Positions 1 to 64,000 of a stretch of 64,000 nucleotides of DNA are shown here, in pieces. A program made the position numbers and the translations under genes. The stretch comes from Synechococcus sp. WH 8020 (GTDB lineage: Bacteria; Cyanobacteriota; Cyanobacteriia; PCC-6307; Cyanobiaceae): assembly GCF_001040845.1 (NCBI RefSeq), contig NZ_CP011941.1, positions 1,249,676 to 1,313,675 on the forward strand. The letters run 5' to 3'. The notes under the pieces were generated by a model. That model saw only the letters and a program-made list of their open reading frames with translations, had not been told where the DNA came from and made no database searches. The first letter of the stretch is position 1, and each line of letters starts with the position of its first letter.

Positions 1-308
1 CAAGAGGTCTGAATGTCACTCCGGATTTAATCCATGACGACATGCCTGTGATGATTCTGACCAGCTTGGCTTGCCTACCAATCTTCTGGACAAAAGGACG
101 AATTACCAGACTTGAAGGTGGATTACTAGTCGGCTTATACGTTCTTTACATCACAGACAATGTTCTCCCCCGCACCGGGCTTTCCTCTTGGTCAGATGAA
201 TTTCGGCTCGTCATGCTTTGCGTTGTGCTGCCAGCCGTTGTCGTTCTGATCGTCGTTCAGGCAGCTCGCTATTGGAGACAGCTCAAACGCAAAGAGCTCT
301 CAAGCTAA
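1..308 (+). CDS. Calcium/cation antiporter (CaCA family), C-terminal fragment
   Basis: The frame is open from the left edge of the window (first full codon at base 3), so only the last 102 residues are present. Two hydrophobic segments are visible, the first containing the run LTSLACLPIFW followed by a conserved-looking GRITRLEGGLLVGLYVLY stretch, which matches the last helices of YrbG-like Na+/Ca2+ antiporters as I know the family. The protein ends in a basic cytoplasmic tail (RYWRQLKRKELSS). The in-frame ATG at base 42 is internal and not a real start. The N-terminal half with the acidic ion-binding motifs lies outside the window, so the ion specificity cannot be judged. A 79-base gap separates it from the oxidase operon. 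Confidence 0.7.
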   Translation, partial: RGLNVTPDLIHDDMPVMILTSLACLPIFWTKGRITRLEGGLLVGLYVLYITDNVLPRTGLSSWSDEFRLVMLCVVLPAVVVLIVVQAARYWRQLKRKELSS

Positions 309-387
309 AAAGACTTCTGCTTGCATTCCGTTATGGAGGGATGACTGCAGAGCGAAAGATGTACATGCTTGAAATGCTTCGATCGGC

Positions 388-894
388 ATGCCGATGATTG
401 GGCTGCTCCCCCCGCTCAACGACAAGAATCTCCCCTGGCTAGATGTCATTCATCCCATCGTGGTGCATTTCGTGATTGCGATGGCTCTGATCACGGTGGT
501 GTTTGACCTGATTGGAGTGCTCACACGGCGCCAGAACCTCTTTGAGGTGAGCTTCTGGAACTTGCTGGTGGCGACAGTGGCCATTTTCGTGGCCATCATC
601 TTTGGACAGATTGAAGCCGGTTTAGCCACTCCTTATGGAGCTTCAAGAGACATTTTGAATTACCACAGCACGATTGGTTGGTCCCTCGCTGCGATTCTCA
701 GCCTGCTAACAGGCTGGCGATACGTCGCAAGGCAAAAAGATCCCACAGTGCTGCCCAGAGGATTTCTGATAATTGATTCAGTTTTAGCCATTTTGGTGTT
801 CTGCCAGGTTTACCTAGGCGACAAACTCGTTTGGGTTTATGGACTCCACACGGTCCCGGTTGTCGAAGCAGTCCGTAGTGGAGCCCTGTTATGA
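388..894 (+). CDS. DUF2231 membrane protein, first of a pair upstream of the terminal oxidase
   Basis: A 168-residue integral membrane protein with about four hydrophobic segments. It opens with a motif of the kind IHPIVVHFVIAM, where conserved histidines sit at the start of the first helix; this HP-x-x-VHF pattern is typical of DUF2231 proteins. A second histidine pair appears in NYHSTIGW. The gene ends with an ATGA overlap onto the next DUF2231 gene, so the two are translationally coupled and head the ctaC-ctaD-ctaE operon. The histidines suggest haem or metal binding, or a role in electron entry to the oxidase, but this is inference and no function is established for the family. Confidence 0.8.
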   Translation: MPMIGLLPPLNDKNLPWLDVIHPIVVHFVIAMALITVVFDLIGVLTRRQNLFEVSFWNLLVATVAIFVAIIFGQIEAGLATPYGASRDILNYHSTIGWSLAAILSLLTGWRYVARQKDPTVLPRGFLIIDSVLAILVFCQVYLGDKLVWVYGLHTVPVVEAVRSGALL

Positions 895-1511
895 ATTGCA
901 TCAGCACCATTCTCTCGCCGGTGAATGAAATCGCCGACAAACTTGGGGCTAATGATCTCCCCTACTCGATCCCGATCCATCCCAATTTGGTGCATTTCAC
1001 CATTGGGCTGTTTGCTATCGGAATCGCGTTTGATTTTGCAGGAGCCTTTTACCCTTTGGAGAAACGAGTCTTTCGTTTCCTGGCACTACCGGCAACACGA
1101 AGCGGGTTTCACGATGTTGGTTGGTACAACATTCTCGCTTGCAGCGTGATCACCTTTTTCACCGTTGCAGCTGGCTTTTACGAAATGCTCCTTGCCGTTC
1201 CACTACAAGGAATTCGCAGCATCATTGGCCAGAATGCAATCGACACCATGCTGTGGCATGCGATCGGAGGGGTCGCCCTGCTACTCATCATTGTGGTGAT
1301 GGCTATCTGGAGAGGATTTCAGAGATTTTCGTGGCGCAAAGATTACGGTCGTCAGGTGAGCTGGCTCTATCTCGGCTGCGGAGCCGTAGTGCTTCTGGTC
1401 ATGGGCGTGCATGGAAGCCTTGGGGCATGGCTTGCCAGTGAATTTGGCGTTCATATCACAGCGGATCAACTCCTCGCCGCCGGTGCCGATCTCAATGAGG
1501 TGCTGCCATGA
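891..1511 (+). CDS. DUF2231 membrane protein, second of a pair
   Basis: A 206-residue paralogue of the preceding gene. It repeats the IHPNLVHFTIGLF motif at the first helix and has a second histidine pair in the segment LWHAIGGVALLL. It has four or so membrane segments and ends on the exterior or lumen side with a glycine- and alanine-rich helix. The start ATG overlaps the stop of the previous gene and its own stop overlaps the ctaC start by four bases, so all three are coupled. The pairing of two DUF2231 genes directly with an oxidase lacking CuA suggests they form part of, or feed, that complex; this is inferred from context. Confidence 0.8.
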   Translation: MNCISTILSPVNEIADKLGANDLPYSIPIHPNLVHFTIGLFAIGIAFDFAGAFYPLEKRVFRFLALPATRSGFHDVGWYNILACSVITFFTVAAGFYEMLLAVPLQGIRSIIGQNAIDTMLWHAIGGVALLLIIVVMAIWRGFQRFSWRKDYGRQVSWLYLGCGAVVLLVMGVHGSLGAWLASEFGVHITADQLLAAGADLNEVLP

Positions 1512-2443
1512 CGACCACAACGCCCAAGAAGGGACCCAACATCAGCGCGATTGTCATCATCACAGTCGCTATCGCGATCAATCTGATCCTTTCCAAACTG
1601 ATGGCGAACTGGTCTCTCAGTTGGTTCCCACCACAAGCCTCCAGTGCCGCTCCTTACGTCGACAATTTGTTCGCATTAGAGACGGGGGTCGGCACGTTCA
1701 TTTTTTTAGGTTGTACAGGTGTGATGGGTTGGGTGCTGTTATTCAACCGGGCTGGAAAATATGACGAAAGTGATGGGGCGCCGATTGAGGGCAACACCAA
1801 ATTGGAAATCACTTGGACGATCATTCCCCTGGTGACGGTATTCCTAATCGCCACCTATTCGATGAACGTCAATATGAAGCTTCAAACCCTCGGACCCAAG
1901 CATAAATACGCCGTCGGCACGGACCCAACCGTGCTGATACAGACCGATCCCATGGCCGAGGTGGGACCCATCGATATCATTGCCCGCCAGTGGAGTTGGG
2001 AGTTTGTCTATCCAGACGGAGTTCGCAGCTCTGAGCTACATCTCCCGATTGATCAGCGAGTGAATTTCCGCATGATCTCAGAAGACGTTCTCCACAGTTT
2101 CTATGTACCGGCCTTCCGGCTCAAACAAGACATCATCCCAGGCAGCATCATTTCTTACAGCCTTACTCCCACGAAGGAAGGGAGATTCCGACTCCGAGAC
2201 GCCATGTTCAGCGGCGCCTATTTCTCACAGAACCAGACCGACGTGATTGTCGAAACCGAGCAGGACTTCGCCGCATGGTTAAAGACCACGGCACAACAAC
2301 CGCTTCAAAAGGGTCTTGATCCAAGTCGCGCCCTCTATGACCGTCGCATCGCGCGCGGTGACAAAGGCTGGGCGACCGTACCTCCAGCTCCTGCACCGAT
2401 GGTGAACGACCCCGGTGATCCCTCCGTTCCTCACGACGCCTGA
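1508..2443 (+). CDS. ctaC: Alternative respiratory terminal oxidase subunit II (no CuA site)
   Basis: A 311-residue cytochrome-oxidase subunit II homologue. Two membrane helices (about residues 13-33 and 59-80) precede the periplasmic or lumenal cupredoxin domain with its QWSWEFVYPDG motif near residue 161. The first CuA histidine is kept (H196 in LHSFYVPAFR), but where the family has C-x-E-x-C-x-x-x-H-x-x-M this protein has AMFSGAYFSQNQT (residues 232-244). Both cysteines, the glutamate, the second histidine and the methionine are therefore replaced. This is the known feature of the cyanobacterial alternative oxidase (ARTO, CtaII), thought to accept electrons from quinol or another non-cytochrome donor. 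It is coupled to the upstream DUF2231 genes and lies 8 bases before ctaD. Confidence 0.92.
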   Translation: MTTTTPKKGPNISAIVIITVAIAINLILSKLMANWSLSWFPPQASSAAPYVDNLFALETGVGTFIFLGCTGVMGWVLLFNRAGKYDESDGAPIEGNTKLEITWTIIPLVTVFLIATYSMNVNMKLQTLGPKHKYAVGTDPTVLIQTDPMAEVGPIDIIARQWSWEFVYPDGVRSSELHLPIDQRVNFRMISEDVLHSFYVPAFRLKQDIIPGSIISYSLTPTKEGRFRLRDAMFSGAYFSQNQTDVIVETEQDFAAWLKTTAQQPLQKGLDPSRALYDRRIARGDKGWATVPPAPAPMVNDPGDPSVPHDA

Positions 2444-2451
2444 GACATGCC

Positions 2452-4140
2452 ATGACAAGCAACACCTACGACCTCCGCATTCTCAAGGCACCTCATCCAG
2501 TTCCCGGAGCACCTGACAACTGGAAGCGCTTCTTCAGTTTCAACACCGACGCCAAAGTAATTGGCATTCAATACATCGCTACGGCGCTGTTCTTCCTCTT
2601 GGTAGGAGGACTTTTGGCCATGATCGTACGGGGTGAATTAATCACTCCTCCCGCCGATCTTGTGGATCCCACGGTCTACAACGGGCTCTACACCATGCAT
2701 GGAACAGTGATGCTGTTCCTGTTTTTGTTCCCAATTCTCAACGGCTTCAACAACCTGTTGATTCCAACGATGATCGGGGCACCTGACATGGCATTTCCAA
2801 AGCTGAATGCAGCTGCTTTCTGGCTGGTGCCGGTGTTCTCCATCGTCTTGATGGGAAGCTTTTTCGCCCCCGGTGGGCCAGCCTCATCGGGATGGTGGTC
2901 CTATCCACCCATGAGTCTGCAAAATCCACTCGGCCATTTCATTAATGGCGAGTTTCTCTGGATTCTTGCAGTAGCACTCTCTGGCATCTCTTCGATCATG
3001 GGTGCCATCAACTTCGTAACAACAATCATCCGGATGCGGGCCCCTGGAATGGGTTTCTTCAGAATGCCGATTTTTGTTTGGACCGCATGGGCCGCCCAAA
3101 CCATCCAGTTGATAGGACTGCCTGCTCTTACTGGTGGTGCGGTGATGCTGCTGTTTGACCTCAGCTTCGGCACAAGCTTTTTCAGGCCAGAGGGTGGCGG
3201 CGATCCTGTGTTATTTCAGCACTTTTTCTGGTTCTATTCCCACCCTGCCGTTTATGTGCTGGTGCTGCCTGTCTTTGGCATTTTCTCTGAGCTCTTTCCT
3301 GTTTATTCGCGCAAACCTCTCTTTGGCTATCGCTTTGTAGCAATCGCCTCCTTCGGAATTACTTTTCTCAGCCTGATCGTGTGGGCTCACCACATGTTTT
3401 ACACCGGCACACCGAACTGGATGCGTCACATCTTCATGTTCACCACGATGCTCATTGCCATCCCAACTGGAGTGAAGGTATTTGCCTGGATAGGAACACT
3501 CTGGGCAGGCAATTTGAGGTTGAGCACACCAATGCTTTTCTGCATCGGAGGTTTGATCAACTTCATTTTTGCCGGCATTACTGGTGTGATGCTGGCCACA
3601 GTGCCAATCGATATCCATGTCGGTAACACCTACTTCGTGGTAGCCCACTTCCACTATGTAATCTTCAACACCATTGTTTTTGGGGTTTTCGCTGGCATTT
3701 ACCACTGGTTCCCAAAATTCACGGGGAGGATGTATTACGAAGGCCTTGGGAAAGTCCATTTCGTACTCACCTTCATTGGTGCCACGCTCAACTGGCTACC
3801 ACTCCACTGGGCTGGATTGCTAGGGATGCCCCGACGCGTTGCCTCCTACGACCCAGAATTCGCCATTTGGAACGTGATTGCGAGCATCGGAGCTTTCATG
3901 CTTGGCGTTGCCTCAATTCCCTTCATCCTGAACATGGTGAGTTCCTGGGCTCGCGGACCCAAAGCTCCACCCAACCCCTGGAGAGCGATTGGCCTGGAGT
4001 GGCTCTTGCCATCCCCACCTCCTGCCGAAAACTTCGAAGACGATATTCCTACTGTCATTAATGGTCCCTATGGCTACGGCTTAGGCAAACCTTTAGTTGA
4101 AGACGAGGACTTCTACATCCGTCGCTCCATGGAGGCCTGA
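2452..4140 (+). CDS. ctaD: Alternative respiratory terminal oxidase subunit I (haem-copper, YSHP type)
   Basis: A 562-residue subunit I with about twelve membrane helices. The low-spin haem ligand is H83 (YTMHGT) with H401. CuB ligands are H264 with H313 and H314 (WAHHMF), the cross-linked tyrosine is Y268, and H399 (VAHFHY) is the high-spin haem ligand. Helix VI reads WFYSHPAVYV, so the glutamate of the usual GHPEVY is absent and a Tyr-Ser pair precedes the histidine. As I know it, that pattern defines type A2 haem-copper oxidases, which carry protons past this point without the glutamate. The gene is the middle of ctaC-ctaD-ctaE. It reduces O2 to water in the plasma or thylakoid membrane. 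Confidence 0.95.
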   Translation: MTSNTYDLRILKAPHPVPGAPDNWKRFFSFNTDAKVIGIQYIATALFFLLVGGLLAMIVRGELITPPADLVDPTVYNGLYTMHGTVMLFLFLFPILNGFNNLLIPTMIGAPDMAFPKLNAAAFWLVPVFSIVLMGSFFAPGGPASSGWWSYPPMSLQNPLGHFINGEFLWILAVALSGISSIMGAINFVTTIIRMRAPGMGFFRMPIFVWTAWAAQTIQLIGLPALTGGAVMLLFDLSFGTSFFRPEGGGDPVLFQHFFWFYSHPAVYVLVLPVFGIFSELFPVYSRKPLFGYRFVAIASFGITFLSLIVWAHHMFYTGTPNWMRHIFMFTTMLIAIPTGVKVFAWIGTLWAGNLRLSTPMLFCIGGLINFIFAGITGVMLATVPIDIHVGNTYFVVAHFHYVIFNTIVFGVFAGIYHWFPKFTGRMYYEGLGKVHFVLTFIGATLNWLPLHWAGLLGMPRRVASYDPEFAIWNVIASIGAFMLGVASIPFILNMVSSWARGPKAPPNPWRAIGLEWLLPSPPPAENFEDDIPTVINGPYGYGLGKPLVEDEDFYIRRSMEA

Positions 4141-4144
4141 AACG

Positions 4145-4750
4145 ATGACCACAACGAATCCCGACTTACCCCTCAATCATCAACCCGGCCACATCAAGCA
4201 CGATGGGCACAACCTCACAGGTTTCATCATTTTCCTGTGTTCAGAAAGCATCATTTTTCTAGCCTTTTTTACTGGCTTTGCACTTCTAAAAATCACCGCA
4301 CCAGAATGGCTCCCTGAAGGTGTTGAAGGGCTCGAAACACGCATGCCTTTGATCAACACAATCGTGCTAGTTAGCTCAAGCTTTGTGGCCTATTTTGCTG
4401 AACGCTATTTACATCAGAAAAACCTTTGGGGCTTTCGGGCTCTATGGCTCCTCACGATGGCGATGGGAACTTATTTCGTTTACGGGCAATATGTGGAATG
4501 GTCAGAACTTCAATTCAGCCTTAGCAGTGGAGTCTTTGGAGGTACATTTTTTCTGCTCACAGGATTCCATGGCCTTCATGTCATCACAGGCATTCTGTTG
4601 ATGGGATTAATGCTACTTCGATCTTTCAGACCAAACAATTACGAGAAAGGCGACATGGGCGTCACCTCAGTCAGTCTTTTTTGGCACTTTGTTGATGTTA
4701 TCTGGATCATTCTTTACCTCTTGATTTACGTCTGGCAACGCACAACCTAA
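4145..4750 (+). CDS. ctaE: Alternative respiratory terminal oxidase subunit III
   Basis: A 201-residue subunit III with about five membrane helices. The family motifs FHGLHVITG (near residue 142) and FWHFVDVIWI (near residue 180) are clear. I chose the ATG four bases past the ctaD stop; a longer reading starting at 4097 would overlap ctaD and adds an unlikely basic leader. The gene closes the oxidase operon. Subunit III stabilises the catalytic subunit and does not bind redox metals. Confidence 0.93.
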   Translation: MTTTNPDLPLNHQPGHIKHDGHNLTGFIIFLCSESIIFLAFFTGFALLKITAPEWLPEGVEGLETRMPLINTIVLVSSSFVAYFAERYLHQKNLWGFRALWLLTMAMGTYFVYGQYVEWSELQFSLSSGVFGGTFFLLTGFHGLHVITGILLMGLMLLRSFRPNNYEKGDMGVTSVSLFWHFVDVIWIILYLLIYVWQRTT

Positions 4751-4790
4751 TCAATCTGAGCTTTTCAGATCGGCCTTCATTTTTTCAATC

Positions 4791-6308
4791 ATGATCATCG
4801 ACGACCGCCATTACGACGTCATCATCATCGGCAGTGGTGCCGGTGGTGGCACTGTTGCCGGCGCTCTGAGCCGGCAGGGTCACTCCGTGCTCATGCTCGA
4901 GCGAGGAGAAGGCATGGCTCTCGAAGATCAAAATGTGGCAGATGTGGATCTGTTCCGAAAAGATCGTTATCACCCCAGGAATGAGCGCTGGTTTGGGCCC
5001 GACGGTGATCCGTTCGCACCACAGACGACCTATGCCCTCGGCGGCAACACCAAAATCTGGGGCGCCGTGCTGGAGCGCATGCGCGAGAAGGATTTTGCGG
5101 AAGTCCCCTTGCAAGAGGGAATTTCGCCGTCCTGGCCCATCAGCTACGACCAGCTATCGCCTTATTACTCAGCCGCCGAAAAGCTGTACCGCGTCCACGG
5201 TCGCTCAGGAATCGACCCAACAGAACCAAGCCGCTCTTCCCCTTTTGAGCATGAACCAAAACCACTGGTTCCCTTCCTTGAGCCCCTGCGAGAAGCGCTC
5301 AAACGCCAGGGATGTCAGCCCTATGACCTACCGCTGAGCTGGTCCAATAACCGGGAGGATCCAAGTGGGGATTCCCAGCTGTATGGCCTCGACAATGCGG
5401 ACCACTCCAAATTAGAAATCCGAACGCAAGCAACGGTCAAGCGTTTGCACGTGAACCCGCTCGGCAGCTCCATCAAAGGTGTGGAAGCTGACGTAGCAGG
5501 AGAAACATGGCTATTCAAAGCCGATCTCATCGTGCTAGCCGCCGGAGCCATCAACTCACCGGCCATCCTGCTGCGATCGCATTCAAGCCATCACCCCCGC
5601 GGACTCAACAACGGCTCCGATCAAGTCGGTCGCAACCTGATGAATCTGCAACTCACCTCCATCCTGCAGCTCGCGACCGAACGCAACGACGGACGTTATG
5701 CCCGTTCACTCGGAATCAATGACTACTACTGGGGAGACAAAAACGTCTCTTTTCCGCTCGGCCACATTCAGGCCGCGGGAGGCGTCTTGCAGGACGCCCT
5801 GTTTGCGGAGTCACCGCCGGTGCTATCCCTTGTCAGCAAAATGATTCCTGATTTTGGGCTGGAGCGACTGGCCTCCCGCTCGGTGGCTTGGTGGGCCATG
5901 TCTGAAGTCTTACCCGACACCCACAACAAGGTCTGGCTGAACAACGACCAGATCCGCATCAACTACATCCACAACAACCGCGAAGCCCATGATCGATTGG
6001 TCTACCGCTGGATTGACACCCTCAAAGCGATCGAAGCCGACCCACTCACACGGGTCGTGAGTACAGCACCGACCCACCCTCGGGGTGAAGCGCCCCTCAG
6101 CGTTGTGGGCTACGCATGCGGAACCTGTTGTATGGGAACCGATCCAGCGGCCTCGGTGGTCGATGCCACCGGTAAGTGCCATGAACTCGACAATCTCTAC
6201 ATTGCCGACACGAGCGTTTTCCCAAGCTGTCCAAGTGTTGGGCCTGGTCTGACCACCATCGCCTTAGCCCTGCGGCTCGCTGACACGCTCAACCAGCGCA
6301 TGAGCTAA
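4791..6308 (+). CDS. GMC-family flavoprotein oxidoreductase
   Basis: A 505-residue FAD protein of the glucose-methanol-choline family. The dinucleotide fold GSGAGGGTVAGAL starts at residue 14, an ALGGNTKIWGA stretch near residue 84 corresponds to the second FAD motif, and the C-terminus carries the family's IADTSVFPS segment. The C-terminal catalytic region is odd: the usual HxxGTxxMG reads YACGTCCMG, and the usual VNPxLT reads VGPGLT, so the catalytic histidine and asparagine positions appear to be Tyr and Gly. Substrate unknown. It follows the oxidase operon by 40 bases in the same direction and may be cotranscribed, so an electron-transfer partnership is possible but unproven. Confidence 0.82.
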   Translation: MIIDDRHYDVIIIGSGAGGGTVAGALSRQGHSVLMLERGEGMALEDQNVADVDLFRKDRYHPRNERWFGPDGDPFAPQTTYALGGNTKIWGAVLERMREKDFAEVPLQEGISPSWPISYDQLSPYYSAAEKLYRVHGRSGIDPTEPSRSSPFEHEPKPLVPFLEPLREALKRQGCQPYDLPLSWSNNREDPSGDSQLYGLDNADHSKLEIRTQATVKRLHVNPLGSSIKGVEADVAGETWLFKADLIVLAAGAINSPAILLRSHSSHHPRGLNNGSDQVGRNLMNLQLTSILQLATERNDGRYARSLGINDYYWGDKNVSFPLGHIQAAGGVLQDALFAESPPVLSLVSKMIPDFGLERLASRSVAWWAMSEVLPDTHNKVWLNNDQIRINYIHNNREAHDRLVYRWIDTLKAIEADPLTRVVSTAPTHPRGEAPLSVVGYACGTCCMGTDPAASVVDATGKCHELDNLYIADTSVFPSCPSVGPGLTTIALALRLADTLNQRMS

Positions 6309-6330
6309 CCCAAACCAAGGGCTGAAGAGA

Positions 6331-7692
6331 TCAGGCCATCGTTACAAACTCCTCTGAAACCGTCGGATGCAAGGCCATGGTGCGATCGAAATCGGCCTTG
6401 GTCGCCCCCATCCCCACGGCAATAGCAGCCATTTGGATAATTTCAGCGGCATGTTCACCAACCATGTGACATCCGAGCACCTTCTCGCTGCTTGCCTCCA
6501 AAACGAGCTTCAACAAACAACGTGGGCCGTGTTTAGGCAAAGCCTGAGCCATGGAGCGAAAACGCGCGCGATGAACCACCACCTGATCCGCACCGAGCTT
6601 GGCGATTGCTTCCTCTTCCGATAACCCCACAGTGGCCAGCTCAGGCTGGCTGAACACAGCACTCGCCACTAAGTCGTACTTGACCTGCCTTGGAGTGCTT
6701 CCAAACACACTGTCCGCAAAGGCACGCCCCTCATCTACCGCGACGGGGGTCAAGCAAATGCGATCCGTCACATCTCCCACAGCAAAAATGTGCGCATGAT
6801 TGGTGGCTAGATCTGCGTCCACAGGAATACGCCTCTCCTCAACCACCACACCAGCAGCATCGAGGCCCAGCCCTGAAAGGAATGGTTGACGACCAGTCGC
6901 CAAGAGGACCCCGCCACAGGGAAGTCGATCCCCGGTTTTGGTGACGACAGTCAAATCGTTCGGTCCGCCCTCAATCGCAGCAAGTCCTTGTCCAAAGCGC
7001 AGGTCGATGCCCTTCTCCTGCATGCCCTCCTGCACAACGCCTGCTAGTTCGCTGTCGAAACCTCGCAAAAGCTTTTCACCACGTACCAATTGGGTCACCC
7101 CAACACCAAGGCCTCGCAGGATGCCAGCAAATTCACAAGCAATAAATCCGGCTCCCACCACCACCACCTGGTCCGGGAAACGCTCCTGCAAAAACATGTC
7201 ATCGCTCACCCAAGCCAGCTCAACCCCTGGAACATCCGGCCGCACGGGGCGCCCACCAACCGAAATCATCACCCGCTTGGCTTGCAGCACCTGATCGATC
7301 TCGCCCTCCCGCATCCTTGAGACACCAATGCGATGAGGATCTAGAAATCGCCCCCAGCCTGTGATCAGCTCCACTCCTGCTTTCGCCAAAAACTCGATGT
7401 GAAGAGCATTGAGGCGATCCACCTCCTGACGCACATTGCGCAAAAGCACGGACGTATCAAACGTTGCCCCCTCAACACTCACTCCATAACTGGACGCCCC
7501 CTGCAGTTGTTCGGAGACAAGAGAGCCATACACCAGAAGTTTTTTCGGCACGCAGCCGCGAATGACACAGGTCCCGCCGACGCGATCTCCCTCCACAATC
7601 GCCACCTTGGCTCCATAACGAGCAGCACGTTTGGCAGCGGCTAGACCTCCTGACCCAGCACCGAGAACAACAAGATCAAAACTTTGTTCCAT
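6331..7692 (-). CDS. gor: Glutathione-disulfide reductase
   Basis: A pyridine-nucleotide disulfide oxidoreductase of about 453 residues from the ATG at 7692 (a longer frame to 7752 adds an unlikely leader). The FAD fold LGAGSGGLAAAKRA is followed by the redox-active disulfide GGTCVIRGCVPKK, the NADPH fold VGAGFIACEFAG, and the C-terminal HPTVSEE motif with the catalytic histidine. This spacing identifies glutathione reductase rather than dihydrolipoamide dehydrogenase or mercuric reductase. It keeps glutathione reduced in the cytoplasm. It converges with the GMC gene, with 22 bases between stops. Confidence 0.92.
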   Translation of the reverse strand: MEQSFDLVVLGAGSGGLAAAKRAARYGAKVAIVEGDRVGGTCVIRGCVPKKLLVYGSLVSEQLQGASSYGVSVEGATFDTSVLLRNVRQEVDRLNALHIEFLAKAGVELITGWGRFLDPHRIGVSRMREGEIDQVLQAKRVMISVGGRPVRPDVPGVELAWVSDDMFLQERFPDQVVVVGAGFIACEFAGILRGLGVGVTQLVRGEKLLRGFDSELAGVVQEGMQEKGIDLRFGQGLAAIEGGPNDLTVVTKTGDRLPCGGVLLATGRQPFLSGLGLDAAGVVVEERRIPVDADLATNHAHIFAVGDVTDRICLTPVAVDEGRAFADSVFGSTPRQVKYDLVASAVFSQPELATVGLSEEEAIAKLGADQVVVHRARFRSMAQALPKHGPRCLLKLVLEASSEKVLGCHMVGEHAAEIIQMAAIAVGMGATKADFDRTMALHPTVSEEFVTMA

Positions 7693-7903
7693 GGAGCCAA
7701 CTGTTTTTTTCATATTTTGCCCGCTGCCTTCAGTCCACGAGTGCCAAAACAATCAGTGCCAAGTCAGCTCAGGGATGCTTCACGAGTCCATTCACAACTC
7801 AACCTCGGCATAGTGGAGTGCATGCAGCGTTGAGATCTGCCCTCTGCATCTTCCTGAATACGCCCCCATACCGGATCACACCAAAGGGTTCAAACTTTTT
7901 GAG

Positions 7904-8497
7904 GTGGCCGTTGCTGACCTTCACCCCACACAGATGTGTGTGGGGATGGCTGAGGTATGGAATCGGCAACGCGATTTCCGTGAGGAAAGTTCTGAAGAAC
8001 GTCGCAGGTATCTCAATCGCAAGCCAGTGCCTTTGGTACGCAATCAGAGTGGAAAGCTTTGGATGGTGGATCGTCATCACCGCCTCCGAGCCTTGCTCGA
8101 AATGGTTCCAACGATCACGACTTACGGCTACGTGATCGACGACCTAACCAGTGACAGCAGGGAGGAGGCTCTCCAGGCCCTGCACGACAAAGGCTGGCTC
8201 TATCTTCACGACGGTAGAGGCAATGGCCCGTGGCCAGCGAAAGACCTGCCCGACACCTTGCTTGGCCTCCAGGATGACCCTTACCGCAGCCTGGTTTGGA
8301 AACTGAAGCAGGAGGGGGTGATCAAGCCACAGCCCTTGATTCCTTATCACGAGTTCCGTTGGGGCCTCTGGTTGCGCACTCGACCCATGCCTCCATTCAG
8401 CTCCAAACATTTGGATCCAGCCCTGCCTGCAGCACGCAGGCTTGCTCGCTCATCAGCGGCATCCCACCTGGCTGGCTGGAAGGGCGGTGATCCTTAA
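7904..8497 (+). CDS. ParB-like nuclease-domain protein (ParBc_2 type)
   Basis: About 197 residues from a GTG at 7904; the frame is open for 90 bases upstream but contains no better start. The segment [13 protein letters not shown] matches the ParB/sulfiredoxin fold's nucleotide-binding motif, and the domain is followed by a tail rich in Pro, Trp and Arg. It looks like the small ParB-like proteins of PF08857, whose function is not settled, rather than a chromosome-partitioning ParB, as no HTH or parA partner is visible. Its stop codon overlaps the dnaA stop: TAA of both strands lie within one TTAA at 8494-8497. Confidence 0.7.
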
Positions 8498-9888
8498 CGA
8501 CGACGTCGAGAGTCAATCTGCAACAGATCCTTCACCCGTTGAACCTGACTAGCGAGTTGAGGGTCGGTCGCCAACTTCTTTTCCACTTGTTCAATGGCAT
8601 AAATCACGGTGGTGTGATCCTTTCCTCCGAAGGTGTCGCCAATTCTGGGCAAGCTCAAATCTGTTCCCTGCCGCATCAGGAACATCCCCACCTGACGAGC
8701 CTGGCTCACCGCCCGACGCCGGCTGCTGCTTCGCATGTCATCCGCGGTGACATCGAACACCTCTGACACCTTGTCAATCACTTGCTGCGGTGTGACATCA
8801 ACCCCCTGGCCGCTGGGGTCGAGCATCGGCGCCACCGATTCCACGGTCATGGGGATTCCTGTGATCGAAGAGAACGCAACGGCACGGGTGAGCGCTCCCT
8901 CAAGCTCGCGAATGTTGGAGGTGAAGCGGCCCGAGATGTATTGGATCAGGTCCCGAGGGAGAGCAACGCGCTCTTGCTCTGCTTTTTTCTGAAGAATCGC
9001 CATTCGAGTTTCCAGATCAGGAGCCTGGATATCAGCGATTAATCCCATCGAAAATCGAGAGATCAAACGCTCCTGCAGCCGCGGAATCTGGCTGGGTGGC
9101 CTGTCGCTTGCAATCACAATCTGTCGCCCTGCTTCGTGCAAAGCATTGAAGGTATGAAAGAACTCTTCTTGGGTGTATTCCTTCCCTTCAATGAATTGAA
9201 TGTCATCCACCAAGATGAGATCCGCAGCCCGATAACGGTCTCGGAATGCCTGCATACCGTCCTTACGAATCGCAGTGATCAGATCATTGGTAAACGTTTC
9301 AGTCGACACATAAAACACGCGCGCTTCCGGATCAATCTCTAGGCGGTAGTGCCCGATGGCCTGCATGAGATGGGTCTTCCCTAGGCCCACACCTCCACAG
9401 ATGAACAGCGGATTGAATTCACGACCCGGGGCCTCGGCTACTGCCAAAGCAGCCGCATGCGCCATTCGGCTATTAGGTCCCACCACAAAACGATTGAACA
9501 CGTAGCGCATGTTCAAGCCGGGAAGCCTCCGAGGCGTCGTGCTCGACGGCGGAGCCACTGCAGCGGCCGTTGAGGGCAACGGCTGGCTAGAAGGCGACAG
9601 GCTCGACAGTGGAGCCGCCTCAGACCCAGCATCTTCATCGTCTTGAGCGAGCACGATCACCTCGATCGGATGACCAGTGATCTCCTGCGCGACTTCAGCA
9701 ATGGTGCTGGCGTAATTCTTGCGCAGCCAATTGCTGGCAAAGCTATTGGGAGCCTGCAGGGTGAGCGTCCGTCCTTGAAAAGAGCTGCAGCGTGCAGGAC
9801 GAATCCACGTTTCGAAGGTGGGCTTACTGAGGTTGCTCTGAAGAGCAAGCTGCACCTTGTTCCACAGCTCACTGCCCGTCAGCGTCAC
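8494..9888 (-). CDS. dnaA: Chromosomal replication initiator DnaA
   Basis: A 464-residue DnaA. The N-terminal DnaB-contact domain ([11 protein letters not shown]) is followed by a Ser/Pro/Ala-rich linker around residues 85-120, the AAA+ domain with Walker [16 protein letters not shown], the Walker [10 protein letters not shown], and the C-terminal DNA-binding domain with a signature ending in [13 protein letters not shown]. Start is GTG; the message just upstream reads AAGGTGG, a good ribosome site, and no ATG is available in frame. Divergent from the HtrA gene across 86 bases, in which I see no DnaA-box cluster, so this does not look like the origin itself. Confidence 0.97.
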
Positions 9889-9974
9889 ATCCCACCTTCT
9901 GCGAATGCCGAATCTACGCGCCTTATGCCGAGCGGCCCGTCTTTAATGAGACCAGTTTCAACTCGTTTCTGTTC

Positions 9975-11135
9975 ATGGCAGCTGCCGTCTCCCGCACCCT
10001 CCTGGCACGATCCATGCCCTGGATCGGGATCGGATTAGTCAGCTTGGCCATGGGAGGGTGTGGATCGTCCTTGCGTCAACGTCTTGGCCTAGAGCCTGAA
10101 GCGAAGGCACCCGCAACTCTGCCCGAAGTGAGTGATGGGCCGCGGTCGGCGCCGCTGCAACCTGGACGTAACGTCATCGTCCAAGCCGTTGAAAGGGTTG
10201 GTCCGTCGGTTGTACGCATCGACACCGTGAAACGAGTCTCCAATCCATTGGGCAACCTGTTTGGAGGCGGACCAACCACCCAAAAACAAGCTGGTCAAGG
10301 TTCAGGATTCATCACACGCTCTGACGGCCTGATCTTCACGAATGCGCACGTGGTGGAAGGCGCTGACAAAGTGGCTGTCACATTGCCGGACGGTCGCAGC
10401 TTCAATGGACGGGTTCTGGGCGGCGACCCTTTGACCGATGTTGCTGTGGTGCGCGTGGTGGCTGAAAAGTTACCGATTGCACCCCTTGGGAACTCCAACA
10501 ACCTCAAACCCGGTGAATGGGCCATTGCGATCGGCAATCCTCTCGGTCTCAACAACACGGTCACAGCGGGCATCATCAGCGCTGTGGATCGGACCAATGC
10601 CGTAGGGGAAGGTCAGCGTGTTCCGTACATCCAAACCGATGCTGCTGTGAATCCAGGAAACAGCGGAGGGCCCCTCATTAATGCCGCCGGCCAAGTGATC
10701 GGCATCAACACAGCGATTCGCCAAGCGCCTGGCGCGGGACTGAGTTTTGCCATCCCGATCAACTTGGCCGAACGCATTGCCCAACAGATCATCAGCACGG
10801 GGCAGGCCTCTCACCCCTTTATCGGTGTACGACTCCAAAGCCTGACCCCCCAGTTGGCCAAGGAAATCAACGCCACGAGCAACCTTTGCACCGTGCCAGA
10901 GCTCAATGGCGTGCTCGTGATTGAAGTCGTGGAGGACAGCCCCGCAGCCAAGGCTGGCATTAAACCTTGTGATTTGATCCGAGACGTGAATGGCTCCGCT
11001 GTCAACGACCCCTCCGAAGTTCAGCTGGCCGTTGACCGAGGCCAGGTCGGTCAGGCCATGCCGCTGATTGTGGAACGAGATGGAGAACAGCAAACATTGG
11101 AGGTCGTACCCGAGGAGCTGCCACGCCGAGGATGA
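9975..11135 (+). CDS. HtrA/DegP-type serine protease, lipoprotein
   Basis: A 386-residue trypsin-like protease with one PDZ domain. The N-terminus is a signal peptide ending in a lipobox (SLAMGGC), so the mature enzyme is probably lipid-anchored on the outer face of the plasma or thylakoid membrane. Catalytic residues are His in TNAHVVEG, Asp in DPLTDVAVVRV and Ser in GNSGGPL. The C-terminal part from about residue 285 is the PDZ domain (GVLVIEVVEDSPAAKAGI). HtrA proteins degrade or refold damaged exported proteins under light and heat stress. The gene overlaps the next by four bases. Confidence 0.93.
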   Translation: MAAAVSRTLLARSMPWIGIGLVSLAMGGCGSSLRQRLGLEPEAKAPATLPEVSDGPRSAPLQPGRNVIVQAVERVGPSVVRIDTVKRVSNPLGNLFGGGPTTQKQAGQGSGFITRSDGLIFTNAHVVEGADKVAVTLPDGRSFNGRVLGGDPLTDVAVVRVVAEKLPIAPLGNSNNLKPGEWAIAIGNPLGLNNTVTAGIISAVDRTNAVGEGQRVPYIQTDAAVNPGNSGGPLINAAGQVIGINTAIRQAPGAGLSFAIPINLAERIAQQIISTGQASHPFIGVRLQSLTPQLAKEINATSNLCTVPELNGVLVIEVVEDSPAAKAGIKPCDLIRDVNGSAVNDPSEVQLAVDRGQVGQAMPLIVERDGEQQTLEVVPEELPRRG

Positions 11136-11770
11136 GTCAATCACCCATCCCAACACTCGTTGTGATGGCTCGCTGGCCAGCTAGCGGTCGCTGCAAACGT
11201 CGCCTGGCCGTCGACATCGGAAGCGAAAGGGCAGCCATCGTTCAGCAACGCCTCACCGCCCATACCTTTGCCATTGCTGAAGCGCTCACCGAGCAGGGTG
11301 AGGTGGACGTCCAGGTGGCGATGAGCGGTGTCAGTATCCGATCAGCCCAACGCTGGCTGCCCTGCTTACCGCCTTGCACCCTCGTGGATCAGGGTCGGGG
11401 ATCACTGGGGGCGCGCATGCTCCGCCAGATTCAGCATGCGCGCATCGGACAGCCCAACAAGCCGGTGATTGTGATCGGAACCGATCTTGCAGATCTGTGC
11501 CAAAACGATCTGCTCCATGCCATCCAGAGACTGCAAAACCAGCCCTTGGTGCTTGGCCCCTCCGCAGATGGTGGCTATTGGTTGCTGGGGCTGGGCAGTG
11601 CGTCAACGCAGCTCCAGCTCGATGCACTTTTCACTGCCGTGCCATGGGGAAGCGACAAGGTCTTGGAGATCACTTGCGCTCGCGCTCGGGAACTAGGCCT
11701 CACACCCCATCAGCTCAGGATGAAAAACGACATTGATTGTCTTGCTGATCTGAGTTCATGGCAGCGATGA
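11132..11770 (+). CDS. DUF2064 / TIGR04282-type glycosyltransferase-like protein
   Basis: 212 residues with a nucleotidyltransferase-like fold: VMARWPASGRCKRRLA near the N-terminus is the sugar-nucleotide binding loop, followed by VIGTDLADL with a metal-binding aspartate and a PSADGGYWLLGL motif. In other bacteria this family is paired with TIGR04283 glycosyltransferases and sometimes with arsenosugar synthesis genes. The pair is present here (ATGA overlap with the next gene) but no arsM or arsS gene is in the window. Function of the pair is therefore inferred only as sugar transfer, probably to a small molecule. Confidence 0.75.
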   Translation: MSQSPIPTLVVMARWPASGRCKRRLAVDIGSERAAIVQQRLTAHTFAIAEALTEQGEVDVQVAMSGVSIRSAQRWLPCLPPCTLVDQGRGSLGARMLRQIQHARIGQPNKPVIVIGTDLADLCQNDLLHAIQRLQNQPLVLGPSADGGYWLLGLGSASTQLQLDALFTAVPWGSDKVLEITCARARELGLTPHQLRMKNDIDCLADLSSWQR

Positions 11771-12522
11771 GCGCTGAGACTCCCACTCTCAGCGTGGTTA
11801 TTCCCTGCCTCAATGAGGCGGAGCGTCTCCCGCTTCTCCTCGCTGACCTGCAACGCTGGCCTCTCCCGATCGAGATCACGGTTGTCGATGGTGGCAGCAA
11901 CGATCACAGCCCTCGCATCAGCGCTCTTGCGGGTGGTTGCTGCATCACGGAGTATCCACCTGGTCGAGGCAGGCAACTTGCGGCAGGTGCCCGGCACTCC
12001 ATCCAGCAAAACAAAGGCGAATGGCTTCTCTTTCTCCATGCAGACAGCCGTCTACCAAGCCACTGGGGAAGCAGCGTGCTGCATCGGATTCAACATCCAG
12101 ATGCGCAACGATTCGCATGGTTTTTTGACTTGCGCATTCAACCCAGCACTCCGGCCCGACGCCTGCTGGAAGCGGCGATCTCTCTTCGAAGCCGCTGGTG
12201 CCAACAACCCTACGGAGATCAGGGACTCCTGATCCACAGGTCCCTCTATGAGCGCAGTGAGGGCTATGCACCCTTGCCAGTAATGGAGGATCTCGACCTC
12301 GTGCAGCGACTCAGCCCACTCACACGCTTGCGTGCTCTTGGCCTGGCGGTCACTACCGATGGCCGCCGCTGGGAACGGGTGGGCGTGTTGCGTCGCAGCC
12401 TTGAGAACGCCATGTTGCGGCATCGCTGGCGACGTGGGGAATCACCAGCTCGCTTGGCAGCGGAGTACTACGGGAAGGCCCTTTCGACCAATCAATTGGA
12501 GTACCAAAAACCACAACGATGA
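11767..12522 (+). CDS. TIGR04283-family family-2 glycosyltransferase
   Basis: About 251 residues of a GT-A fold. The N-terminus LSVVIPCLNEAERLPLLL is the classical family-2 nucleotide-sugar motif, TVVDGGSND holds the first acidic residues and LFLHADSRLP the metal-binding DxD-like site. It starts by an ATGA overlap with the DUF2064 gene, so the two are one translational unit. Families TIGR04282/04283 are named for arsenosugar synthesis in some bacteria, but the specific substrate here is unknown. Its 3' end overlaps the opposite-strand GNAT gene by about 31 bases. Confidence 0.8.
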   Translation: MSAETPTLSVVIPCLNEAERLPLLLADLQRWPLPIEITVVDGGSNDHSPRISALAGGCCITEYPPGRGRQLAAGARHSIQQNKGEWLLFLHADSRLPSHWGSSVLHRIQHPDAQRFAWFFDLRIQPSTPARRLLEAAISLRSRWCQQPYGDQGLLIHRSLYERSEGYAPLPVMEDLDLVQRLSPLTRLRALGLAVTTDGRRWERVGVLRRSLENAMLRHRWRRGESPARLAAEYYGKALSTNQLEYQKPQR

Positions 12523-12962
12523 CCATTGGGCTCTAAGTCCCAGCCAAGTCGGTCATAAAAAGGCAGCACCCCTGGATCGGCAAAGAGCGTGGCGCGCTCC
12601 GTTCCCATCTCTCTTAAAGCCTCAAGGATGTAATCCATCAACTGACGCCCAAGCCCAGCGCCCTGATACAGGGGGTGAACAGCTACATCCCAAATCGTGG
12701 CCTCAAGAACGCCATCTCCAGTGCAGCGTGCAAAGCCCACCAAGCGTGGAATACGTGGGTCATGGCGCCATAGCCCCACCCTAAGCAAGCTGTTGTCGAG
12801 AGCCTTACGAACGCGGCGAACAGGTCTGCGACTCCACCCCACCGCCTCTAGAAGCTGTTCCAGCTCTACCAAATCCATCGGCCGAGATTGGCTAAAAACC
12901 AGGCTGAGCTGGGTATTAGACGTTTCACAGATCCGAGCCTCTTTCCCATAGGAATGAACCAA
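12492..12962 (-). CDS. GNAT-family N-acetyltransferase
   Basis: A GNAT fold protein. The acetyl-CoA loop reads YQGAGLGRQLMDYIL, preceded by the beta-4 segment ATIWDVAVHP and followed by FYDRLGWDLEPNGHRCGFW at the C-terminus. The start is uncertain. The frame is open to 13064, but there is no good start near the first strand (TQLSLVF); I use a TTG at 12962, and a later ATG at 12878 would lose that strand. Substrate not predictable. It is convergent with the glycosyltransferase and divergent from the hydrolase, so the 13000 region is a likely bidirectional promoter. Confidence 0.75.
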   Translation of the reverse strand: MVHSYGKEARICETSNTQLSLVFSQSRPMDLVELEQLLEAVGWSRRPVRRVRKALDNSLLRVGLWRHDPRIPRLVGFARCTGDGVLEATIWDVAVHPLYQGAGLGRQLMDYILEALREMGTERATLFADPGVLPFYDRLGWDLEPNGHRCGFWYSN

Positions 12963-13031
12963 AATCTCTTGGGTGAGAGAGGAAGTGCTAGTCACCCTGT
13001 TCTGCGACGATTGATTAATCCTGACGCACCG

Positions 13032-13778
13032 ATGACCTCTGATCTTCTGCTGATCGCCGTGCACGGTTGGATGCTCAGCCGAAAGGTCTGGGCACCATTT
13101 GAAGACAGCTGGACTCGTTTAGACACCTCCATTCCTTTGTGGTGTCCTGATTTACCAGGATTTGGAGTGGAGTCTCGACCTCCCCAGCTTCGACCAACCT
13201 TGGTGTCCTACGGACAGTGGCTAGCGGGACAGATTCACGCTCGAGCCAAGGGTCGCCAAGTGGTCTTAATGGGCCACTCGCTGGGAGGAAGCATTGCCCT
13301 GCATGCGGAAACCTATCTTCGTCGAAAGTGGGATCAGCCACTCTCGGGCCTTGTGATGTTGGCGGCTGGAGGTGGGATCTACCAACCCAGACCGTTTCGA
13401 CGTCTCAGGTTTGGAGGGCAATTAATTTTGAGACTTCGTCCCGCTCATCTTCCAGGGCCCATCGACAAGTTGGGGCTATTTCAAGCGGAACAACGCGCTG
13501 CACTGGGGCTTCTGGTCAACAGCACAACCCGAGGAGCGGTCAAACAGATTCCAAACCTGGTTGCGGGATTGAAGACCGACAACCTATGGATTAGCGGTGA
13601 ACACGATCGCGTCATGGAACCCGGATATGTGCAACACCTGGCCAAATACAGCGACAAACACTGCCTAAAAGAACTCAAGAAGTGCGGACATCTGGCGATG
13701 CAGAGCCATCCGGACCTCCTTGCAAAAACGATTCATCATTGGCTTATCGATCAAAGCCTGGCAAGTCCACGCTCCTGA
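13032..13778 (+). CDS. Alpha/beta-fold hydrolase
   Basis: 248 residues from the ATG at 13032; the frame continues upstream to 12888 but that leader overlaps the divergent GNAT gene and does not look like an alpha/beta hydrolase. An oxyanion-loop HGW motif (IAVHGWML) is followed by the nucleophile elbow MGHSLGGSIAL (Ser), an acid in ISGEHDRV and the catalytic His in KCGHLAMQSHP. All three catalytic residues are therefore present. Substrate unknown. The 3' end overlaps the ABC exporter gene on the other strand by 28 bases. Confidence 0.85.
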   Translation: MTSDLLLIAVHGWMLSRKVWAPFEDSWTRLDTSIPLWCPDLPGFGVESRPPQLRPTLVSYGQWLAGQIHARAKGRQVVLMGHSLGGSIALHAETYLRRKWDQPLSGLVMLAAGGGIYQPRPFRRLRFGGQLILRLRPAHLPGPIDKLGLFQAEQRAALGLLVNSTTRGAVKQIPNLVAGLKTDNLWISGEHDRVMEPGYVQHLAKYSDKHCLKELKKCGHLAMQSHPDLLAKTIHHWLIDQSLASPRS

Positions 13779-15577
13779 AGATCAGCAAGTTCGGCGTACA
13801 AACCGCCACTGGCCCGCAACTGAAGATGGGTGCCCTGCTCGATCAGGCTTCCTCGGCGAAGCACCAAAATCCGATCAGCCGCCTCAACAGTGGCAAGCCG
13901 GTGGGCAATCACCACTGCGGTGCGGCGGTTGAGAAGACGATCTAAGTCCCGTTGAAGAGTGGCTTCCGTGGAGGGGTCCATAAACGCAGTGGCTTCATCC
14001 ATCACCAGGACCGTTGGGTTTCGAATCGCCACCCTGGCCACAGCAAGCAGCTGCCTTTCCCCAGAACTGAGATTGCCACCTCGCTCTCTCAATTCGGTTT
14101 CCAAACCTTCGGGCAATCGACCTAAAAGGGGATCCAGGCCCAGATCACGGCAAACATCCTGCAATTTCTGGTCATCGAGCGGCCGATCCAAACGCAAGTT
14201 GTCAGCCACCGTTCCACTAAAGAGAAAGGTGTCTTGAAGCACCACACCCAACTGTTGACGCAGCTCTTGCAAAGGCAAAGTGCGTATGTCCTGGCCATCA
14301 AGAAGGATTCGTCCCCGCTGGGGCTCGTACAACCTGCAGAGGAGCCGAATCACCGTGGTCTTGCCTGATCCGGTGGGTCCAACAAGCGCAACATGCTCAC
14401 CAGGAGCGATCCGAAAACTGAGATCTCGCAGAATCGGCTCGTCTTTTCGGTAGGCAAAGTCCACCTCTTCAAAGATCACCTCACCACGCGGTGGTGAGGA
14501 TGAAGCGTTCGAGAGAAGCGTGGAACCAACCCCGGAACCAGGGGTGGCGCCATGGTCAACAATCTCGAGAGGTTCCTCCAGAAGCTCTCCGATCCGTTCA
14601 ACGGCAGTCAGGCCACCCTGAATCTGCGTAAACCTCTCAGCCATTTGGCGCAGAGGATCAAACAGGCGCTGTGAATAGAGGATGAAGGTCGTGAGCGTGC
14701 CAAGTCCCATCGCTCCTGCTGTCACCATCCATCCGCCAAGAGCAAGCACTAGGGCAACAGCGCCTAAAGACACCCACTCCAAAAAGGCAGAGATGCTGCT
14801 GTCAAAAAAGATCGTGCCATTCACGGCACTTCGATACGCCAAACCGGTTCTCTGAAACCGATCTCCATTCACGGCTTCACGGCGAAACATTTGCACAACC
14901 TCAAGGCCCTGGAGGTTTTCCTGAAAATCAGCATTGAGTTGTGAAAGCTCCTCTCTCACTCGATAATTGGCCTTGCGATAGCGCCTTTGCAGCCAAACAA
15001 TCACGAGGGTGACAGGCACTTGGGTCACCAACAACAACAAACCCAAACGCCACTCGATCAGCAGCATCGAAACCGCAATGACCAACAGGCTGACAAGGTC
15101 ACCGAGCACACCGACAGCACCGCTCCCAAAAACTTCAGCCAAGGCATCCACATCGCTCGTGAGGCGAGTAAGGAGCTTGCCCACAGGCATGCCGTCATGA
15201 AACCGCAGAGACAAACTCATCGCATGCGCGAACAAGTCCTTGCGGATTCGAGCCGTGAGCCGCTGGCCGACGGCTTGAATATTGAACGACTGGACCCCCT
15301 GAAGAGCCAAGCGGACCAAAACGGAGCCCAGCAACATCAGAATGATCAGTCGGATCGCAACCGTGCTGTCTAAGCCCTGAAAGAGAGGAATCACCGATTC
15401 ATTAGCGGCCCCACCGACACGCCGTAAAACGGCAATCGCCTGACCGACCAACAGTGGCTGAATTGCGCCGGCAAGTGCCACCGGAATGAGCAGTACCAAC
15501 GTGAGCGTGAGCCGTCGTCGATCTCGCCCCAAATAGCGTCCTAGCCGTTTGACCCGCTGAAAATCCGAACCAGCCAT
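13751..15577 (-). CDS. ABC exporter, fused membrane and ATPase domains (MsbA-like)
   Basis: A 608-residue half-transporter with an N-terminal six-helix membrane domain (residues about 20-310) and a C-terminal ATPase. Walker A is GPTGSGKTT near residue 390, the signature motif is LSSGERQLLAVAR and Walker B is VLVMDEATAF. The enzyme acts as a homo- or heterodimer and exports lipid, peptide or drug; the substrate cannot be read from the sequence. It follows hisG with a TGATG overlap, but I know of no functional link to histidine synthesis. Confidence 0.9.
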   Translation of the reverse strand: MAGSDFQRVKRLGRYLGRDRRRLTLTLVLLIPVALAGAIQPLLVGQAIAVLRRVGGAANESVIPLFQGLDSTVAIRLIILMLLGSVLVRLALQGVQSFNIQAVGQRLTARIRKDLFAHAMSLSLRFHDGMPVGKLLTRLTSDVDALAEVFGSGAVGVLGDLVSLLVIAVSMLLIEWRLGLLLLVTQVPVTLVIVWLQRRYRKANYRVREELSQLNADFQENLQGLEVVQMFRREAVNGDRFQRTGLAYRSAVNGTIFFDSSISAFLEWVSLGAVALVLALGGWMVTAGAMGLGTLTTFILYSQRLFDPLRQMAERFTQIQGGLTAVERIGELLEEPLEIVDHGATPGSGVGSTLLSNASSSPPRGEVIFEEVDFAYRKDEPILRDLSFRIAPGEHVALVGPTGSGKTTVIRLLCRLYEPQRGRILLDGQDIRTLPLQELRQQLGVVLQDTFLFSGTVADNLRLDRPLDDQKLQDVCRDLGLDPLLGRLPEGLETELRERGGNLSSGERQLLAVARVAIRNPTVLVMDEATAFMDPSTEATLQRDLDRLLNRRTAVVIAHRLATVEAADRILVLRRGSLIEQGTHLQLRASGGLYAELADLQERGLARL

Positions 15578-16230
15578 CAGCTGGCCACCTTGGGCACTGG
15601 TGTTGTGGACCGCATCGCTTCAACGATCTGGCGCAAATCACCTTGATCAAGGCGCAGTGAGAGGGGATGACCCACCAGACGAGCTGTTGTATGGAAGAGA
15701 TCTTCGATCGCGACTAAACCGTTGTCGCGAAGGGTCCTGCCCGTAGCCACCAAATCAACAATCGCCTCGGCAATTCCAGTGATCGGACCAAGCTCCACCG
15801 AACCAGTGAGGTGGACGAGCTCGACAGGCAAGTCGATGGCATCGAAGTGGTCGCGAGCACAGCGGGTGAATTTGCTTGCCACTCGGCAATGAGGAGGAAG
15901 ATCCGTCGCCCGTTGATATCCGCTGCTGGCCTTCACAGCGACTGACATTCGGCAACCACCAAAGCCCAGGTCCACCAACTGCGCGACAGGCATCTGATGC
16001 TCCCGCAAAACGTCGTAACCCACCACTCCAAGCTGTGCCTGGCCGTATGCCACGTAAACGGGAACATCTCCGTTTCTCACAAGCAAAGCTCGAGCTCGTC
16101 CACACGCTGATGGAACCATCAGTTGCCTGTTATCCGGATCGAGAACTGCCGAAAAGTCGAGCCCTGCCGCTGCAAAACGGGCCACTGATTCTTTCAGAAG
16201 CGCTCCCTTGGCTAGGGCAACAGTGATCAT
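15577..16230 (-). CDS. hisG: ATP phosphoribosyltransferase, short (HisZ-dependent) form
   Basis: A 217-residue HisG. It catalyses the first committed step of histidine synthesis, joining ATP and PRPP. The N-terminal [12 protein letters not shown] and the PRPP-binding [18 protein letters not shown] motif are clear. The length is that of the short form, which in other bacteria needs a HisZ regulatory subunit; the hisZ gene is not in this window. The C-terminal regulatory domain of the long form is absent. Overlaps the exporter gene by one base and is divergent from gloB. Confidence 0.94.
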
Positions 16231-16259
16231 GGAATCAATCTTTGAACAGAACTTTAACG

Positions 16260-17024
16260 ATGGCGATGGCCTCCACGATTGATGGGATTCACCCGGTTGC
16301 TGTCCTCAACGACAACATCGTCTGGGTATGGGTACGTGGGAGTCAGGCCATCGTCATCGATCCTGCCGTCGCCGCCCCCATTGTCGACTGGCTCGATAGA
16401 CGTGGATTGCAGCTCGTTGCAGTGCTTCAGACCCATCACCATTCCGACCATATCGGCGGCACACCTGGACTTCTTCAACGCTGGTCATCCGCTGAAGTCA
16501 TCGCAGCCGCGGACGACCAAGAACGCATCCCATTTCAAACTCTGTCCGTCCGCGATGGTGACGAAATCGAGCTCCTAGGCAGGCCGGTCAGGGTTATGGA
16601 TGTTCGCGCCCATACACGAGCTCACATCGCTTACTGGTTGCCACAAGGAGAGATCTCAACCTCTCTGTCGAGTGTGTTGTTTTGCGGCGACACCCTGTTT
16701 AGCGGCGGCTGTGGTCGACTCTTTGAGGGAACACCTGCCGATATGCATCGCGCCTTGCAAAGGCTGGGATCACTGCCTCCAGAAACCCTGGTCTGCTGCG
16801 CTCACGAATACACCGAGGGGAATCTGCGCTGGGCCGCGCAACAGGAGCCTGACGATGCCCCCATCGCGAAACGACTCAGGGAGGTTGAAGCGAAACGTCG
16901 GTCAGGCTCCCTGACCCTTCCCAGCAGCATTGCCGAAGAGTGGCGCTCCAATTTATTTTTGCGGGCAACCAGCTCCGAAGAACTGGGGCGACTGCGTCAA
17001 CACAAAGACAGCTGGAGAGGCTGA
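16260..17024 (+). CDS. gloB: Hydroxyacylglutathione hydrolase (glyoxalase II)
   Basis: About 254 residues of the metallo-beta-lactamase fold. The metal site motif [10 protein letters not shown] is intact, an additional ligand appears in [12 protein letters not shown] and a bridging aspartate in [26 protein letters not shown] provides the last histidine. These are the ligands of glyoxalase II, which releases D-lactate and glutathione. I use the ATG at 16260; a TTG at 16242 lies closer to the divergent hisG. Confidence 0.9.
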
Positions 17025-17029
17025 TCCCA

Positions 17030-18106
17030 TCAGCTCAAGACTTGAAGCGATAAACACTGAGGGTGGAGCAGAACCTCACTGTTTTGCTGCAAAGAGAGCC
17101 TGCAGCGCAATCCCCTTTGATGGTCTTCAGCAAGGGGCCTGATCAGACGCAACTGCTGATCTCCGATCTGAATGCGATAAAGCCACGAACGACCCAAAAA
17201 TTCCCGCCCCATCACACAGGCATCTCCTGCAGGATCGGGATCCAAATCAATTAACGCCGGATCAATTAAAACGGTGGCGTCTTCTGGGAGAGCCATGGAG
17301 CGCTGCTGTTCAGGGATCTCCAGATCACCAAGCAAACAGTGCAACAACGACATCGATTCGCCCCTCCAGACCGGGAGAACATTGCGTTGAAGCACAAACC
17401 GCCCCACGAAGGGTGTTGCCGGAGCCTCCACAAGCTGTCGGGGTGTGTCGCATTGATGAAGATGACCGTCGCGCAGAATGGCAACTCGCCCGCAAATGGC
17501 AAGGGCCTCCTCCGGGTCGTGGGTCACGAGCAAACCACTGGCACCGCATGCACTCAGCACTCCAGGGAGCTCACTGCGCAAACGCAAACGCACTTCAACA
17601 TCAAGATTGGAAAAGGGTTCATCCAGCAACAAAACAGAGGGTGCGGGAGCAAGAGCTCTTGCCAGAGCCAAACGTTGACGTTGTCCCCCCGACAATTCAT
17701 GGGGGTAGCGACCTTTCAGATCAGTTAGGCCCAAAAGCTCAATCAACCATGACGCGCGGCTGGTGTCCTGACCGCGACGAAGTCCAAAGCAAGTGTTGTC
17801 CCAAGCGTTGAGATGGGGAAAGAGCGCATAGTCCTGGAAGACCATGCCCACGCCGCGACGCTCTGGAGCAAGGCGCACATGGGACGACGCGACGTCATTC
17901 CCATGCAGTCGAACCACACCCTGGCTGGGATATTCAAAACCAGCAATTAAGCGCAAAAGCGTGGTTTTGCCGCAACCTGATGGCCCCAGCAAACCCACAA
18001 GCTCCCCCGTCTTCAGTTGAAGATTGATGTCTTTCAACGTCCACGCTTCCTCCTCGCCGCCATAGCGGTGCCAGAGACGATCAAGCTCAACCGGCCACGA
18101 CTCCAT
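17030..18106 (-). CDS. futC: ABC transporter ATP-binding protein, FutC/FbpC-like (probable iron import)
   Basis: About 358 residues from the ATG at 18106; the frame runs 108 bases further into the ridA region. Walker A LGPSGCGKTTLLRLIAG, signature LSGGQRQRLALARALA, Walker B VLLLDEPFSNLD and the switch LLVTHDPEEAL are all intact. The C-terminal 140 residues are the regulatory OB-like region of the CUT1/FbpC group. The order of domains and the short C-terminus fit an Fe3+ importer ATPase, but no binding protein or permease gene is adjacent, so the substrate is inferred. It is divergent from ridA. Confidence 0.8.
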   Translation of the reverse strand: MESWPVELDRLWHRYGGEEEAWTLKDINLQLKTGELVGLLGPSGCGKTTLLRLIAGFEYPSQGVVRLHGNDVASSHVRLAPERRGVGMVFQDYALFPHLNAWDNTCFGLRRGQDTSRASWLIELLGLTDLKGRYPHELSGGQRQRLALARALAPAPSVLLLDEPFSNLDVEVRLRLRSELPGVLSACGASGLLVTHDPEEALAICGRVAILRDGHLHQCDTPRQLVEAPATPFVGRFVLQRNVLPVWRGESMSLLHCLLGDLEIPEQQRSMALPEDATVLIDPALIDLDPDPAGDACVMGREFLGRSWLYRIQIGDQQLRLIRPLAEDHQRGLRCRLSLQQNSEVLLHPQCLSLQVLS

Positions 18107-18149
18107 CAGCACGGAACGCAAAAATGAAGTTTCATTCTGAGCCGTGACC

Positions 18150-18548
18150 ATGTCATCCATCCCACTCAAGGCTGTCATGACCCAAGAGGCACCAGCACCG
18201 GTGGGGCCATACAACCAGGCTGTGATCGCGGGCGGTTGGCTGTATTGCTCCGGTCAAATTCCTCTTGATCCTGCAACTGGAACGATGGTGGGGGAGGGAA
18301 ATGTGGAGGCCGAGACCCGCCAAGTGCTCCGCAACTTAAAAGCTGTTCTCCTTGAGGCGGGTACCGATCCCACAAAAGTCGTGCGTACAACCGTGTTCCT
18401 CGTAGATCTCGGTGACTTTCAAGCTGTGAACGCAATTTATGCAGAGATGTTTGGTGATGGGGTCAGTCCTGCCAGAGCTTGCGTTCAGGTTGCAGCGTTG
18501 CCGAAGGGCTCAAAAGTAGAAATTGATTGCATTGCATGGCTGAACTAA
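18150..18548 (+). CDS. ridA: RidA-family enamine/imine deaminase
   Basis: 132 residues of the RidA (YjgF/UK114) family. The N-terminal APVGPYNQAV and the segment WLYCSGQIPLDPATG are diagnostic, and the C-terminal ARACVQVAALPKGSKVEID contains the conserved arginine that binds the substrate carboxylate. It hydrolyses reactive 2-aminoacrylate and related imines to keep PLP enzymes active. The GTG at 18144 is also possible, but the ATG at 18150 is preferred. Confidence 0.93.
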   Translation: MSSIPLKAVMTQEAPAPVGPYNQAVIAGGWLYCSGQIPLDPATGTMVGEGNVEAETRQVLRNLKAVLLEAGTDPTKVVRTTVFLVDLGDFQAVNAIYAEMFGDGVSPARACVQVAALPKGSKVEIDCIAWLN

Positions 18549-18558
18549 GGATGGATTG

Positions 18559-18583
18559 GGCCCTCCTCCAGAGGGGGGGGGCC
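18559..18583 (+). terminator. GC-rich hairpin downstream of ridA
   Basis: Right after ridA a C-rich run (CCCTCCTC) faces a G-run (GGGGGGGG), giving a GC-rich stem of about seven pairs with one wobble, followed by GCGGTTTCTT. It could act as an intrinsic terminator, but the T-tract is short and broken, so confidence is low. Confidence 0.35.
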
Positions 18584-18604
18584 GCGGTTTCTTAGGTTGA
18601 GACA

Positions 18605-18847
18605 ATGCTGAGAGAACCTATGGCCCAAGCCAAGCTGACCATTGGCGAACTCGAAGCGGGCTACCCCCTGTACTGCAAAGCCTTACGCAGACTTCTCAAA
18701 GAAGGACGAAGCATCAAGGACATTGAACGAACAGTGTGCTGGGGACACCTAGAAACGCTGAATCGCTGCCTTCCAGGGCGCTACAAAGCGCCGTCTTATT
18801 TGCTTGCATTAATTCGAAGAGATCTCGATCAGCCCAAGCACTCATGA
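18605..18847 (+). CDS. Small conserved-type hypothetical protein
   Basis: 80 residues, rich in basic residues and helical. The segment YPLYCKALRRLLKEGRSIKDIERTVCWGHLETLNRCLPGRYKA looks like a compact helical protein, possibly nucleic-acid binding, but I do not recognise the family. The frame also has an ATG at 18620. It lies between ridA and the convergent cbbX gene, 4 bases from the cbbX stop. Codon use resembles its neighbours, which supports a real gene. Confidence 0.6.
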   Translation: MLREPMAQAKLTIGELEAGYPLYCKALRRLLKEGRSIKDIERTVCWGHLETLNRCLPGRYKAPSYLLALIRRDLDQPKHS

Positions 18848-18851
18848 CAGA

Positions 18852-19775
18852 TCAAGGAGCGTCAAAAATCGTTGTCAAAGGCTGAGAAGGATCACGCCCC
18901 TCGATCTCACCCTGAAAGACACGACTCGCCAAGACATCTTCTGCTTCGATGGTGGTCAGATCATCGCGACCAAGGGATTGATCGAGGCGGGAAAATAAAC
19001 GATTCGCTTGACGGAGTCTCAGACGATCAAGAGCATTTCGAATCGAACGAGCATTCGCAAAGAATGGCAACTGACGCCTCCTCTTGATGTAACGACAGAA
19101 GGCATCATGCGCTGATTCGCTGAAGTGGTAATCCTGCTGATTCAGAAGAAGGAGGGCAATCGCCATGAGCTCCTCTTCGCTGTAATCAGGGAAATCAATA
19201 TGGTGCGCAACGCGCGAGGACAGACCTGGATTGGATTGATAAAAACTAGCCATTCGATCCTTATACCCAGCAAAAATCACAACAAAATCTGATCGCTGCC
19301 GCTCCATATCTTGCAATAAAATTTCAATCGCTTCCGCTCCATAATCACGCTCATTATCGGACTTATAGAGATAATAAGCCTCATCAACAAACAAAACACC
19401 ACCCAAGGCGCGCTTAATCATCTCACGAGTTTTTGGTGCTGTATGCCCAACATATTGCCCCACAAGATCGTCGCGAGTCACGGTCACAACATGCCCCTTT
19501 CGCAAATAGCCAAGACGATGAAGTATTTGAGAAATACGCTTAGCAACTGTGGTTTTTCCCGTACCGGGCCTACCAGTAAATGACATATGCAGACCAGGGG
19601 CTGTGCTTTGCAAATCCAACTGCTGACGAGCTTGATCCACCAGAAGTAAAGCCGCAATTTCACGAATGCGAGTCTTCACGGGTTGCAAGCCAACCAACTC
19701 CTGGTCCAGCTGCTCAAGAACCTCAGCAACACCTGAATCGGCATAGGCAGCGGCCAAATCAATAGAAGAGGGCAT
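18852..19775 (-). CDS. cbbX: CbbX-like AAA+ RuBisCO activase
   Basis: 307 residues from ATG 19775 (MPSSIDL). Walker A is [17 protein letters not shown], Walker [11 protein letters not shown], and the downstream helices carry conserved arginines in the [14 protein letters not shown] loop, as in the CbbX family. CbbX removes inhibitory sugar phosphates from RuBisCO by threading; in red-type enzymes it acts on a C-terminal extension of the large subunit. In this alpha-cyanobacterium RuBisCO is Form IA, so the mode of action is not settled. It overlaps the upstream acRAF-like gene by 17 bases and is presumably coupled to it. Confidence 0.9.
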
Positions 19776-20010
19776 CAATCCCTGAAGCAAAGCAACGATC
19801 ATCATCACTCAGCTGACTGTCATTGCCTTCAGCCTCAGGACGCAGGGTGATATTCACATAGGTTCGGCCAAAACTAATATCAGGAAATCTTTGCTTCGCT
19901 TCGCTGAAATCACCAAGCCGATCAAGAAAATCACGCGTAGCGCTGTAGCTTTCAAACTCAAATCGGCGTTCAAGGCAAACTGGCCTTTTGCGCTCATGCC
20001 ACTGATCCAT
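19759..20010 (-). CDS. acRAF-like protein (pterin-4a-carbinolamine dehydratase fold)
   Basis: 83 residues with the pterin dehydratase fold: W-x-E-R-x-x-x-L-x-R-x-F-x-F near the N-terminus, an [20 protein letters not shown] helix and an [13 protein letters not shown] strand, then a terminal helix FASGIDALF. The catalytic HHP triplet of true dehydratases is replaced (RFPDISFG), as in the alpha-carboxysome RuBisCO assembly factor group. In alpha-carboxysome bacteria such proteins assist RuBisCO folding. Its stop lies inside the start of cbbX, so the two form a pair. The assignment rests on motif pattern and neighbour. Confidence 0.78.
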
Positions 20011-20849
20011 AAAACCATCCTTTCATCAGACACAAACCTAGTAGAGAACGTGCCACAGGCAGAAGAAATAAGTTTAAAACTCAACCTACAACTCGACGGG
20101 AATAGAGCGTGAATATCTCCGCAAAGAGAGAAAGAGACACATAATCGGAAGCGGTAACAATCGCCAAGCAAAGAAAACTTGACGCAAAAAGATCACGATC
20201 CCTCGTCAAGCAAGACAAAAGAATGGACAAACATCATGAAAACTTAAAATAGATACATAGCAACGATAATTATGATACGTAAAACAAGACACGAGCAAAC
20301 AGACTTGAAAACGTCAAATCTCAAGGTTGAAAAATCGAATGGACAACCTAGAGGAATTTCGACGATCACTTGAACGCAGTTATAGAAAGAATGATGCCAA
20401 GCAAAAAAATCAATGTAGTAGCCGGCAACCTTGAAAGAGCAAAATCAGAATTAAGCGCTACGGCAATTGCTACCTTCAACACGATTAAGTCAGCAGAAAA
20501 CGAACTGCAAATTAGAAGGACCTGGCAAAACAACGTCCAACAAAAGGAACCCAAAAAGTAACACTATGAAAGAAACAAACATCAGGCTGCTCGAATCATT
20601 TATTGAGACCATTGAGTCAAGCAGAATCAACAGAGAGCGCTGGCTCAAAAAAGTTGGGCAAATCGGGCTCGAGCAAACGCTCGGAGAATACAACAAGTCA
20701 ATACAAATCAATCCAACAAAAGTATCGAATGATCAAAAGCAGAGAGATTAATGAGACAATCAAATCGCAAGAATATACAGCAATAAGCACTCAGATGCAC
20801 AAAGCCTGGAGTTGGAAACATTCAAAATAGATTGGTCTACGATCAAGTC
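20011..20849 (+). other. AT-rich gap with no clear gene, possible small frames
   Basis: About 840 bases of A-rich DNA between the acRAF-like gene and flavodoxin. I see no RNA gene or strong hairpin. Two rightward frames are open: one of about 57-63 codons up to 20561, whose only long start is a TTG at 20370, and one of 61 codons at 20566-20751 (listed separately). Neither has a recognisable domain or a strong ribosome site. The flavodoxin promoter is expected just before 20850, but I see no convincing Fur or other operator. Confidence 0.5.
20566..20751 (+). CDS. Possible small helical protein, unrecognised
   Basis: A 61-codon frame from ATG 20566, with an A-rich composition and a charged helical sequence (ESFIETIESSRINRERWLKKV). 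It begins 4 bases after the end of another weak frame and has no strong ribosome site. It could be a chance frame in AT-rich DNA. Confidence 0.25.
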   Translation: MKETNIRLLESFIETIESSRINRERWLKKVGQIGLEQTLGEYNKSIQINPTKVSNDQKQRD

Positions 20850-21359
20850 ATGGCCTACACAATCTTTTTCGCAACATCCACAGGAAAAACTGAAGATGTT
20901 GCCGACAAACTCAAAGATCTATTACCAGGTACAGAAACTAAAGATGTAGACAATATCGGATCTGCAGCAGAGCTAGCTGAAGCAGAGGCACTCATATGCT
21001 GTGTTCCTACATGGAATACAGGCGCAGATGAGGGTCGCTCTGGAACAGCTTGGGATACCTATGCTGAAGAGATACCAAGTATGGATTTCAGCGGAAAATC
21101 GGTAGCAATTGTAGGACTTGGTGATTCATCATCCTACTCTGACTATTTCTGTGATGCAATGGAAGAATTATACACTGCATTCATACAAGCAGGCGCAAAC
21201 CTAATCGGGAAAGTACCAACAGACGGGTACACATTCGCAGAGTCAAAAAGTGTAATTGATGGCAAGTTCTGTGGCTTAGCTATTGACGAAGACAATGAGT
21301 CAGACCTAACAGATCAACGCCTCAGCGACTGGGTCAAACAAATAAGTTCTGAAGCTTAA
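20850..21359 (+). CDS. isiB: Long-chain flavodoxin
   Basis: 169 residues from ATG 20850. The FMN phosphate loop FFATSTGKTEDVA is at the N-terminus; WNTGADEGRSGTAWDTY and GLGDSSSYSDYFCDAMEEL complete the FMN site. The length and the extra loop mark a long-chain flavodoxin. It replaces ferredoxin as electron carrier from photosystem I when iron is scarce. It is separated by a terminator from a convergent redox cluster that includes a ferredoxin, which suggests regulation by iron, though I see no operator that I can name. Confidence 0.95.
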   Translation: MAYTIFFATSTGKTEDVADKLKDLLPGTETKDVDNIGSAAELAEAEALICCVPTWNTGADEGRSGTAWDTYAEEIPSMDFSGKSVAIVGLGDSSSYSDYFCDAMEELYTAFIQAGANLIGKVPTDGYTFAESKSVIDGKFCGLAIDEDNESDLTDQRLSDWVKQISSEA

Positions 21360-21371
21360 AAGTGAAACAAG

Positions 21372-21396
21372 AAAGCGCCCATAATGGGCGCTTTTT
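21372..21396. terminator. Bidirectional intrinsic terminator between flavodoxin and the TrxR-like gene
   Basis: A perfect stem of ten pairs (AAAGCGCCCA with TGGGCGCTTT) and a three-base loop (TAA), ending in a T-run on the + strand and with an A-run before the stem, so it can stop transcription from both sides. It separates the convergent isiB and TrxR-like genes. Confidence 0.9.
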
Positions 21397-21401
21397 AGTG
21401 A

Positions 21402-22361
21402 TTATTTATGCACCCAATCAACACGAAACTCAGTTCTAGAGTTGAGAAATTTGTCAATTGACATTGCAGCAATACAACCATCTGAGCAGGCAACAACAGC
21501 CTGCTTGAAAGGAGTGTTACGAATATCTCCAATCGCCCAAACTCCAGGAATAGACGTCATCATGTTCTCATCCACATCAACTCCTCCATCGGCTCGAAGT
21601 GGAATCATTCCATGAAGGAAGTCGGTTATAGGTAGCGTCCCTGTAGAGTATAAAAATGCTCCAGTCACATCCAAGGAGAAAGTTTTTTTATCTTTCGTTG
21701 ATTGAACCTTTGCAGAATTCAATCCGGAATCAGATCCATGAATAGACAACAATTTAGTTCGTTCCCATTGTTTTACATTGGGAAGATCTTTAAGTAACTC
21801 AACGCGATTCGTAGATCGACTTGGCTTTCCACTTGTAACCCAATGAACTGTTTTTGCAAATTTAGTGAGAACAAGTGCCTCATCAACAGCCTCTTGATTA
21901 GAGCCATAAACCAAGACATCCTCATTGCGATAAAAAGCAGCATCACAGGTAGCGCAGTAACTAACACCACGACCTAAAAATTCCTTCTCTCCTGGAAGAG
22001 TCGAAGTCCTGCCCATCGCGCCTGTCGCTAAAACGATCGTGCGTGAACGAAAAACACCTTCCGGTGTATAAACAAGTTTTTGATCGCCAGACAAATCTAA
22101 GCTGAATACTTGAGCGCGCAGATAATTTGTTCCATAAGAAATAGCCTGTTCTCGCATCATATCAAGCAGATCAGACCCAGATATCTCATTAGAGACTCCA
22201 GGATAATTAGCTATTTTATGAGTAATAGCCAAAGCCCCTACCGATTTATTTTTATCTAAAATATAGGTCTTTAAGGATGATCTAGACGTATAAAGAGCAC
22301 AGGAGCACCCGGCAGGGCCACCTCCTATAATCAACACATCGGTATCAATATAATCTGTCAT
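21402..22361 (-). CDS. Thioredoxin-reductase-like flavoprotein lacking the NADPH motif
   Basis: 319 residues. The FAD fold DVLIIGGGPAGCSCALYTSR begins the protein and the redox-active CATC disulfide is at C136 and C139, as in low-Mr thioredoxin reductase. The second nucleotide site is unusual: the GGGDSA-type motif reads YGSNQEA (152-158), and no HRRDxxR phosphate-binding stretch follows (VTSGKPSRS instead). Proteins of this kind in some cyanobacteria take electrons from ferredoxin or flavodoxin rather than NADPH (FFTR/DDOR-type enzymes). Neighbours here are flavodoxin, a hydrolase and a ferredoxin, which fits. Start overlaps the end of the next gene by four bases. Confidence 0.82.
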   Translation of the reverse strand: MTDYIDTDVLIIGGGPAGCSCALYTSRSSLKTYILDKNKSVGALAITHKIANYPGVSNEISGSDLLDMMREQAISYGTNYLRAQVFSLDLSGDQKLVYTPEGVFRSRTIVLATGAMGRTSTLPGEKEFLGRGVSYCATCDAAFYRNEDVLVYGSNQEAVDEALVLTKFAKTVHWVTSGKPSRSTNRVELLKDLPNVKQWERTKLLSIHGSDSGLNSAKVQSTKDKKTFSLDVTGAFLYSTGTLPITDFLHGMIPLRADGGVDVDENMMTSIPGVWAIGDIRNTPFKQAVVACSDGCIAAMSIDKFLNSRTEFRVDWVHK

Positions 22362-23119
22362 GATGAAATTTTTCTCGAGAGTGAAGGGTTGAATTGATCT
22401 GGAAATGCAGTTGAAAATGAATCAGGAATCATCTCGAGAAAAGAGTTAATCAATTCTCCATACAATTTTGGCTGTGAAAAATGAGAAAAGTGATGACCTC
22501 CTGGTAAAGAATAGAAGCGGTCGCCATTGTTTAAATGAGGCTTCCAACGGAGAGCGGAATTCTGATCAATAACAAAATCATGAGAACCATTGATGATCGA
22601 CAAGGGAATGTCAATCGAAGAAAGATTGGGTAGAAGCGAGTGTGAAGCAATAGACCCAGGAATAAAATCAGAATCAAGACATTTTTCAAAGAATCCAGAA
22701 AGAACTAAATTAGTATCATTGGGTTTTTTATAGAACAAAAGTGGAACAATGTGAGACAAGATAGATGATCTTGAACAGGGTAATTTCCGCCTCATTTCCA
22801 AATAATGACTCGTCCATTGATTGGTAGAGATAGGGTCAACAGAAATCAAAGTAAGTGAACGAAACAATGTTGGGAATTGTCGCGCAAACAAAGATGCGAC
22901 AGTACCACTAAGGCCATGTGCTACAACATGAGGAGGAGAGTCCAATTGATCAACAGTTTCTCTAAGAAAGTCAAAAATCGTGGACAATGAGCATATCTCA
23001 TCAAGATCATGCTGAAAAGACCAACGGCGTACATGCCTTGACTGACTTAAAATGCAAGCAAGCTTCTTATTAAAGCAAAAAACAGAAGGCTGCAAATCAA
23101 TCCAAAGAATCGATGACAT
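22358..23119 (-). CDS. Alpha/beta-hydrolase-like protein
   Basis: 253 residues. The nucleophile elbow is HVVAHGLSGTVASLFA, in which the residue after Ser-x is Thr rather than the usual Gly, and a catalytic-type HHFSHF is near the end, with an Asp in GSHDFVID. So the triad Ser-Asp-His is plausible but the elbow is atypical. The substrate is unknown. It overlaps the TrxR-like gene by four bases, and the two are transcribed leftward together with a small unknown gene and a ferredoxin. Confidence 0.7.
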   Translation of the reverse strand: MSSILWIDLQPSVFCFNKKLACILSQSRHVRRWSFQHDLDEICSLSTIFDFLRETVDQLDSPPHVVAHGLSGTVASLFARQFPTLFRSLTLISVDPISTNQWTSHYLEMRRKLPCSRSSILSHIVPLLFYKKPNDTNLVLSGFFEKCLDSDFIPGSIASHSLLPNLSSIDIPLSIINGSHDFVIDQNSALRWKPHLNNGDRFYSLPGGHHFSHFSQPKLYGELINSFLEMIPDSFSTAFPDQFNPSLSRKISS

Positions 23120-23190
23120 GCTTAGATTATGCTTTTATTATGTTGGTTCACCATTAGCGATCGCAGGAACGAAGAAGCACAGCATTGAGA

Positions 23191-23409
23191 TCAATATGTT
23201 ACGAACGAACCAGACGAATGATCACCATTCATACCAGGTATGACCTTAATAATTCCTTGCTGTACTTTTAATTCTAACGTAGAAATTAATCGATACTCAG
23301 CACTATCGGCAGTACTCTTCAAAAAAGAAAGTGCATTCAATGCAGAGAGGGGGATTACCATTGAGGTAACTGCATCCAAGTAGATTGCCACAGTAGACGA
23401 GATTTTCAT
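23191..23409 (-). CDS. Small protein of unknown function in the ferredoxin cluster
   Basis: 72 residues from ATG 23409 (the frame is open further, to 23457). It begins with a helix rich in Ile, Ser and Val (MKISSTVAIYLDAVTSMVIP), with no recognisable motif. It sits between ferredoxin and the hydrolase on the same strand, so it may be part of the same transcript. AT-rich codon use, as in the whole segment. Confidence 0.5.
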   Translation of the reverse strand: MKISSTVAIYLDAVTSMVIPLSALNALSFLKSTADSAEYRLISTLELKVQQGIIKVIPGMNGDHSSGSFVTY

Positions 23410-23496
23410 GAAGCAAAATGAAAAGTTGGAAGAGCAATAAGAAGCTAATGAAGCCAAGCACTTAACGAATGAGAAGCTGAAAACCCGAAGAAATAA

Positions 23497-23790
23497 TCAC
23501 CAAAGTTCTTCTTCACAATCGGTCTTGACGATCAAGTCAGAGGTGGCATAAGCTACACATAAGAGTGCATATTTATCTTTAATCTGTGCCTCATCTAGAA
23601 AGCTTTGATCACTTTGATCCAAAGTCCCCTGAAGAAGTCGACCTACGCATGAACTACATGCACCAGCGCGGCAAGAGTAGGACATATCTATACCCGCTTG
23701 CTCTGCTGCATCCAAAATATACTCATCATCAGGACAGTGAAATGAGACCTCTCCTTGAGGTGTCATCAGCTGAACATTAAAAAATGTCAT
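23497..23790 (-). CDS. [2Fe-2S] plant-type ferredoxin
   Basis: 97 residues with the iron-sulphur motif CRAGACSSC (residues 40-48) and the fourth cysteine in [10 protein letters not shown]. The C-terminus is acidic (CEEELW). This is the photosynthetic ferredoxin family; a second, more conserved petF copy is expected elsewhere, so this is probably a divergent paralogue. It is the first gene of the leftward redox group that ends with the TrxR-like protein, making it a likely electron donor to that enzyme. Confidence 0.93.
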
Positions 23791-24029
23791 CGCGAGAAAA
23801 GTCCAGCTACTACTTTATTACATTCGTCTATCAATTCGAAACATCGAGTGATCGGAAACGTATCATTTAGCACTTTTAGCTTAACAATGGCAACAACCGG
23901 CTAGACACTTAGGCGAAAATCTGCGACCAAAGATATGCCCAAGATGGCTAATCTGATAGAACTCAGAAGATCATCTTATCAATAACTTATAGGCGCACTT
24001 GATAGCATTAAAAGGCGAATTTAATCAAC
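23791..24029 (+). other. AT-rich intergenic stretch, nothing recognised
   Basis: Between the ferredoxin start and the small HTH gene. It must carry the promoters of both, but I see no hairpin or named operator. Confidence 0.4.
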
Positions 24030-24245
24030 ATGAAAGAAGAAAGATTTTCCCACTTCCTAGGTTCAGCCAATGGATGGAGATCCAAGCGCTTAAGGCTTGC
24101 AATCGCCTTAAGAAAACAAGGATGGTCTTATCAGCAAATAGGAGAGCATTTAAGTACAACTCCACGTTCAATAGGGAGGGATATTAAATGTTTCGTTATT
24201 AAATCGAAAGAGAAACTAGCCCTGCAGGTCCAAGTACCATCATGA
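24030..24245 (+). CDS. Small helix-turn-helix protein
   Basis: 71 residues, basic. The segment RLAIALRKQGWSYQQIGEHL followed by STTPRSIGRDIKCF has the spacing of a helix-turn-helix: a first helix, a Gly turn and a recognition helix rich in Ser, Arg and Lys, similar to sigma-70 region 4 or HTH_23 domains. There is no further domain. It is probably a DNA-binding regulator, target unknown. It lies beside the ferredoxin cluster and 257 bases from chpX on the opposite strand. Confidence 0.6.
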   Translation: MKEERFSHFLGSANGWRSKRLRLAIALRKQGWSYQQIGEHLSTTPRSIGRDIKCFVIKSKEKLALQVQVPS

Positions 24246-24502
24246 TCCAAAACAAGGCTGATCAGAGTCAAACCAAGTGACTCCCAGGATGAAAAATCCA
24301 ATCATCAAGCATCTGGGCCAACTCCTCGCACCAGGGTAAAACTCAGGATCATCGTGATCTTTCATTGGGAGGGTCTTAACTACTGAGCAATTATCTGTCA
24401 ATCAGCAATGAACATATAAGCAGCAAAGCATGTGAGACGAATCAATAAATCACACAAGCTTCAAAATTGTTCAAAACCGGGTATTTATGAATACAATAAT
24501 AA
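24246..24502 (+). other. Intergenic region downstream of chpX, nothing recognised
   Basis: 257 bases between two convergent genes. It contains several short repeats of AT-rich sequence. I see no convincing terminator or RNA gene, although one of the two transcripts must end here. Confidence 0.4.
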
Positions 24503-25645
24503 TTAGAGAAGTGCTCCTCGCTGACATCCCATCAAGCGCTCAGACCATGATTCTGCATAAGCTCGATTGGCTTTTTGCTGATCAACATCAGTTGTATCAA
24601 GGGGATGTGGCATCGTGCCAGAGATTGCACCATTGGTGACACAAAACATCGATTTTTGAAAACTAATGCAGATCTGAACATGAACATCATGCATTCCCCT
24701 GCCATGCGACTTGTACCAGTCACTGAGTTCCTCTGGAAGATTTCGGTACATATCTTGCATGCACAAACTTGGAGGAATCCCAGCTCCCATACTGGGAATT
24801 GGATCTGCGTACAAGGCTCCATACTTGAAATCACTGATGTCAGCTGAAATTTGTCGGGCCTGAGCGTTATACGAAACGGTTCCCAGGAAGGGCATTCCTC
24901 TAAAAAAGACAGCCTCCACGTATGGAACAGCCACATCAACCAGAAATGTCAGTCCGGCCTCTGGAGGTAGAACCCATACGTCTTCGTTCCCAACCGTAAC
25001 TTTATAAGTCATCGGATTACCAGCAGCTGCAACTAAGCCATCTCTGATGTGATGAACAGCATCAATAACAGAACCAATTTCACCGTTGCGATATCGGCGA
25101 GAAAGATCGAGGAACAGGTCACTCATCACCCGCCAAAACAGACCAAGGGCATAAATAGTGGCCATCGATCGGATTGCTTCAGGAGCAAAACCTGGATACA
25201 GCCGATGCACCAATGCCAACAAGGGATCACGGCGACTACGCAACTCAATGATCTTCTGACAAGTCTCAAGAAAAGGCTCTGAATCGAAATAAGCATCCAT
25301 GCCGCCAGTGCCGTGCCAAAACATTGCCTTTTGGCAGTATTCGGCATACTCAAAGTTGATGCGATCGCCACGAAGATGCTGCCATAAGCGTTCAATACTG
25401 AAACCTTCGTGAAAGAATCGCATCACTGGAAATGGATTCAGCAGCTGGGTTTCACCCTGATTCACCAGGTTGCGGCTGTAAGCATCAAGAACGATCCCGT
25501 AGCTATCGAGAACATTGACAATCTGCAAAAGATGATCAGGTGTATCAGCTAGTAAAGGCTCGTCAGAGAGTAAACGACGAATCAGCTCTTCACGATCAGG
25601 GAGGGTTGGAATCATTGGGACATCATTGATCTTTGTAGCAGTCAT
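24503..25645 (-). CDS. chpX: CO2 hydration protein ChpX (CupB)
   Basis: 380 residues of the ChpX/CupB family, a cyanobacterial protein that gives the NDH-1 CO2-uptake complex its carbonic-anhydrase-like activity. The sequence is rich in conserved Arg, Asp and His (FRGMPFLGTVSYNAQA, CISFQKSMFCVTNG), with no membrane helix. It overlaps the ndhD4 stop by four bases and is the last of ndhF4-ndhD4-chpX. It works on the cytoplasmic side of the thylakoid membrane, converting CO2 to bicarbonate using the proton flux of the complex. This is the constitutive low-affinity system in the family. Confidence 0.93.
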   Translation of the reverse strand: MTATKINDVPMIPTLPDREELIRRLLSDEPLLADTPDHLLQIVNVLDSYGIVLDAYSRNLVNQGETQLLNPFPVMRFFHEGFSIERLWQHLRGDRINFEYAEYCQKAMFWHGTGGMDAYFDSEPFLETCQKIIELRSRRDPLLALVHRLYPGFAPEAIRSMATIYALGLFWRVMSDLFLDLSRRYRNGEIGSVIDAVHHIRDGLVAAAGNPMTYKVTVGNEDVWVLPPEAGLTFLVDVAVPYVEAVFFRGMPFLGTVSYNAQARQISADISDFKYGALYADPIPSMGAGIPPSLCMQDMYRNLPEELSDWYKSHGRGMHDVHVQICISFQKSMFCVTNGAISGTMPHPLDTTDVDQQKANRAYAESWSERLMGCQRGALL

Positions 25646-27150
25646 GAAAGTCCTCCTGTGATGGGTAAGAGCGCTAATTCGCTTAGACCGGTTGTGGCTG
25701 CCTGACTCATCCCAACCAAAAGATCCGGTGCAAGACCCAGGAGCAGCACAATGAAGGACAGCGCGATCGCCGGAAGCTGCTCATGGAGCGGAACTATAGA
25801 AAGAACGATTGGATTAGACACTTTGCCTGCAGCAATGGCCAAACGTCCAAAGAAAGCTCGGTTCACAAGCAACAAGAAATACACAGCGGTCAAACCTGAT
25901 CCCACCATGCAAAGCAAAGTGGCAATTGGAAAAGGCTGAAGGCTTCCCCTGAAGACAAGAAATTCAGAGATAAAACCTGCCATACCTGGGATTCCTGCAC
26001 TTGCCATCACACCCACGATCATCAATGATCCCGTGAGAGGTAAGCCGCGCTGAGGGTTAAGAAGTCCGCGAAGAACATTCAGATCTCTTGTTCCGGTTCG
26101 TTCATAGACAACACCTACAGCGAGGAAAAGTATCGCTGAAATCAAACCATGGCTCACCATTTGAAAGAGGGCACCGATCAAGCCCAATGGCGTTGCAGCG
26201 GCAGCAGCGAGCAAGACATATCCCATATGACCAACAGAGCTATAAGCCACCATCCGCTTCATATCGGATTGAGCAATGGCAGCTAGGGAGCCATACAGCA
26301 CAGAAATCGCTGCCCAAAGAGCCAGCCAGGGGGCCGCAACCTCCCATGCCTCAGGGAAGAGACCTAGGCAAAATCGCAGTAATCCGTAGGTACCAAGCTT
26401 GAGGAGAACCCCTGCTAAGAGAACCGACACTGGTGTTGAGGCTTCGGTGTGAGCATCTGGAAGCCAGGTATGAAACGGAAAGAGAGGAATCTTGATCCCA
26501 AAGCCGATCAACAGCGCCCCCATCAACAAAAGCTGGGAGGTGAGCCCCATCTCTCCTGAAAGAATGGGGCGGATGCCAAAATCAACGCCCCCTGTCACAA
26601 GAGCGATCCCAAGAAAGGCTCCAAGGATCAGGACTCCAGATACTGCGGTAACAATCAGGAATTTGGTGGAGGCATAAGCTCTGTTAGCACCGCCCCAAAT
26701 GGCAATCAGCAGCCAAAGAGGAATGAGTTCAAGCTCATAAAACAGGAAAAAGAGCAAAAGATTCTGAGCAAGAAAAGCTCCATTTACAGCGCCGCTAATA
26801 ATTAACAAAAGCGCAAAATAAATCCTTGGACGATTATCGATCTTTCTCGATGCCACTGCTGACACGAGACATAGAACTGCATTCATCAAAACCAACGGAA
26901 GTGAGATTCCATCAACCGCCAAGGAGTAATCCAGTCCAACACTGGGAAGCCAGGGAAAGTGTTCCTGAAGCTGCAAGCCCGAGTTGCTGGGATCAAACCA
27001 AAAGAGCACCGCAAAACTGGCAATGCACTGAACCGAAAGAATGACCAGGGTGAGGCGTCTAAGTTGAGCCGGAGTTGATCCCTGAGGCCAAAGAGACAAC
27101 AGAATCGCCCCCAAGAAGGGGATGATCAGCAACAGAGTAAGAATCATCAT
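25642..27150 (-). CDS. ndhD4: NDH-1 subunit 4, CO2-uptake type
   Basis: 502 residues with about 14 membrane helices, typical of the antiporter-like NdhD/NuoM subunits. Conserved charges appear in LLFFLFYELELIPLWLL (Glu) and IPLFPFHTWLPDAHTEA. It follows ndhF4 by 4 bases and precedes chpX with an ATGA overlap, which assigns it to the CO2-uptake complex rather than respiratory NDH-1. The complex resides in the thylakoid membrane. Confidence 0.94.
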   Translation of the reverse strand: MMILTLLLIIPFLGAILLSLWPQGSTPAQLRRLTLVILSVQCIASFAVLFWFDPSNSGLQLQEHFPWLPSVGLDYSLAVDGISLPLVLMNAVLCLVSAVASRKIDNRPRIYFALLLIISGAVNGAFLAQNLLLFFLFYELELIPLWLLIAIWGGANRAYASTKFLIVTAVSGVLILGAFLGIALVTGGVDFGIRPILSGEMGLTSQLLLMGALLIGFGIKIPLFPFHTWLPDAHTEASTPVSVLLAGVLLKLGTYGLLRFCLGLFPEAWEVAAPWLALWAAISVLYGSLAAIAQSDMKRMVAYSSVGHMGYVLLAAAAATPLGLIGALFQMVSHGLISAILFLAVGVVYERTGTRDLNVLRGLLNPQRGLPLTGSLMIVGVMASAGIPGMAGFISEFLVFRGSLQPFPIATLLCMVGSGLTAVYFLLLVNRAFFGRLAIAAGKVSNPIVLSIVPLHEQLPAIALSFIVLLLGLAPDLLVGMSQAATTGLSELALLPITGGLS

Positions 27151-27154
27151 TAGT

Positions 27155-28999
27155 TCAGTTCAGCCACCAGCTCAGGGATGACAAAAGCAACACAATCGCA
27201 GCGATTACAGTTAGAAGATAGCTTTGACTTCGGCCACTGATACTCAACTTCAGGCCTTCTGCACTCTGAAGTGAGAATCGAGCAAGGCCATGCAGTAATC
27301 CATCAACAACATTTCGATCAAAGCTGTAAGCAAGCTTCGAGAATAAGGCCACTACATTAACGATCGTCAAGCGATAAAATCTTTCGGTATAGAAATCATT
27401 TTCAAGAAGGTCCTGGAACCAACGCAGCACCGGATTGAGAGATCGAGACCAGGCTTTGTTGAGGGGGATGAAAGCTCCTACCAACAAACCGATCAGTCCA
27501 CTACCCACCACAACAGCAGCCGCCCACAGCGGGAAAGCAAGCAAACCATCAAGAGACTCCAGACGAATCAAAAGGAGCGGAGTTAACACAACAATCACGG
27601 CAAGAGACACCATCGGGAAGGCCATCTGCCAGTTCACCTCTGCCGCTCGACGCGTCTTTGTCAGAGATCGACCAAGAAAGACCTGCCGGTACACCCTCGT
27701 GAGATTGAGAGCTGTTAAAGCATTGGTGAGAAGGAAAACTGGAACAAAAATCACTGAGCGAGCTCCCACCAACTCAACGGCCTGAGCTAGGCAAAGGAAT
27801 CCTCCTAGGGGGAGAAGTCCCACAAGCCCAGCACTCCCCACCAAATAAGAACCTGTTGTGGCAGGCATTCTCCCACCAAGACCACCAAGCTCAGTGATGT
27901 CCTGACAATTGGTGGAAGCAATCACGCCACCCACACTCATCGAAAGCAGTGCCTTCGAAACAGCGTGGGCGAACAGAAGCAGCAGAGCCAGAACGGGCAC
28001 CTGCAGGGAAATAGCAATAAAGACAAGTCCTAAATAGGCAGTCGTGGAATAGGACAGGGTGCGTTTGATATCCACCTGAGCGATCGAAACCAGAGACCCC
28101 CCAATCGCACTGATCGTTCCAATCACCTGGAGAACAACGAGCGTGACTGGCGCGTTCTGCAGAAGAGGCATCACCTTGAGTAAAACAATGGCACCACAGG
28201 TCACAACCACAGAGTTGCGAAGAATGGAAGCTGGGTTAGGACCTTCCATGGCTTCATCAAGCCAGAGATGCATCGGGAACTGGGCGCACTTACCCGTAGG
28301 TCCAGCAATCAGGCCGAGTCCGAGCAACGTCGCCGCCAGTGGGCTGATTGTGTCTGCAGCAGACCAGGCATAGAGGTCGTCAAAGCTGGTCACGCCTGAC
28401 CAGGTGGCTAAGGCCACCATTCCCATCAAAAGCATCACATCGCCAACGCGCTTGGTGAGGAATGCATCTCTTGCCGCAGTAACGACAAGAGGCTGGGAGT
28501 ACCAAAATCCCACAAGGAGGTAGGTCGAAAGCGTGAGCATTTCCAACAGGAAATAGCTCTGGAACAGGGAGTCACTCAAAACAACCCCCGACATCGCTCC
28601 TTCGAAAAACCCAAGCAATGCAAAGAACCTGGCTAAGGCCCACTCCTTATCGAGATAGCCGAGGGAATACAACTGAGAGAAAAAACTCAAACCCGTAATC
28701 AGCTCAAGAGCAGACACGTTGGTGAGAGAAAGACTGAAGCTGATCTCTAGATTGAGATCAGCCACACTCAGCCAAGGGAACGTCAGAAGAGTGGGTCCAG
28801 CGGCCATCACCTCGCGCAAAACCAGGCTTCCATGCACGAAAGCCAGCAGGGTGAGGATGATGTTGAGATAGGCCGCAGGGCGATGGGAATCCCTCCGGAA
28901 TACCCCCAAAGCCCAAGGCAGTGAGATCAACATCCCGGAAAACCCGTAGAGCGGGATTAACCAGGCGGTTTGCAGTGGCAGCGTTGCAGCTGAGATCAA
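27155..28999 (-). CDS. ndhF4: NDH-1 subunit 5, CO2-uptake type
   Basis: 614 residues with some 15-16 membrane helices; the NuoL-like long C-terminal region is present. The conserved acid in SYFLLEMLTLSTYLLVG and KCAQFPMHLWLDEAMEGP are visible. The start is a TTG at 28999 (MISAATLPLQ); no ATG gives the full N-terminus. It begins 80 bases after csoS1E, on the same strand, so it can be read from the carboxysome transcript, possibly from its own promoter as well. Confidence 0.93.
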   Translation of the reverse strand: MISAATLPLQTAWLIPLYGFSGMLISLPWALGVFRRDSHRPAAYLNIILTLLAFVHGSLVLREVMAAGPTLLTFPWLSVADLNLEISFSLSLTNVSALELITGLSFFSQLYSLGYLDKEWALARFFALLGFFEGAMSGVVLSDSLFQSYFLLEMLTLSTYLLVGFWYSQPLVVTAARDAFLTKRVGDVMLLMGMVALATWSGVTSFDDLYAWSAADTISPLAATLLGLGLIAGPTGKCAQFPMHLWLDEAMEGPNPASILRNSVVVTCGAIVLLKVMPLLQNAPVTLVVLQVIGTISAIGGSLVSIAQVDIKRTLSYSTTAYLGLVFIAISLQVPVLALLLLFAHAVSKALLSMSVGGVIASTNCQDITELGGLGGRMPATTGSYLVGSAGLVGLLPLGGFLCLAQAVELVGARSVIFVPVFLLTNALTALNLTRVYRQVFLGRSLTKTRRAAEVNWQMAFPMVSLAVIVVLTPLLLIRLESLDGLLAFPLWAAAVVVGSGLIGLLVGAFIPLNKAWSRSLNPVLRWFQDLLENDFYTERFYRLTIVNVVALFSKLAYSFDRNVVDGLLHGLARFSLQSAEGLKLSISGRSQSYLLTVIAAIVLLLSSLSWWLN

Positions 29000-29078
29000 G
29001 GGAAACGGGGCGTTTGCGCCGTTGAAAGGAATGTTGGGGCGGAAATCTAAACGGAGTTGGCGAGACGTGACGTATGGA

Positions 29079-29618
29079 TCACATCCGCCGCGTCACATTC
29101 GTACAAGAGAGAGCTGGCTCCACTTCATCGTGAGGCCGAGCAATGATATGGGCAGCCACAAGGCCATCTCCAACACGCTCACAGGCATCAGCTCCAGCGC
29201 GAACGGCAGCGTTCACCGCTCCGGTCTCTCCACGAACCATCACAGTGACGTATCCACCCCCGACGTATTCACGACTAATAAGCTGAACTTCGGCAGCTTT
29301 TGTCATTGCATCAGCAGCCTCAATTGCCGGAACCATGCCTCGGGTCTCAATCATGCCAAGAGCGATACCGAAGGCAGGCCTGGAAGAAGGGCTCGGAGAA
29401 GCCTGAAGCGAAGATCCTTTTCCACTACCTCCACTTGTAGGTGTCCCTCTCGAGGCGCTGCGAGCAGACGATCTTGTTGCAGGAGCAGACGCGCTCGCTA
29501 CAGGCTTCACATCCACAGTTGCCTTCGCTGCTGCTGAGGTGGAGGTAGCAGCTTTGCTAGCTGGTGTTGACCTAGCGGAGTCTGCGCTGGAACGTCGACG
29601 GGGTGAAGGAGTGGCCAT
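29079..29618 (-). CDS. csoS1E: CsoS1E, BMC-H shell protein with a long N-terminal extension
   Basis: 179 residues. The C-terminal 95 residues are a BMC hexamer protein nearly identical to CsoS1 (GIALGMIETRGMVPAIEAAD, RGETGAVNAAVRAGADACE). The first 80 are a Ser/Ala/Thr/Pro-rich, low-complexity basic extension beginning MATPSPRRRSSAD. CsoS1E is known in marine picocyanobacteria and is a minor shell or interior component; its extension is thought to be disordered. It follows csoS4B by 46 bases. It may tether cargo or limit incorporation into the shell, which is my inference. Confidence 0.92.
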   Translation of the reverse strand: MATPSPRRRSSADSARSTPASKAATSTSAAAKATVDVKPVASASAPATRSSARSASRGTPTSGGSGKGSSLQASPSPSSRPAFGIALGMIETRGMVPAIEAADAMTKAAEVQLISREYVGGGYVTVMVRGETGAVNAAVRAGADACERVGDGLVAAHIIARPHDEVEPALSCTNVTRRM

Positions 29619-29664
29619 GAGATGGATTGAGATGAGGTGGAACGGAGAGCAGAACGAGACTTAG

Positions 29665-29916
29665 TTATCCATCTGGCATCCAGTGGTCGATGATTCCACC
29701 GATGGTGAGGTCTGTGAGAACAGTGTTATCTGGACAGGCATGGCGTGCAGCAGAACCACTAGCCGTAAACACCCAGTTACCTTCTCGAGCTCCAACAGGG
29801 TCAACAGCAACGAGTTTTTTACCCTTGTTGTTTTTAAGAATTCGCAGGTGCATATGGTCCAAACCTCCGACGCGGAAAGTACACACCAAAGTTCCCATCA
29901 CCTGCATGATTTCCAT
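29665..29916 (-). CDS. csoS4B: Carboxysome vertex protein CsoS4B (BMC-P)
   Basis: 83 residues from ATG 29916 (MEIMQVMGTLV). The EutN/CcmL fold begins with MGTLVCTFRV and includes the VAVDPVGAREGNWVF turn typical of pentameric vertex proteins; the C-terminus is GGIIDHWMPDG. Its start overlaps the stop of csoS4A by one base (TAATG). The pentamer caps the twelve vertices of the icosahedral shell together with CsoS4A. Confidence 0.95.
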   Translation of the reverse strand: MEIMQVMGTLVCTFRVGGLDHMHLRILKNNKGKKLVAVDPVGAREGNWVFTASGSAARHACPDNTVLTDLTIGGIIDHWMPDG

Positions 29917-30200
29917 TAGCTCTTGGCCTCTTTCGATGCAGATGATGGCTTCGGTGGGTCGGGATCCCAATGGTCAATGATCCCAACAATGGTGAGATCG
30001 CTGGGATACGACTTACTTCCTGCAGCTTCTCTAGCTGCAGAACTGCTGACGCAAATCACCCAATCACCGGGCTTCGCGCCAACAGCATCGACGGCCACCT
30101 TTTGGGTGCTGCCGTCTAAAACCACCTGAAGGTGTTTGTGTTCAAAATCAGGAATGCGATTTGTAGAAACCAGTGGCTTGACGACCTTGACGATAAGCAT
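29916..30200 (-). CDS. csoS4A: Carboxysome vertex protein CsoS4A (BMC-P)
   Basis: 94 residues, paralogue of CsoS4B. It begins MLIVKVVKPLVSTNRIPDF and carries the VAVDAVGAKPGDWVICV motif, then ends in a lysine- and serine-rich tail. It follows csoSCA after two bases and is translationally tied to csoS4B. Forms the pentameric vertices that close the shell. Confidence 0.95.
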   Translation of the reverse strand: MLIVKVVKPLVSTNRIPDFEHKHLQVVLDGSTQKVAVDAVGAKPGDWVICVSSSAAREAAGSKSYPSDLTIVGIIDHWDPDPPKPSSASKEAKS

Positions 30201-30202
30201 GA

Positions 30203-31978
30203 TCAGTGAGCCTCCTGAACTACAGGATCGAGTGTGGACCCTACAACTTCTGCAGGAGATGTTTGAGTTCGATCTCGAATAGTCAAACAGGTATGGAGTA
30301 GGCCATCACAAACGAGATCGGAGTAACGATTGGAAATGGCAGAGTTAACTCTCTGACAATCTGAAATCGCTCGTTCGCGCGCACCAGGCACGGAGCTTGA
30401 ATAATCAAAACGGATCACAACGGGAATCGGCAAATCACGTGAAACGTTTAAGCCTTTAAAGATTTTCACACCAACATCCAAATCAGGTGCCCCTTCTTCA
30501 ACAGTATCTAGGTGGGCAAAATATGTAAGATTTCGCAAATGGACTTCTTTAAAACCAATACCTACACCAATAAAACGCTCTGCATGACCGGCATCGGGAT
30601 AAGGACCATCATGAAGATCGGATACGTAATCAATCTGAGAAATATTGTTAGCCATTAAGCGCGTAATCAAGGAGACCATTCCCGAATCCATCGTTCCAGG
30701 CGCACCAGATTCAACAGCTTCAGCGATCTGAATTAATGCCTGATCAGGAGACATGGTGGACGTTGCCTGATAAAGATCTTGAGCTGACACCCATCGATCT
30801 AACTGAGTTGAACTGTCGCTTGCGGGTGGATGAACCCTGATCGCATCAGTATCGGTATCGAGTCCAATCAACAACAAATCAACGGAAGCACCACAACAAA
30901 AGCTGTTCTCAACAGCTTGTCTGAAATCAAGAAGGCGCTGATATCCAGCTGAGGCTGCCAATTTGTCATCACTTCCGTGGGCAGCGCAGCCCTGATGGCT
31001 GGGGTCCAAGGAACTGAAGTGATAGGTCACGACCTTGAGATAACGGGTGTCTTGACTAGCCGCGTTAGGGATGGACTCGCGATAACGCCGGTGTTCTGTT
31101 TTGACCCATCTGTTGACCGTATTTTCGACGTCAAACAAGGCACCGGCATGGGAGCGACGACGCACTGAGCTGAACGGAATCCGTAAGGCGTAAGCAATGG
31201 AATGAGCCAGCCGACCATCAGCACAAGGCGTCACATCGAGGAGATGGAAGCCACAATCGAGAAGAAAGCGTTCAAACGTTTGCGCCGCTTCACTGCCTGA
31301 AGAGGCAGCGAGAGGATCGCTCTGAAAAAAGCAATCACTAAAGACACGATGCGACTCAAAAACACACCACGCGTAGAGCGCCCTCATATCTAATGGGCGA
31401 ACCCAGGCACGCTCAAGAATGTGCTTGGGTAAGTCAAATCCAAGTTCACGTCGGGCTAACAGCTGAGCTTGATCTATAAAGTCAGCTTGATGTTGAAGTG
31501 CTGAAATCTTTTGAAGGACCGGAACAATCCTTTCGAAGCGACCCTTAACTTCCAGTTCATAGGACCGTAAATGGTCATTAGCAACTGAATCCGTTAAGGG
31601 ATGCAGGCGATTAAATGCTGGACGGTTGGATGTTGAACGGTTGGATGTTGAACGCTTCGAACTGCTTGACAGTGCACTTGAAGACTTTTGATCGCGACGG
31701 ACCCAGCCTGGCTGTTGCGGCACTGAACGCCGACTGTCTTGGCTTGTCCTGACGCGACCGGCACCAAGCGTGCCTTGAGTCAAGACAGCAGCCTTGCCCG
31801 ATGTGGTGAGCGCACGCCGTCTTTGAAGAGAGGCATCACGGGCCGAGAGCGGATTGGAATCAGCTTGCTTGGGCTCAGCGGGAGACAAAGAATCAGCTCT
31901 CTCTTGTTGCAGCTGACGTCGAGTGGGAGCGGAGGGAGACAGAGGTCGCCCGCCGCGGGAAGGCACAGAGCGGACCAT
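30203..31978 (-). CDS. csoSCA: Carboxysomal carbonic anhydrase CsoSCA (CsoS3)
   Basis: 591 residues. Residues 1-125 are a Ser/Arg-rich disordered region containing a CsoS2-like repeat (about 46-66, with QRRRALTTSGKAAV). The catalytic domain has the Zn ligands C252, H320 and C331 and the D254/R256 dyad (CADGR), as in the epsilon class of carbonic anhydrase. The remainder contains the degenerate second half of the beta-CA duplication. Inside the shell it converts bicarbonate to CO2 next to RuBisCO. It is 7 bases after csoS2, two bases before csoS4A. A 15-base tandem repeat lies in the disordered coding region at 31624-31653. Confidence 0.95.
   Translation of the reverse strand: MVRSVPSRGGRPLSPSAPTRRQLQQERADSLSPAEPKQADSNPLSARDASLQRRRALTTSGKAAVLTQGTLGAGRVRTSQDSRRSVPQQPGWVRRDQKSSSALSSSSKRSTSNRSTSNRPAFNRLHPLTDSVANDHLRSYELEVKGRFERIVPVLQKISALQHQADFIDQAQLLARRELGFDLPKHILERAWVRPLDMRALYAWCVFESHRVFSDCFFQSDPLAASSGSEAAQTFERFLLDCGFHLLDVTPCADGRLAHSIAYALRIPFSSVRRRSHAGALFDVENTVNRWVKTEHRRYRESIPNAASQDTRYLKVVTYHFSSLDPSHQGCAAHGSDDKLAASAGYQRLLDFRQAVENSFCCGASVDLLLIGLDTDTDAIRVHPPASDSSTQLDRWVSAQDLYQATSTMSPDQALIQIAEAVESGAPGTMDSGMVSLITRLMANNISQIDYVSDLHDGPYPDAGHAERFIGVGIGFKEVHLRNLTYFAHLDTVEEGAPDLDVGVKIFKGLNVSRDLPIPVVIRFDYSSSVPGARERAISDCQRVNSAISNRYSDLVCDGLLHTCLTIRDRTQTSPAEVVGSTLDPVVQEAH
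31624..31653 (-). repeat. Two tandem 15-base units within csoSCA
   Basis: The unit GGTTGGATGTTGAAC (+ strand) occurs twice in a row, encoding a repeated five-residue Arg/Ser/Thr/Asn stretch in the disordered N-terminus. A third, diverged unit abuts. It is a likely slippage site that keeps the frame. Confidence 0.85.
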
Positions 31979-31985
31979 CAGTCGA

Positions 31986-34373
31986 TCAGCCCCTTGCTCC
32001 GCCTGAGACGGTAATCAGGGAACCCTTTGAAGTGTTGCCACTGGAACCCGTCACGCGACTTTCTGGCCATTCAGACTGCTCGTTGCGCTTTCGTTCGAAT
32101 GGGGGCATGGCACCCATCGCGCCAGAGCGGCTGGGATTACGACGACGAGCAGAGACTCCTTCCGTACCGGTCACGTGATCACCACGATCCCAGTCATCAC
32201 CAGTCACTTTTGTGGACGATCCTTCTCCAGTGACCCTGGAAGCAGGTTCTTCAGTTGCGACTTCAACCTCAGGAGTCGTGGGTTGAAATTGACGTCGGGG
32301 TTGCGTTTGGAACTGACGATCTTGAAATTCGCGATTATCGAATCGGAATTGCTCAGTGCCGGTGATTTTGCCACCGGCCAAATCAAAAGGGCCGGTTATG
32401 CGGCTGCTGTCTTCGTAAGAGGTGCCGGTGACCCCTTTGCTGGATTCCCGTTGTTGCTGAGCGGCACGGGCAGGAGAAACCACACTGAATCGAGTCCAAC
32501 TTGATCCTTCAGCAGATTGACCATGGGTCTCGGTTCCCGCTGGTGCTGCTTCACCACATGCCGCTGAAAGTTGATCAGCACCAATATATGGAGTTCCAGT
32601 CACCGCTTCACAGGCACCACGTTCGGCACCAGTCATGACGCCACCAATACCTGGTTGAAGTCCAGTCATTGGAGCGGCAGGCGTGCCAGGACGGACCGGC
32701 GTCCGCTCGCGAATGGCTTGAACAGCGGAGTTACCGCAATATTGACCAGCTTGCTCAAGACCTGCGTAAGGGGTTCCCGTGACAGCCTTACAACTTCCCG
32801 GTTCATCACCCGTGACGTTTTCAGAGCGACCGGTGCGCGTGCCGCTCACCACTTGGTTGCGATTGGTGATACTGAATCCAACTTTGGCGGCTTCAGGATC
32901 GGGCTTGGCTCCACAAAAAGAGTTGACCTGTTCAGAACTGATGTACTGATCACCAGTCACGCGATGACAGGATCCGAATTCATCACCGGTGACACTTGAG
33001 GAGCGGCCTACCATCGTGCCTGTAACACCTGTGCCAGATAGGGTTTCAGACAGACCAACCTTGGCAGCCGGACGTCCTTCGGGAAGGGGGTCTGACCCTA
33101 AATATTGATCACCGGTCAAAGAGCGGTTCGCACCAGCTTCATCACCAGTCACGCTCGAGGATCGCCCCACCATCACTCCACTTACAGGTCTGCCTTGCTG
33201 AGTCAGGCTGTGGCCAACTTTGCGAGGAGAAGGGGTCGTTCCACCGCAATAGGCGGCGCTTTGGTTGGCCGAAATATATTCCGTACCTGTCACGCTTTTG
33301 CAGGTGCCGGGCTCATCTCCAGTGACTTTCTCAGAGCGACCAACTTCGTTGCCTGTGACGCGATTGCCATGGGAAGTAGCAGATACACGAACCTTGGCAG
33401 GTGTGGTTGGAGTCGGAGCGCTCTGACAGAAGGTCTGAAAGACCTCTGCACCGAGATACTCAGTACCAGTGATGGAACGACAAGTGCTGGCTTCGTTGCC
33501 TGTCGTCTTAACGGAGCGATTGGCTTGAGTGCCAGTCACAGTTTGGCCACCGGTGGTCTCCGACTCACCCACCTTCCAGTGCGCATCGGCGGCAGCGGCT
33601 TGCTTGGATCCGTTCCGATTCGGGCCTGTTGGACGCGTCACTCCAGCGCTTTGCTTGCTACGAGCTCCTGATTTCGCACGAAGCTCACGTACTTGCTGAG
33701 CCAGCTCACGGCTGGTGAGGTCAGGATTCGCCTGACGGGCCACTGCAGCGGCGCTTGTGGGTTGTTTTCCTGCTGTTTTCCCGTGTTTAGACATCGCTTC
33801 ACGACGGGCTAAAACAAGTGCTCTACTTGGATTTTCGATGGCACGACGCTTTGGAGCTTGGCTGCGACGGGAGGAATTTTTGGTCGAAAGATCCACAGAG
33901 ACAGCCTGACGAGTCAAACGAGTTGGTGTTTGAACAGCGCCATTGCCGCCACAACCACACTCTTTCTTGCCGACCGCAGGGGCTGTAGTGGTTGTTGTTG
34001 TCGCTGTTTGACGAGCGACCTCAGCCCGGTTTCTGTCTTTGGTTGTATCTGCTGATTTACCACGACGTGACAAGGCTTCTCGGCGCGCGAGCACAAGCTC
34101 ACGACTCGGTTGACTGACGGGTTTCACCCGAGAGCGATGGGCACCTGATGAAGTTGACAGCGATTGATTTCTTGGTCGCTCAGTAGCGACAGGGGGTGCG
34201 GCGTGTGAAGGGGCTACCGCAATTGGATCTGCGTTGGTGCGCGTTTTGCGGGCATCGTCGGCCGACCGAACGCGATTCGCACCTGCTGAAACAACAACGG
34301 ATGCCTTTTTGCCAGCAGTAGTGAGAGCCTTACGGCGTTCGAGTGCTAGTTCGCGACTAGAAAGTCTTGCCAT
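31986..34373 (-). CDS. csoS2: Carboxysome scaffold protein CsoS2
   Basis: 795 residues, disordered and repetitive. The N-terminal region has four RuBisCO-binding repeats at about residues 4-23, 89-108, 182-201 and 220-239 (pattern SRELxLxRRxALxxxGKxA). The middle region from residue 267 to about 600 has some six repeats built on VTGxE and VGRS motifs with paired cysteines, which contact the shell. The C-terminus ends with a conserved GSLITVSGGARG. CsoS2 condenses RuBisCO and links it to the shell during carboxysome assembly. The frame is uninterrupted and I see no programmed-frameshift truncation of the kind described in proteobacterial CsoS2. Confidence 0.95.
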   Translation of the reverse strand: MARLSSRELALERRKALTTAGKKASVVVSAGANRVRSADDARKTRTNADPIAVAPSHAAPPVATERPRNQSLSTSSGAHRSRVKPVSQPSRELVLARREALSRRGKSADTTKDRNRAEVARQTATTTTTTAPAVGKKECGCGGNGAVQTPTRLTRQAVSVDLSTKNSSRRSQAPKRRAIENPSRALVLARREAMSKHGKTAGKQPTSAAAVARQANPDLTSRELAQQVRELRAKSGARSKQSAGVTRPTGPNRNGSKQAAAADAHWKVGESETTGGQTVTGTQANRSVKTTGNEASTCRSITGTEYLGAEVFQTFCQSAPTPTTPAKVRVSATSHGNRVTGNEVGRSEKVTGDEPGTCKSVTGTEYISANQSAAYCGGTTPSPRKVGHSLTQQGRPVSGVMVGRSSSVTGDEAGANRSLTGDQYLGSDPLPEGRPAAKVGLSETLSGTGVTGTMVGRSSSVTGDEFGSCHRVTGDQYISSEQVNSFCGAKPDPEAAKVGFSITNRNQVVSGTRTGRSENVTGDEPGSCKAVTGTPYAGLEQAGQYCGNSAVQAIRERTPVRPGTPAAPMTGLQPGIGGVMTGAERGACEAVTGTPYIGADQLSAACGEAAPAGTETHGQSAEGSSWTRFSVVSPARAAQQQRESSKGVTGTSYEDSSRITGPFDLAGGKITGTEQFRFDNREFQDRQFQTQPRRQFQPTTPEVEVATEEPASRVTGEGSSTKVTGDDWDRGDHVTGTEGVSARRRNPSRSGAMGAMPPFERKRNEQSEWPESRVTGSSGNTSKGSLITVSGGARG

Positions 34374-34429
34374 GTCCGCCCGAGAATGTCTTCGTGAATT
34401 GAAGGGAACGAGTCCCTACAGGAAAAGTT

Positions 34430-34452
34430 GAGCCCTGATCAACTCAGGGCTC
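34430..34452 (-). terminator. Stem-loop between cbbS and csoS2
   Basis: A perfect 9-pair stem (GAGCCCTGA with TCAGGGCTC) with a 5-base loop, placed 20 bases after the cbbS stop. In the leftward transcript it is followed by AACTTTTCC. It may be a partial terminator or an RNA-stability element that gives more RuBisCO than shell message. Confidence 0.7.
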
Positions 34453-34472
34453 GAAATCGTGAAGACGAAGGA

Positions 34473-34814
34473 TCAGCGTCCTTCGAAAACCACGAAACAG
34501 GCACCTTGGCCTTGGGTATATGCGTCGTAGCCGACCATGCGCACGTGATGGTCGGGGTATGCGCGATGGCAGGCCTCGAGTTCACTCACTACAACGTTCA
34601 AATCCTTCTCACCGAAAAACGGGAGCTTCCAATAGGACCAGTAAGAGGCCATGGAATTGGAAGGATGGACGTGCTCAATGAGCGGGCTCCAACCTTGGGC
34701 AATGATGTAGGCGATCTGGTCATAGATCTCGTCCTGGGTCATCGGCGGAAGAAAGCCGAATGTCTCCAGGGTGGCGACTGTTTGGTAGTCACCCACGGTG
34801 CTCTGAAAAGGCAT
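34473..34814 (-). CDS. cbbS: RuBisCO small subunit, Form IA
   Basis: 113 residues from ATG 34814 (MPFQSTVGDYQ), the usual start for the alpha-cyanobacterial protein. The conserved beta-strand and helix ETFGFLPPMTQDEIYDQ and the central YWSYWKLPFFG are unmistakable. Eight copies cap the large-subunit octamer. It lies 103 bases after cbbL, with a hairpin between, and is followed by a stem-loop before csoS2. Confidence 0.97.
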   Translation of the reverse strand: MPFQSTVGDYQTVATLETFGFLPPMTQDEIYDQIAYIIAQGWSPLIEHVHPSNSMASYWSYWKLPFFGEKDLNVVVSELEACHRAYPDHHVRMVGYDAYTQGQGACFVVFEGR

Positions 34815-34887
34815 GGGGATCACGCTTTAAAAAAATGTTTTGGCTGGACCAAAGTCCTCGAGCCGGATTTATATCGAAGTTCGGGAG

Positions 34888-34909
34888 AGGGGTGAAAAAA
34901 TTCACCCCT
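34888..34909 (-). other. Stem-loop between cbbL and cbbS
   Basis: A perfect 9-pair stem (AGGGGTGAA with TTCACCCCT) around a 4-base A loop, 8 bases after the cbbL stop. Because cbbS must be transcribed through it, it is more likely an mRNA processing or protection element than a terminator. Confidence 0.75.
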
Positions 34910-34917
34910 GTCACCGA

Positions 34918-36330
34918 TCACTGAACGTCGAGTTTGTCGACGGTGTCGAATTCGAACTTGATCTCCTTCCAGGTCTCGAGAGCGATCGCCAGCTCAGGGC
35001 TGTGCTTACCGGCTTCCATAAGGATGTCGCGGCTTTCCTTCTCGATTTCACGACCGGCGTTGCGTGCCTTGACGCAGGCCTCGAGGGCCACACGGTTGGC
35101 AGCAGCACCAGCTGCGGAACCCCAGGGGTGACCGTGGGTACCACCACCGAACTGGAGAACGGAGTCATCTCCGAAGATGGCAACCAGCGCGGGCATGTGC
35201 CACACGTGGATACCGCCGGAAGCAACGGCAAACACACCAGGCATGGAACCCCAGTCCTGATCGAAGAAGTTGCCGCGGCTGCGATCTTCAGGAACGAAGG
35301 ATTCGCGGAGTTGGTCGATATAGCCGAGGGTGGTCTGACGATCACCTTCCAGCTTGCCGACCACGGTGCCGGTGTGGAGTTGGTCACCACCTGACAAACG
35401 CAGACACTTGGCGAGGACGCGGAAGTGAATACCGTGCTTGGGATGACGGTCAATCACAGCGTGCATCGCACGGTGAATGTGCAGCAACATGCCGTTCTTG
35501 CGGCACCACTTCGACAAACCAGTGTTAGCTGTAAAGCCACCGGTGATGAAGTCGTGCATGATGATCGGCTGATTGAGTTCCTTGGCGAACTCAGCACGCT
35601 CATACATCTCTTCAGGAGTATTCGCGGTCACGTTGAGGTAGTGACCCTTTCGCTCTCCCGTTTCCTGTTCGGCCAGCTTGATGGCTTCTGCAACAAATTC
35701 GAAGCGGTTCTGCCAACGCTGGAACGGCTGGGAATTGATGTTCTCGTCGTCTTTGGTGAAGTCCAGACCGCCACGGAGGCATTCATAGACAACACGGCCA
35801 TAGTTCTTACCGCTTAAGCCAAGCTTTGGCTTAATGGTGCAACCCAGAAGAGGGCGGCCATATTTGTTCATCCGGTCGCGCTCAACGGCGATGCCGTTTG
35901 GTGGACCAGCGCAGCACTTAATGAAGGCGATCGGGAAGCGAATGTCTTCCAGACGGAGATGACGCAGTGCTTTGAAGCCAAACACGTTGCCGACCAATGA
36001 GGTCAGAACGTTGGTGATTGAACCCTCTTCGAACAGGTCGAGGGGGTAAGCGATGAAGGCATAGAAGGACTCCTTGTCACCAGGGACGTCTTCGATGCGA
36101 TAGCAGCGGCCTTTGTAGAAGTCGAGGTCGGTGAGGAGCTCGGACCACACAGTGGACCAGGTACCAGTTGAAGATTCAGCGGCAACAGCAGCTGCAACTT
36201 CTTCTTTAGGGACACCTTCTTGGCCGGTGCACTTGAAGCAGGCCAGCAGGTCGGTGTCTAGGGGAACGTAATCGGGAGTCCAGTAAGTGTCTCTGTACTC
36301 CTTGACCCCAGCGTCGTACTTCTTGCTCAT
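34918..36330 (-). CDS. cbbL: RuBisCO large subunit, Form IA
   Basis: 470 residues. The catalytic lysine motif [10 protein letters not shown], the carbamylated lysine in [14 protein letters not shown], and the loop-6 region with [17 protein letters not shown] are intact. The sequence is Form IA, as expected for alpha-cyanobacteria. It catalyses CO2 fixation inside the carboxysome. The gene follows csoS1 by 68 bases. No C-terminal extension of the red type is seen, which matters for the CbbX question. Confidence 0.98.
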
Positions 36331-36368
36331 GGATTAATTCCGTTAAGTCGGTAAGGGAAAAGAGAGGC

Positions 36369-36385
36369 GCAACCCCATCAGGGGG
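36369..36385 (-). other. Short stem-loop between csoS1 and cbbL
   Basis: AACCCC and GGGGTT form a six-pair stem with a 5-base loop in the spacer after csoS1. It is weaker than the two hairpins downstream and could be chance, but repeats the pattern of a structure after each high-abundance gene. Confidence 0.45.
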
Positions 36386-36398
36386 TTAACAGCTGATC

Positions 36399-36710
36399 TC
36401 AGTCCTTTTGTCCGAGGAAATTGCCGTTGCCGAGTGCTGGCTCAACTTCGCGATGAGGGCGAGCAATGATGTGCGCCGCGACAAGGCCGTCGCCGACACG
36501 TTCGCAAGCGTCTGCACCTGCACGCACAGCAGCGTTTACAGCACCTGTTTCGCCACGGACCAAAACTGTGACGTAGCCACCGCCGACGAATTCACGACCA
36601 ATCAGGCGCACTTCAGCAGCCTTGGTCATTGCATCAGCTGCTTCGATCGCTGGGACCAGGCCGCGTGTCTCGATCATGCCGAGAGCGATACCCATGGTTT
36701 CGTTAGCCAT
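36399..36710 (-). CDS. csoS1: Major carboxysome shell protein CsoS1 (BMC-H)
   Basis: 103 residues, a single BMC domain (GIALGMIETRGLVPAIEAAD, then GREFVGGGYVTVLVRGETG). Forms the hexagonal shell facets and pores. It is the first gene of the carboxysome operon, its start facing the rdgB promoter region. Only one csoS1 is present here, with CsoS1E and CsoS1D as further shell proteins. Confidence 0.97.
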   Translation of the reverse strand: MANETMGIALGMIETRGLVPAIEAADAMTKAAEVRLIGREFVGGGYVTVLVRGETGAVNAAVRAGADACERVGDGLVAAHIIARPHREVEPALGNGNFLGQKD

Positions 36711-36730
36711 TGCCTACCGAGTAAGGGGGG

Positions 36731-36972
36731 GTGGAATGTTCGCCGATGACATTGGTCTGTCGGAGGCCAACTCGTCAAGCTGTTTGGGCCTTTTTCGAGA
36801 TCATTGTCCATGCTGAACCTCATAAGCACTACTGATCACCCTTGCCCGCACTGATCTGAAGCCCTGTGCGGGTTCGCGTGAGCACACCAACACAAGAGGT
36901 GGCCAAGGGTCTTCAAACCCCATATCTTTCTCGACGAAGCGAAGTTTTCCGCGTAAGCGGAGTGGAATGTTC
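36731..36972. repeat. 11-base direct repeat flanking the csoS1/rdgB promoter
   Basis: GTGGAATGTTC occurs twice, at 36731-36741 and 36962-36972, near the start of csoS1 and near rdgB respectively. The spacing is 231 bases. It might be a regulatory site for both promoters or chance. Confidence 0.5.
36845..36872. promoter_or_regulatory. Inverted repeat in the carboxysome promoter region
   Basis: CCCGCAC and GTGCGGG are exact 7-base arms separated by 14 bases, 135-160 bases upstream of csoS1. It could be an operator for a LysR-type regulator (CbbR/CcmR-like) or a hairpin. Binding protein unknown. Confidence 0.45.
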
Positions 36973-37031
36973 AACCCCAGCTGAGCTTCATTTTCGAATC
37001 TCAACGATATTTTTTACCCTTAACCCACACA

Positions 37032-37634
37032 ATGGGACTCTTCCGATCTTTTTCAGTGCTCACACTGACGATTGCCAGTGGCAATCCACGCAAAGTTGCT
37101 GAAATCGAGGCAATGCTTGGACCTCTGCCACTCAATGTGGTTCGTCAACCTCCCGATCTTGAGGTTGAGGAAACAGGTACCTCCTATCTGGAAAACGCCC
37201 TCCTTAAGGCTTCTGCTGCCGCTCAGCTCACAGGCACTTGGACTCTTGCTGACGATTCTGGGCTCGAAGTAGACGCCCTCCATGGCGCTCCCGGTCTCTA
37301 CACAGCTCGCCTGGCGCCCACAGACGACGAGAAAGTCTCCAAATTGCTGCGATCCATGGCCCATCAGCCCTATCGCAGTGCCCTCTTTCGCAGCGCGATG
37401 GTGCTTTGCTCCCCAGATGGAACGTCGATTGAAAGCTCGGAAGGCATTTGTTGGGGTGAACTCCTCAAATCACCTGCCTACCCAGGTGGTGGCTTGGAAT
37501 CACTCTTCTGGCTACGCGAAACCCGATGCAGCTATGGAGAAATGACAACAGCCCAACTCAGCCGACTTGGAAGTCGCGGAAAAGCTGCCAGGGCCATGGC
37601 TCCTCGCTTACGTCAGCGATTAGGGATTCATTGA
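37032..37634 (+). CDS. rdgB: XTP/dITP pyrophosphatase (RdgB/HAM1)
   Basis: 200 residues. The N-terminal TIASGNPRKVAEIEAML, then TLADDSGLEVDALHGAPGLYTAR with the metal-binding Asp, and the C-terminal SRLGSRGKAARAM helix identify a HAM1-type house-cleaning enzyme that removes ITP and XTP. The gene is a regular neighbour of the carboxysome locus in alpha-cyanobacteria. It faces csoS1 across the divergent promoter region. A GTG at 37056 is a possible alternative start. Confidence 0.92.
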   Translation: MGLFRSFSVLTLTIASGNPRKVAEIEAMLGPLPLNVVRQPPDLEVEETGTSYLENALLKASAAAQLTGTWTLADDSGLEVDALHGAPGLYTARLAPTDDEKVSKLLRSMAHQPYRSALFRSAMVLCSPDGTSIESSEGICWGELLKSPAYPGGGLESLFWLRETRCSYGEMTTAQLSRLGSRGKAARAMAPRLRQRLGIH

Positions 37635-37676
37635 CCAACACGTTCCTGTTGATTTTGGATCAGCCGGATCAACCCA

Positions 37677-38462
37677 TCACCTTGATGAACAATTGCGATT
37701 GATCGATTCAATCGCCCGCATTGCCGCAGCCGCAGCCTCTTCAACATCACCTTCTCTCCCAGCAAGAGTGAGACGTCCAAACGCGCCAACCGCTTTGACA
37801 TCCACCAACGTGATGTTCGAGGACTTTTCAGCCTCATTCGCAGCAATCAGAACGTAGCCAGCAGGCTCTGTTTCAAGAATGAACATGCTCATGCCGGCTT
37901 CGATCATCGATCCTCTGCGGTTCAGACGATTGATAAGGACGGCATGGTCAGGAGTAATAGCCCGAATGACTTCTGTCCAACTGACATCAGCAGGAGTTCG
38001 TCGGTCAACGGAACTGCCAATCGCCTCTAGAACCACATCACCGGAGTGGATCACCGTGCTTTGGTCCCGGTGATAAAGCGCCATTGAGCCAAAGGCGCGC
38101 TCCACAACCATCTGGCCAAGACGGACATTGCTGGCCTTGAGAGCAATATCCGTGACTCGATGCACCGCCATCCCTGGTGAAACTTCCATCCAAAGACAGG
38201 CATCACCTGGGATCGGCAAAAAGCCCTGACTCACGGTGCCCATGTAGGCAGCGAGTTGGGGTTGAAGAGAGTCAAGAAAGACATAAGTGCGCAGTTCAAT
38301 GGACTGCACATGGCTATTTTGTCTCAATAGCCTTGGGGATTCGCTGTCGGTCGTGACGACACAGCTCGCTCCGCTCGCCGAGGTGTGAACCTCAGTTCCG
38401 GTGACGAGAGCGCTTCCGCCTACTCGCCGCTCCCGGGCATCGAAGCTGGCGAAGCGTTTCAT
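37677..38462 (-). CDS. csoS1D: Tandem-BMC shell protein CsoS1D (BMC-T)
   Basis: 261 residues with two BMC domains fused in tandem (the first around 55-150, the second around 155-255). It forms a double-layered trimer with a gated central pore that may pass RuBP and 3-PGA. The N-terminal 50 residues precede the fold and contain a VTGTEV motif, as seen in the CsoS2 repeats, and a conserved GASC. It is transcribed toward rdgB, with a separate promoter from the csoS1 operon. Confidence 0.95.
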
Positions 38463-38558
38463 TGCGGAGATGTTACCGGAAGGTTGCTCACAAAATTCGT
38501 CTCGCGACTTGCATCAGCCAACGGAACCGATACTGTCCGCGCAAATCGGAAGCGCAGA

Positions 38559-38963
38559 ATGGCAGCCAATCAAACCCATAGCCCAGAAACAACCTCCTTG
38601 AGTTCTGAGCTCAGCGCCGAGCAAGCGCTCGGGATGATCGGAATGGGCTTAATGCAAAAGCTCAATCAGGAGGGCCCCGGTCGTTGGATTTGGAGCGATG
38701 CTGAAGATGGTGGTGCTGCCAATCTTGTTGAGTTGCGCCAAAGACTCGAACTGACAGACCTAGCGATTAAGACAGGAGCCCCATTAAGTACGGCAGAAGT
38801 CACCCAATTGCTAGGAGTCCGCCCTAGTTCCGAACAAGTTGAACGAGGGGGGCTAAGGGCAAGCCGTTTGAGCAGAAATGTGTGGCGTCTGACCCAGATC
38901 AGCTTGGATTCATCTCAGTCAACAGGTGGATTCGGCGACGATCGTTTCCGTCGTCGCCTTTGA
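38559..38963 (+). CDS. HTH-like small protein beside the carboxysome locus
   Basis: 134 residues from ATG 38559; the frame runs upstream to 38385 but would overlap csoS1D. A segment STAEVTQLLGVRPSSEQVER followed by GGLRASRLSRNVWRL has the spacing of a MerR/excisionase-like HTH, where the last strand carries an arginine. The N-terminal half is helical (SAEQALGMIGMGLMQKLNQE). It is divergent to csoS1D and convergent to a lipoprotein gene. It may regulate the carboxysome locus, which is inferred from position only. Confidence 0.65.
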   Translation: MAANQTHSPETTSLSSELSAEQALGMIGMGLMQKLNQEGPGRWIWSDAEDGGAANLVELRQRLELTDLAIKTGAPLSTAEVTQLLGVRPSSEQVERGGLRASRLSRNVWRLTQISLDSSQSTGGFGDDRFRRRL

Positions 38964-38982
38964 ACAGGGTCTTTGATTGCAA

Positions 38983-39507
38983 TTATTCGGAATCAGCCTT
39001 GCCGGCGGTGTCGTCCTTCGACTGATCCGGAGAGCTTTCATGGTTTGAATCCGTTAGCTCTTCAACTTCGATGCAATCCGTAGTTTCGGCCAGTTGCTCG
39101 CGAGCAGCAATCACAGGAGCTGCTTTTGCTTTGAGTTGTTGAGCTGCTTCCTCGAGGGTCATCGTTTTGCTCTGTCTGATCTGACTCACAAATTTTTCGT
39201 AGATCGCAACCTGGTCGCGATATTCATTGAGTTTTGAGGTTTGAAGTTCAATCTCAGCTTTATCGAGAGTGGCGAGAGCTTTTTTAAGCGACTCACCAGC
39301 GACCTCAGCGTCTGCAACTGTTGAAGCAGGGGTTAGAGCTTCAACCTTGTCCAATGCTTTTTCGACCTCAGCTGTTGCAGAGCAGACGAGACCAGAGTCC
39401 GAAACCACTTTGGCTTCGTCTTTGACTGCTTTTTGCTCAACTGACTGACAGGCCGTTAACGCCAAACCAAGAGCCAAAGCAGCAGGGAAAGCTCGCAAAG
39501 ACAACAT
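38983..39507 (-). CDS. Putative lipoprotein with a helical, charged body
   Basis: 174 residues. The N-terminus is a signal peptide with lipobox ALTAC, so the protein is probably lipid-anchored. The body is a charged, helical region (EVEKALDKVEALTPASTVADAE) ending in an acidic Ser/Asp tail. I do not recognise the family and no enzyme motif is seen. Confidence 0.75.
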   Translation of the reverse strand: MLSLRAFPAALALGLALTACQSVEQKAVKDEAKVVSDSGLVCSATAEVEKALDKVEALTPASTVADAEVAGESLKKALATLDKAEIELQTSKLNEYRDQVAIYEKFVSQIRQSKTMTLEEAAQQLKAKAAPVIAAREQLAETTDCIEVEELTDSNHESSPDQSKDDTAGKADSE

Positions 39508-39635
39508 CAGATCGAAGACATCATTTGCGCTGAAATTTAGTCATCTCCAGCGCATCTGGCCCAACTGGAAATCAAGACCCGATCCCGAAGATATTTGTTA
39601 GGTCTGAGCACTAAGCGATTCTGACGTCATGGTGA

Positions 39636-40946
<1,311 letters not shown>

Positions 40947-40950
40947 AGCC

Positions 40951-42519
40951 ATGCAACTCACTCTCTGGACATACGAAGGACCACCTCACGTTGGTGCCAT
41001 GCGCATTGCGGCATCCATGGAAGGTGTGCATTACGTGCTGCACGCACCCCAGGGCGATACCTACGCCGATCTGTTGTTCACGATGATCGAGCGTCGAGAT
41101 CAACGGCCACCAGTCACCTACACCACGTTTCAAGCCAGAGATCTCGGTGGTGACACCGCCGAGCTGGTGAAGCGCCACGTGAGAGAGGCTGTGGATCGTT
41201 TCCAACCCGATGCCCTTTTGGTTGGTGAAAGCTGTACGGCGGAATTAATTCAGGACCAACCTGGAGCCTTAGCAGCTGGCATGGGCTTGAACATGCCAAT
41301 CGTGAATTTAGAGCTACCGGCTTACAGCAAAAAAGAGAATTGGGGCGCAGCAGAAACCCTCTATCAATTGGTTCGGTCTCTGTTGAAAGATCAAGCTCCC
41401 TCTGAGCTGAAGCATGACCCCAAGGCCTGGCAGCAGCAGGGACGTCGCCCCCGGGTGAATCTGCTGGGTCCGTCGTTGCTCGGCTTCCGCTGTCGCGACG
41501 ATGTGCTTGAAGTGCAAAGGCTGCTGAATCTCCATGGCATCGATGTCGGAGTGGTCGCTCCATTAGGAGCCACGGTGGCAGATGTGCATCGACTCCCTGA
41601 AGCCGATCTGAATGTGTGCCTCTACCCAGAGATCGCCGAATCCAGCTGCGCTTGGCTCGAGCGCAGTTTTGGCATCCCGTTCACCACCACCGTGCCGATT
41701 GGAATTGGTGCAACCCATGATTTCCTCGTTGAAGTTCACAATCTGCTGGGGATGACACCCCCTTCCCCTCAAGAGGGGATTCGTCAGTCAAGGCTGCCCT
41801 GGTACTCCGAATCGGTGGACTCCACCTACCTCACAGGAAAAAGGGTGTTCATCTTTGGAGATGGAACGCATGCCTTGGCAGCAGCGCGCATCTGCAAAGA
41901 GGAACTGGGCTTTGAAGTGGTTGGCTTAGGCACCTACAGCAGAGAAATGGCTCGACCCGTGCGAGCAGCAGCGAAAGCGATGGGGATTGAGGCCCTCATC
42001 AGTGACGATTACCTCGCGGTGGAGGCGGCGATGGCCGCAGCCGCACCTGAACTGGTGCTCGGCACACAAATGGAGCGACACAGTGCCAAACGACTAGGGC
42101 TCCCCTGTGCAGTGATCAGCACACCGATGCATGTCCAAGACGTGCCTGCACGCAACAGTCCTCAAATGGGCTGGGAAGGAGCGAACGTGATCTTCGACAG
42201 CTGGGTGCACCCGCTCATGATGGGCTTAGAGGAACACCTGATCGGCATGTTCCGTCACGATTTTGAGTTCGTGGATGGCCACCAAAGCCATCTCGGACAT
42301 TCTGGAGGTTCTGGAGCAATTGCAGACACTGAGGTAGCGGTGAGCACCCTCACGGACGAGCTGGTCTGGACTGCTGATGGAGAAGCGGAGCTGAAAAAGA
42401 TCCCTTTCTTCGTTCGGGGGAAAGTACGCCGAAACACAGAAGCCTTCGCAAAATCCACTGGGCGCAACCAAATCGACAGCGAAACGCTCTACGACGCGAA
42501 GGCCCACTTCAGCGCCTAA
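40951..42519 (+). CDS. chlB: Light-independent protochlorophyllide reductase subunit B
   Basis: 522 residues. N-terminal [20 protein letters not shown] provides the Asp/Glu-type ligand region and [17 protein letters not shown] the cluster cysteine; the C-terminal [20 protein letters not shown] and [10 protein letters not shown] mark the family's small C-terminal domain. It works with ChlN in the DPOR catalytic component. A gap of 220 bases without a gene lies before chlL, in which I see no hairpin. Confidence 0.97.
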
Positions 42520-42658
42520 CAACCCAACCCAATTGTTCAGACCCAAATTTATTACCTGGAACAACGCATGATCGGCTGAGTCTTTGTACTCAATACTCCA
42601 ACTATTTTCACGGCAATCCGCCCAATCCTCGTCAGTCTTTCAACACCATCACTCCTGA

Positions 42659-44653
<1,995 letters not shown>

Positions 44654-45040
44654 TCAGCGCCAGATAATGCGAAGACGGTTTGGAGCAATCCATTGATCCT
44701 GTTCATCCATGAGGCGATCTCTTCCACCGAGGGTGAACAAACGATCAAAACGTTGCTGTAGACCCAGGAGCTTGTTGGTTTCTACATCAACAACAGCGGC
44801 AAGCTCCCCATGGCGATCTAATCGCTCCTGGTAAGCCATCGAAAGCCGAACGAGACTGACCCCACCAAGACTGATCAAACCAATCTTTACGGCTAATGCC
44901 AGGCCGCTGCAGAGCAAATCTCTACGGTCACCCTGATTTTGAATCAGGGCAGCACGGGTCCCTGCATCGACCGGGGCCTTTGCGGAGCGATCAGATGACC
45001 TCGATCGTTGTCGTATTGGCGATGAAGCTGCCTTAGCCAT
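44654..45040 (-). CDS. Membrane-associated protein of unknown function
   Basis: 128 residues from ATG 45040; a TTG at 45088 and an open frame further upstream (IGRKQTYWLRDGLL) overlap the end of psaM, so the true start may be earlier. There is one membrane segment (GLALAVKIGLISLGGVSLVRL) with a helical, charged C-terminal region (GELAAVVDVETNKLLGLQQR) that could form a coiled coil. I do not recognise it. Confidence 0.6.
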   Translation of the reverse strand: MAKAASSPIRQRSRSSDRSAKAPVDAGTRAALIQNQGDRRDLLCSGLALAVKIGLISLGGVSLVRLSMAYQERLDRHGELAAVVDVETNKLLGLQQRFDRLFTLGGRDRLMDEQDQWIAPNRLRIIWR

Positions 45041-45101
45041 ATCCGCTTGTAACGCAGCGAACAAAGACTGCAAGAGCCCATCGCGCAACCAATACGTCTG
45101 T

Positions 45102-45206
45102 TTACGCCCGATACAAGCTCACACATAGGCGAATAGCCAACACACCGGCATGGGCAGCCACCACTAAGGCGATCAAAACTTCAGCTTGAGTAATAGAAGT
45201 GACCAT
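45102..45206 (-). CDS. psaM: Photosystem I reaction centre subunit XII, PsaM
   Basis: A 34-codon gene. Translation gives a single membrane helix (AEVLIALVVAAHAGVLAIRL) followed by CVSLYRA, which fits PsaM, a small subunit at the trimer interface of photosystem I. The ending -AxRLxxSLYR is the characteristic feature. It is upstream of the unknown 44654-45040 gene, with the POR gene further on, all on the same strand. Confidence 0.78.
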   Translation of the reverse strand: MVTSITQAEVLIALVVAAHAGVLAIRLCVSLYRA

Positions 45207-45285
45207 GTCGGATTGATAACGCTCCACCATTCTTTCTCCTCAACCCCTCTACAAGCCATCATTCGCAAAGGCCTGTCACACCATC

Positions 45286-45786
45286 ATGGATGCCCAAAGT
45301 CGGACGGAACCGGTTGTTATCGATGCCGTTGCCATTCAGACGCTTGATCTCAGGCCGATAAACCCATGGATGGAGCGGCCGCTCACAGACCTACTCAGGG
45401 ATGGCGCAGGGTTAGAGCTCCAGTACAAGTGGCCAAGGGATGCCGAAGATCCCAGAGAGCTGAGCGAATGCCCAGAGCCCCGTCTTTGGGCCCTCAGGGC
45501 AGATGCGGTTTACCCCTGGCTGCCCCTAGTGCTGGAACGATCAGGCGGAAGCCTGATCCAACATGTGGCGATGGTGGTTCCCCACGATTTCAGCCCCAGC
45601 GAAGGCATTCGTTTCGACCCCCAGGCCCTTGAGATCTGGATCACTCACCGGCTGATGCTTCTAGATCAGCATGGGGCAGATGCGGGGATTCCTGGACATC
45701 AACGCGGCAATCTTTCCTTGATGGCGGCAAGCCTTGGATTCGAGTTAGATGGAGGGTTCTGGGAGCTGCTGGACCAGGCGCGATGA
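45286..45786 (+). CDS. crr6: NDH-1 assembly factor CRR6 (DUF1817)
   Basis: 166 residues with the family hallmark RADAVYPWLPLVLERSGGSL followed by HVAMVVPHDFSPSEGIRF and EIWITHRLMLLD. CRR6 helps assemble the peripheral arm of NDH-1 in cyanobacteria and chloroplasts. It is the first of a three-gene operon; its stop overlaps the next ATG in an ATGA, and that next gene is a mini-lipoprotein. The neighbourhood of NDH-1 genes in this window is ~15 kb away, so there is no direct link. Confidence 0.88.
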   Translation: MDAQSRTEPVVIDAVAIQTLDLRPINPWMERPLTDLLRDGAGLELQYKWPRDAEDPRELSECPEPRLWALRADAVYPWLPLVLERSGGSLIQHVAMVVPHDFSPSEGIRFDPQALEIWITHRLMLLDQHGADAGIPGHQRGNLSLMAASLGFELDGGFWELLDQAR

Positions 45787-45911
45787 CCCCGAGGAGAGCC
45801 GGATTTCAATGGTGCTGCCTAATGCTGGCGGGGGTTCTTCTCCAGGGCTGCTTGAGGAGATCACCAGCAGAGCAAGCCCTAACAGCACCAGCACCGCGAG
45901 ACGCTTCCTAA
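45783..45911 (+). CDS. Mini-lipoprotein (42 residues) between crr6 and a transporter
   Basis: Read directly from the bases: MTPRRAGFQWCCLMLAGVLL then QGCLRRSPAEQ and a short Pro/Ala-rich end. The hydrophobic stretch followed by LLQGC is a clear lipobox, so the mature peptide is about 20 residues attached by lipid. It starts with an ATGA overlap onto crr6 and stops 6 bases before the membrane protein, which is strong support for a real, coupled gene. No homologue is known to me. Confidence 0.7.
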   Translation: MTPRRAGFQWCCLMLAGVLLQGCLRRSPAEQALTAPAPRDAS

Positions 45912-45917
45912 AACCAG

Positions 45918-46925
45918 ATGGAATTCATTGGATCGATGGCCGCCAACATCTGGATGGCTATTGGCTTTTTGTTAGCTGCCTACTCAGTGGTGGCGAACGA
46001 TTCGCTCTCTACAATCGGCACTTACATTTCATCCAACAAAAAACGCACTCCCAAGGTGGTGCAGATGATTTTCATCTGCACCGTCACGATCTTCGTGCTG
46101 ATGCTCGGCTGGTCCATCAACGGCGGCGACCCTGCTTGGGGACGGCTGGCAAACTTCCCGACTCCTGAAACTTTCACCTGGGCCTACATCATTCCTCCGA
46201 TTGCAGTGCTGGGGCTGACCGCCTGGGGCGCGCCCGTCAGCACATCCTTTCTGGTGCTTTCCGCATTTGCTCCCAAGAACATCCCAAAACTTCTCGAAAG
46301 CTCACTGGCTGGTTATGTCCTGGCGTTCTGTCTCGGACTGGCGGCCTGGGGCCTTGGAATGTGGCTACTGGAGCGTTGGGTGTTCAGGCGGACCCAGGAA
46401 GGCAAGGATTTCAACAAGGTTTGGTATGGCCTTCAGTGGTTCTCCACCGGCTTCGCCTGGAGCATGTGCATGGTGCAGGATCTCGCCAACATTTTCGTCT
46501 TCCTTCCCCGCGAGCTTGGATTATTTCCGATGCTGGTCTGCACCGCCATCATCTGCATCGGACTGTGTGTGCTCGTCGCCATCGGCGGTGGTCCGATTCA
46601 GGGTGTGCTTCGCAGCAAAACCAACACCACTGATCTGCGTTCGGCCACGGTGATTGACTTCATGTTCGGACTTTGCCTGCTGTACAAGGCATTTCTCAGC
46701 AGCTTCCCGTTTAGCACAACGTGGGTGTTCCTGGGTTTGCTGGGTGGTCGTGAAATCGCCCTGCGCATCAAAGAACAGGAATTCGAATACGTGTTCACCA
46801 ACCGATCCGCAGGCAGTCTCGGCAAGGTCGTCGGCAGCGATCTCTGGAAAGCGTCCATCGGCGTGATTGTCAGCCTGGTGATCGCTCTTGGCCTTCAGCC
46901 TCTGATCGCCTGGAGTGCAGCCTGA
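45918..46925 (+). CDS. PiT-like multipass membrane protein
   Basis: 335 residues with about nine membrane segments. Two halves carry related motifs: VVANDSLSTIGTYISSNKK near residue 24 and MVQDLANIFVFLPRE near residue 180, recalling the duplicated GANDVANAF signature of PiT phosphate transporters; the pair is reinforced by APVSTSFLVLSAF near residue 104, similar to PVSTTH. Conserved Asp/Asn/Thr in these places suggest an ion or anion permease. It is the last gene of the crr6 operon, six bases after the mini-lipoprotein. Substrate unknown; a 324-residue start at 45936 is possible. Confidence 0.7.
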   Translation: MEFIGSMAANIWMAIGFLLAAYSVVANDSLSTIGTYISSNKKRTPKVVQMIFICTVTIFVLMLGWSINGGDPAWGRLANFPTPETFTWAYIIPPIAVLGLTAWGAPVSTSFLVLSAFAPKNIPKLLESSLAGYVLAFCLGLAAWGLGMWLLERWVFRRTQEGKDFNKVWYGLQWFSTGFAWSMCMVQDLANIFVFLPRELGLFPMLVCTAIICIGLCVLVAIGGGPIQGVLRSKTNTTDLRSATVIDFMFGLCLLYKAFLSSFPFSTTWVFLGLLGGREIALRIKEQEFEYVFTNRSAGSLGKVVGSDLWKASIGVIVSLVIALGLQPLIAWSAA

Positions 46926-46960
46926 GAGCAAGCGACGACCAATCCGATCCGTTCTGCAGA

Positions 46961-47740
46961 TCAGTGCATCTGGAGCGCTAGCTGCATGGCACGGCGACCG
47001 CTGTCGAGAGCGAGCAGCAAAGCCAGCCCCCGTAGCAACCACGCCAAGGTCTGGGGCTTGATCGAATCAAGCCGTGAAGCACTCCACTGAGCAGCCAGCG
47101 CAGCCGTCAAACCGAGCAACAGTCCGATGGAGAGCTGACCCCGACCTTCGAAAAAAAACTGAAGCGACGCGGCCGAAGCCGAACACGCCACCGCCAGAGT
47201 GCTGAACCTGATGGCCAGACGAATCGGCACATCCAGCCAGCGCACCATCAGCGGCACCATCACCAGGCCTCCTCCCAGGCCGAGCAGACCTCCTGCCAGT
47301 CCAGCCACAGCCCCAACCGCCCCCAGGCCTGTGAGAGGAACACGGAGGGAGTCATCGACCCTGCCGTCGCCCTGTTCGGCACGAATCGAGACGGTCAGCA
47401 CCCAGTACATCAGGCTCTGCATCAACAACAGCTGCCAGCCAGCAGCAAACCTGCCAAGCCGGCTGAAGACCAATGCGCTTGCAAACGCCATCAGAGCAAT
47501 CACCAAGCCTTCCTTCCAGGGAATGGCTCGGTGGCGCAGATGGATAGCCGTCCCGCCCAGAGCTGTGGGCACGATGGCGAAGGTGCTGGTCGCTAGGGCC
47601 TGATGGGGTGAGAGCCCCATCCAAAGCAGCAAAGGCGCGAAGATCAGACCACCGCCGATGCCCAGCAGACCGGCCAATCCCCCGGCAAGTAGTCCCAGAG
47701 GCACCACCAGCAGCCACTCCAAAATCTCCATTGCGCCCAT
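46961..47740 (-). CDS. TauE/SafE-family sulfite/anion exporter
   Basis: 259 residues from ATG 47740. The family's two-fold repeat is seen: GLLAGGLAGLLGIGGGLIFAP near the N-terminus and GAVAGLAGGLLGLGGGLVMVP in the second half. About eight membrane helices. Exports sulfite, sulfoacetate or a related anion across the plasma membrane in characterised members; the substrate here is not known. Start codon overlaps that of lplA on the opposite strand (CATG). Confidence 0.85.
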   Translation of the reverse strand: MGAMEILEWLLVVPLGLLAGGLAGLLGIGGGLIFAPLLLWMGLSPHQALATSTFAIVPTALGGTAIHLRHRAIPWKEGLVIALMAFASALVFSRLGRFAAGWQLLLMQSLMYWVLTVSIRAEQGDGRVDDSLRVPLTGLGAVGAVAGLAGGLLGLGGGLVMVPLMVRWLDVPIRLAIRFSTLAVACSASAASLQFFFEGRGQLSIGLLLGLTAALAAQWSASRLDSIKPQTLAWLLRGLALLLALDSGRRAMQLALQMH

Positions 47741-48575
47741 GTCGATTCCTGCATCCTGCCGGTCTGAGTTCGGACGCCTCGGCCGACTGATCCCAGCTCT
47801 CGCCGGCCAAGGACCAGAACATATGGCCTTTGATGCCCTGTTGTTGGAGCATTGCCAAAGCACAAACAATCCTGGCCCCGTGCTCCGCTTCTATCTCTGG
47901 GAAGGATCCTGGTTGTCACTCGGGCGGCATCAGACACCACGGTCCAATCATTGGCTCAATTTGGTACGAAACGGACGCTTAAACGTGGTCCGACGCCCCA
48001 GCGGTGGAGGGGCTGTTCTGCATGGCGGTGGCCTGACCTACGCCCTGATCTGGCCGGATCCACCCCGACAGCGACGCGAAGCATATCGCCGGGTCAACGC
48101 TTGGATCACCGCTGGATTAGCGCGACTCGACCTTGAGCTTTATCCAGGAGATGATCCTGCCCTGACTGGAAGCCAAAACTGCTTCGCCAGCGCCACAACG
48201 GCGGATCTCGTGGATCCTTCCGGGCATAAACGCATCGGCAGCGCTCAGTTTTGGCAAAGGGGGCACCTTCTTCAGCACGGTGAAATCCCCTTGGCTCCGT
48301 CCCCACAGCTTTGGCATGAGGTCTTTGGAACCGATCCACCTTGCTGGCAGTCCGCCACACCGTCGGCGGCAAGGGTTGAAGCGGCTCTGACCGAGGCGAT
48401 TGCGGAGCTTTGGCCAGGACTCCGCTGGGGCGTGACTCCAATGAGCGGTCGGGAACAGCAGCTTGTAGCGGAACGGGCCTCCGATTATGAAGTCAATGAT
48501 TCTGAGGTCTCATCCAACAATCCGGAGGCCCGCATGGAGGTCACCGCCTGGAGAAGCGGTAGGCCAAAGGGGTAG
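47739..48575 (+). CDS. Lipoate-protein ligase A family protein
   Basis: 278 residues from ATG 47739 (another in-frame ATG lies at 47823). The family core reads VVRRPSGGGAVLHGGGLTYAL and, further on, KRIGSAQFWQRGHLLQHGEI, with the lysine and glycine motif for lipoyl-AMP binding. It attaches lipoate or octanoate to E2 subunits or the glycine cleavage H protein. Its start codon overlaps the divergent TauE start, and its last 91 bases overlap the protease gene on the other strand. Confidence 0.88.
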   Translation: MSIPASCRSEFGRLGRLIPALAGQGPEHMAFDALLLEHCQSTNNPGPVLRFYLWEGSWLSLGRHQTPRSNHWLNLVRNGRLNVVRRPSGGGAVLHGGGLTYALIWPDPPRQRREAYRRVNAWITAGLARLDLELYPGDDPALTGSQNCFASATTADLVDPSGHKRIGSAQFWQRGHLLQHGEIPLAPSPQLWHEVFGTDPPCWQSATPSAARVEAALTEAIAELWPGLRWGVTPMSGREQQLVAERASDYEVNDSEVSSNNPEARMEVTAWRSGRPKG

Positions 48576-49750
48576 TCATTTCGGCGCCTAGAGGCTTCGA
48601 GAAGGGGTGCCGGCAATTTGAGGGACAATCCCTTCAAAACGGCTTCGCCTACATCACTTCGATCGAGAGTTCCGGAGGGAAGACCAGCAGCACCGGTTAC
48701 CAGTAAGCGGCCATGTTCACTTTGCTCGAGTGCGAGAACGGCTTTCCAGAGTGGATCTGACTCTTGAAGAGAAGGGAGTTCAGCCAGCGGTCGCATGTGC
48801 TCCCCGACGGTCTGTTGATCCCAGTACTGAACGGAGAGTTCCTTCAGGGGCTGATCAGTGACATATCCAATCCAGCGCCCAGAGCGACAAACGAGCACCC
48901 AGTCGGGCATGAGATCACTCTCAGACTCAGCTCCTCTCAGGCGCATTTGGCTGAGGCTGCGCAAGGTTTGATCGGCTTCCAACACCCTGAAACGCTTGGA
49001 GGAAGCAGGTCCGACAAGCAAGTTGATCAGGAGCTGCTGCAGAGCCAGAGTCTGAGACTGGGAACGCGAGGCTCCCATGCCGAACCAACCCAACATCACA
49101 AGCCAAAGGCCCAACAATCCACCACCACGAAGAAAGATGTAGGAGCCGAGCATGATCCCTGTGAGTGAGAGAAATCGCCCCGTGGCTGTCGCCACCTGAA
49201 TACCGCGGCGCTGGCTCCCTGTGAATTGCCACACCAGCGCTTTAAGAATTAAGCCGCCATCGAGAGGCAGTCCCGGCAAAAGGTTGAACATCGCCAGGAC
49301 CAAATTCAGAACACCAAGCTGACCAACAAGATTGCCCAGCAAAGGATTGGCATGGTTTGCCGCGTGCTGACTGGCCAAAAGCAAGCCAGCCAAAATAAAG
49401 CTGACCGCTGGACCAGCCGCGGCCACTCGGAACGAACCCATCGCGGTAGAGCATTCCCGTTCCATACGCGCAACGCCACCAATCAAGTGAAGCGTGATAC
49501 TGCTCACCTTGACTCCTTCCCTTATCGCGACAAGGGAATGCCCCAGTTCATGCAAGAGCAGCGAAACAAACAGGAGGAGTGCAGTGGCCAAACCCAACAA
49601 CCAGCTCAAGACTGGCGCACTAGATGCTTCTGGGAGAACCGCTGCCTGTTGCTGAAAAGCAAGGGTTAACAACCCCAAAATGATGAACCAGCTCGGTTGG
49701 ATCCGAAGCGGAATGCCGCAAATCCGCATCAGCTGCCAGCCATCGCCCAT
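48485..49750 (-). CDS. Site-2 protease family zinc metalloprotease with C-terminal CBS-like region
   Basis: About 421 residues from ATG 49750; the frame extends upstream with an unlikely leader. The zinc motif LLLHELGHSLVA lies in the second membrane helix, and the third ligand is in LLPGLPLDGGLILKA. Five or six membrane helices are followed by a soluble region of around 170 residues (SQMRLRGAESESDLMPDW, VGEHMRPLAELP) resembling CBS domains. S2P proteases cleave within membranes to release regulators such as anti-sigma factors. Overlaps the end of lplA by 91 bases. Confidence 0.88.
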   Translation of the reverse strand: MGDGWQLMRICGIPLRIQPSWFIILGLLTLAFQQQAAVLPEASSAPVLSWLLGLATALLLFVSLLLHELGHSLVAIREGVKVSSITLHLIGGVARMERECSTAMGSFRVAAAGPAVSFILAGLLLASQHAANHANPLLGNLVGQLGVLNLVLAMFNLLPGLPLDGGLILKALVWQFTGSQRRGIQVATATGRFLSLTGIMLGSYIFLRGGGLLGLWLVMLGWFGMGASRSQSQTLALQQLLINLLVGPASSKRFRVLEADQTLRSLSQMRLRGAESESDLMPDWVLVCRSGRWIGYVTDQPLKELSVQYWDQQTVGEHMRPLAELPSLQESDPLWKAVLALEQSEHGRLLVTGAAGLPSGTLDRSDVGEAVLKGLSLKLPAPLLEASRRRNDYPFGLPLLQAVTSMRASGLLDETSESLTS

Positions 49751-49823
49751 GGGCTCCTCCGTTGGGCACTGCCGTGGCCCGTGGTCCAATCCTAGAAAGG
49801 AACCACTCGAGCACCTGGATCGA

Positions 49824-50507
49824 ATGTCCGACGCGGCGATCGCGCTGAAGATCTGTGGGCTCACCGATCCTTTTCAAGCCTGTTCCATCGCGGCCATGGG
49901 AGTGCAGGCGATCGGAGTGATCGGCGTGGACAAAACACCCCGTTTCGTCGAGGAGCCGCGTCGACGATCCATTTTTATGGATTTGGAACAGCTGCATCCA
50001 ACCGTTGAGCGGGTCTGGGTGGTCGCCAATCCCTCCGATCACGCCGTAGCAAGCGCACTTCACGGAGAGGGGACGCCAACCATTGTTCAACTCCATGGAT
50101 CGGAGACGCCAGAGCGCTGCATCCAGCTGAAGCAGCGCCATCCCAAGGTGCGCTGGTGGAAAGCCCTGAGACTGCGGACTGAACAAGATCTGAGTTCACT
50201 GAGCTCTTTTGAATCCCCTCTCGACGCTCTTTTGCTCGATGCCTGGAGCCCTGATCAACTTGGTGGAACCGGCCATCGCCTGAACCCAAGCTGGTTCACC
50301 CACTTGCATGACCAGCTGAAACCAAACACCGTCTGGTGGTTGGCTGGAGGAATCAGCGCCGAATGGGTCCCTGAACTTCTCAGAGTGGTTTCACCCTATG
50401 GACTCGACGCCTCAAGCCGTCTTGAAGCGGAACCGGGAGTGAAAGACCTCAACAAAGTTCGCGCCCTTGTTCAAGCCGTTCATGACAACGGACCACTTCG
50501 GCAATAA
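49824..50507 (+). CDS. trpF: Phosphoribosylanthranilate isomerase
   Basis: 227 residues from ATG 49824. The TIM-barrel motifs ALKICGLTDPFQA (catalytic Cys), TIVQLHGSETPERC, WKALRLRTEQ and LDAWSPDQLGGTGHRLN (catalytic Asp and phosphate binding) are intact. It performs the third step of tryptophan synthesis. It is divergent to the protease, with about 70 bases between. Confidence 0.92.
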   Translation: MSDAAIALKICGLTDPFQACSIAAMGVQAIGVIGVDKTPRFVEEPRRRSIFMDLEQLHPTVERVWVVANPSDHAVASALHGEGTPTIVQLHGSETPERCIQLKQRHPKVRWWKALRLRTEQDLSSLSSFESPLDALLLDAWSPDQLGGTGHRLNPSWFTHLHDQLKPNTVWWLAGGISAEWVPELLRVVSPYGLDASSRLEAEPGVKDLNKVRALVQAVHDNGPLRQ

Positions 50508-50532
50508 GTTGCAATCAATTCAAGCGATTTCC

Positions 50533-51030
50533 ATGGCCTATCGGGCTGCAGCATCTGTATTGCTTCTCTCATGGATCAATCTTTTCCCTGCAGCAGCGCA
50601 AGCGCAAGGAATGCTTCCAGGTTGTCGCCTCGAAAACGGCAGTTTGCAATGCGTGCCTGGGTTAACGGCAGACCCTGAAAAACAAATCAACGTTCTCAAT
50701 CAAGAGATCTCATCAGACGTCCAGATGGAGGGGCGGATCACACAAACCATCCAAGGACTTAAAAAATTCGTCCTGATCGGAGAAGCAAAAGAAGGACAAC
50801 TCCTTAAAGCTGAGTTTGATCTCCAGGGAGATCAGATCAACAGCGTTCATATTCACTGGTACCAACGCCAAGGGAATGGTCATTGGAAACTTGTGTCTGA
50901 TCGAAGCGAGGAAACCTATCGAATCAGCGAAGCCAATCGAGGTGGTGAAGTTATGGCTGTGATTGTTGTTGCAACCAGTGATGGAGAGGTCCAGCGAGTG
51001 AGCAGCAACGTGATTGGACCCATTCAATAA
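50533..51030 (+). CDS. Secreted protein of unknown function
   Basis: 165 residues from ATG 50533. An N-terminal signal peptide (SVLLLSWINLFPAAAQA) is predicted to be cleaved after AQA. The mature part has two cysteines (GCRLENGSLQCV) and a beta-rich body with LLKAEFDLQGDQINSVHIHW. The pattern suggests a small periplasmic or lumenal protein. I do not know the family. Overlaps the end of trpF in the alternative frame from 50467, so the ATG at 50533 is preferred. Confidence 0.7.
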   Translation: MAYRAAASVLLLSWINLFPAAAQAQGMLPGCRLENGSLQCVPGLTADPEKQINVLNQEISSDVQMEGRITQTIQGLKKFVLIGEAKEGQLLKAEFDLQGDQINSVHIHWYQRQGNGHWKLVSDRSEETYRISEANRGGEVMAVIVVATSDGEVQRVSSNVIGPIQ

Positions 51031-51075
51031 CGCCTATTCAATCCCGCTAATCCCACTTCAGCTCAGACCAGAAAA

Positions 51076-51819
51076 TCAGGTGCTGAGCATCGCTTCCTGG
51101 TGCCGCACTAGCTCAAAGAATTCTTGCTTAAGGCTGGGGTCATGACGGAAATCTCCACGAACCACTGAATTCATCATGCTGGTTTGCGGTTCACGCACAC
51201 CTCTCCATTTCATGCAGTAGTGCTGAGCTTTGATGATGATGCCCAAACCTTGGGGAGCGCATAACCGCTCAATTTCGTCGGCGAGGATCATGACCGCTTC
51301 CTCTTGAATATGAGGCCTTGAGAACACCCAATCAGCCACACGGGTGAACTTGGAGAGGCCGATGACTCGCTCACCAGGCTTGATTCCGATCCAGCAATTC
51401 CCCATGATCGGAACAAGGTGGTGAGAGCAGGCAGAACGAATACTGATGGGACCAACGGTATAAATCTCGTCTAATTGCTTGACGTTTGGAAAACTCGCAA
51501 CCTTCGGTTGATCGTGATAACGACCCTTGAACACCTCACGGAGATACATCCGAGCCACACGTTCTGCCGTCTCAGCAGTGTTGTGATCATTTTCGATATC
51601 TATGACCAAGCTGCGCAGAAGATCCCTGACACGATCAGCAACCTCATGCTCGAGTTCATCAAGCTCACCAGTTTGGATAAATGCCGCCACGTTGTCATTT
51701 GCCAGGAAAGAAATACCCTGATCAATAAGACGTTGGCGAATTCTCTGAGAAACGGGTTGGACTCCAGTGTTGAGTTGAGCCAATGTTCCGTTGGAGATAG
51801 CAGGAATAGTAGAAGTCAT
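51076..51819 (-). CDS. folE: GTP cyclohydrolase I
   Basis: 247 residues. The zinc-binding cysteine and histidine are in RSACSHHLVPIMGNCWIG, and a second cysteine is in IIKAQHYCMKWRGV; these match type I enzymes. It makes dihydroneopterin triphosphate, the first step of tetrahydrofolate and pterin synthesis. It is the last of the leftward group ado, aar, accA, SDR, folE. Pterins may also serve as UV-screening glycosides in cyanobacteria. Confidence 0.95.
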   Translation of the reverse strand: MTSTIPAISNGTLAQLNTGVQPVSQRIRQRLIDQGISFLANDNVAAFIQTGELDELEHEVADRVRDLLRSLVIDIENDHNTAETAERVARMYLREVFKGRYHDQPKVASFPNVKQLDEIYTVGPISIRSACSHHLVPIMGNCWIGIKPGERVIGLSKFTRVADWVFSRPHIQEEAVMILADEIERLCAPQGLGIIIKAQHYCMKWRGVREPQTSMMNSVVRGDFRHDPSLKQEFFELVRHQEAMLST

Positions 51820-51831
51820 GTCAGGGTGTTA

Positions 51832-52539
51832 TCAGAAGGCACCAGTAGCTGGCATCAAAGTGAGGTCTTCAACGATTTGCGAGGACGGTTGTTGCGCAAG
51901 ATGAAGAAGCGTAACAGCAACTTGATCGGCTGGGAGCATGGCACGCCGGTCGAAGGTGCTCTGGACTGTTGGCGAGTCCCAAAGAGACGTATCAACAGCA
52001 CCCAGGGTGAGCGTGCAGGCGCGGATCCCGTGAGTCCTTTCCTCTTCAGCAAGACAACGCGTGAAGCTGGCCAAGGCTGCCTTCACAGTGCAATACGCAC
52101 CCCAATTCGGGAAAGCATTTCGAGAAGCATGACTACTGATGTTGATGACCAGTCCACCCGCAGGGCGCATGGCAGGAACCACGGCAGCACACATTTGAAA
52201 CACACTGGTGAGATTGAGCTGCATCAACCAATTCCAGCGATCCAAGGGCATCTCAAGTAGCCCTCCTGTCCACGCAGCTCCCGCGTTGTTGATCAAGACA
52301 GCAGGCGTAAGCCCCTGACTGAGCAACGCTTCCACCCTTGGAGCAATTTCATCAGGCTTTGTTAGATCAACAGCTCCGCACACGATGCGCTGACCAGTCG
52401 AAGCTAATTCAGTTGCAAGGGATTGAAGAGAGGCTTCGCTGCGGGATAAAAGGATGAGATCCCACCCAGCTTCAGCGAAAGCAAGAGCAGCACTACGGCC
52501 AATACCGCGAGATGCTCCGGTAATTAGTACAGAGGGCAA
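51832..52539 (-). CDS. SDR-family oxidoreductase (FabG-like)
   Basis: 235 residues with NAD(P)-binding LITGASRGIGRSAALAFAEA, NNAGAAWTGGLLE, and catalytic Ser-Tyr-Lys in NISSHASRNAFPNWGAYCTVK. Start is a TTG at 52539; no ATG upstream fits. Placed between accA and folE. Function could be a 3-ketoacyl reductase or sepiapterin-reductase-like enzyme, the latter suggested only by folE; not decidable from sequence. Confidence 0.85.
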   Translation of the reverse strand: MPSVLITGASRGIGRSAALAFAEAGWDLILLSRSEASLQSLATELASTGQRIVCGAVDLTKPDEIAPRVEALLSQGLTPAVLINNAGAAWTGGLLEMPLDRWNWLMQLNLTSVFQMCAAVVPAMRPAGGLVINISSHASRNAFPNWGAYCTVKAALASFTRCLAEEERTHGIRACTLTLGAVDTSLWDSPTVQSTFDRRAMLPADQVAVTLLHLAQQPSSQIVEDLTLMPATGAF

Positions 52540-52563
52540 TGAGCCTCAGCGATCCTGGCAATC

Positions 52564-53553
52564 CTAAGAAGCTGAGTCAGCATTTGACGAGGCTGGATCG
52601 AGGTATCGGCCCATCGCCCGAAACTTTCGGTAACGCTGATCCCGCAATTCTTGAGGCGGTAGTGCCAAAAGCTCTGAAAGATTGCGCTCGAGAGCTTCCC
52701 GCAGTGTTGCGCCCGCCTCAAGGGGGGCCCAATTGTTTCCCCCAGACGGTTCCGCAAGCACCTCATCAACCACACCAAGACTGAGTAAGTCTTTGCCGGT
52801 TATGCGCAACGCTGCCGCCGCTTCGGGTGCTTTGGCTGCATCACGCCAGAGAATCGAGGCGCAGGCCTCAGGACTCGCCACCGTATAAACGCTGTGCTCA
52901 AACATCAGAAGCCGGTCAGCAACACCAATTCCAAGAGCACCACCAGATCCGCCTTCCCCAATCACCGTGGCAATAATTGGCACTCTCAGGCGGAACATCT
53001 CACGGAGGTTGACGGCGATTGCTTCACCCTGCCCCTGCTCTTCGGCCAGTAAGCCCGCATAAGCACCAGGAGTATCGATAAAGGCAAGAATCGGCAGACC
53101 AAAACGATCGGCATGCTCCATTAATCGCAGGGCCTTGCGATATCCACCTGGGGTCGCCATCCCGAAGTTACGCGCCACGTTTTCCTTCGTGTCACGCCCC
53201 TTTTGATGCCCCAATAGCACCACCGAGCGATCACCTATGCGACCAAGGCCACCCACCAAAGCCTGATCGTCGCTACCGCGTCGATCACCATGGAGCTCAA
53301 CCCAGTCATCGCAGAACATCTGAATAAAATCCAGAGTGCTCGGACGATGGGGATGGCGAGCAACCTGAATTTTCTGCGATGGAGTCAGGTTTTGAAAAAT
53401 CTCTTCGCGTCTGCGAGCAGCAAGGGTTTCAAGCTGAAGCAACTGCTGGCTCACATCAACTTCTGAGTCCCTTGCCAACTGGCGAATTTGCTCAATCTGC
53501 TGTTCAAGCTCAATCAGGGGCTTTTCAAACTCGAGCAGGGGGCGACGTGCCAT
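52564..53553 (-). CDS. accA: Acetyl-CoA carboxylase carboxyltransferase subunit alpha
   Basis: 329 residues. The N-terminal [19 protein letters not shown] is the family's signature helix; [20 protein letters not shown] holds the oxyanion-hole glycines. Transfers the carboxyl group from biotin to acetyl-CoA in fatty-acid synthesis. It lies 20 bases after aar, which uses fatty acyl-ACP from this pathway. Confidence 0.96.
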
Positions 53554-53573
53554 GAAAACCGGATCTGTGAACG

Positions 53574-54620
53574 TCAGGCAGCGGCAGCCTGAAGCTGCCC
53601 CTGGAGGTTGAGAGTTGAGAAACCGTGACGGACCGAAGCAGCGCCAATGAAATCCATCTTCTCAAGGGTGATGTTGTTCCTGCCCCAGCTGAAGTTGGTG
53701 TGACAAGCCTCAAATTCGAGAAGAATGGCTTCTGCAAAGCAAGCAAACATTTGCCGCTGAGGCTTCTCCATCTGCCATTCAGCATTCTCCATCATGGTCC
53801 AGCCGATATCGGATACAAATTCAACGATGCCTCCTTTGAGGACATGAACCCCTTGTCCAGCCACCCGCGAATCGAGGTTTTTGGGATAGCCACCATCGAT
53901 CATTAGGCAGGGTTTCTGTAGGCGATCCGCATCAATTTCCAACGTGCGGGGCATGCTCGCTACCCAGACCACAACATCAGCCTCGGGGAGCGCTTCATCC
54001 AGGCTGAGAATGCGGCCGCCCCCCAATTCCTGTTGCAGGTCTTTCAGGGGCTGTTGCTGACGAGCGACCATGAGCAGCTCTTTAATTCCAGTGCGCTGTG
54101 TTAGCCAGCGACAAACGGCACTTCCGATATCTCCAGTTGCTCCCACCACCGCAACCCGAGCCTTCCTGAGGTCGATACCAAGTAAAGGAGCATTGATTTC
54201 AACCTGTCGACTGATGACCCATGCCGTATGGGTGTTTCCAGTCGTGAATCGCTCCCATTCCAGCGTTGTACTGCGAATGGTTTGATGCTTCAGAAGGTTG
54301 AAATTCTCGAAAATAATCGAAGTAAAACCACCCAGAGCCGTGATGTTGATCCCTTTCTTCTGAGCTAGCTCCATGGCATTCAGCACTTTGCGCCTTGCCG
54401 TTTTGAAGCGGCTCAGCATCTCTGGGACAAAGCAGGAATCGATATAAGCACCTTCAATTGTTTTTCCAGTCAGGCTCGTGACTTCAAGATGCTCTACCAA
54501 TTGAGGGGGTGCACTGCACCAAACTTCAAGATCACCCTCAGCAATGTGATCGTAACCCAGCTCTAAAGCCTTACGCCTAGCAGCTTCAAAACTGGTGGAA
54601 TGTCCGATCAGACCAAACAT
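53574..54620 (-). CDS. aar: Long-chain acyl-ACP reductase
   Basis: 348 residues of the cyanobacterial AAR family. It begins [21 protein letters not shown], with the Rossmann fold [16 protein letters not shown] near the middle, and contains conserved cysteines ([12 protein letters not shown]). It reduces fatty acyl-ACP or acyl-CoA to aldehyde, the substrate of ADO. It is 159 bases after ado, transcribed in the same direction. Confidence 0.96.
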
Positions 54621-54779
54621 GTGCTGCCGACGGTCGTACTTAAAAGCAGGAATCTGAACCGCATCAACCGATCAGGTGATGGATTTCGCATCCACCTAAG
54701 CACGGGCAGGGTTCAGGGTGAACGGAAAGGGGCGAAATTGAAGCCCACCATCCGCGACACCCTTGGAGTTAAAACGTCG

Positions 54780-55508
54780 TTAGACAGACAGTGCTGCTGC
54801 CGCCATGCGAGCGATATCGCGGGAGCTAAACCCGATCTCGTTCAAAGCTTCCTGATAGGCAATCAAAAAATCTTCGATCAGATCTTCTTTTTCCATGTGA
54901 AGAACAGAAGCATCAGCAGCCACCTGCTCGAGCATGGAACGAATGAGCGGAAGATTCACTTTATTGGCTTCCATCAACTCGTCGCGGCTTGCTTCAAAGT
55001 TGGCCTTCAGCCACTCTTGCCCATAGTTCAGGTGGGTGTACTCATCCTTAACAACACCCTCCGTGATTTTGCGGGCGAAGGGGTCAGCAACAGGGATATA
55101 GATGTGATAAGCCGAGATCGCGAAAGCCTCGATCAATAGGGCCTGGATGAGCAGACAAGTCACCACCTTCCCCTCTTTCAGAGCAGATTGGAAGTTGCCA
55201 TGCAAAGGAGCAAAAAACTCTTGGGCAAAGGGCATGTCAGCCACAACGTCCAGGTTTTTTGCACAGGCGGTGAAGCCCTTCATGTGCTTCATTTCCATCT
55301 TCGCTAATTTGGCGAGTTCCTCTGCCTGCTCAGGGATCAGCGTGCCCAATGAAAGGTAATTGTCATGCGCTTCTTTCTCGCCTTCGATCACGATGGCGTT
55401 GATGCGGCTGTAAGCATCTTTGTACGCATCGGTTGTGAAATCAGGTAGCTCTGCCAAACCCTGCTGATCGTCGAGCACAGCGACTGCTGTGGAGTCAAGG
55501 GTTGGCAT
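54780..55508 (-). CDS. ado: Aldehyde deformylating oxygenase (alkane synthase)
   Basis: 242 residues from ATG 55508 ([11 protein letters not shown]). The di-iron ligands are recognised in [36 protein letters not shown] and [14 protein letters not shown], typical of the ferritin-like ADO. It cleaves fatty aldehydes into alkanes and formate with O2 and electrons from ferredoxin. Together with AAR it makes the C15-C17 hydrocarbons of membranes. The gap before aar (159 bases) has no gene. Confidence 0.97.
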
Positions 55509-55579
55509 GAGTCTCTTCCGGTTATCAGCAATGTCCACGACTGTAACCAGTGTTCACCACAACAGACGTGCTCAAAGGG

Positions 55580-56425
55580 TCAGTTGACAACCGCAACACG
55601 TTGAGAAGGGGGCCAATCACTCGCCAATAAACTGTGAAAAAGGTGCACCCAATGCTGCACTAGACAGGATTCCAAGGCTTCACCACATTCAACGCTGGCG
55701 GCGCGTGAATCACCGATCACCCCACTACGACTTAAGTCAGTTGTTAACCAAGCCGTAGGAGCGGCCCCTTCAAGACTCCAGCCGGGCGGGGGGGTCGCGA
55801 GAGAGGAGGGCTGGCGATGGTCACCATCTACAGGCCGTGCCTCCCCCACCAACTCCGGCTCGAGAGCAAGCATCAAACTTGTCTCGGCCTGAGCAGCATG
55901 CAGTCCGCCCCGTAGCTCATCTTCAGGAATTAACGCATCTAAACCTGGAACACCACTCCATAGGAAGCAAGGAAGAATCGCCATGGATGGCGATTGAACA
56001 CGCAGTTCCCTCGCCGCAGACTGCAACAATCCGATCTGCCCCCCATGGGCGTTGAACAACACCAAGCGCTTAGCCCCTTGGGTACACAATTGCGTGCCCA
56101 CCTCGATGATCAGCTGGGTCAACAATCCCGAGGACAAGCTCAAGGTTCCAGGAAAGCCTGAATGCTCTGGCGAGAACCCAATCGACTGCGAAGGAAGGCT
56201 CCAAATCGGGGCGTTTGGCGCAAGCTCTGACAAGACAGAAGCGAGGATCCGCTCGGAAAATAAAGCGTCAGTAGCAAGTGGAAGATGGGGGCCATGTTGT
56301 TCAAAAGCGCCCATCGGCCAAACCACGGTGGAACGGGATTGCTGCAGGGCCTTTTCCGCTTCTGGCCAACTCAACCTGTCCAAGCGTCGTGTCGTTGAAA
56401 CACCCAAGTGAGCTTGTGCAGTCAT
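55580..56425 (-). CDS. Creatininase-family amidohydrolase
   Basis: 281 residues from ATG 56425 (MTAQAHLGVS). The metal motif WPMGAFEQHGPHLPLATD (Glu, His, Asp) begins the fold, followed by LVLFNAHGGQIGLLQ and HAAQAETSLMLALEP with the last Glu. This group includes creatininase and riboflavin-related formamide hydrolases; the substrate is unknown. Divergent to the S1-domain gene. Confidence 0.85.
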   Translation of the reverse strand: MTAQAHLGVSTTRRLDRLSWPEAEKALQQSRSTVVWPMGAFEQHGPHLPLATDALFSERILASVLSELAPNAPIWSLPSQSIGFSPEHSGFPGTLSLSSGLLTQLIIEVGTQLCTQGAKRLVLFNAHGGQIGLLQSAARELRVQSPSMAILPCFLWSGVPGLDALIPEDELRGGLHAAQAETSLMLALEPELVGEARPVDGDHRQPSSLATPPPGWSLEGAAPTAWLTTDLSRSGVIGDSRAASVECGEALESCLVQHWVHLFHSLLASDWPPSQRVAVVN

Positions 56426-56481
56426 GAGCCGACAGGCCTCCCATTTCCTGCCAGACTGGCTGATCGAGGATATTGAGACCC

Positions 56482-57771
56482 ATGGCGGGATCAGAAGGCC
56501 AACATTCCATAGACAGCAAGGGGCAAAGCCCGGCAGCGCAGCCCCCACGCAAGCCATTGCAGGTCATGCATATCAGCCGCAAAGACGAACAGGACCGCCT
56601 CCATCGTGAGGCCGAAGAAGCGCGAGCAGCCGCAGATGCGGCGATGGCACGGGCTGTGGAGTTGGAGAAAGCTGCACAAAGAGCTCAGAACACAACGGCT
56701 AGGCCTCCCATGGCTCCAACGTCTACGGCTAAGCCTTCGGCCGTTGACGACGACGATGTTCGCTTTGGGACTGATGAGTTCAGTGGCATGAGCATGGCCG
56801 ATCTTCTCGGCCCATCCGATTCGAATGGAAAGTCCTCCAAGTCCAGTCCAAGTCCTGCCAAAACGTCCAATCGAAGTGTCGACGACTTTGATTTTGACGA
56901 AGGTGCTTTCCTAGCGGCCCTCGATGCCAATGAACCTGTTGGCACAACAGGTGAAGTGGCGACTGGAACCGTGATCGGGATGGAAAGCGATGGTGTTTAC
57001 GTCGACATCGGCGGCAAGGCCCCAGGCTTTATGCCCAAGAACGAATGTGGTCTCGGAGTGATCACCAACCTGAAGGAGAGATTCCCCAAGGGGCTCGAAA
57101 TTGAAGTCTTGGTGACTCGCGAACAAAATGCTGATGGCATGGTCACCATCAGCTGCCGCGCGCTCGCTCTTCGTCAGAGCTGGGACAAGGTGAAGCAGCT
57201 TGAAAAAGACGGCAGAGTTTCTCAGGTCAAAGTCACTGGTTTCAACCGTGGTGGTGTGACCTGCGATCTAGAAGGACTACGAGGCTTCATCCCCCGTTCC
57301 CAACTGCAAGACGGCGAAAACCATGAAACCTTGGTTGGGAAAACCTTGGGTGTGGCCTTCCTCGAGGTCAACTCTGAAACACGGAAATTGGTCCTTTCTG
57401 AGAAGAAAGCAGCCACTGCCGCTCGTTTCTCAGAGCTAGAAATTGGACAACTGGTGGAAGGCCATGTCGCCGCCATCAAGCCCTATGGACTGTTCGTGGA
57501 TCTCGGAGGGATCAGCGGCCTTTTGCATCAATCCGCCATTACCGGAGGGAGCATGCGGTCGATGCGTGAAATTTTCGATCAAGGCGACGCTGTGAAAGCG
57601 TTGATCACGGAGTTGGATCCTGGTCGCGGACGGATCGCATTAAATACCGCAATGCTGGAAGGACAGCCCGGGGAATTACTTGTTGAGAAAGACAAAGTGA
57701 TGGCAGAAGCAGCCGATCGAGCCAACAGGGCTCGTAACGTCCTGAAGCAACAGGAACAATCAGCTGGATGA
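56482..57771 (+). CDS. S1-domain ribosomal protein homologue
   Basis: 429 residues. The first 140 are low-complexity and charged (a coiled-coil-like Ala/Glu/Arg stretch DEQDRLHREAEEARAAADAA followed by a Ser/Pro linker). Three S1 domains follow (about 155-225, 240-305 and 325-395: GTVIGMESDGVYVDIGGKAP and GHVAAIKPYGLFVDLGGISG). Cyanobacteria have more than one S1-like protein; this looks like the shorter, Rps1b-type. It binds mRNA, with possible roles in ribosome recruitment. Start at the ATG at 56482; TTG at 56473 is possible. Overlaps the next gene by four bases. Confidence 0.85.
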   Translation: MAGSEGQHSIDSKGQSPAAQPPRKPLQVMHISRKDEQDRLHREAEEARAAADAAMARAVELEKAAQRAQNTTARPPMAPTSTAKPSAVDDDDVRFGTDEFSGMSMADLLGPSDSNGKSSKSSPSPAKTSNRSVDDFDFDEGAFLAALDANEPVGTTGEVATGTVIGMESDGVYVDIGGKAPGFMPKNECGLGVITNLKERFPKGLEIEVLVTREQNADGMVTISCRALALRQSWDKVKQLEKDGRVSQVKVTGFNRGGVTCDLEGLRGFIPRSQLQDGENHETLVGKTLGVAFLEVNSETRKLVLSEKKAATAARFSELEIGQLVEGHVAAIKPYGLFVDLGGISGLLHQSAITGGSMRSMREIFDQGDAVKALITELDPGRGRIALNTAMLEGQPGELLVEKDKVMAEAADRANRARNVLKQQEQSAG

Positions 57772-58682
57772 TCTCCGCCGAACAGATCCCTAACGATGCG
57801 AGTGATCATTCAAGCGCGATCCTTTCAAGTGACTGGGAACTCGATTTTTATTCCAGACCCATCCTCGAGCCTGATGGCAAAAAACGTTGGGAGTTGCTGA
57901 TCATCAGTTCTCCCAGCGAGGGAACGACCAGCAGTTTTCGCTTTGAAAAACGCTGTCCAGCCGGCAGTGTGAATTCCACCTGGTTAACCAGCGCTCTCAC
58001 AGAAGCCATTGCAGCCGCCGAACAGCAAGGTTGGTCGGTCCCTCGAAAGCTGCGTTCGTGGCGAAGCTCCATGCGCACCATGGTTCAGAGGGCTGCATCT
58101 GAACTGGGTCTCGAAATGGTGCCAAGCCGTCGAACCTACGCCCTGTTGGATTGGATCGCTGAGCGCGAACAGGATCTCTACCCCAATGAAGAGGGGTATA
58201 TGGCAGGGCCTCTTGCTCCCCCTCCAGCACCGGTCAGCACGCCTCCTCGTCCCTTACCTGAGTCCGTGCGCGGTGATGCCTGGAATTGGGCCGAACTTCC
58301 CGCTTCAGCCTTGCGTGAAGCCGCCGAATGGCCGATCGGATTCCGCGGCCTGCTCCCAGTTCCCACCTCGATTAAGGATGACCAAGTCATCCCAGGCTTA
58401 CGCCTGTTCAGCCAAACCAGGGGATTAGCCCTTGCTGGTCTCCTCGGTGGGATTGAACCAGTTCGGCTCAAGGTGATCGGCACCCAACTTCTCCTGGACG
58501 CTGGTCAGGATGACTGCTGGCTCGTGAGCGATCTCAGTTCAGAGGAAGCCACGCACGTTTCAGCTGTCATGACACAGGCTTCTGAGCACGCAAACGGTTT
58601 GCAGTTCATCGCTGTTCAAACCTCTCCCGAAGCCGAGCGTTTTGAAGGTTTTTGGATGCTGCGGGATCAAGCAGAGCCATGA
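57768..58682 (+). CDS. Tab2/Atab2-family RNA-binding protein
   Basis: 304 residues of DUF1092. The pattern WELDFYSRPILEPDGKKRWE at the N-terminus and RKLRSWRSSMRTMVQRAASE are typical. In green plants Tab2/Atab2 binds psaA/psaB mRNA and promotes translation of photosystem I; the cyanobacterial function is inferred to be similar. Coupled to the S1-domain gene upstream by an ATGA overlap and to the YfiH gene downstream by another, suggesting an RNA-related operon. Confidence 0.88.
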   Translation: MISAEQIPNDASDHSSAILSSDWELDFYSRPILEPDGKKRWELLIISSPSEGTTSSFRFEKRCPAGSVNSTWLTSALTEAIAAAEQQGWSVPRKLRSWRSSMRTMVQRAASELGLEMVPSRRTYALLDWIAEREQDLYPNEEGYMAGPLAPPPAPVSTPPRPLPESVRGDAWNWAELPASALREAAEWPIGFRGLLPVPTSIKDDQVIPGLRLFSQTRGLALAGLLGGIEPVRLKVIGTQLLLDAGQDDCWLVSDLSSEEATHVSAVMTQASEHANGLQFIAVQTSPEAERFEGFWMLRDQAEP

Positions 58683-59497
58683 CATCTGCTGCCGATCCAT
58701 TCCGCCAGCCCGACAACCTGTTTAACACCCTTGAGCATTGGACATGGGTGGGCTGCTACGGCGGTTATTACCTCACCTCAGACGCGATACAGGCCGCCGG
58801 GTTCGAACATGGTTTTTTCACCCGTCTTTGGCACAACCGCGGGCCGGATTCCTTAGCGGCCTATCTCTCTGCCGGAGTCAGTGTCCATCGCCCCCAACAA
58901 GTTCACGGCAACCGAGTTCTCAATGCTGGAGAAGCCATCGGTTCTCCATGGCCTGATGCCGACGGTCTCGTCAGCGACCGGGGTGGGCAAAGCCTCTGGG
59001 TTTGCGGCGCCGATTGCACCCCTGTTCTTCTTGCAGACCCCACCAGCGGCCACGTAGCTGCTTGTCATGCAGGCTGGCGAGGGGTCGCCAGTGGGATTCT
59101 TCCTGCTGCAATCCGCCGTTTAGCAACGCGAGGAGCTAAGCCGGAGCACCTGATTGTGGCCCTTGGTCCAGCGGTCAGTGGGGCTCTCTATCAGGTACAG
59201 ATCAACGTGGCAGAACAGGTAGGACAGGCTCTCCATTCCGATCGATCTCTGCAGCTCAACGAAATGGAATCCCTGGGCATTCTTCTTCCCGATCCAGACC
59301 TGAACAAGTGTCGCCTCGATATTCGTCTTGCCGCCCGTGAACAGTTGCATCACTGCGGGGTTCCAGATCAACAGATCAGTCTTTGCCCTCTCTGCACCGT
59401 TTCAGAGCCGAGTCTGTTCCACTCCTGGCGTCGCGATCAGGTGAAAGCCGTGCAGTGGAGCGGAATCGTTGGTCAAGCCGTGGACTCCTCAAAGTGA
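58679..59497 (+). CDS. YfiH/PgeF family (multicopper-oxidase-like) protein
   Basis: 272 residues from ATG 58679. It has QQVHGNRVL (metal-binding His), CGADCTPVLLADPTSGHVAACHAGWRG (catalytic Cys, His), and VALGPAVSGALYQV. Members of this family hydrolyse adenosine or act in cell-wall quality control. Its 3' end overlaps the flavoprotein on the opposite strand by 9 bases. Confidence 0.87.
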   Translation: MTSAADPFRQPDNLFNTLEHWTWVGCYGGYYLTSDAIQAAGFEHGFFTRLWHNRGPDSLAAYLSAGVSVHRPQQVHGNRVLNAGEAIGSPWPDADGLVSDRGGQSLWVCGADCTPVLLADPTSGHVAACHAGWRGVASGILPAAIRRLATRGAKPEHLIVALGPAVSGALYQVQINVAEQVGQALHSDRSLQLNEMESLGILLPDPDLNKCRLDIRLAAREQLHHCGVPDQQISLCPLCTVSEPSLFHSWRRDQVKAVQWSGIVGQAVDSSK

Positions 59498-61156
59498 GGA
59501 ACCCAGTCGCAAGCCCACAGCCTCTGCCACGCGAATTCCATCAATCGCTGCAGACAGGATCCCACCCGCGTAGCCAGCCCCCTCGCCAGCCGGTGTCAGA
59601 CCTACCGTATTGATCGACTCGAAGTCGTCGTCGCGGGGAATCCGCAGGGGAGACGATGTGCGTGTTTCCACTGCTGTTAACAGCGCATCGGGATGGTCAT
59701 ATCCGTTGATGCGACGTGCAAAATGAGGCAAGGCCTCTTTCAATGCCGCCACCATTGGCATCGGAAGAAGGCTGCCTAAATCACTCGGTGACACACCAGG
59801 CTGATAAGAAGCGCCGATTGCTCCGAGTTCTGTTGTGGGACGTCCGGCCAAGAAGTCCTGGAGCCGCTGCACCGGAGCGCTGTAATCAGCCCCCCCGAGA
59901 ACAAACGCTTTGTGTTCCAGCGCACGCTGGAAAGCAAGACCGGCCAAGGGATCCCCCGGCCAGGCGGCATAGGCCGCTAAGTCGTCTTCATCCACAGGAA
60001 CAACCAATGCGGCGTTGGCATTGCGCTCATTGCGCGAATGCTGGCTCATGCCGTTGGTGACGACCCGACCCTTCTCAGAGGTCGCTCCAACCACCAATCC
60101 GCCAGGGCACATGCAAAAGCTGTAAACACAGCGACCATTTTCAGCGTGGTGAACGAGCTTGTATTCCGCCGCTCCGAGGAGTGGATGACCGGCGTTCTGC
60201 CCCCAGCGAGCTTGATCGACCAAAACCTGGGGATGCTCGATGCGAAAGCCAACCGCAAACGGCTTGGCTTCAAGAGCAACTCCCGCCTGCTGGAGCATCT
60301 GAAAGCTATCTCGCGCTGAATGCCCTGGAGCCAAGACCACCTGACGACAAGCCAAAGCACTCCCATCCGACAAGGACAGTCCAACCACTCGCTGGGACTT
60401 ACCTGAAGCATGAGGACCATTGCAGGGTTCCAGCAGGAGTTGATCAACCCGACTGCCGAAACGAACCTCTCCGCCAAGAGCCTCGATTTTGGCCCGCAGC
60501 CCCCTCACCACCGTGGCCAATTTGAAGGTTCCGATATGGGGTCGATGCTCCGTAAGAATCTCGCGATTCGCTCCACAGGCCACCAGTTCCTCCAGAACTT
60601 TGCAGCCGTAATGGTCAGGATCACTGACCTGGCTGTATAGCTTCCCATCCGAGAAAGTTCCGGCACCGCCCTCGCCGAACTGGGCATTGGATTCGGGATT
60701 GAACTCAGCCGTTCGGCGCCAAAATCCAAATGTATCGGCTGTTCGCTGTTTCACTGGCTGTCCCCGTTCCAGCAACAACGGACGGAACCCCATCTGAGCC
60801 AGAAGAAGAGCGGCAAAATAACCACAGGGGCCAGCTCCAACCACCACAGGCCGCTGCTCGGAATGTCCGCCAATCCCTTCCGGAGCCTGCGCTACAAATT
60901 TGTAGTGGGTGTCTGGGGTCGGACGAAGTCTTCGATCGCCGTGCCTTCGGCGCATCAAAGTCGCTTCGCCATCCACTGCTACATCCACGGAATAAATCAG
61001 CTGAATGCGGTCGCGGCGACGGGCATCCACACTCCGCTTCACCAACTGACAGTGAAGGAGACGCGCCGGTGGAATCTTCAGGCAACGCAGAACCGCCTGC
61101 TCGAGATCATCAGGGCCGTGATCCAAAGGAAGACGCAGCTCACTAAGTCGCAACAC
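59489..61156 (-). CDS. COG2509-type FAD-dependent dehydrogenase
   Basis: 555 residues. The FAD fold VVVGAGPCGYFAALLLAQMG lies near residue 105 after an N-terminal domain with charged and basic residues (LIYSVDVAVDGEATLMRRRH), which is typical of this family. The C-terminus has NTVGLTPAGEGAGYAGGILS for FAD. The start is a GTG at 61156. Substrate not established; the family is widespread but uncharacterised. Confidence 0.85.
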   Translation of the reverse strand: MLRLSELRLPLDHGPDDLEQAVLRCLKIPPARLLHCQLVKRSVDARRRDRIQLIYSVDVAVDGEATLMRRRHGDRRLRPTPDTHYKFVAQAPEGIGGHSEQRPVVVGAGPCGYFAALLLAQMGFRPLLLERGQPVKQRTADTFGFWRRTAEFNPESNAQFGEGGAGTFSDGKLYSQVSDPDHYGCKVLEELVACGANREILTEHRPHIGTFKLATVVRGLRAKIEALGGEVRFGSRVDQLLLEPCNGPHASGKSQRVVGLSLSDGSALACRQVVLAPGHSARDSFQMLQQAGVALEAKPFAVGFRIEHPQVLVDQARWGQNAGHPLLGAAEYKLVHHAENGRCVYSFCMCPGGLVVGATSEKGRVVTNGMSQHSRNERNANAALVVPVDEDDLAAYAAWPGDPLAGLAFQRALEHKAFVLGGADYSAPVQRLQDFLAGRPTTELGAIGASYQPGVSPSDLGSLLPMPMVAALKEALPHFARRINGYDHPDALLTAVETRTSSPLRIPRDDDFESINTVGLTPAGEGAGYAGGILSAAIDGIRVAEAVGLRLGSSL

Positions 61157-61195
61157 CGGCTTGAAAAACTCCCCTCACTGACTCCTTGTCAAAAC

Positions 61196-61414
61196 TTAGG
61201 AAGATGAATCCGTTTCGTCCTCTTTCATCTCAGGATTTGTTGATGGAATCAACAGAGCGAACAAACCTGCAGCCAAAAGCAACCCTCCAAGTCCAAGGGC
61301 GAGGGGTTGATTGTCGCCTGGAACATCACCCCAGACCGCCGTACTAAAAAACGCAGCGGATAGAAGCAAACAGGGCACCATCACGATGCCAGCCGCGAAG
61401 CGATTTTTTTCCAT
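61196..61414 (-). CDS. Small membrane protein downstream of the nuclease-like gene
   Basis: 72 residues from ATG 61414. Two membrane helices (FAAGIVMVPCLLLSAAFF and LALGLGGLLLAAGLFALLIP) and an acidic tail (EMKEDETDSSS). It follows the nuclease-like gene with one base between stop and start, so it is the third member of the ilvB transcript. Unknown. Confidence 0.65.
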   Translation of the reverse strand: MEKNRFAAGIVMVPCLLLSAAFFSTAVWGDVPGDNQPLALGLGGLLLAAGLFALLIPSTNPEMKEDETDSSS

Positions 61415-61415
61415 C

Positions 61416-61844
61416 TCAGCCTGCAGTGCAACTTTGTGTGGCCAAACCGTTTGAGACCAGGGACATCCCAAGGTCCTGATCGGCATCTAGAGGGGTAACG
61501 CGAGCAATCAAAACACCCTCTTCATTTCCCTCTGGACGAAGGTTCACGCGTTTGCGTCGAGGCACTGCTTTTTTCAAAAGATCAACGGCAGCCTCTTCAT
61601 CGACAGGATCGACTGCAATACATGCCAAACGAACGCTGTAATTGCGATTGCGATCTCCGATCTGAAGAAGAGTGGAGGAACGCACTTGCAACACTTCTGC
61701 TGCCATGGATGGCAATGGTGAAGCCACCATCACCACCAACAAAATCAGAAGACTGGAGCAACAACGAATCAGAGCTCCGCTCTGCAAACGAGACAAAAAC
61801 GGTGATCGCAGGATGTGATGGTGAAGCAGTCCAGATGTGTTCAT
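61416..61844 (-). CDS. SNase-like secreted protein, degenerate active site
   Basis: 142 residues with a membrane segment (CCSSLLILLVVMVASPLP) followed by an SNase-like OB fold (VRLACIAVDPVDEEAAVDLL and LARVTPLDADQDLGMSLV). Staphylococcal nuclease requires arginine and glutamate residues around GIDxPE and the DRYGR motif; here the first is AVDPVDE and the second is NEEGVLIARV, so the catalytic set looks incomplete. Overlaps the ilvB stop by four bases. Role unknown. Confidence 0.65.
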   Translation of the reverse strand: MNTSGLLHHHILRSPFLSRLQSGALIRCCSSLLILLVVMVASPLPSMAAEVLQVRSSTLLQIGDRNRNYSVRLACIAVDPVDEEAAVDLLKKAVPRRKRVNLRPEGNEEGVLIARVTPLDADQDLGMSLVSNGLATQSCTAG

Positions 61845-63622
61845 CTGCAGTCCTGGGCCAACTCTGGATGGGAGGGAAGACCCACCATCTGTGCATTGCT
61901 GGCACCTGGTGGAACCATCGGATAACAGTTTTCACCGCGTCTGACGTGAACATCAATCAGGGTCGGACGCGGTGACGCGAAGGCCTCACTGAGCTTGCTG
62001 TGCAGATCATCTCGTTCAGTGATCTTGACTCCATCAACCCCAAAAGCCCTGGCTAATGCACTGAAATCAGGCATGCCATTGAGCATGTCGGATGCAGAGT
62101 ATCTCTCCTCATAAAAGCTTTCTTGCCACTGCCGAACCATTCCCTGCCAGTGGTTATTCACAATCACAACTTTCACTGGAAGTGAATACTGAGCCAGTGT
62201 TCCGAGTTCCTGAATATTCATCAGGATGCTGGCATCACCAGCAATACAAACCACTTTCTGATCAGGGAATGCCACCTGTGCCCCAAGAGCCGCTGGCATT
62301 CCAAAACCCATGGTTCCAAGTCCTGCGCTGCTGATCCAACAACGCGGCCCGTTGCGCAAGTACTGCGCAGCCCACATCTGATGTTGGCCTACATCGGTGG
62401 TGATGATCGCGTCACTGGCGAGATCCCGGACAGCCAACAGCACTTCTTGCGGAAAGATCGCTCCTTCCTTGGCAGGGATGGTGAGCGGATAAAGCTCCTT
62501 CCAGGTGTTGATTTGTTCCAACCAAGATGAGGTCGTCAACTCGGCGGAATGCGGGAAACTCTGATCGACAAGTTGAGCAAGACTTAAACCCACATCACCC
62601 AGCACGACCACATCGGGGCGCCTGTTCTTACCAACCTCCGCAGGATCAATCTCAAAATGAATGACCTTGGCCTTGGGAGCAAACGTGTCCAGCTTGCCTG
62701 TCACGCGGTCATCAAAACGAGCACCAACGGCGATCAATAGATCGCAGTCTGTGACTGCAAAGTTGGCATATGCCGTGCCATGCATCCCCAACATGCCCAA
62801 GGCGAGTGGATGATTCTCGTCAAAAGCTCCCTTCCCCATCAGGGTGGTGGTCACAGGGATCTGGAAGCGCTCAGCCAAGACTTGAACGCTGTCGTGGGCA
62901 CCTGCGCTGACCGCGCCACCCCCGACGTAAAGAAGGGGACGACTCGAGGCTTGAATCAACTCAAGAGCATCTGCCACCGCCTGAACCGAAGGCTTGGCCG
63001 GCTGCCTGAACCCAGGCGGGTGGATCGAGCCCGGTTGCACTGGGACGTAATCAAATTCTTCTTGCCCTACATCTTTGGGGATATCAATCAGCACAGGGCC
63101 AGGGCGTCCTGACGCAGCGATCAGGAAGGCTTGAGCCACCACTGAAGCAAGATCTGCTGGGTCACGAACCACCCAGGAGTGCTTCACGATTGGCAACGTG
63201 ATGCCGAAAATATCTGTTTCCTGAAAAGCATCAGTACCAATAGCCGGTCTAGGGACTTGCCCTGTAATGACCACCATTGGCACAGAATCCATTTGGGCCG
63301 TGGCAATGCCCGTGACCAAGTTGGTGGCACCAGGTCCAGACGTTCCGAAACAGACGCCAACCCGACCAGTGGCGCGGGCATAGGCATCGGCCGCATGGGT
63401 GCCGCCCTGCTCATGACGCACCAAAATGTGCTTCAGCCATCCTTCGCTCTCAGCGATATGCAGAGCGTCATAGATCGGCAGGATCGCACCGCCCGGATAG
63501 CCAAAAATGGTGTCGACCCCATGGAGCCTGAGGGCATTCATCAAGGCATGGGCGCCGGTGATACGGCGTTGACCATTCCAATCCAATGCATCCGCGGCCG
63601 TGGGAACGGATGTCAGGGTCAC
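61841..63622 (-). CDS. ilvB: Acetolactate synthase large subunit
   Basis: 593 residues of the thiamine-diphosphate family. The N-terminal GYPGGAILPIYDAL, the active Glu in HEQGGTHAADAYARATG, the FAD-binding RFDDRVTGKLDTF and the ThDP-binding CIAGDASILMNIQEL-NN motif are all present. First step of valine, leucine and isoleucine synthesis; the regulatory subunit ilvN is not here. It precedes the nuclease-like gene by an overlap. Confidence 0.95.
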   Translation of the reverse strand: MTLTSVPTAADALDWNGQRRITGAHALMNALRLHGVDTIFGYPGGAILPIYDALHIAESEGWLKHILVRHEQGGTHAADAYARATGRVGVCFGTSGPGATNLVTGIATAQMDSVPMVVITGQVPRPAIGTDAFQETDIFGITLPIVKHSWVVRDPADLASVVAQAFLIAASGRPGPVLIDIPKDVGQEEFDYVPVQPGSIHPPGFRQPAKPSVQAVADALELIQASSRPLLYVGGGAVSAGAHDSVQVLAERFQIPVTTTLMGKGAFDENHPLALGMLGMHGTAYANFAVTDCDLLIAVGARFDDRVTGKLDTFAPKAKVIHFEIDPAEVGKNRRPDVVVLGDVGLSLAQLVDQSFPHSAELTTSSWLEQINTWKELYPLTIPAKEGAIFPQEVLLAVRDLASDAIITTDVGQHQMWAAQYLRNGPRCWISSAGLGTMGFGMPAALGAQVAFPDQKVVCIAGDASILMNIQELGTLAQYSLPVKVVIVNNHWQGMVRQWQESFYEERYSASDMLNGMPDFSALARAFGVDGVKITERDDLHSKLSEAFASPRPTLIDVHVRRGENCYPMVPPGASNAQMVGLPSHPELAQDCR

Positions 63623-63682
63623 GGCTGCCTCACAGGGATCTGACCCTAAAGATTAAGTGGCCATCTGGCCAATTGGCACTGT

Positions 63683-64000
63683 TTAAAGCAAACCAACAGC
63701 ATGCAGTGGGCCATGGCCGCTGATCAGCTCGAGAAGGAATGCGAAAAAACCAATCATTGCCAAGCGTCCATTCCACACTTCTGAGCTGTTGTTCCAACCC
63801 CACTCCCACTTCTCCTGGGGGTAGAGCTTCACCGTGGTGGGAAGTTCGGCCGCCTGATCGAGATTCACTTCAGGACCCTCAAGGCTGGAGACGACTAAAT
63901 CAGCCAATCCGGCAATGAAGGGCGGATAGGTGTCCAAAGCCCGAACGCGTCGGAAATTCACAACACCTGACTCGGTTGCGAGCTCGCGGTATTCGATGTC
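63683..64000 (-). CDS. hemH: Ferrochelatase, C-terminal part with chlorophyll-binding tail
   Basis: The frame is open to the right edge; 105 residues are visible. It reads [11 protein letters not shown], then [20 protein letters not shown], which matches the end of the ferrochelatase core, then a linker and a C-terminal segment [20 protein letters not shown]. The last is a chlorophyll-binding (CAB, Hlip-like) helix as in cyanobacterial ferrochelatase. The tail is thought to regulate activity. The N-terminal catalytic region lies outside. Confidence 0.9.

Follow-up and report, generated by a model that had tools for sequence, protein, structure and literature searches.

A module of the first CsoS2 repeat in the tail of the carboxysomal carbonic anhydrase of marine Synechococcus

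There is no settled account of how the alpha-carboxysomes of cyanobacteria take up CsoSCA, the carboxysomal carbonic anhydrase. The CsoSCA tail of H. neapolitanus attaches to Rubisco in a groove for which it competes with the scaffold CsoS2, using a different motif, and the same paper found no consensus tail motif for cyanobacterial CsoSCA (PMC10614612). A module in the CsoSCA tail of Synechococcus sp. WH 8020, which resembles the first N-terminal repeat (R1) of CsoS2, bears on this problem. Is this stretch a repeat of the scaffold, how did it come to lie in the enzyme, and what might it bind? The locus was analysed within a window, that is, the whole stretch of 64,000 nucleotides of this genome. 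The literature covered consists of passages of PMC10614612, PMC12918739, PMC12646314, PMC4499774, PMC11086599, PMC9477826, PMC13249358 and PMC13370225.

The R1-like module in the CsoSCA tail

In the window, the cso genes are encoded on the minus strand, cbbL coming first and cbbS, csoS2 and csoSCA following (Table 1), and window CsoS2 starts with MARLSSRELALERRKALTTAGKKA. By Pfam, the carrier of the single repeat is CsoSCA, with all three domains (N-terminal, catalytic and C-terminal) above cut-off; it does not unite several N-repeats and a middle region in one chain, as a whole CsoS2 does. Its repeat has the R1-type core R-x5-RR-x6-GK, a strict pattern that occurs once in window CsoSCA and three times in window CsoS2. 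The likeness extends beyond this motif, the CsoSCA segment GAGRVRTSQDSRR pairing with GANRVRSADDARK of CsoS2. In an alignment of 34 CsoSCA copies, module positions R3, R9, R10, A12, L13, G17, K18, A20, R31 and R33 are invariant.

The original prediction, that a CsoS2-type repeat lies inside CsoSCA, is confirmed for the minus strand; reading the plus strand over the interval gives an unrelated translation. The interval given for it, 31781-31843, does encode CsoSCA residues 46-66, but the sequence quoted with it is that of residues 45-64, off by one residue. Likewise, the predicted resemblance to the first CsoS2 repeat was found over the 20-residue core, but its extent had been drawn too short and the RVR..D.R flank overlooked. 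An AlphaFold2 model, a weak hint because confidence in the tail is low, places one helix at residues 20-29 and another, that of the core, at 46-59. The tail before the folded part is poorly conserved, with varying linkers, and is predicted to be disordered (pLDDT mostly <50 at residues 1-122).

Table 1. Features of the cso locus in the window
Feature	Coordinates	Strand	Description	Basis
csoSCA	30203..31978	minus	carboxysomal carbonic anhydrase, 591 aa	Pfam CsoSCA_N 126-218, CsoSCA_cat 235-465, CsoSCA_C 466-582
csoS2	31986..34373	minus	carboxysome scaffold, 795 aa, directly upstream of csoSCA	Pfam CsoS2_M, 740.9 bits
cbbL	34918..36330	minus	Rubisco large subunit, presumed partner	
cbbS	34473..34814	minus	Rubisco small subunit, presumed partner	internal ATG start assumed; listed frame begins 34823
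CsoS2 R1 module	34242..34361	minus	source repeat, CsoS2 residues 5-44	pattern, profile, tree
CsoS2 R1 core	34302-34361	minus	SSRELALERRKALTTAGKKA	strict pattern
CsoS2 R2 core	34056..34103	minus	RELVLARREALSRRGK	strict pattern
CsoS2 R3 core	33777..33824	minus	RALVLARREAMSKHGK	strict pattern
Whole copied module	31727..31846	minus	CsoSCA residues 45-84: core, spacer and RVR flank	hhalign with CsoS2 R1
R1-like core of the module	31787..31846	minus	CsoSCA residues 45-64, SARDASLQRRRALTTSGKAA	pattern, alignment of 34 copies
RVR flank	31727..31759	minus	CsoSCA residues 74-84, GRVRTSQDSRR	invariant R31 and R33; kept alone in L163
P.APTRR-type tail motif	31907..31936	minus	CsoSCA residues 15-24, PSAPTRRQLQ, older candidate anchor	tail comparison

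Candidate binding to Rubisco

The explanation considered likely is that about 40 residues of CsoS2 R1 were copied into the CsoSCA tail and kept by selection, there to serve most probably as an anchor in the Rubisco groove beside the P.APTRR motif. In this model, an ancestor of two marine Synechococcus genera would have acquired a helical core and the RVR flank in the disordered tail of the neighbouring protein, and the copied piece would have been retained through selection on the protein. As judged from sequence, its most likely function is to bind the groove that CsoS2 uses, between two CbbL and one CbbS, in the manner of CsoS2 and, we infer, in competition with it. Because the older P.APTRR motif was kept alongside the module, each tail would offer two candidate anchors; since CsoSCA is reported to be hexameric (PMC11086599, PMC12646314), the hexamer would offer up to twelve. 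A P.AP.[R/K] motif, in strict or loose form, is present in all 57 CsoSCA found to bear the module. A single motif per CsoSCA tail is assumed in one paper (PMC11086599). The sequence PTAPx[R/K]R has been named as a possible binding motif, present in 87% (PMC10614612); its strict form occurs here in 114 of the 179 distinct tails, below the published figure.

The residues needed for such contacts are present. The CsoS2 N-peptide of H. neapolitanus is seen on Rubisco in 6UEW (PMC10614612); the peptide of that entry, GRDLARARREALSQQGKAA, was found with R2 as query, and by eye its R, RR and GK residues line up with those of the CsoSCA module. Among 188 CbbL sequences from redundant loci, the contact residues D99 and S345 occur in 188, F346 in 187 and G362 in 184, and position 72 (H. 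neapolitanus numbering) is Phe in 187. The CbbS Tyr matching Y96 is found in 209 of 209 rows, also from redundant loci. Since R, RR and GK do not vary and Rubisco has the partner residues, apart from a Phe in place of Tyr at CbbL 72, the earlier suggestion that CsoSCA and CsoS2 share a binding site on Rubisco is plausible.

That suggestion had leaned on Rubisco binding by the tail of a proteobacterial CsoSCA, which is indeed reported for H. neapolitanus, at the CsoS2 site, but through another motif (PMC10614612). The peptide concerned, PRLDLIEQA, resembles the module in belonging to the disordered tail of the same enzyme and in the groove proposed for it; however, it is an unrelated motif and is bound differently, by backbone hydrogen bonds (PMC10614612). 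By eye, no PRLDLIEQA element is found in the window CsoSCA tail. The occupation of the groove by another motif in H. neapolitanus is one counterpoint to the proposed model, and a second is that binding to CsoS1A also brings the H. neapolitanus enzyme into minishells (PMC12646314). The latter result favours an alternative in which the module binds shell proteins (CsoS1, CsoS1D) instead of, or besides, Rubisco and so helps to fix CsoSCA to the inner shell. Peptide arrays in which the CsoS2 N-region bound CsoS1, CsoS1D and Rubisco, mostly at the N-repeats, point the same way (PMC4499774). However, the N-peptide in 6UEW sits on Rubisco, and the shell contacts have been termed nonspecific, without a defined peptide (Ng 2025), so that anchoring to the shell is considered unlikely.

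A Rubisco-binding repeat of the scaffold itself has here moved into a cargo enzyme and persisted across most of two genera, and the module may serve as a natural tag for directing enzymes into alpha-carboxysomes. Close relatives that have lost just the module provide a natural test. A more tentative extension, possible though doubtful, is that with two Rubisco motifs per tail the hexamer would cross-link Rubisco as CsoS2 does and compete for its site, and that this shared code would help to set the packing of the carbonic anhydrase.

A separate observation concerns CbbL. In H. neapolitanus, CbbL Y72 contacts both peptides and is termed conserved in alpha-carboxysome Rubisco (PMC10614612); the equivalent in the window is residue 71 of CbbL (34918-36330). 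With Phe at this position, the ring for Arg stacking stays but the hydroxyl that bonds R23 of HnCsoSCA is gone. Consequently, CsoS2-type motifs may be favoured in alpha-cyanobacteria.

Distribution, descent from R1 and conservation

Of 31 genomes in the window's own genus (g1), 29 have PF08936, as do 356 of the 400 searched from the family Cyanobiaceae. A search of these 400 genomes with a profile of the module gave at least 57 matches whose frames have the length of CsoSCA (589-646 aa, E up to 6.9e-16); all of those listed belong to two genera, g1 with 26 and a second one, g5, with 31. Apart from a 582-aa frame in genome G286, on a contig other than that of its CsoSCA, the remaining matches listed (E from 6.9e-12) are in CsoS2-sized frames (765-866 aa). 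The matches listed reach E 4.1e-9, and weaker copies elsewhere could go unseen. CsoSCA is present in 62 genomes of the two genera (29 and 33), two of which (G020 and G338) were left out for truncated frames; the module is found in 57 of the 60 assessable proteins, and the core is absent from those of G003, G018 and G186 (loci L091, L093 and L163). When 179 distinct CsoSCA frames were read directly, 57 had the motif and 122 did not. Three of the latter are from g1 or g5; in the 119 others, which come from elsewhere (the named loci among them carry no genus code), a search with the CsoSCA profile yields no hit below E 1.

By record title, the motif is present in 19 of 26 Synechococcus, 0 of 25 Prochlorococcus, 0 of 11 Cyanobium and 0 of 4 Vulcanococcus loci, and in 55 of a further 154 loci, all these counts being of redundant loci. 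It is the titles of the 19 bearers that identify the two genera as marine Synechococcus. The genome searches covered the genus and the family, and the contig scan at least 80 loci, all with cyanobacterial titles. A random distribution of the motif among related proteins, named in advance as grounds for rejecting the idea, was not seen in the genomes, the profiles or the enzyme tree. CsoS2-like pieces were also considered in the tails of other lineages, where a few low-complexity tails gave local z values of 2 to 4; by profile, the best E values among motif-lacking tails except L163 were 0.076 (R1 profile) and 4.0 (CsoSCA profile).

A CsoS2 motif in "a handful" of Prochlorococcus CsoSCA has been mentioned in one sentence, with the suggestion of an evolutionary relationship (Blikstad et al. 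2023, PMC10614612). That bare motif of some cyanobacterial CsoSCA is the one seen here; however, its bearers are ascribed there to Prochlorococcus, whereas here a longer R1 module is found in two genera of marine Synechococcus and in none of the 25 Prochlorococcus-titled loci. The naming of genomes or bins may explain this discrepancy. Already known are the repeats of CsoS2, the complex of CsoSCA with Rubisco and the occurrence of the bare motif in some CsoSCA. The passages covered of the papers listed at the outset gave no description of the flank, the origin from R1, the distribution in marine Synechococcus, the losses or the presence of two motifs per tail.

The module is homologous to CsoS2 R1. 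Alignment by hhalign of 34 CsoSCA modules with 34 R1 modules covers 39 columns (probability 98.5, E 3.5e-15). In the module's own genome (2.66 Mb, 46 candidates scored), a module search found CsoSCA (8e-22) and CsoS2 (8.4e-11) and no third match at E up to 10. The 44-residue window module, compared with all PDB chains, matched three sequences, all CsoS2 and individually weak (E 0.018 to 0.22). A tree was built from 443 distinct modules (147 R1, 113 R2, 132 R3 and 51 CsoSCA; R2 and R3 were told apart by a crude rule). The CsoSCA copies group together in it as a single clade (support 1.0), nested in a larger one that comprises every R1 and CsoSCA module and excludes R2 and R3 (0.987). The CsoSCA clade adjoins the R1 modules of g1 and g5, with weak support (0.574), and for all 51 copies the nearest non-CsoSCA module is an R1 of these genera. 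Both profile and tree therefore indicate common descent with the CsoS2 repeats. The module shares with these repeats, and above all with R1, the R-x5-RR-x6-GK core and the RVR..D.R flank, and it falls inside the R1 clade; CsoSCA, however, has one copy in an enzyme tail, whereas CsoS2 has three or four in a scaffold, and the CsoSCA chain is without the shell-binding middle and C-terminal regions.

An R1-like motif might instead have evolved independently in the tail, both proteins binding one groove. In H. neapolitanus, CsoSCA and CsoS2 use the same Rubisco site with unrelated motifs (PMC10614612), which suggests that the site invites new motifs. However, convergence is very improbable, because the flank also matches R1 and the copies form one clade inside R1 rather than being equally near to R1, R2 and R3: the core has 13.2 identities in 20 to R1 of g1 and g5 and about 9 to R2 and R3.

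Descent from R1 leaves the question of when the module was gained. On a tree of 178 CsoSCA catalytic regions (tail excluded), its presence and absence take 3 changes, as against a mean of 48.5 for shuffled data (0 of 500 as low). L091 and L093 sit within one group of bearers (20 rows at 99) and L163 within another (3 rows at 95); the base of the whole bearer group has an SH-aLRT of only 35. In L163 the core is gone and GGGRVRSAGDQR is retained (profile E 6e-8), while in L091 and L093 RRQLQQ joins PAWVRR or PAWIRR directly. Counts of changes alone cannot separate gain from loss; the single module clade and the flank remnant in L163 fit one ancient copying and two later losses.

The claim of a copied repeat is therefore upheld, the module being homologous to R1 and of single origin, though the copy is ancient. 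Of the 60 bases and 20 codons in the cores of window CsoSCA and R1, 31 and 2, respectively, are identical. Over the genomes compared, 721 core positions have the same residue in CsoSCA and in the R1 of one genome; the codon is identical at 227 of these, with 232.5 expected, and the R1 of the same genome is no nearer than that of other genomes (13.1 versus 13.2 of 20 identities, n=55). On these grounds, both a recent copying event and gene conversion that is still under way are rejected. With codons randomised and core residues conserved, the copy is old and held at the level of the protein. Across 56 bearers, the mean frequency of the major residue is 0.88 for residues 13-23, 0.34 for 24-44, 0.84 for the core (45-64), 0.70 for 74-84, 0.47 for 97-122 and 0.87 for 190-560. 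In 123 pairs, pN/pS is 0.15 for the core, 0.20 for the flank, 0.02 for P.APTRRQLQ, 0.47 for linker 25-44 and 0.04 for the catalytic part; it is low also for linker 96-122 (0.11), and thus is not decisive alone.

It might be argued that the copied piece is a relic, a functionless spacer. Two lineages have lost the core, which is consequently not indispensable, and P.APTRR remains in all three CsoSCA without it. However, this reading has little to commend it, since the residues that define R1 are invariant in 34 diverged copies whose codons are randomised, while the preceding linker varies freely.

The bare pattern is only moderately specific: it arises in 23 of 20,000 shuffles of the 125-residue CsoSCA tail and is present in one other, unrelated frame (46106, plus strand) among the 167 window open frames of at least 100 aa. 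Weight is therefore placed on the wider module match and the profiles. Aligned locally, the tail and CsoS2 reach a score of 94, which none of 2,000 shuffles attains (mean 52.1, maximum 89, Gumbel p ~3e-4). When each bearer was aligned plainly with the CsoS2 of its own genome, R1 was the matching part in most, with 0 of 200 shuffles as high; the exceptions are L018, L098, L101 and L103, with weak best alignments nearer R2 (2, 3, 2 and 10 of 200 shuffles as high). The R1 profile matches all 57 distinct bearers, these four included (worst E 1.6e-4). The whole module is thus beyond chance, and a fortuitous resemblance of an Arg- and Ala-rich tail, for which the unrelated frame could be cited, is dismissed on the shuffles, the profile matches, the own-genome search and the conservation across the lineage.

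Further elements of tails and repeats

An RVR element lies about 12 residues past GK not only in window R1 (34242-34361) but also, as GRVR, after R2 of H. neapolitanus CsoS2. The unit repeated in the CsoS2 N-region may therefore extend beyond the 16-residue motif.

Other islands are found in CsoSCA tails. QPGWVRR, at CsoSCA residues 89-95 (31694-31714), is a further conserved one and is present in near form in all three CsoSCA lacking the core. FNLSRSSLP occurs in the tails of many relatives and is absent from window CsoSCA. The freshwater loci L049, L050, L068, L110 and L111 have in common the tail segment SKVLRQRELA(N/S)A.R ... R(V/I)RPVATQVV, for which profiles gave no clear tie to CsoS2 repeats and which is perhaps a lineage-specific anchor. 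Finally, the CsoSCA tail of L162 contains NGRPQAPSRRQLRQNQDRS, with the P.AP motif; this element is duplicated and flanks the R1-like module on both sides, a second sign that these tails are modular.
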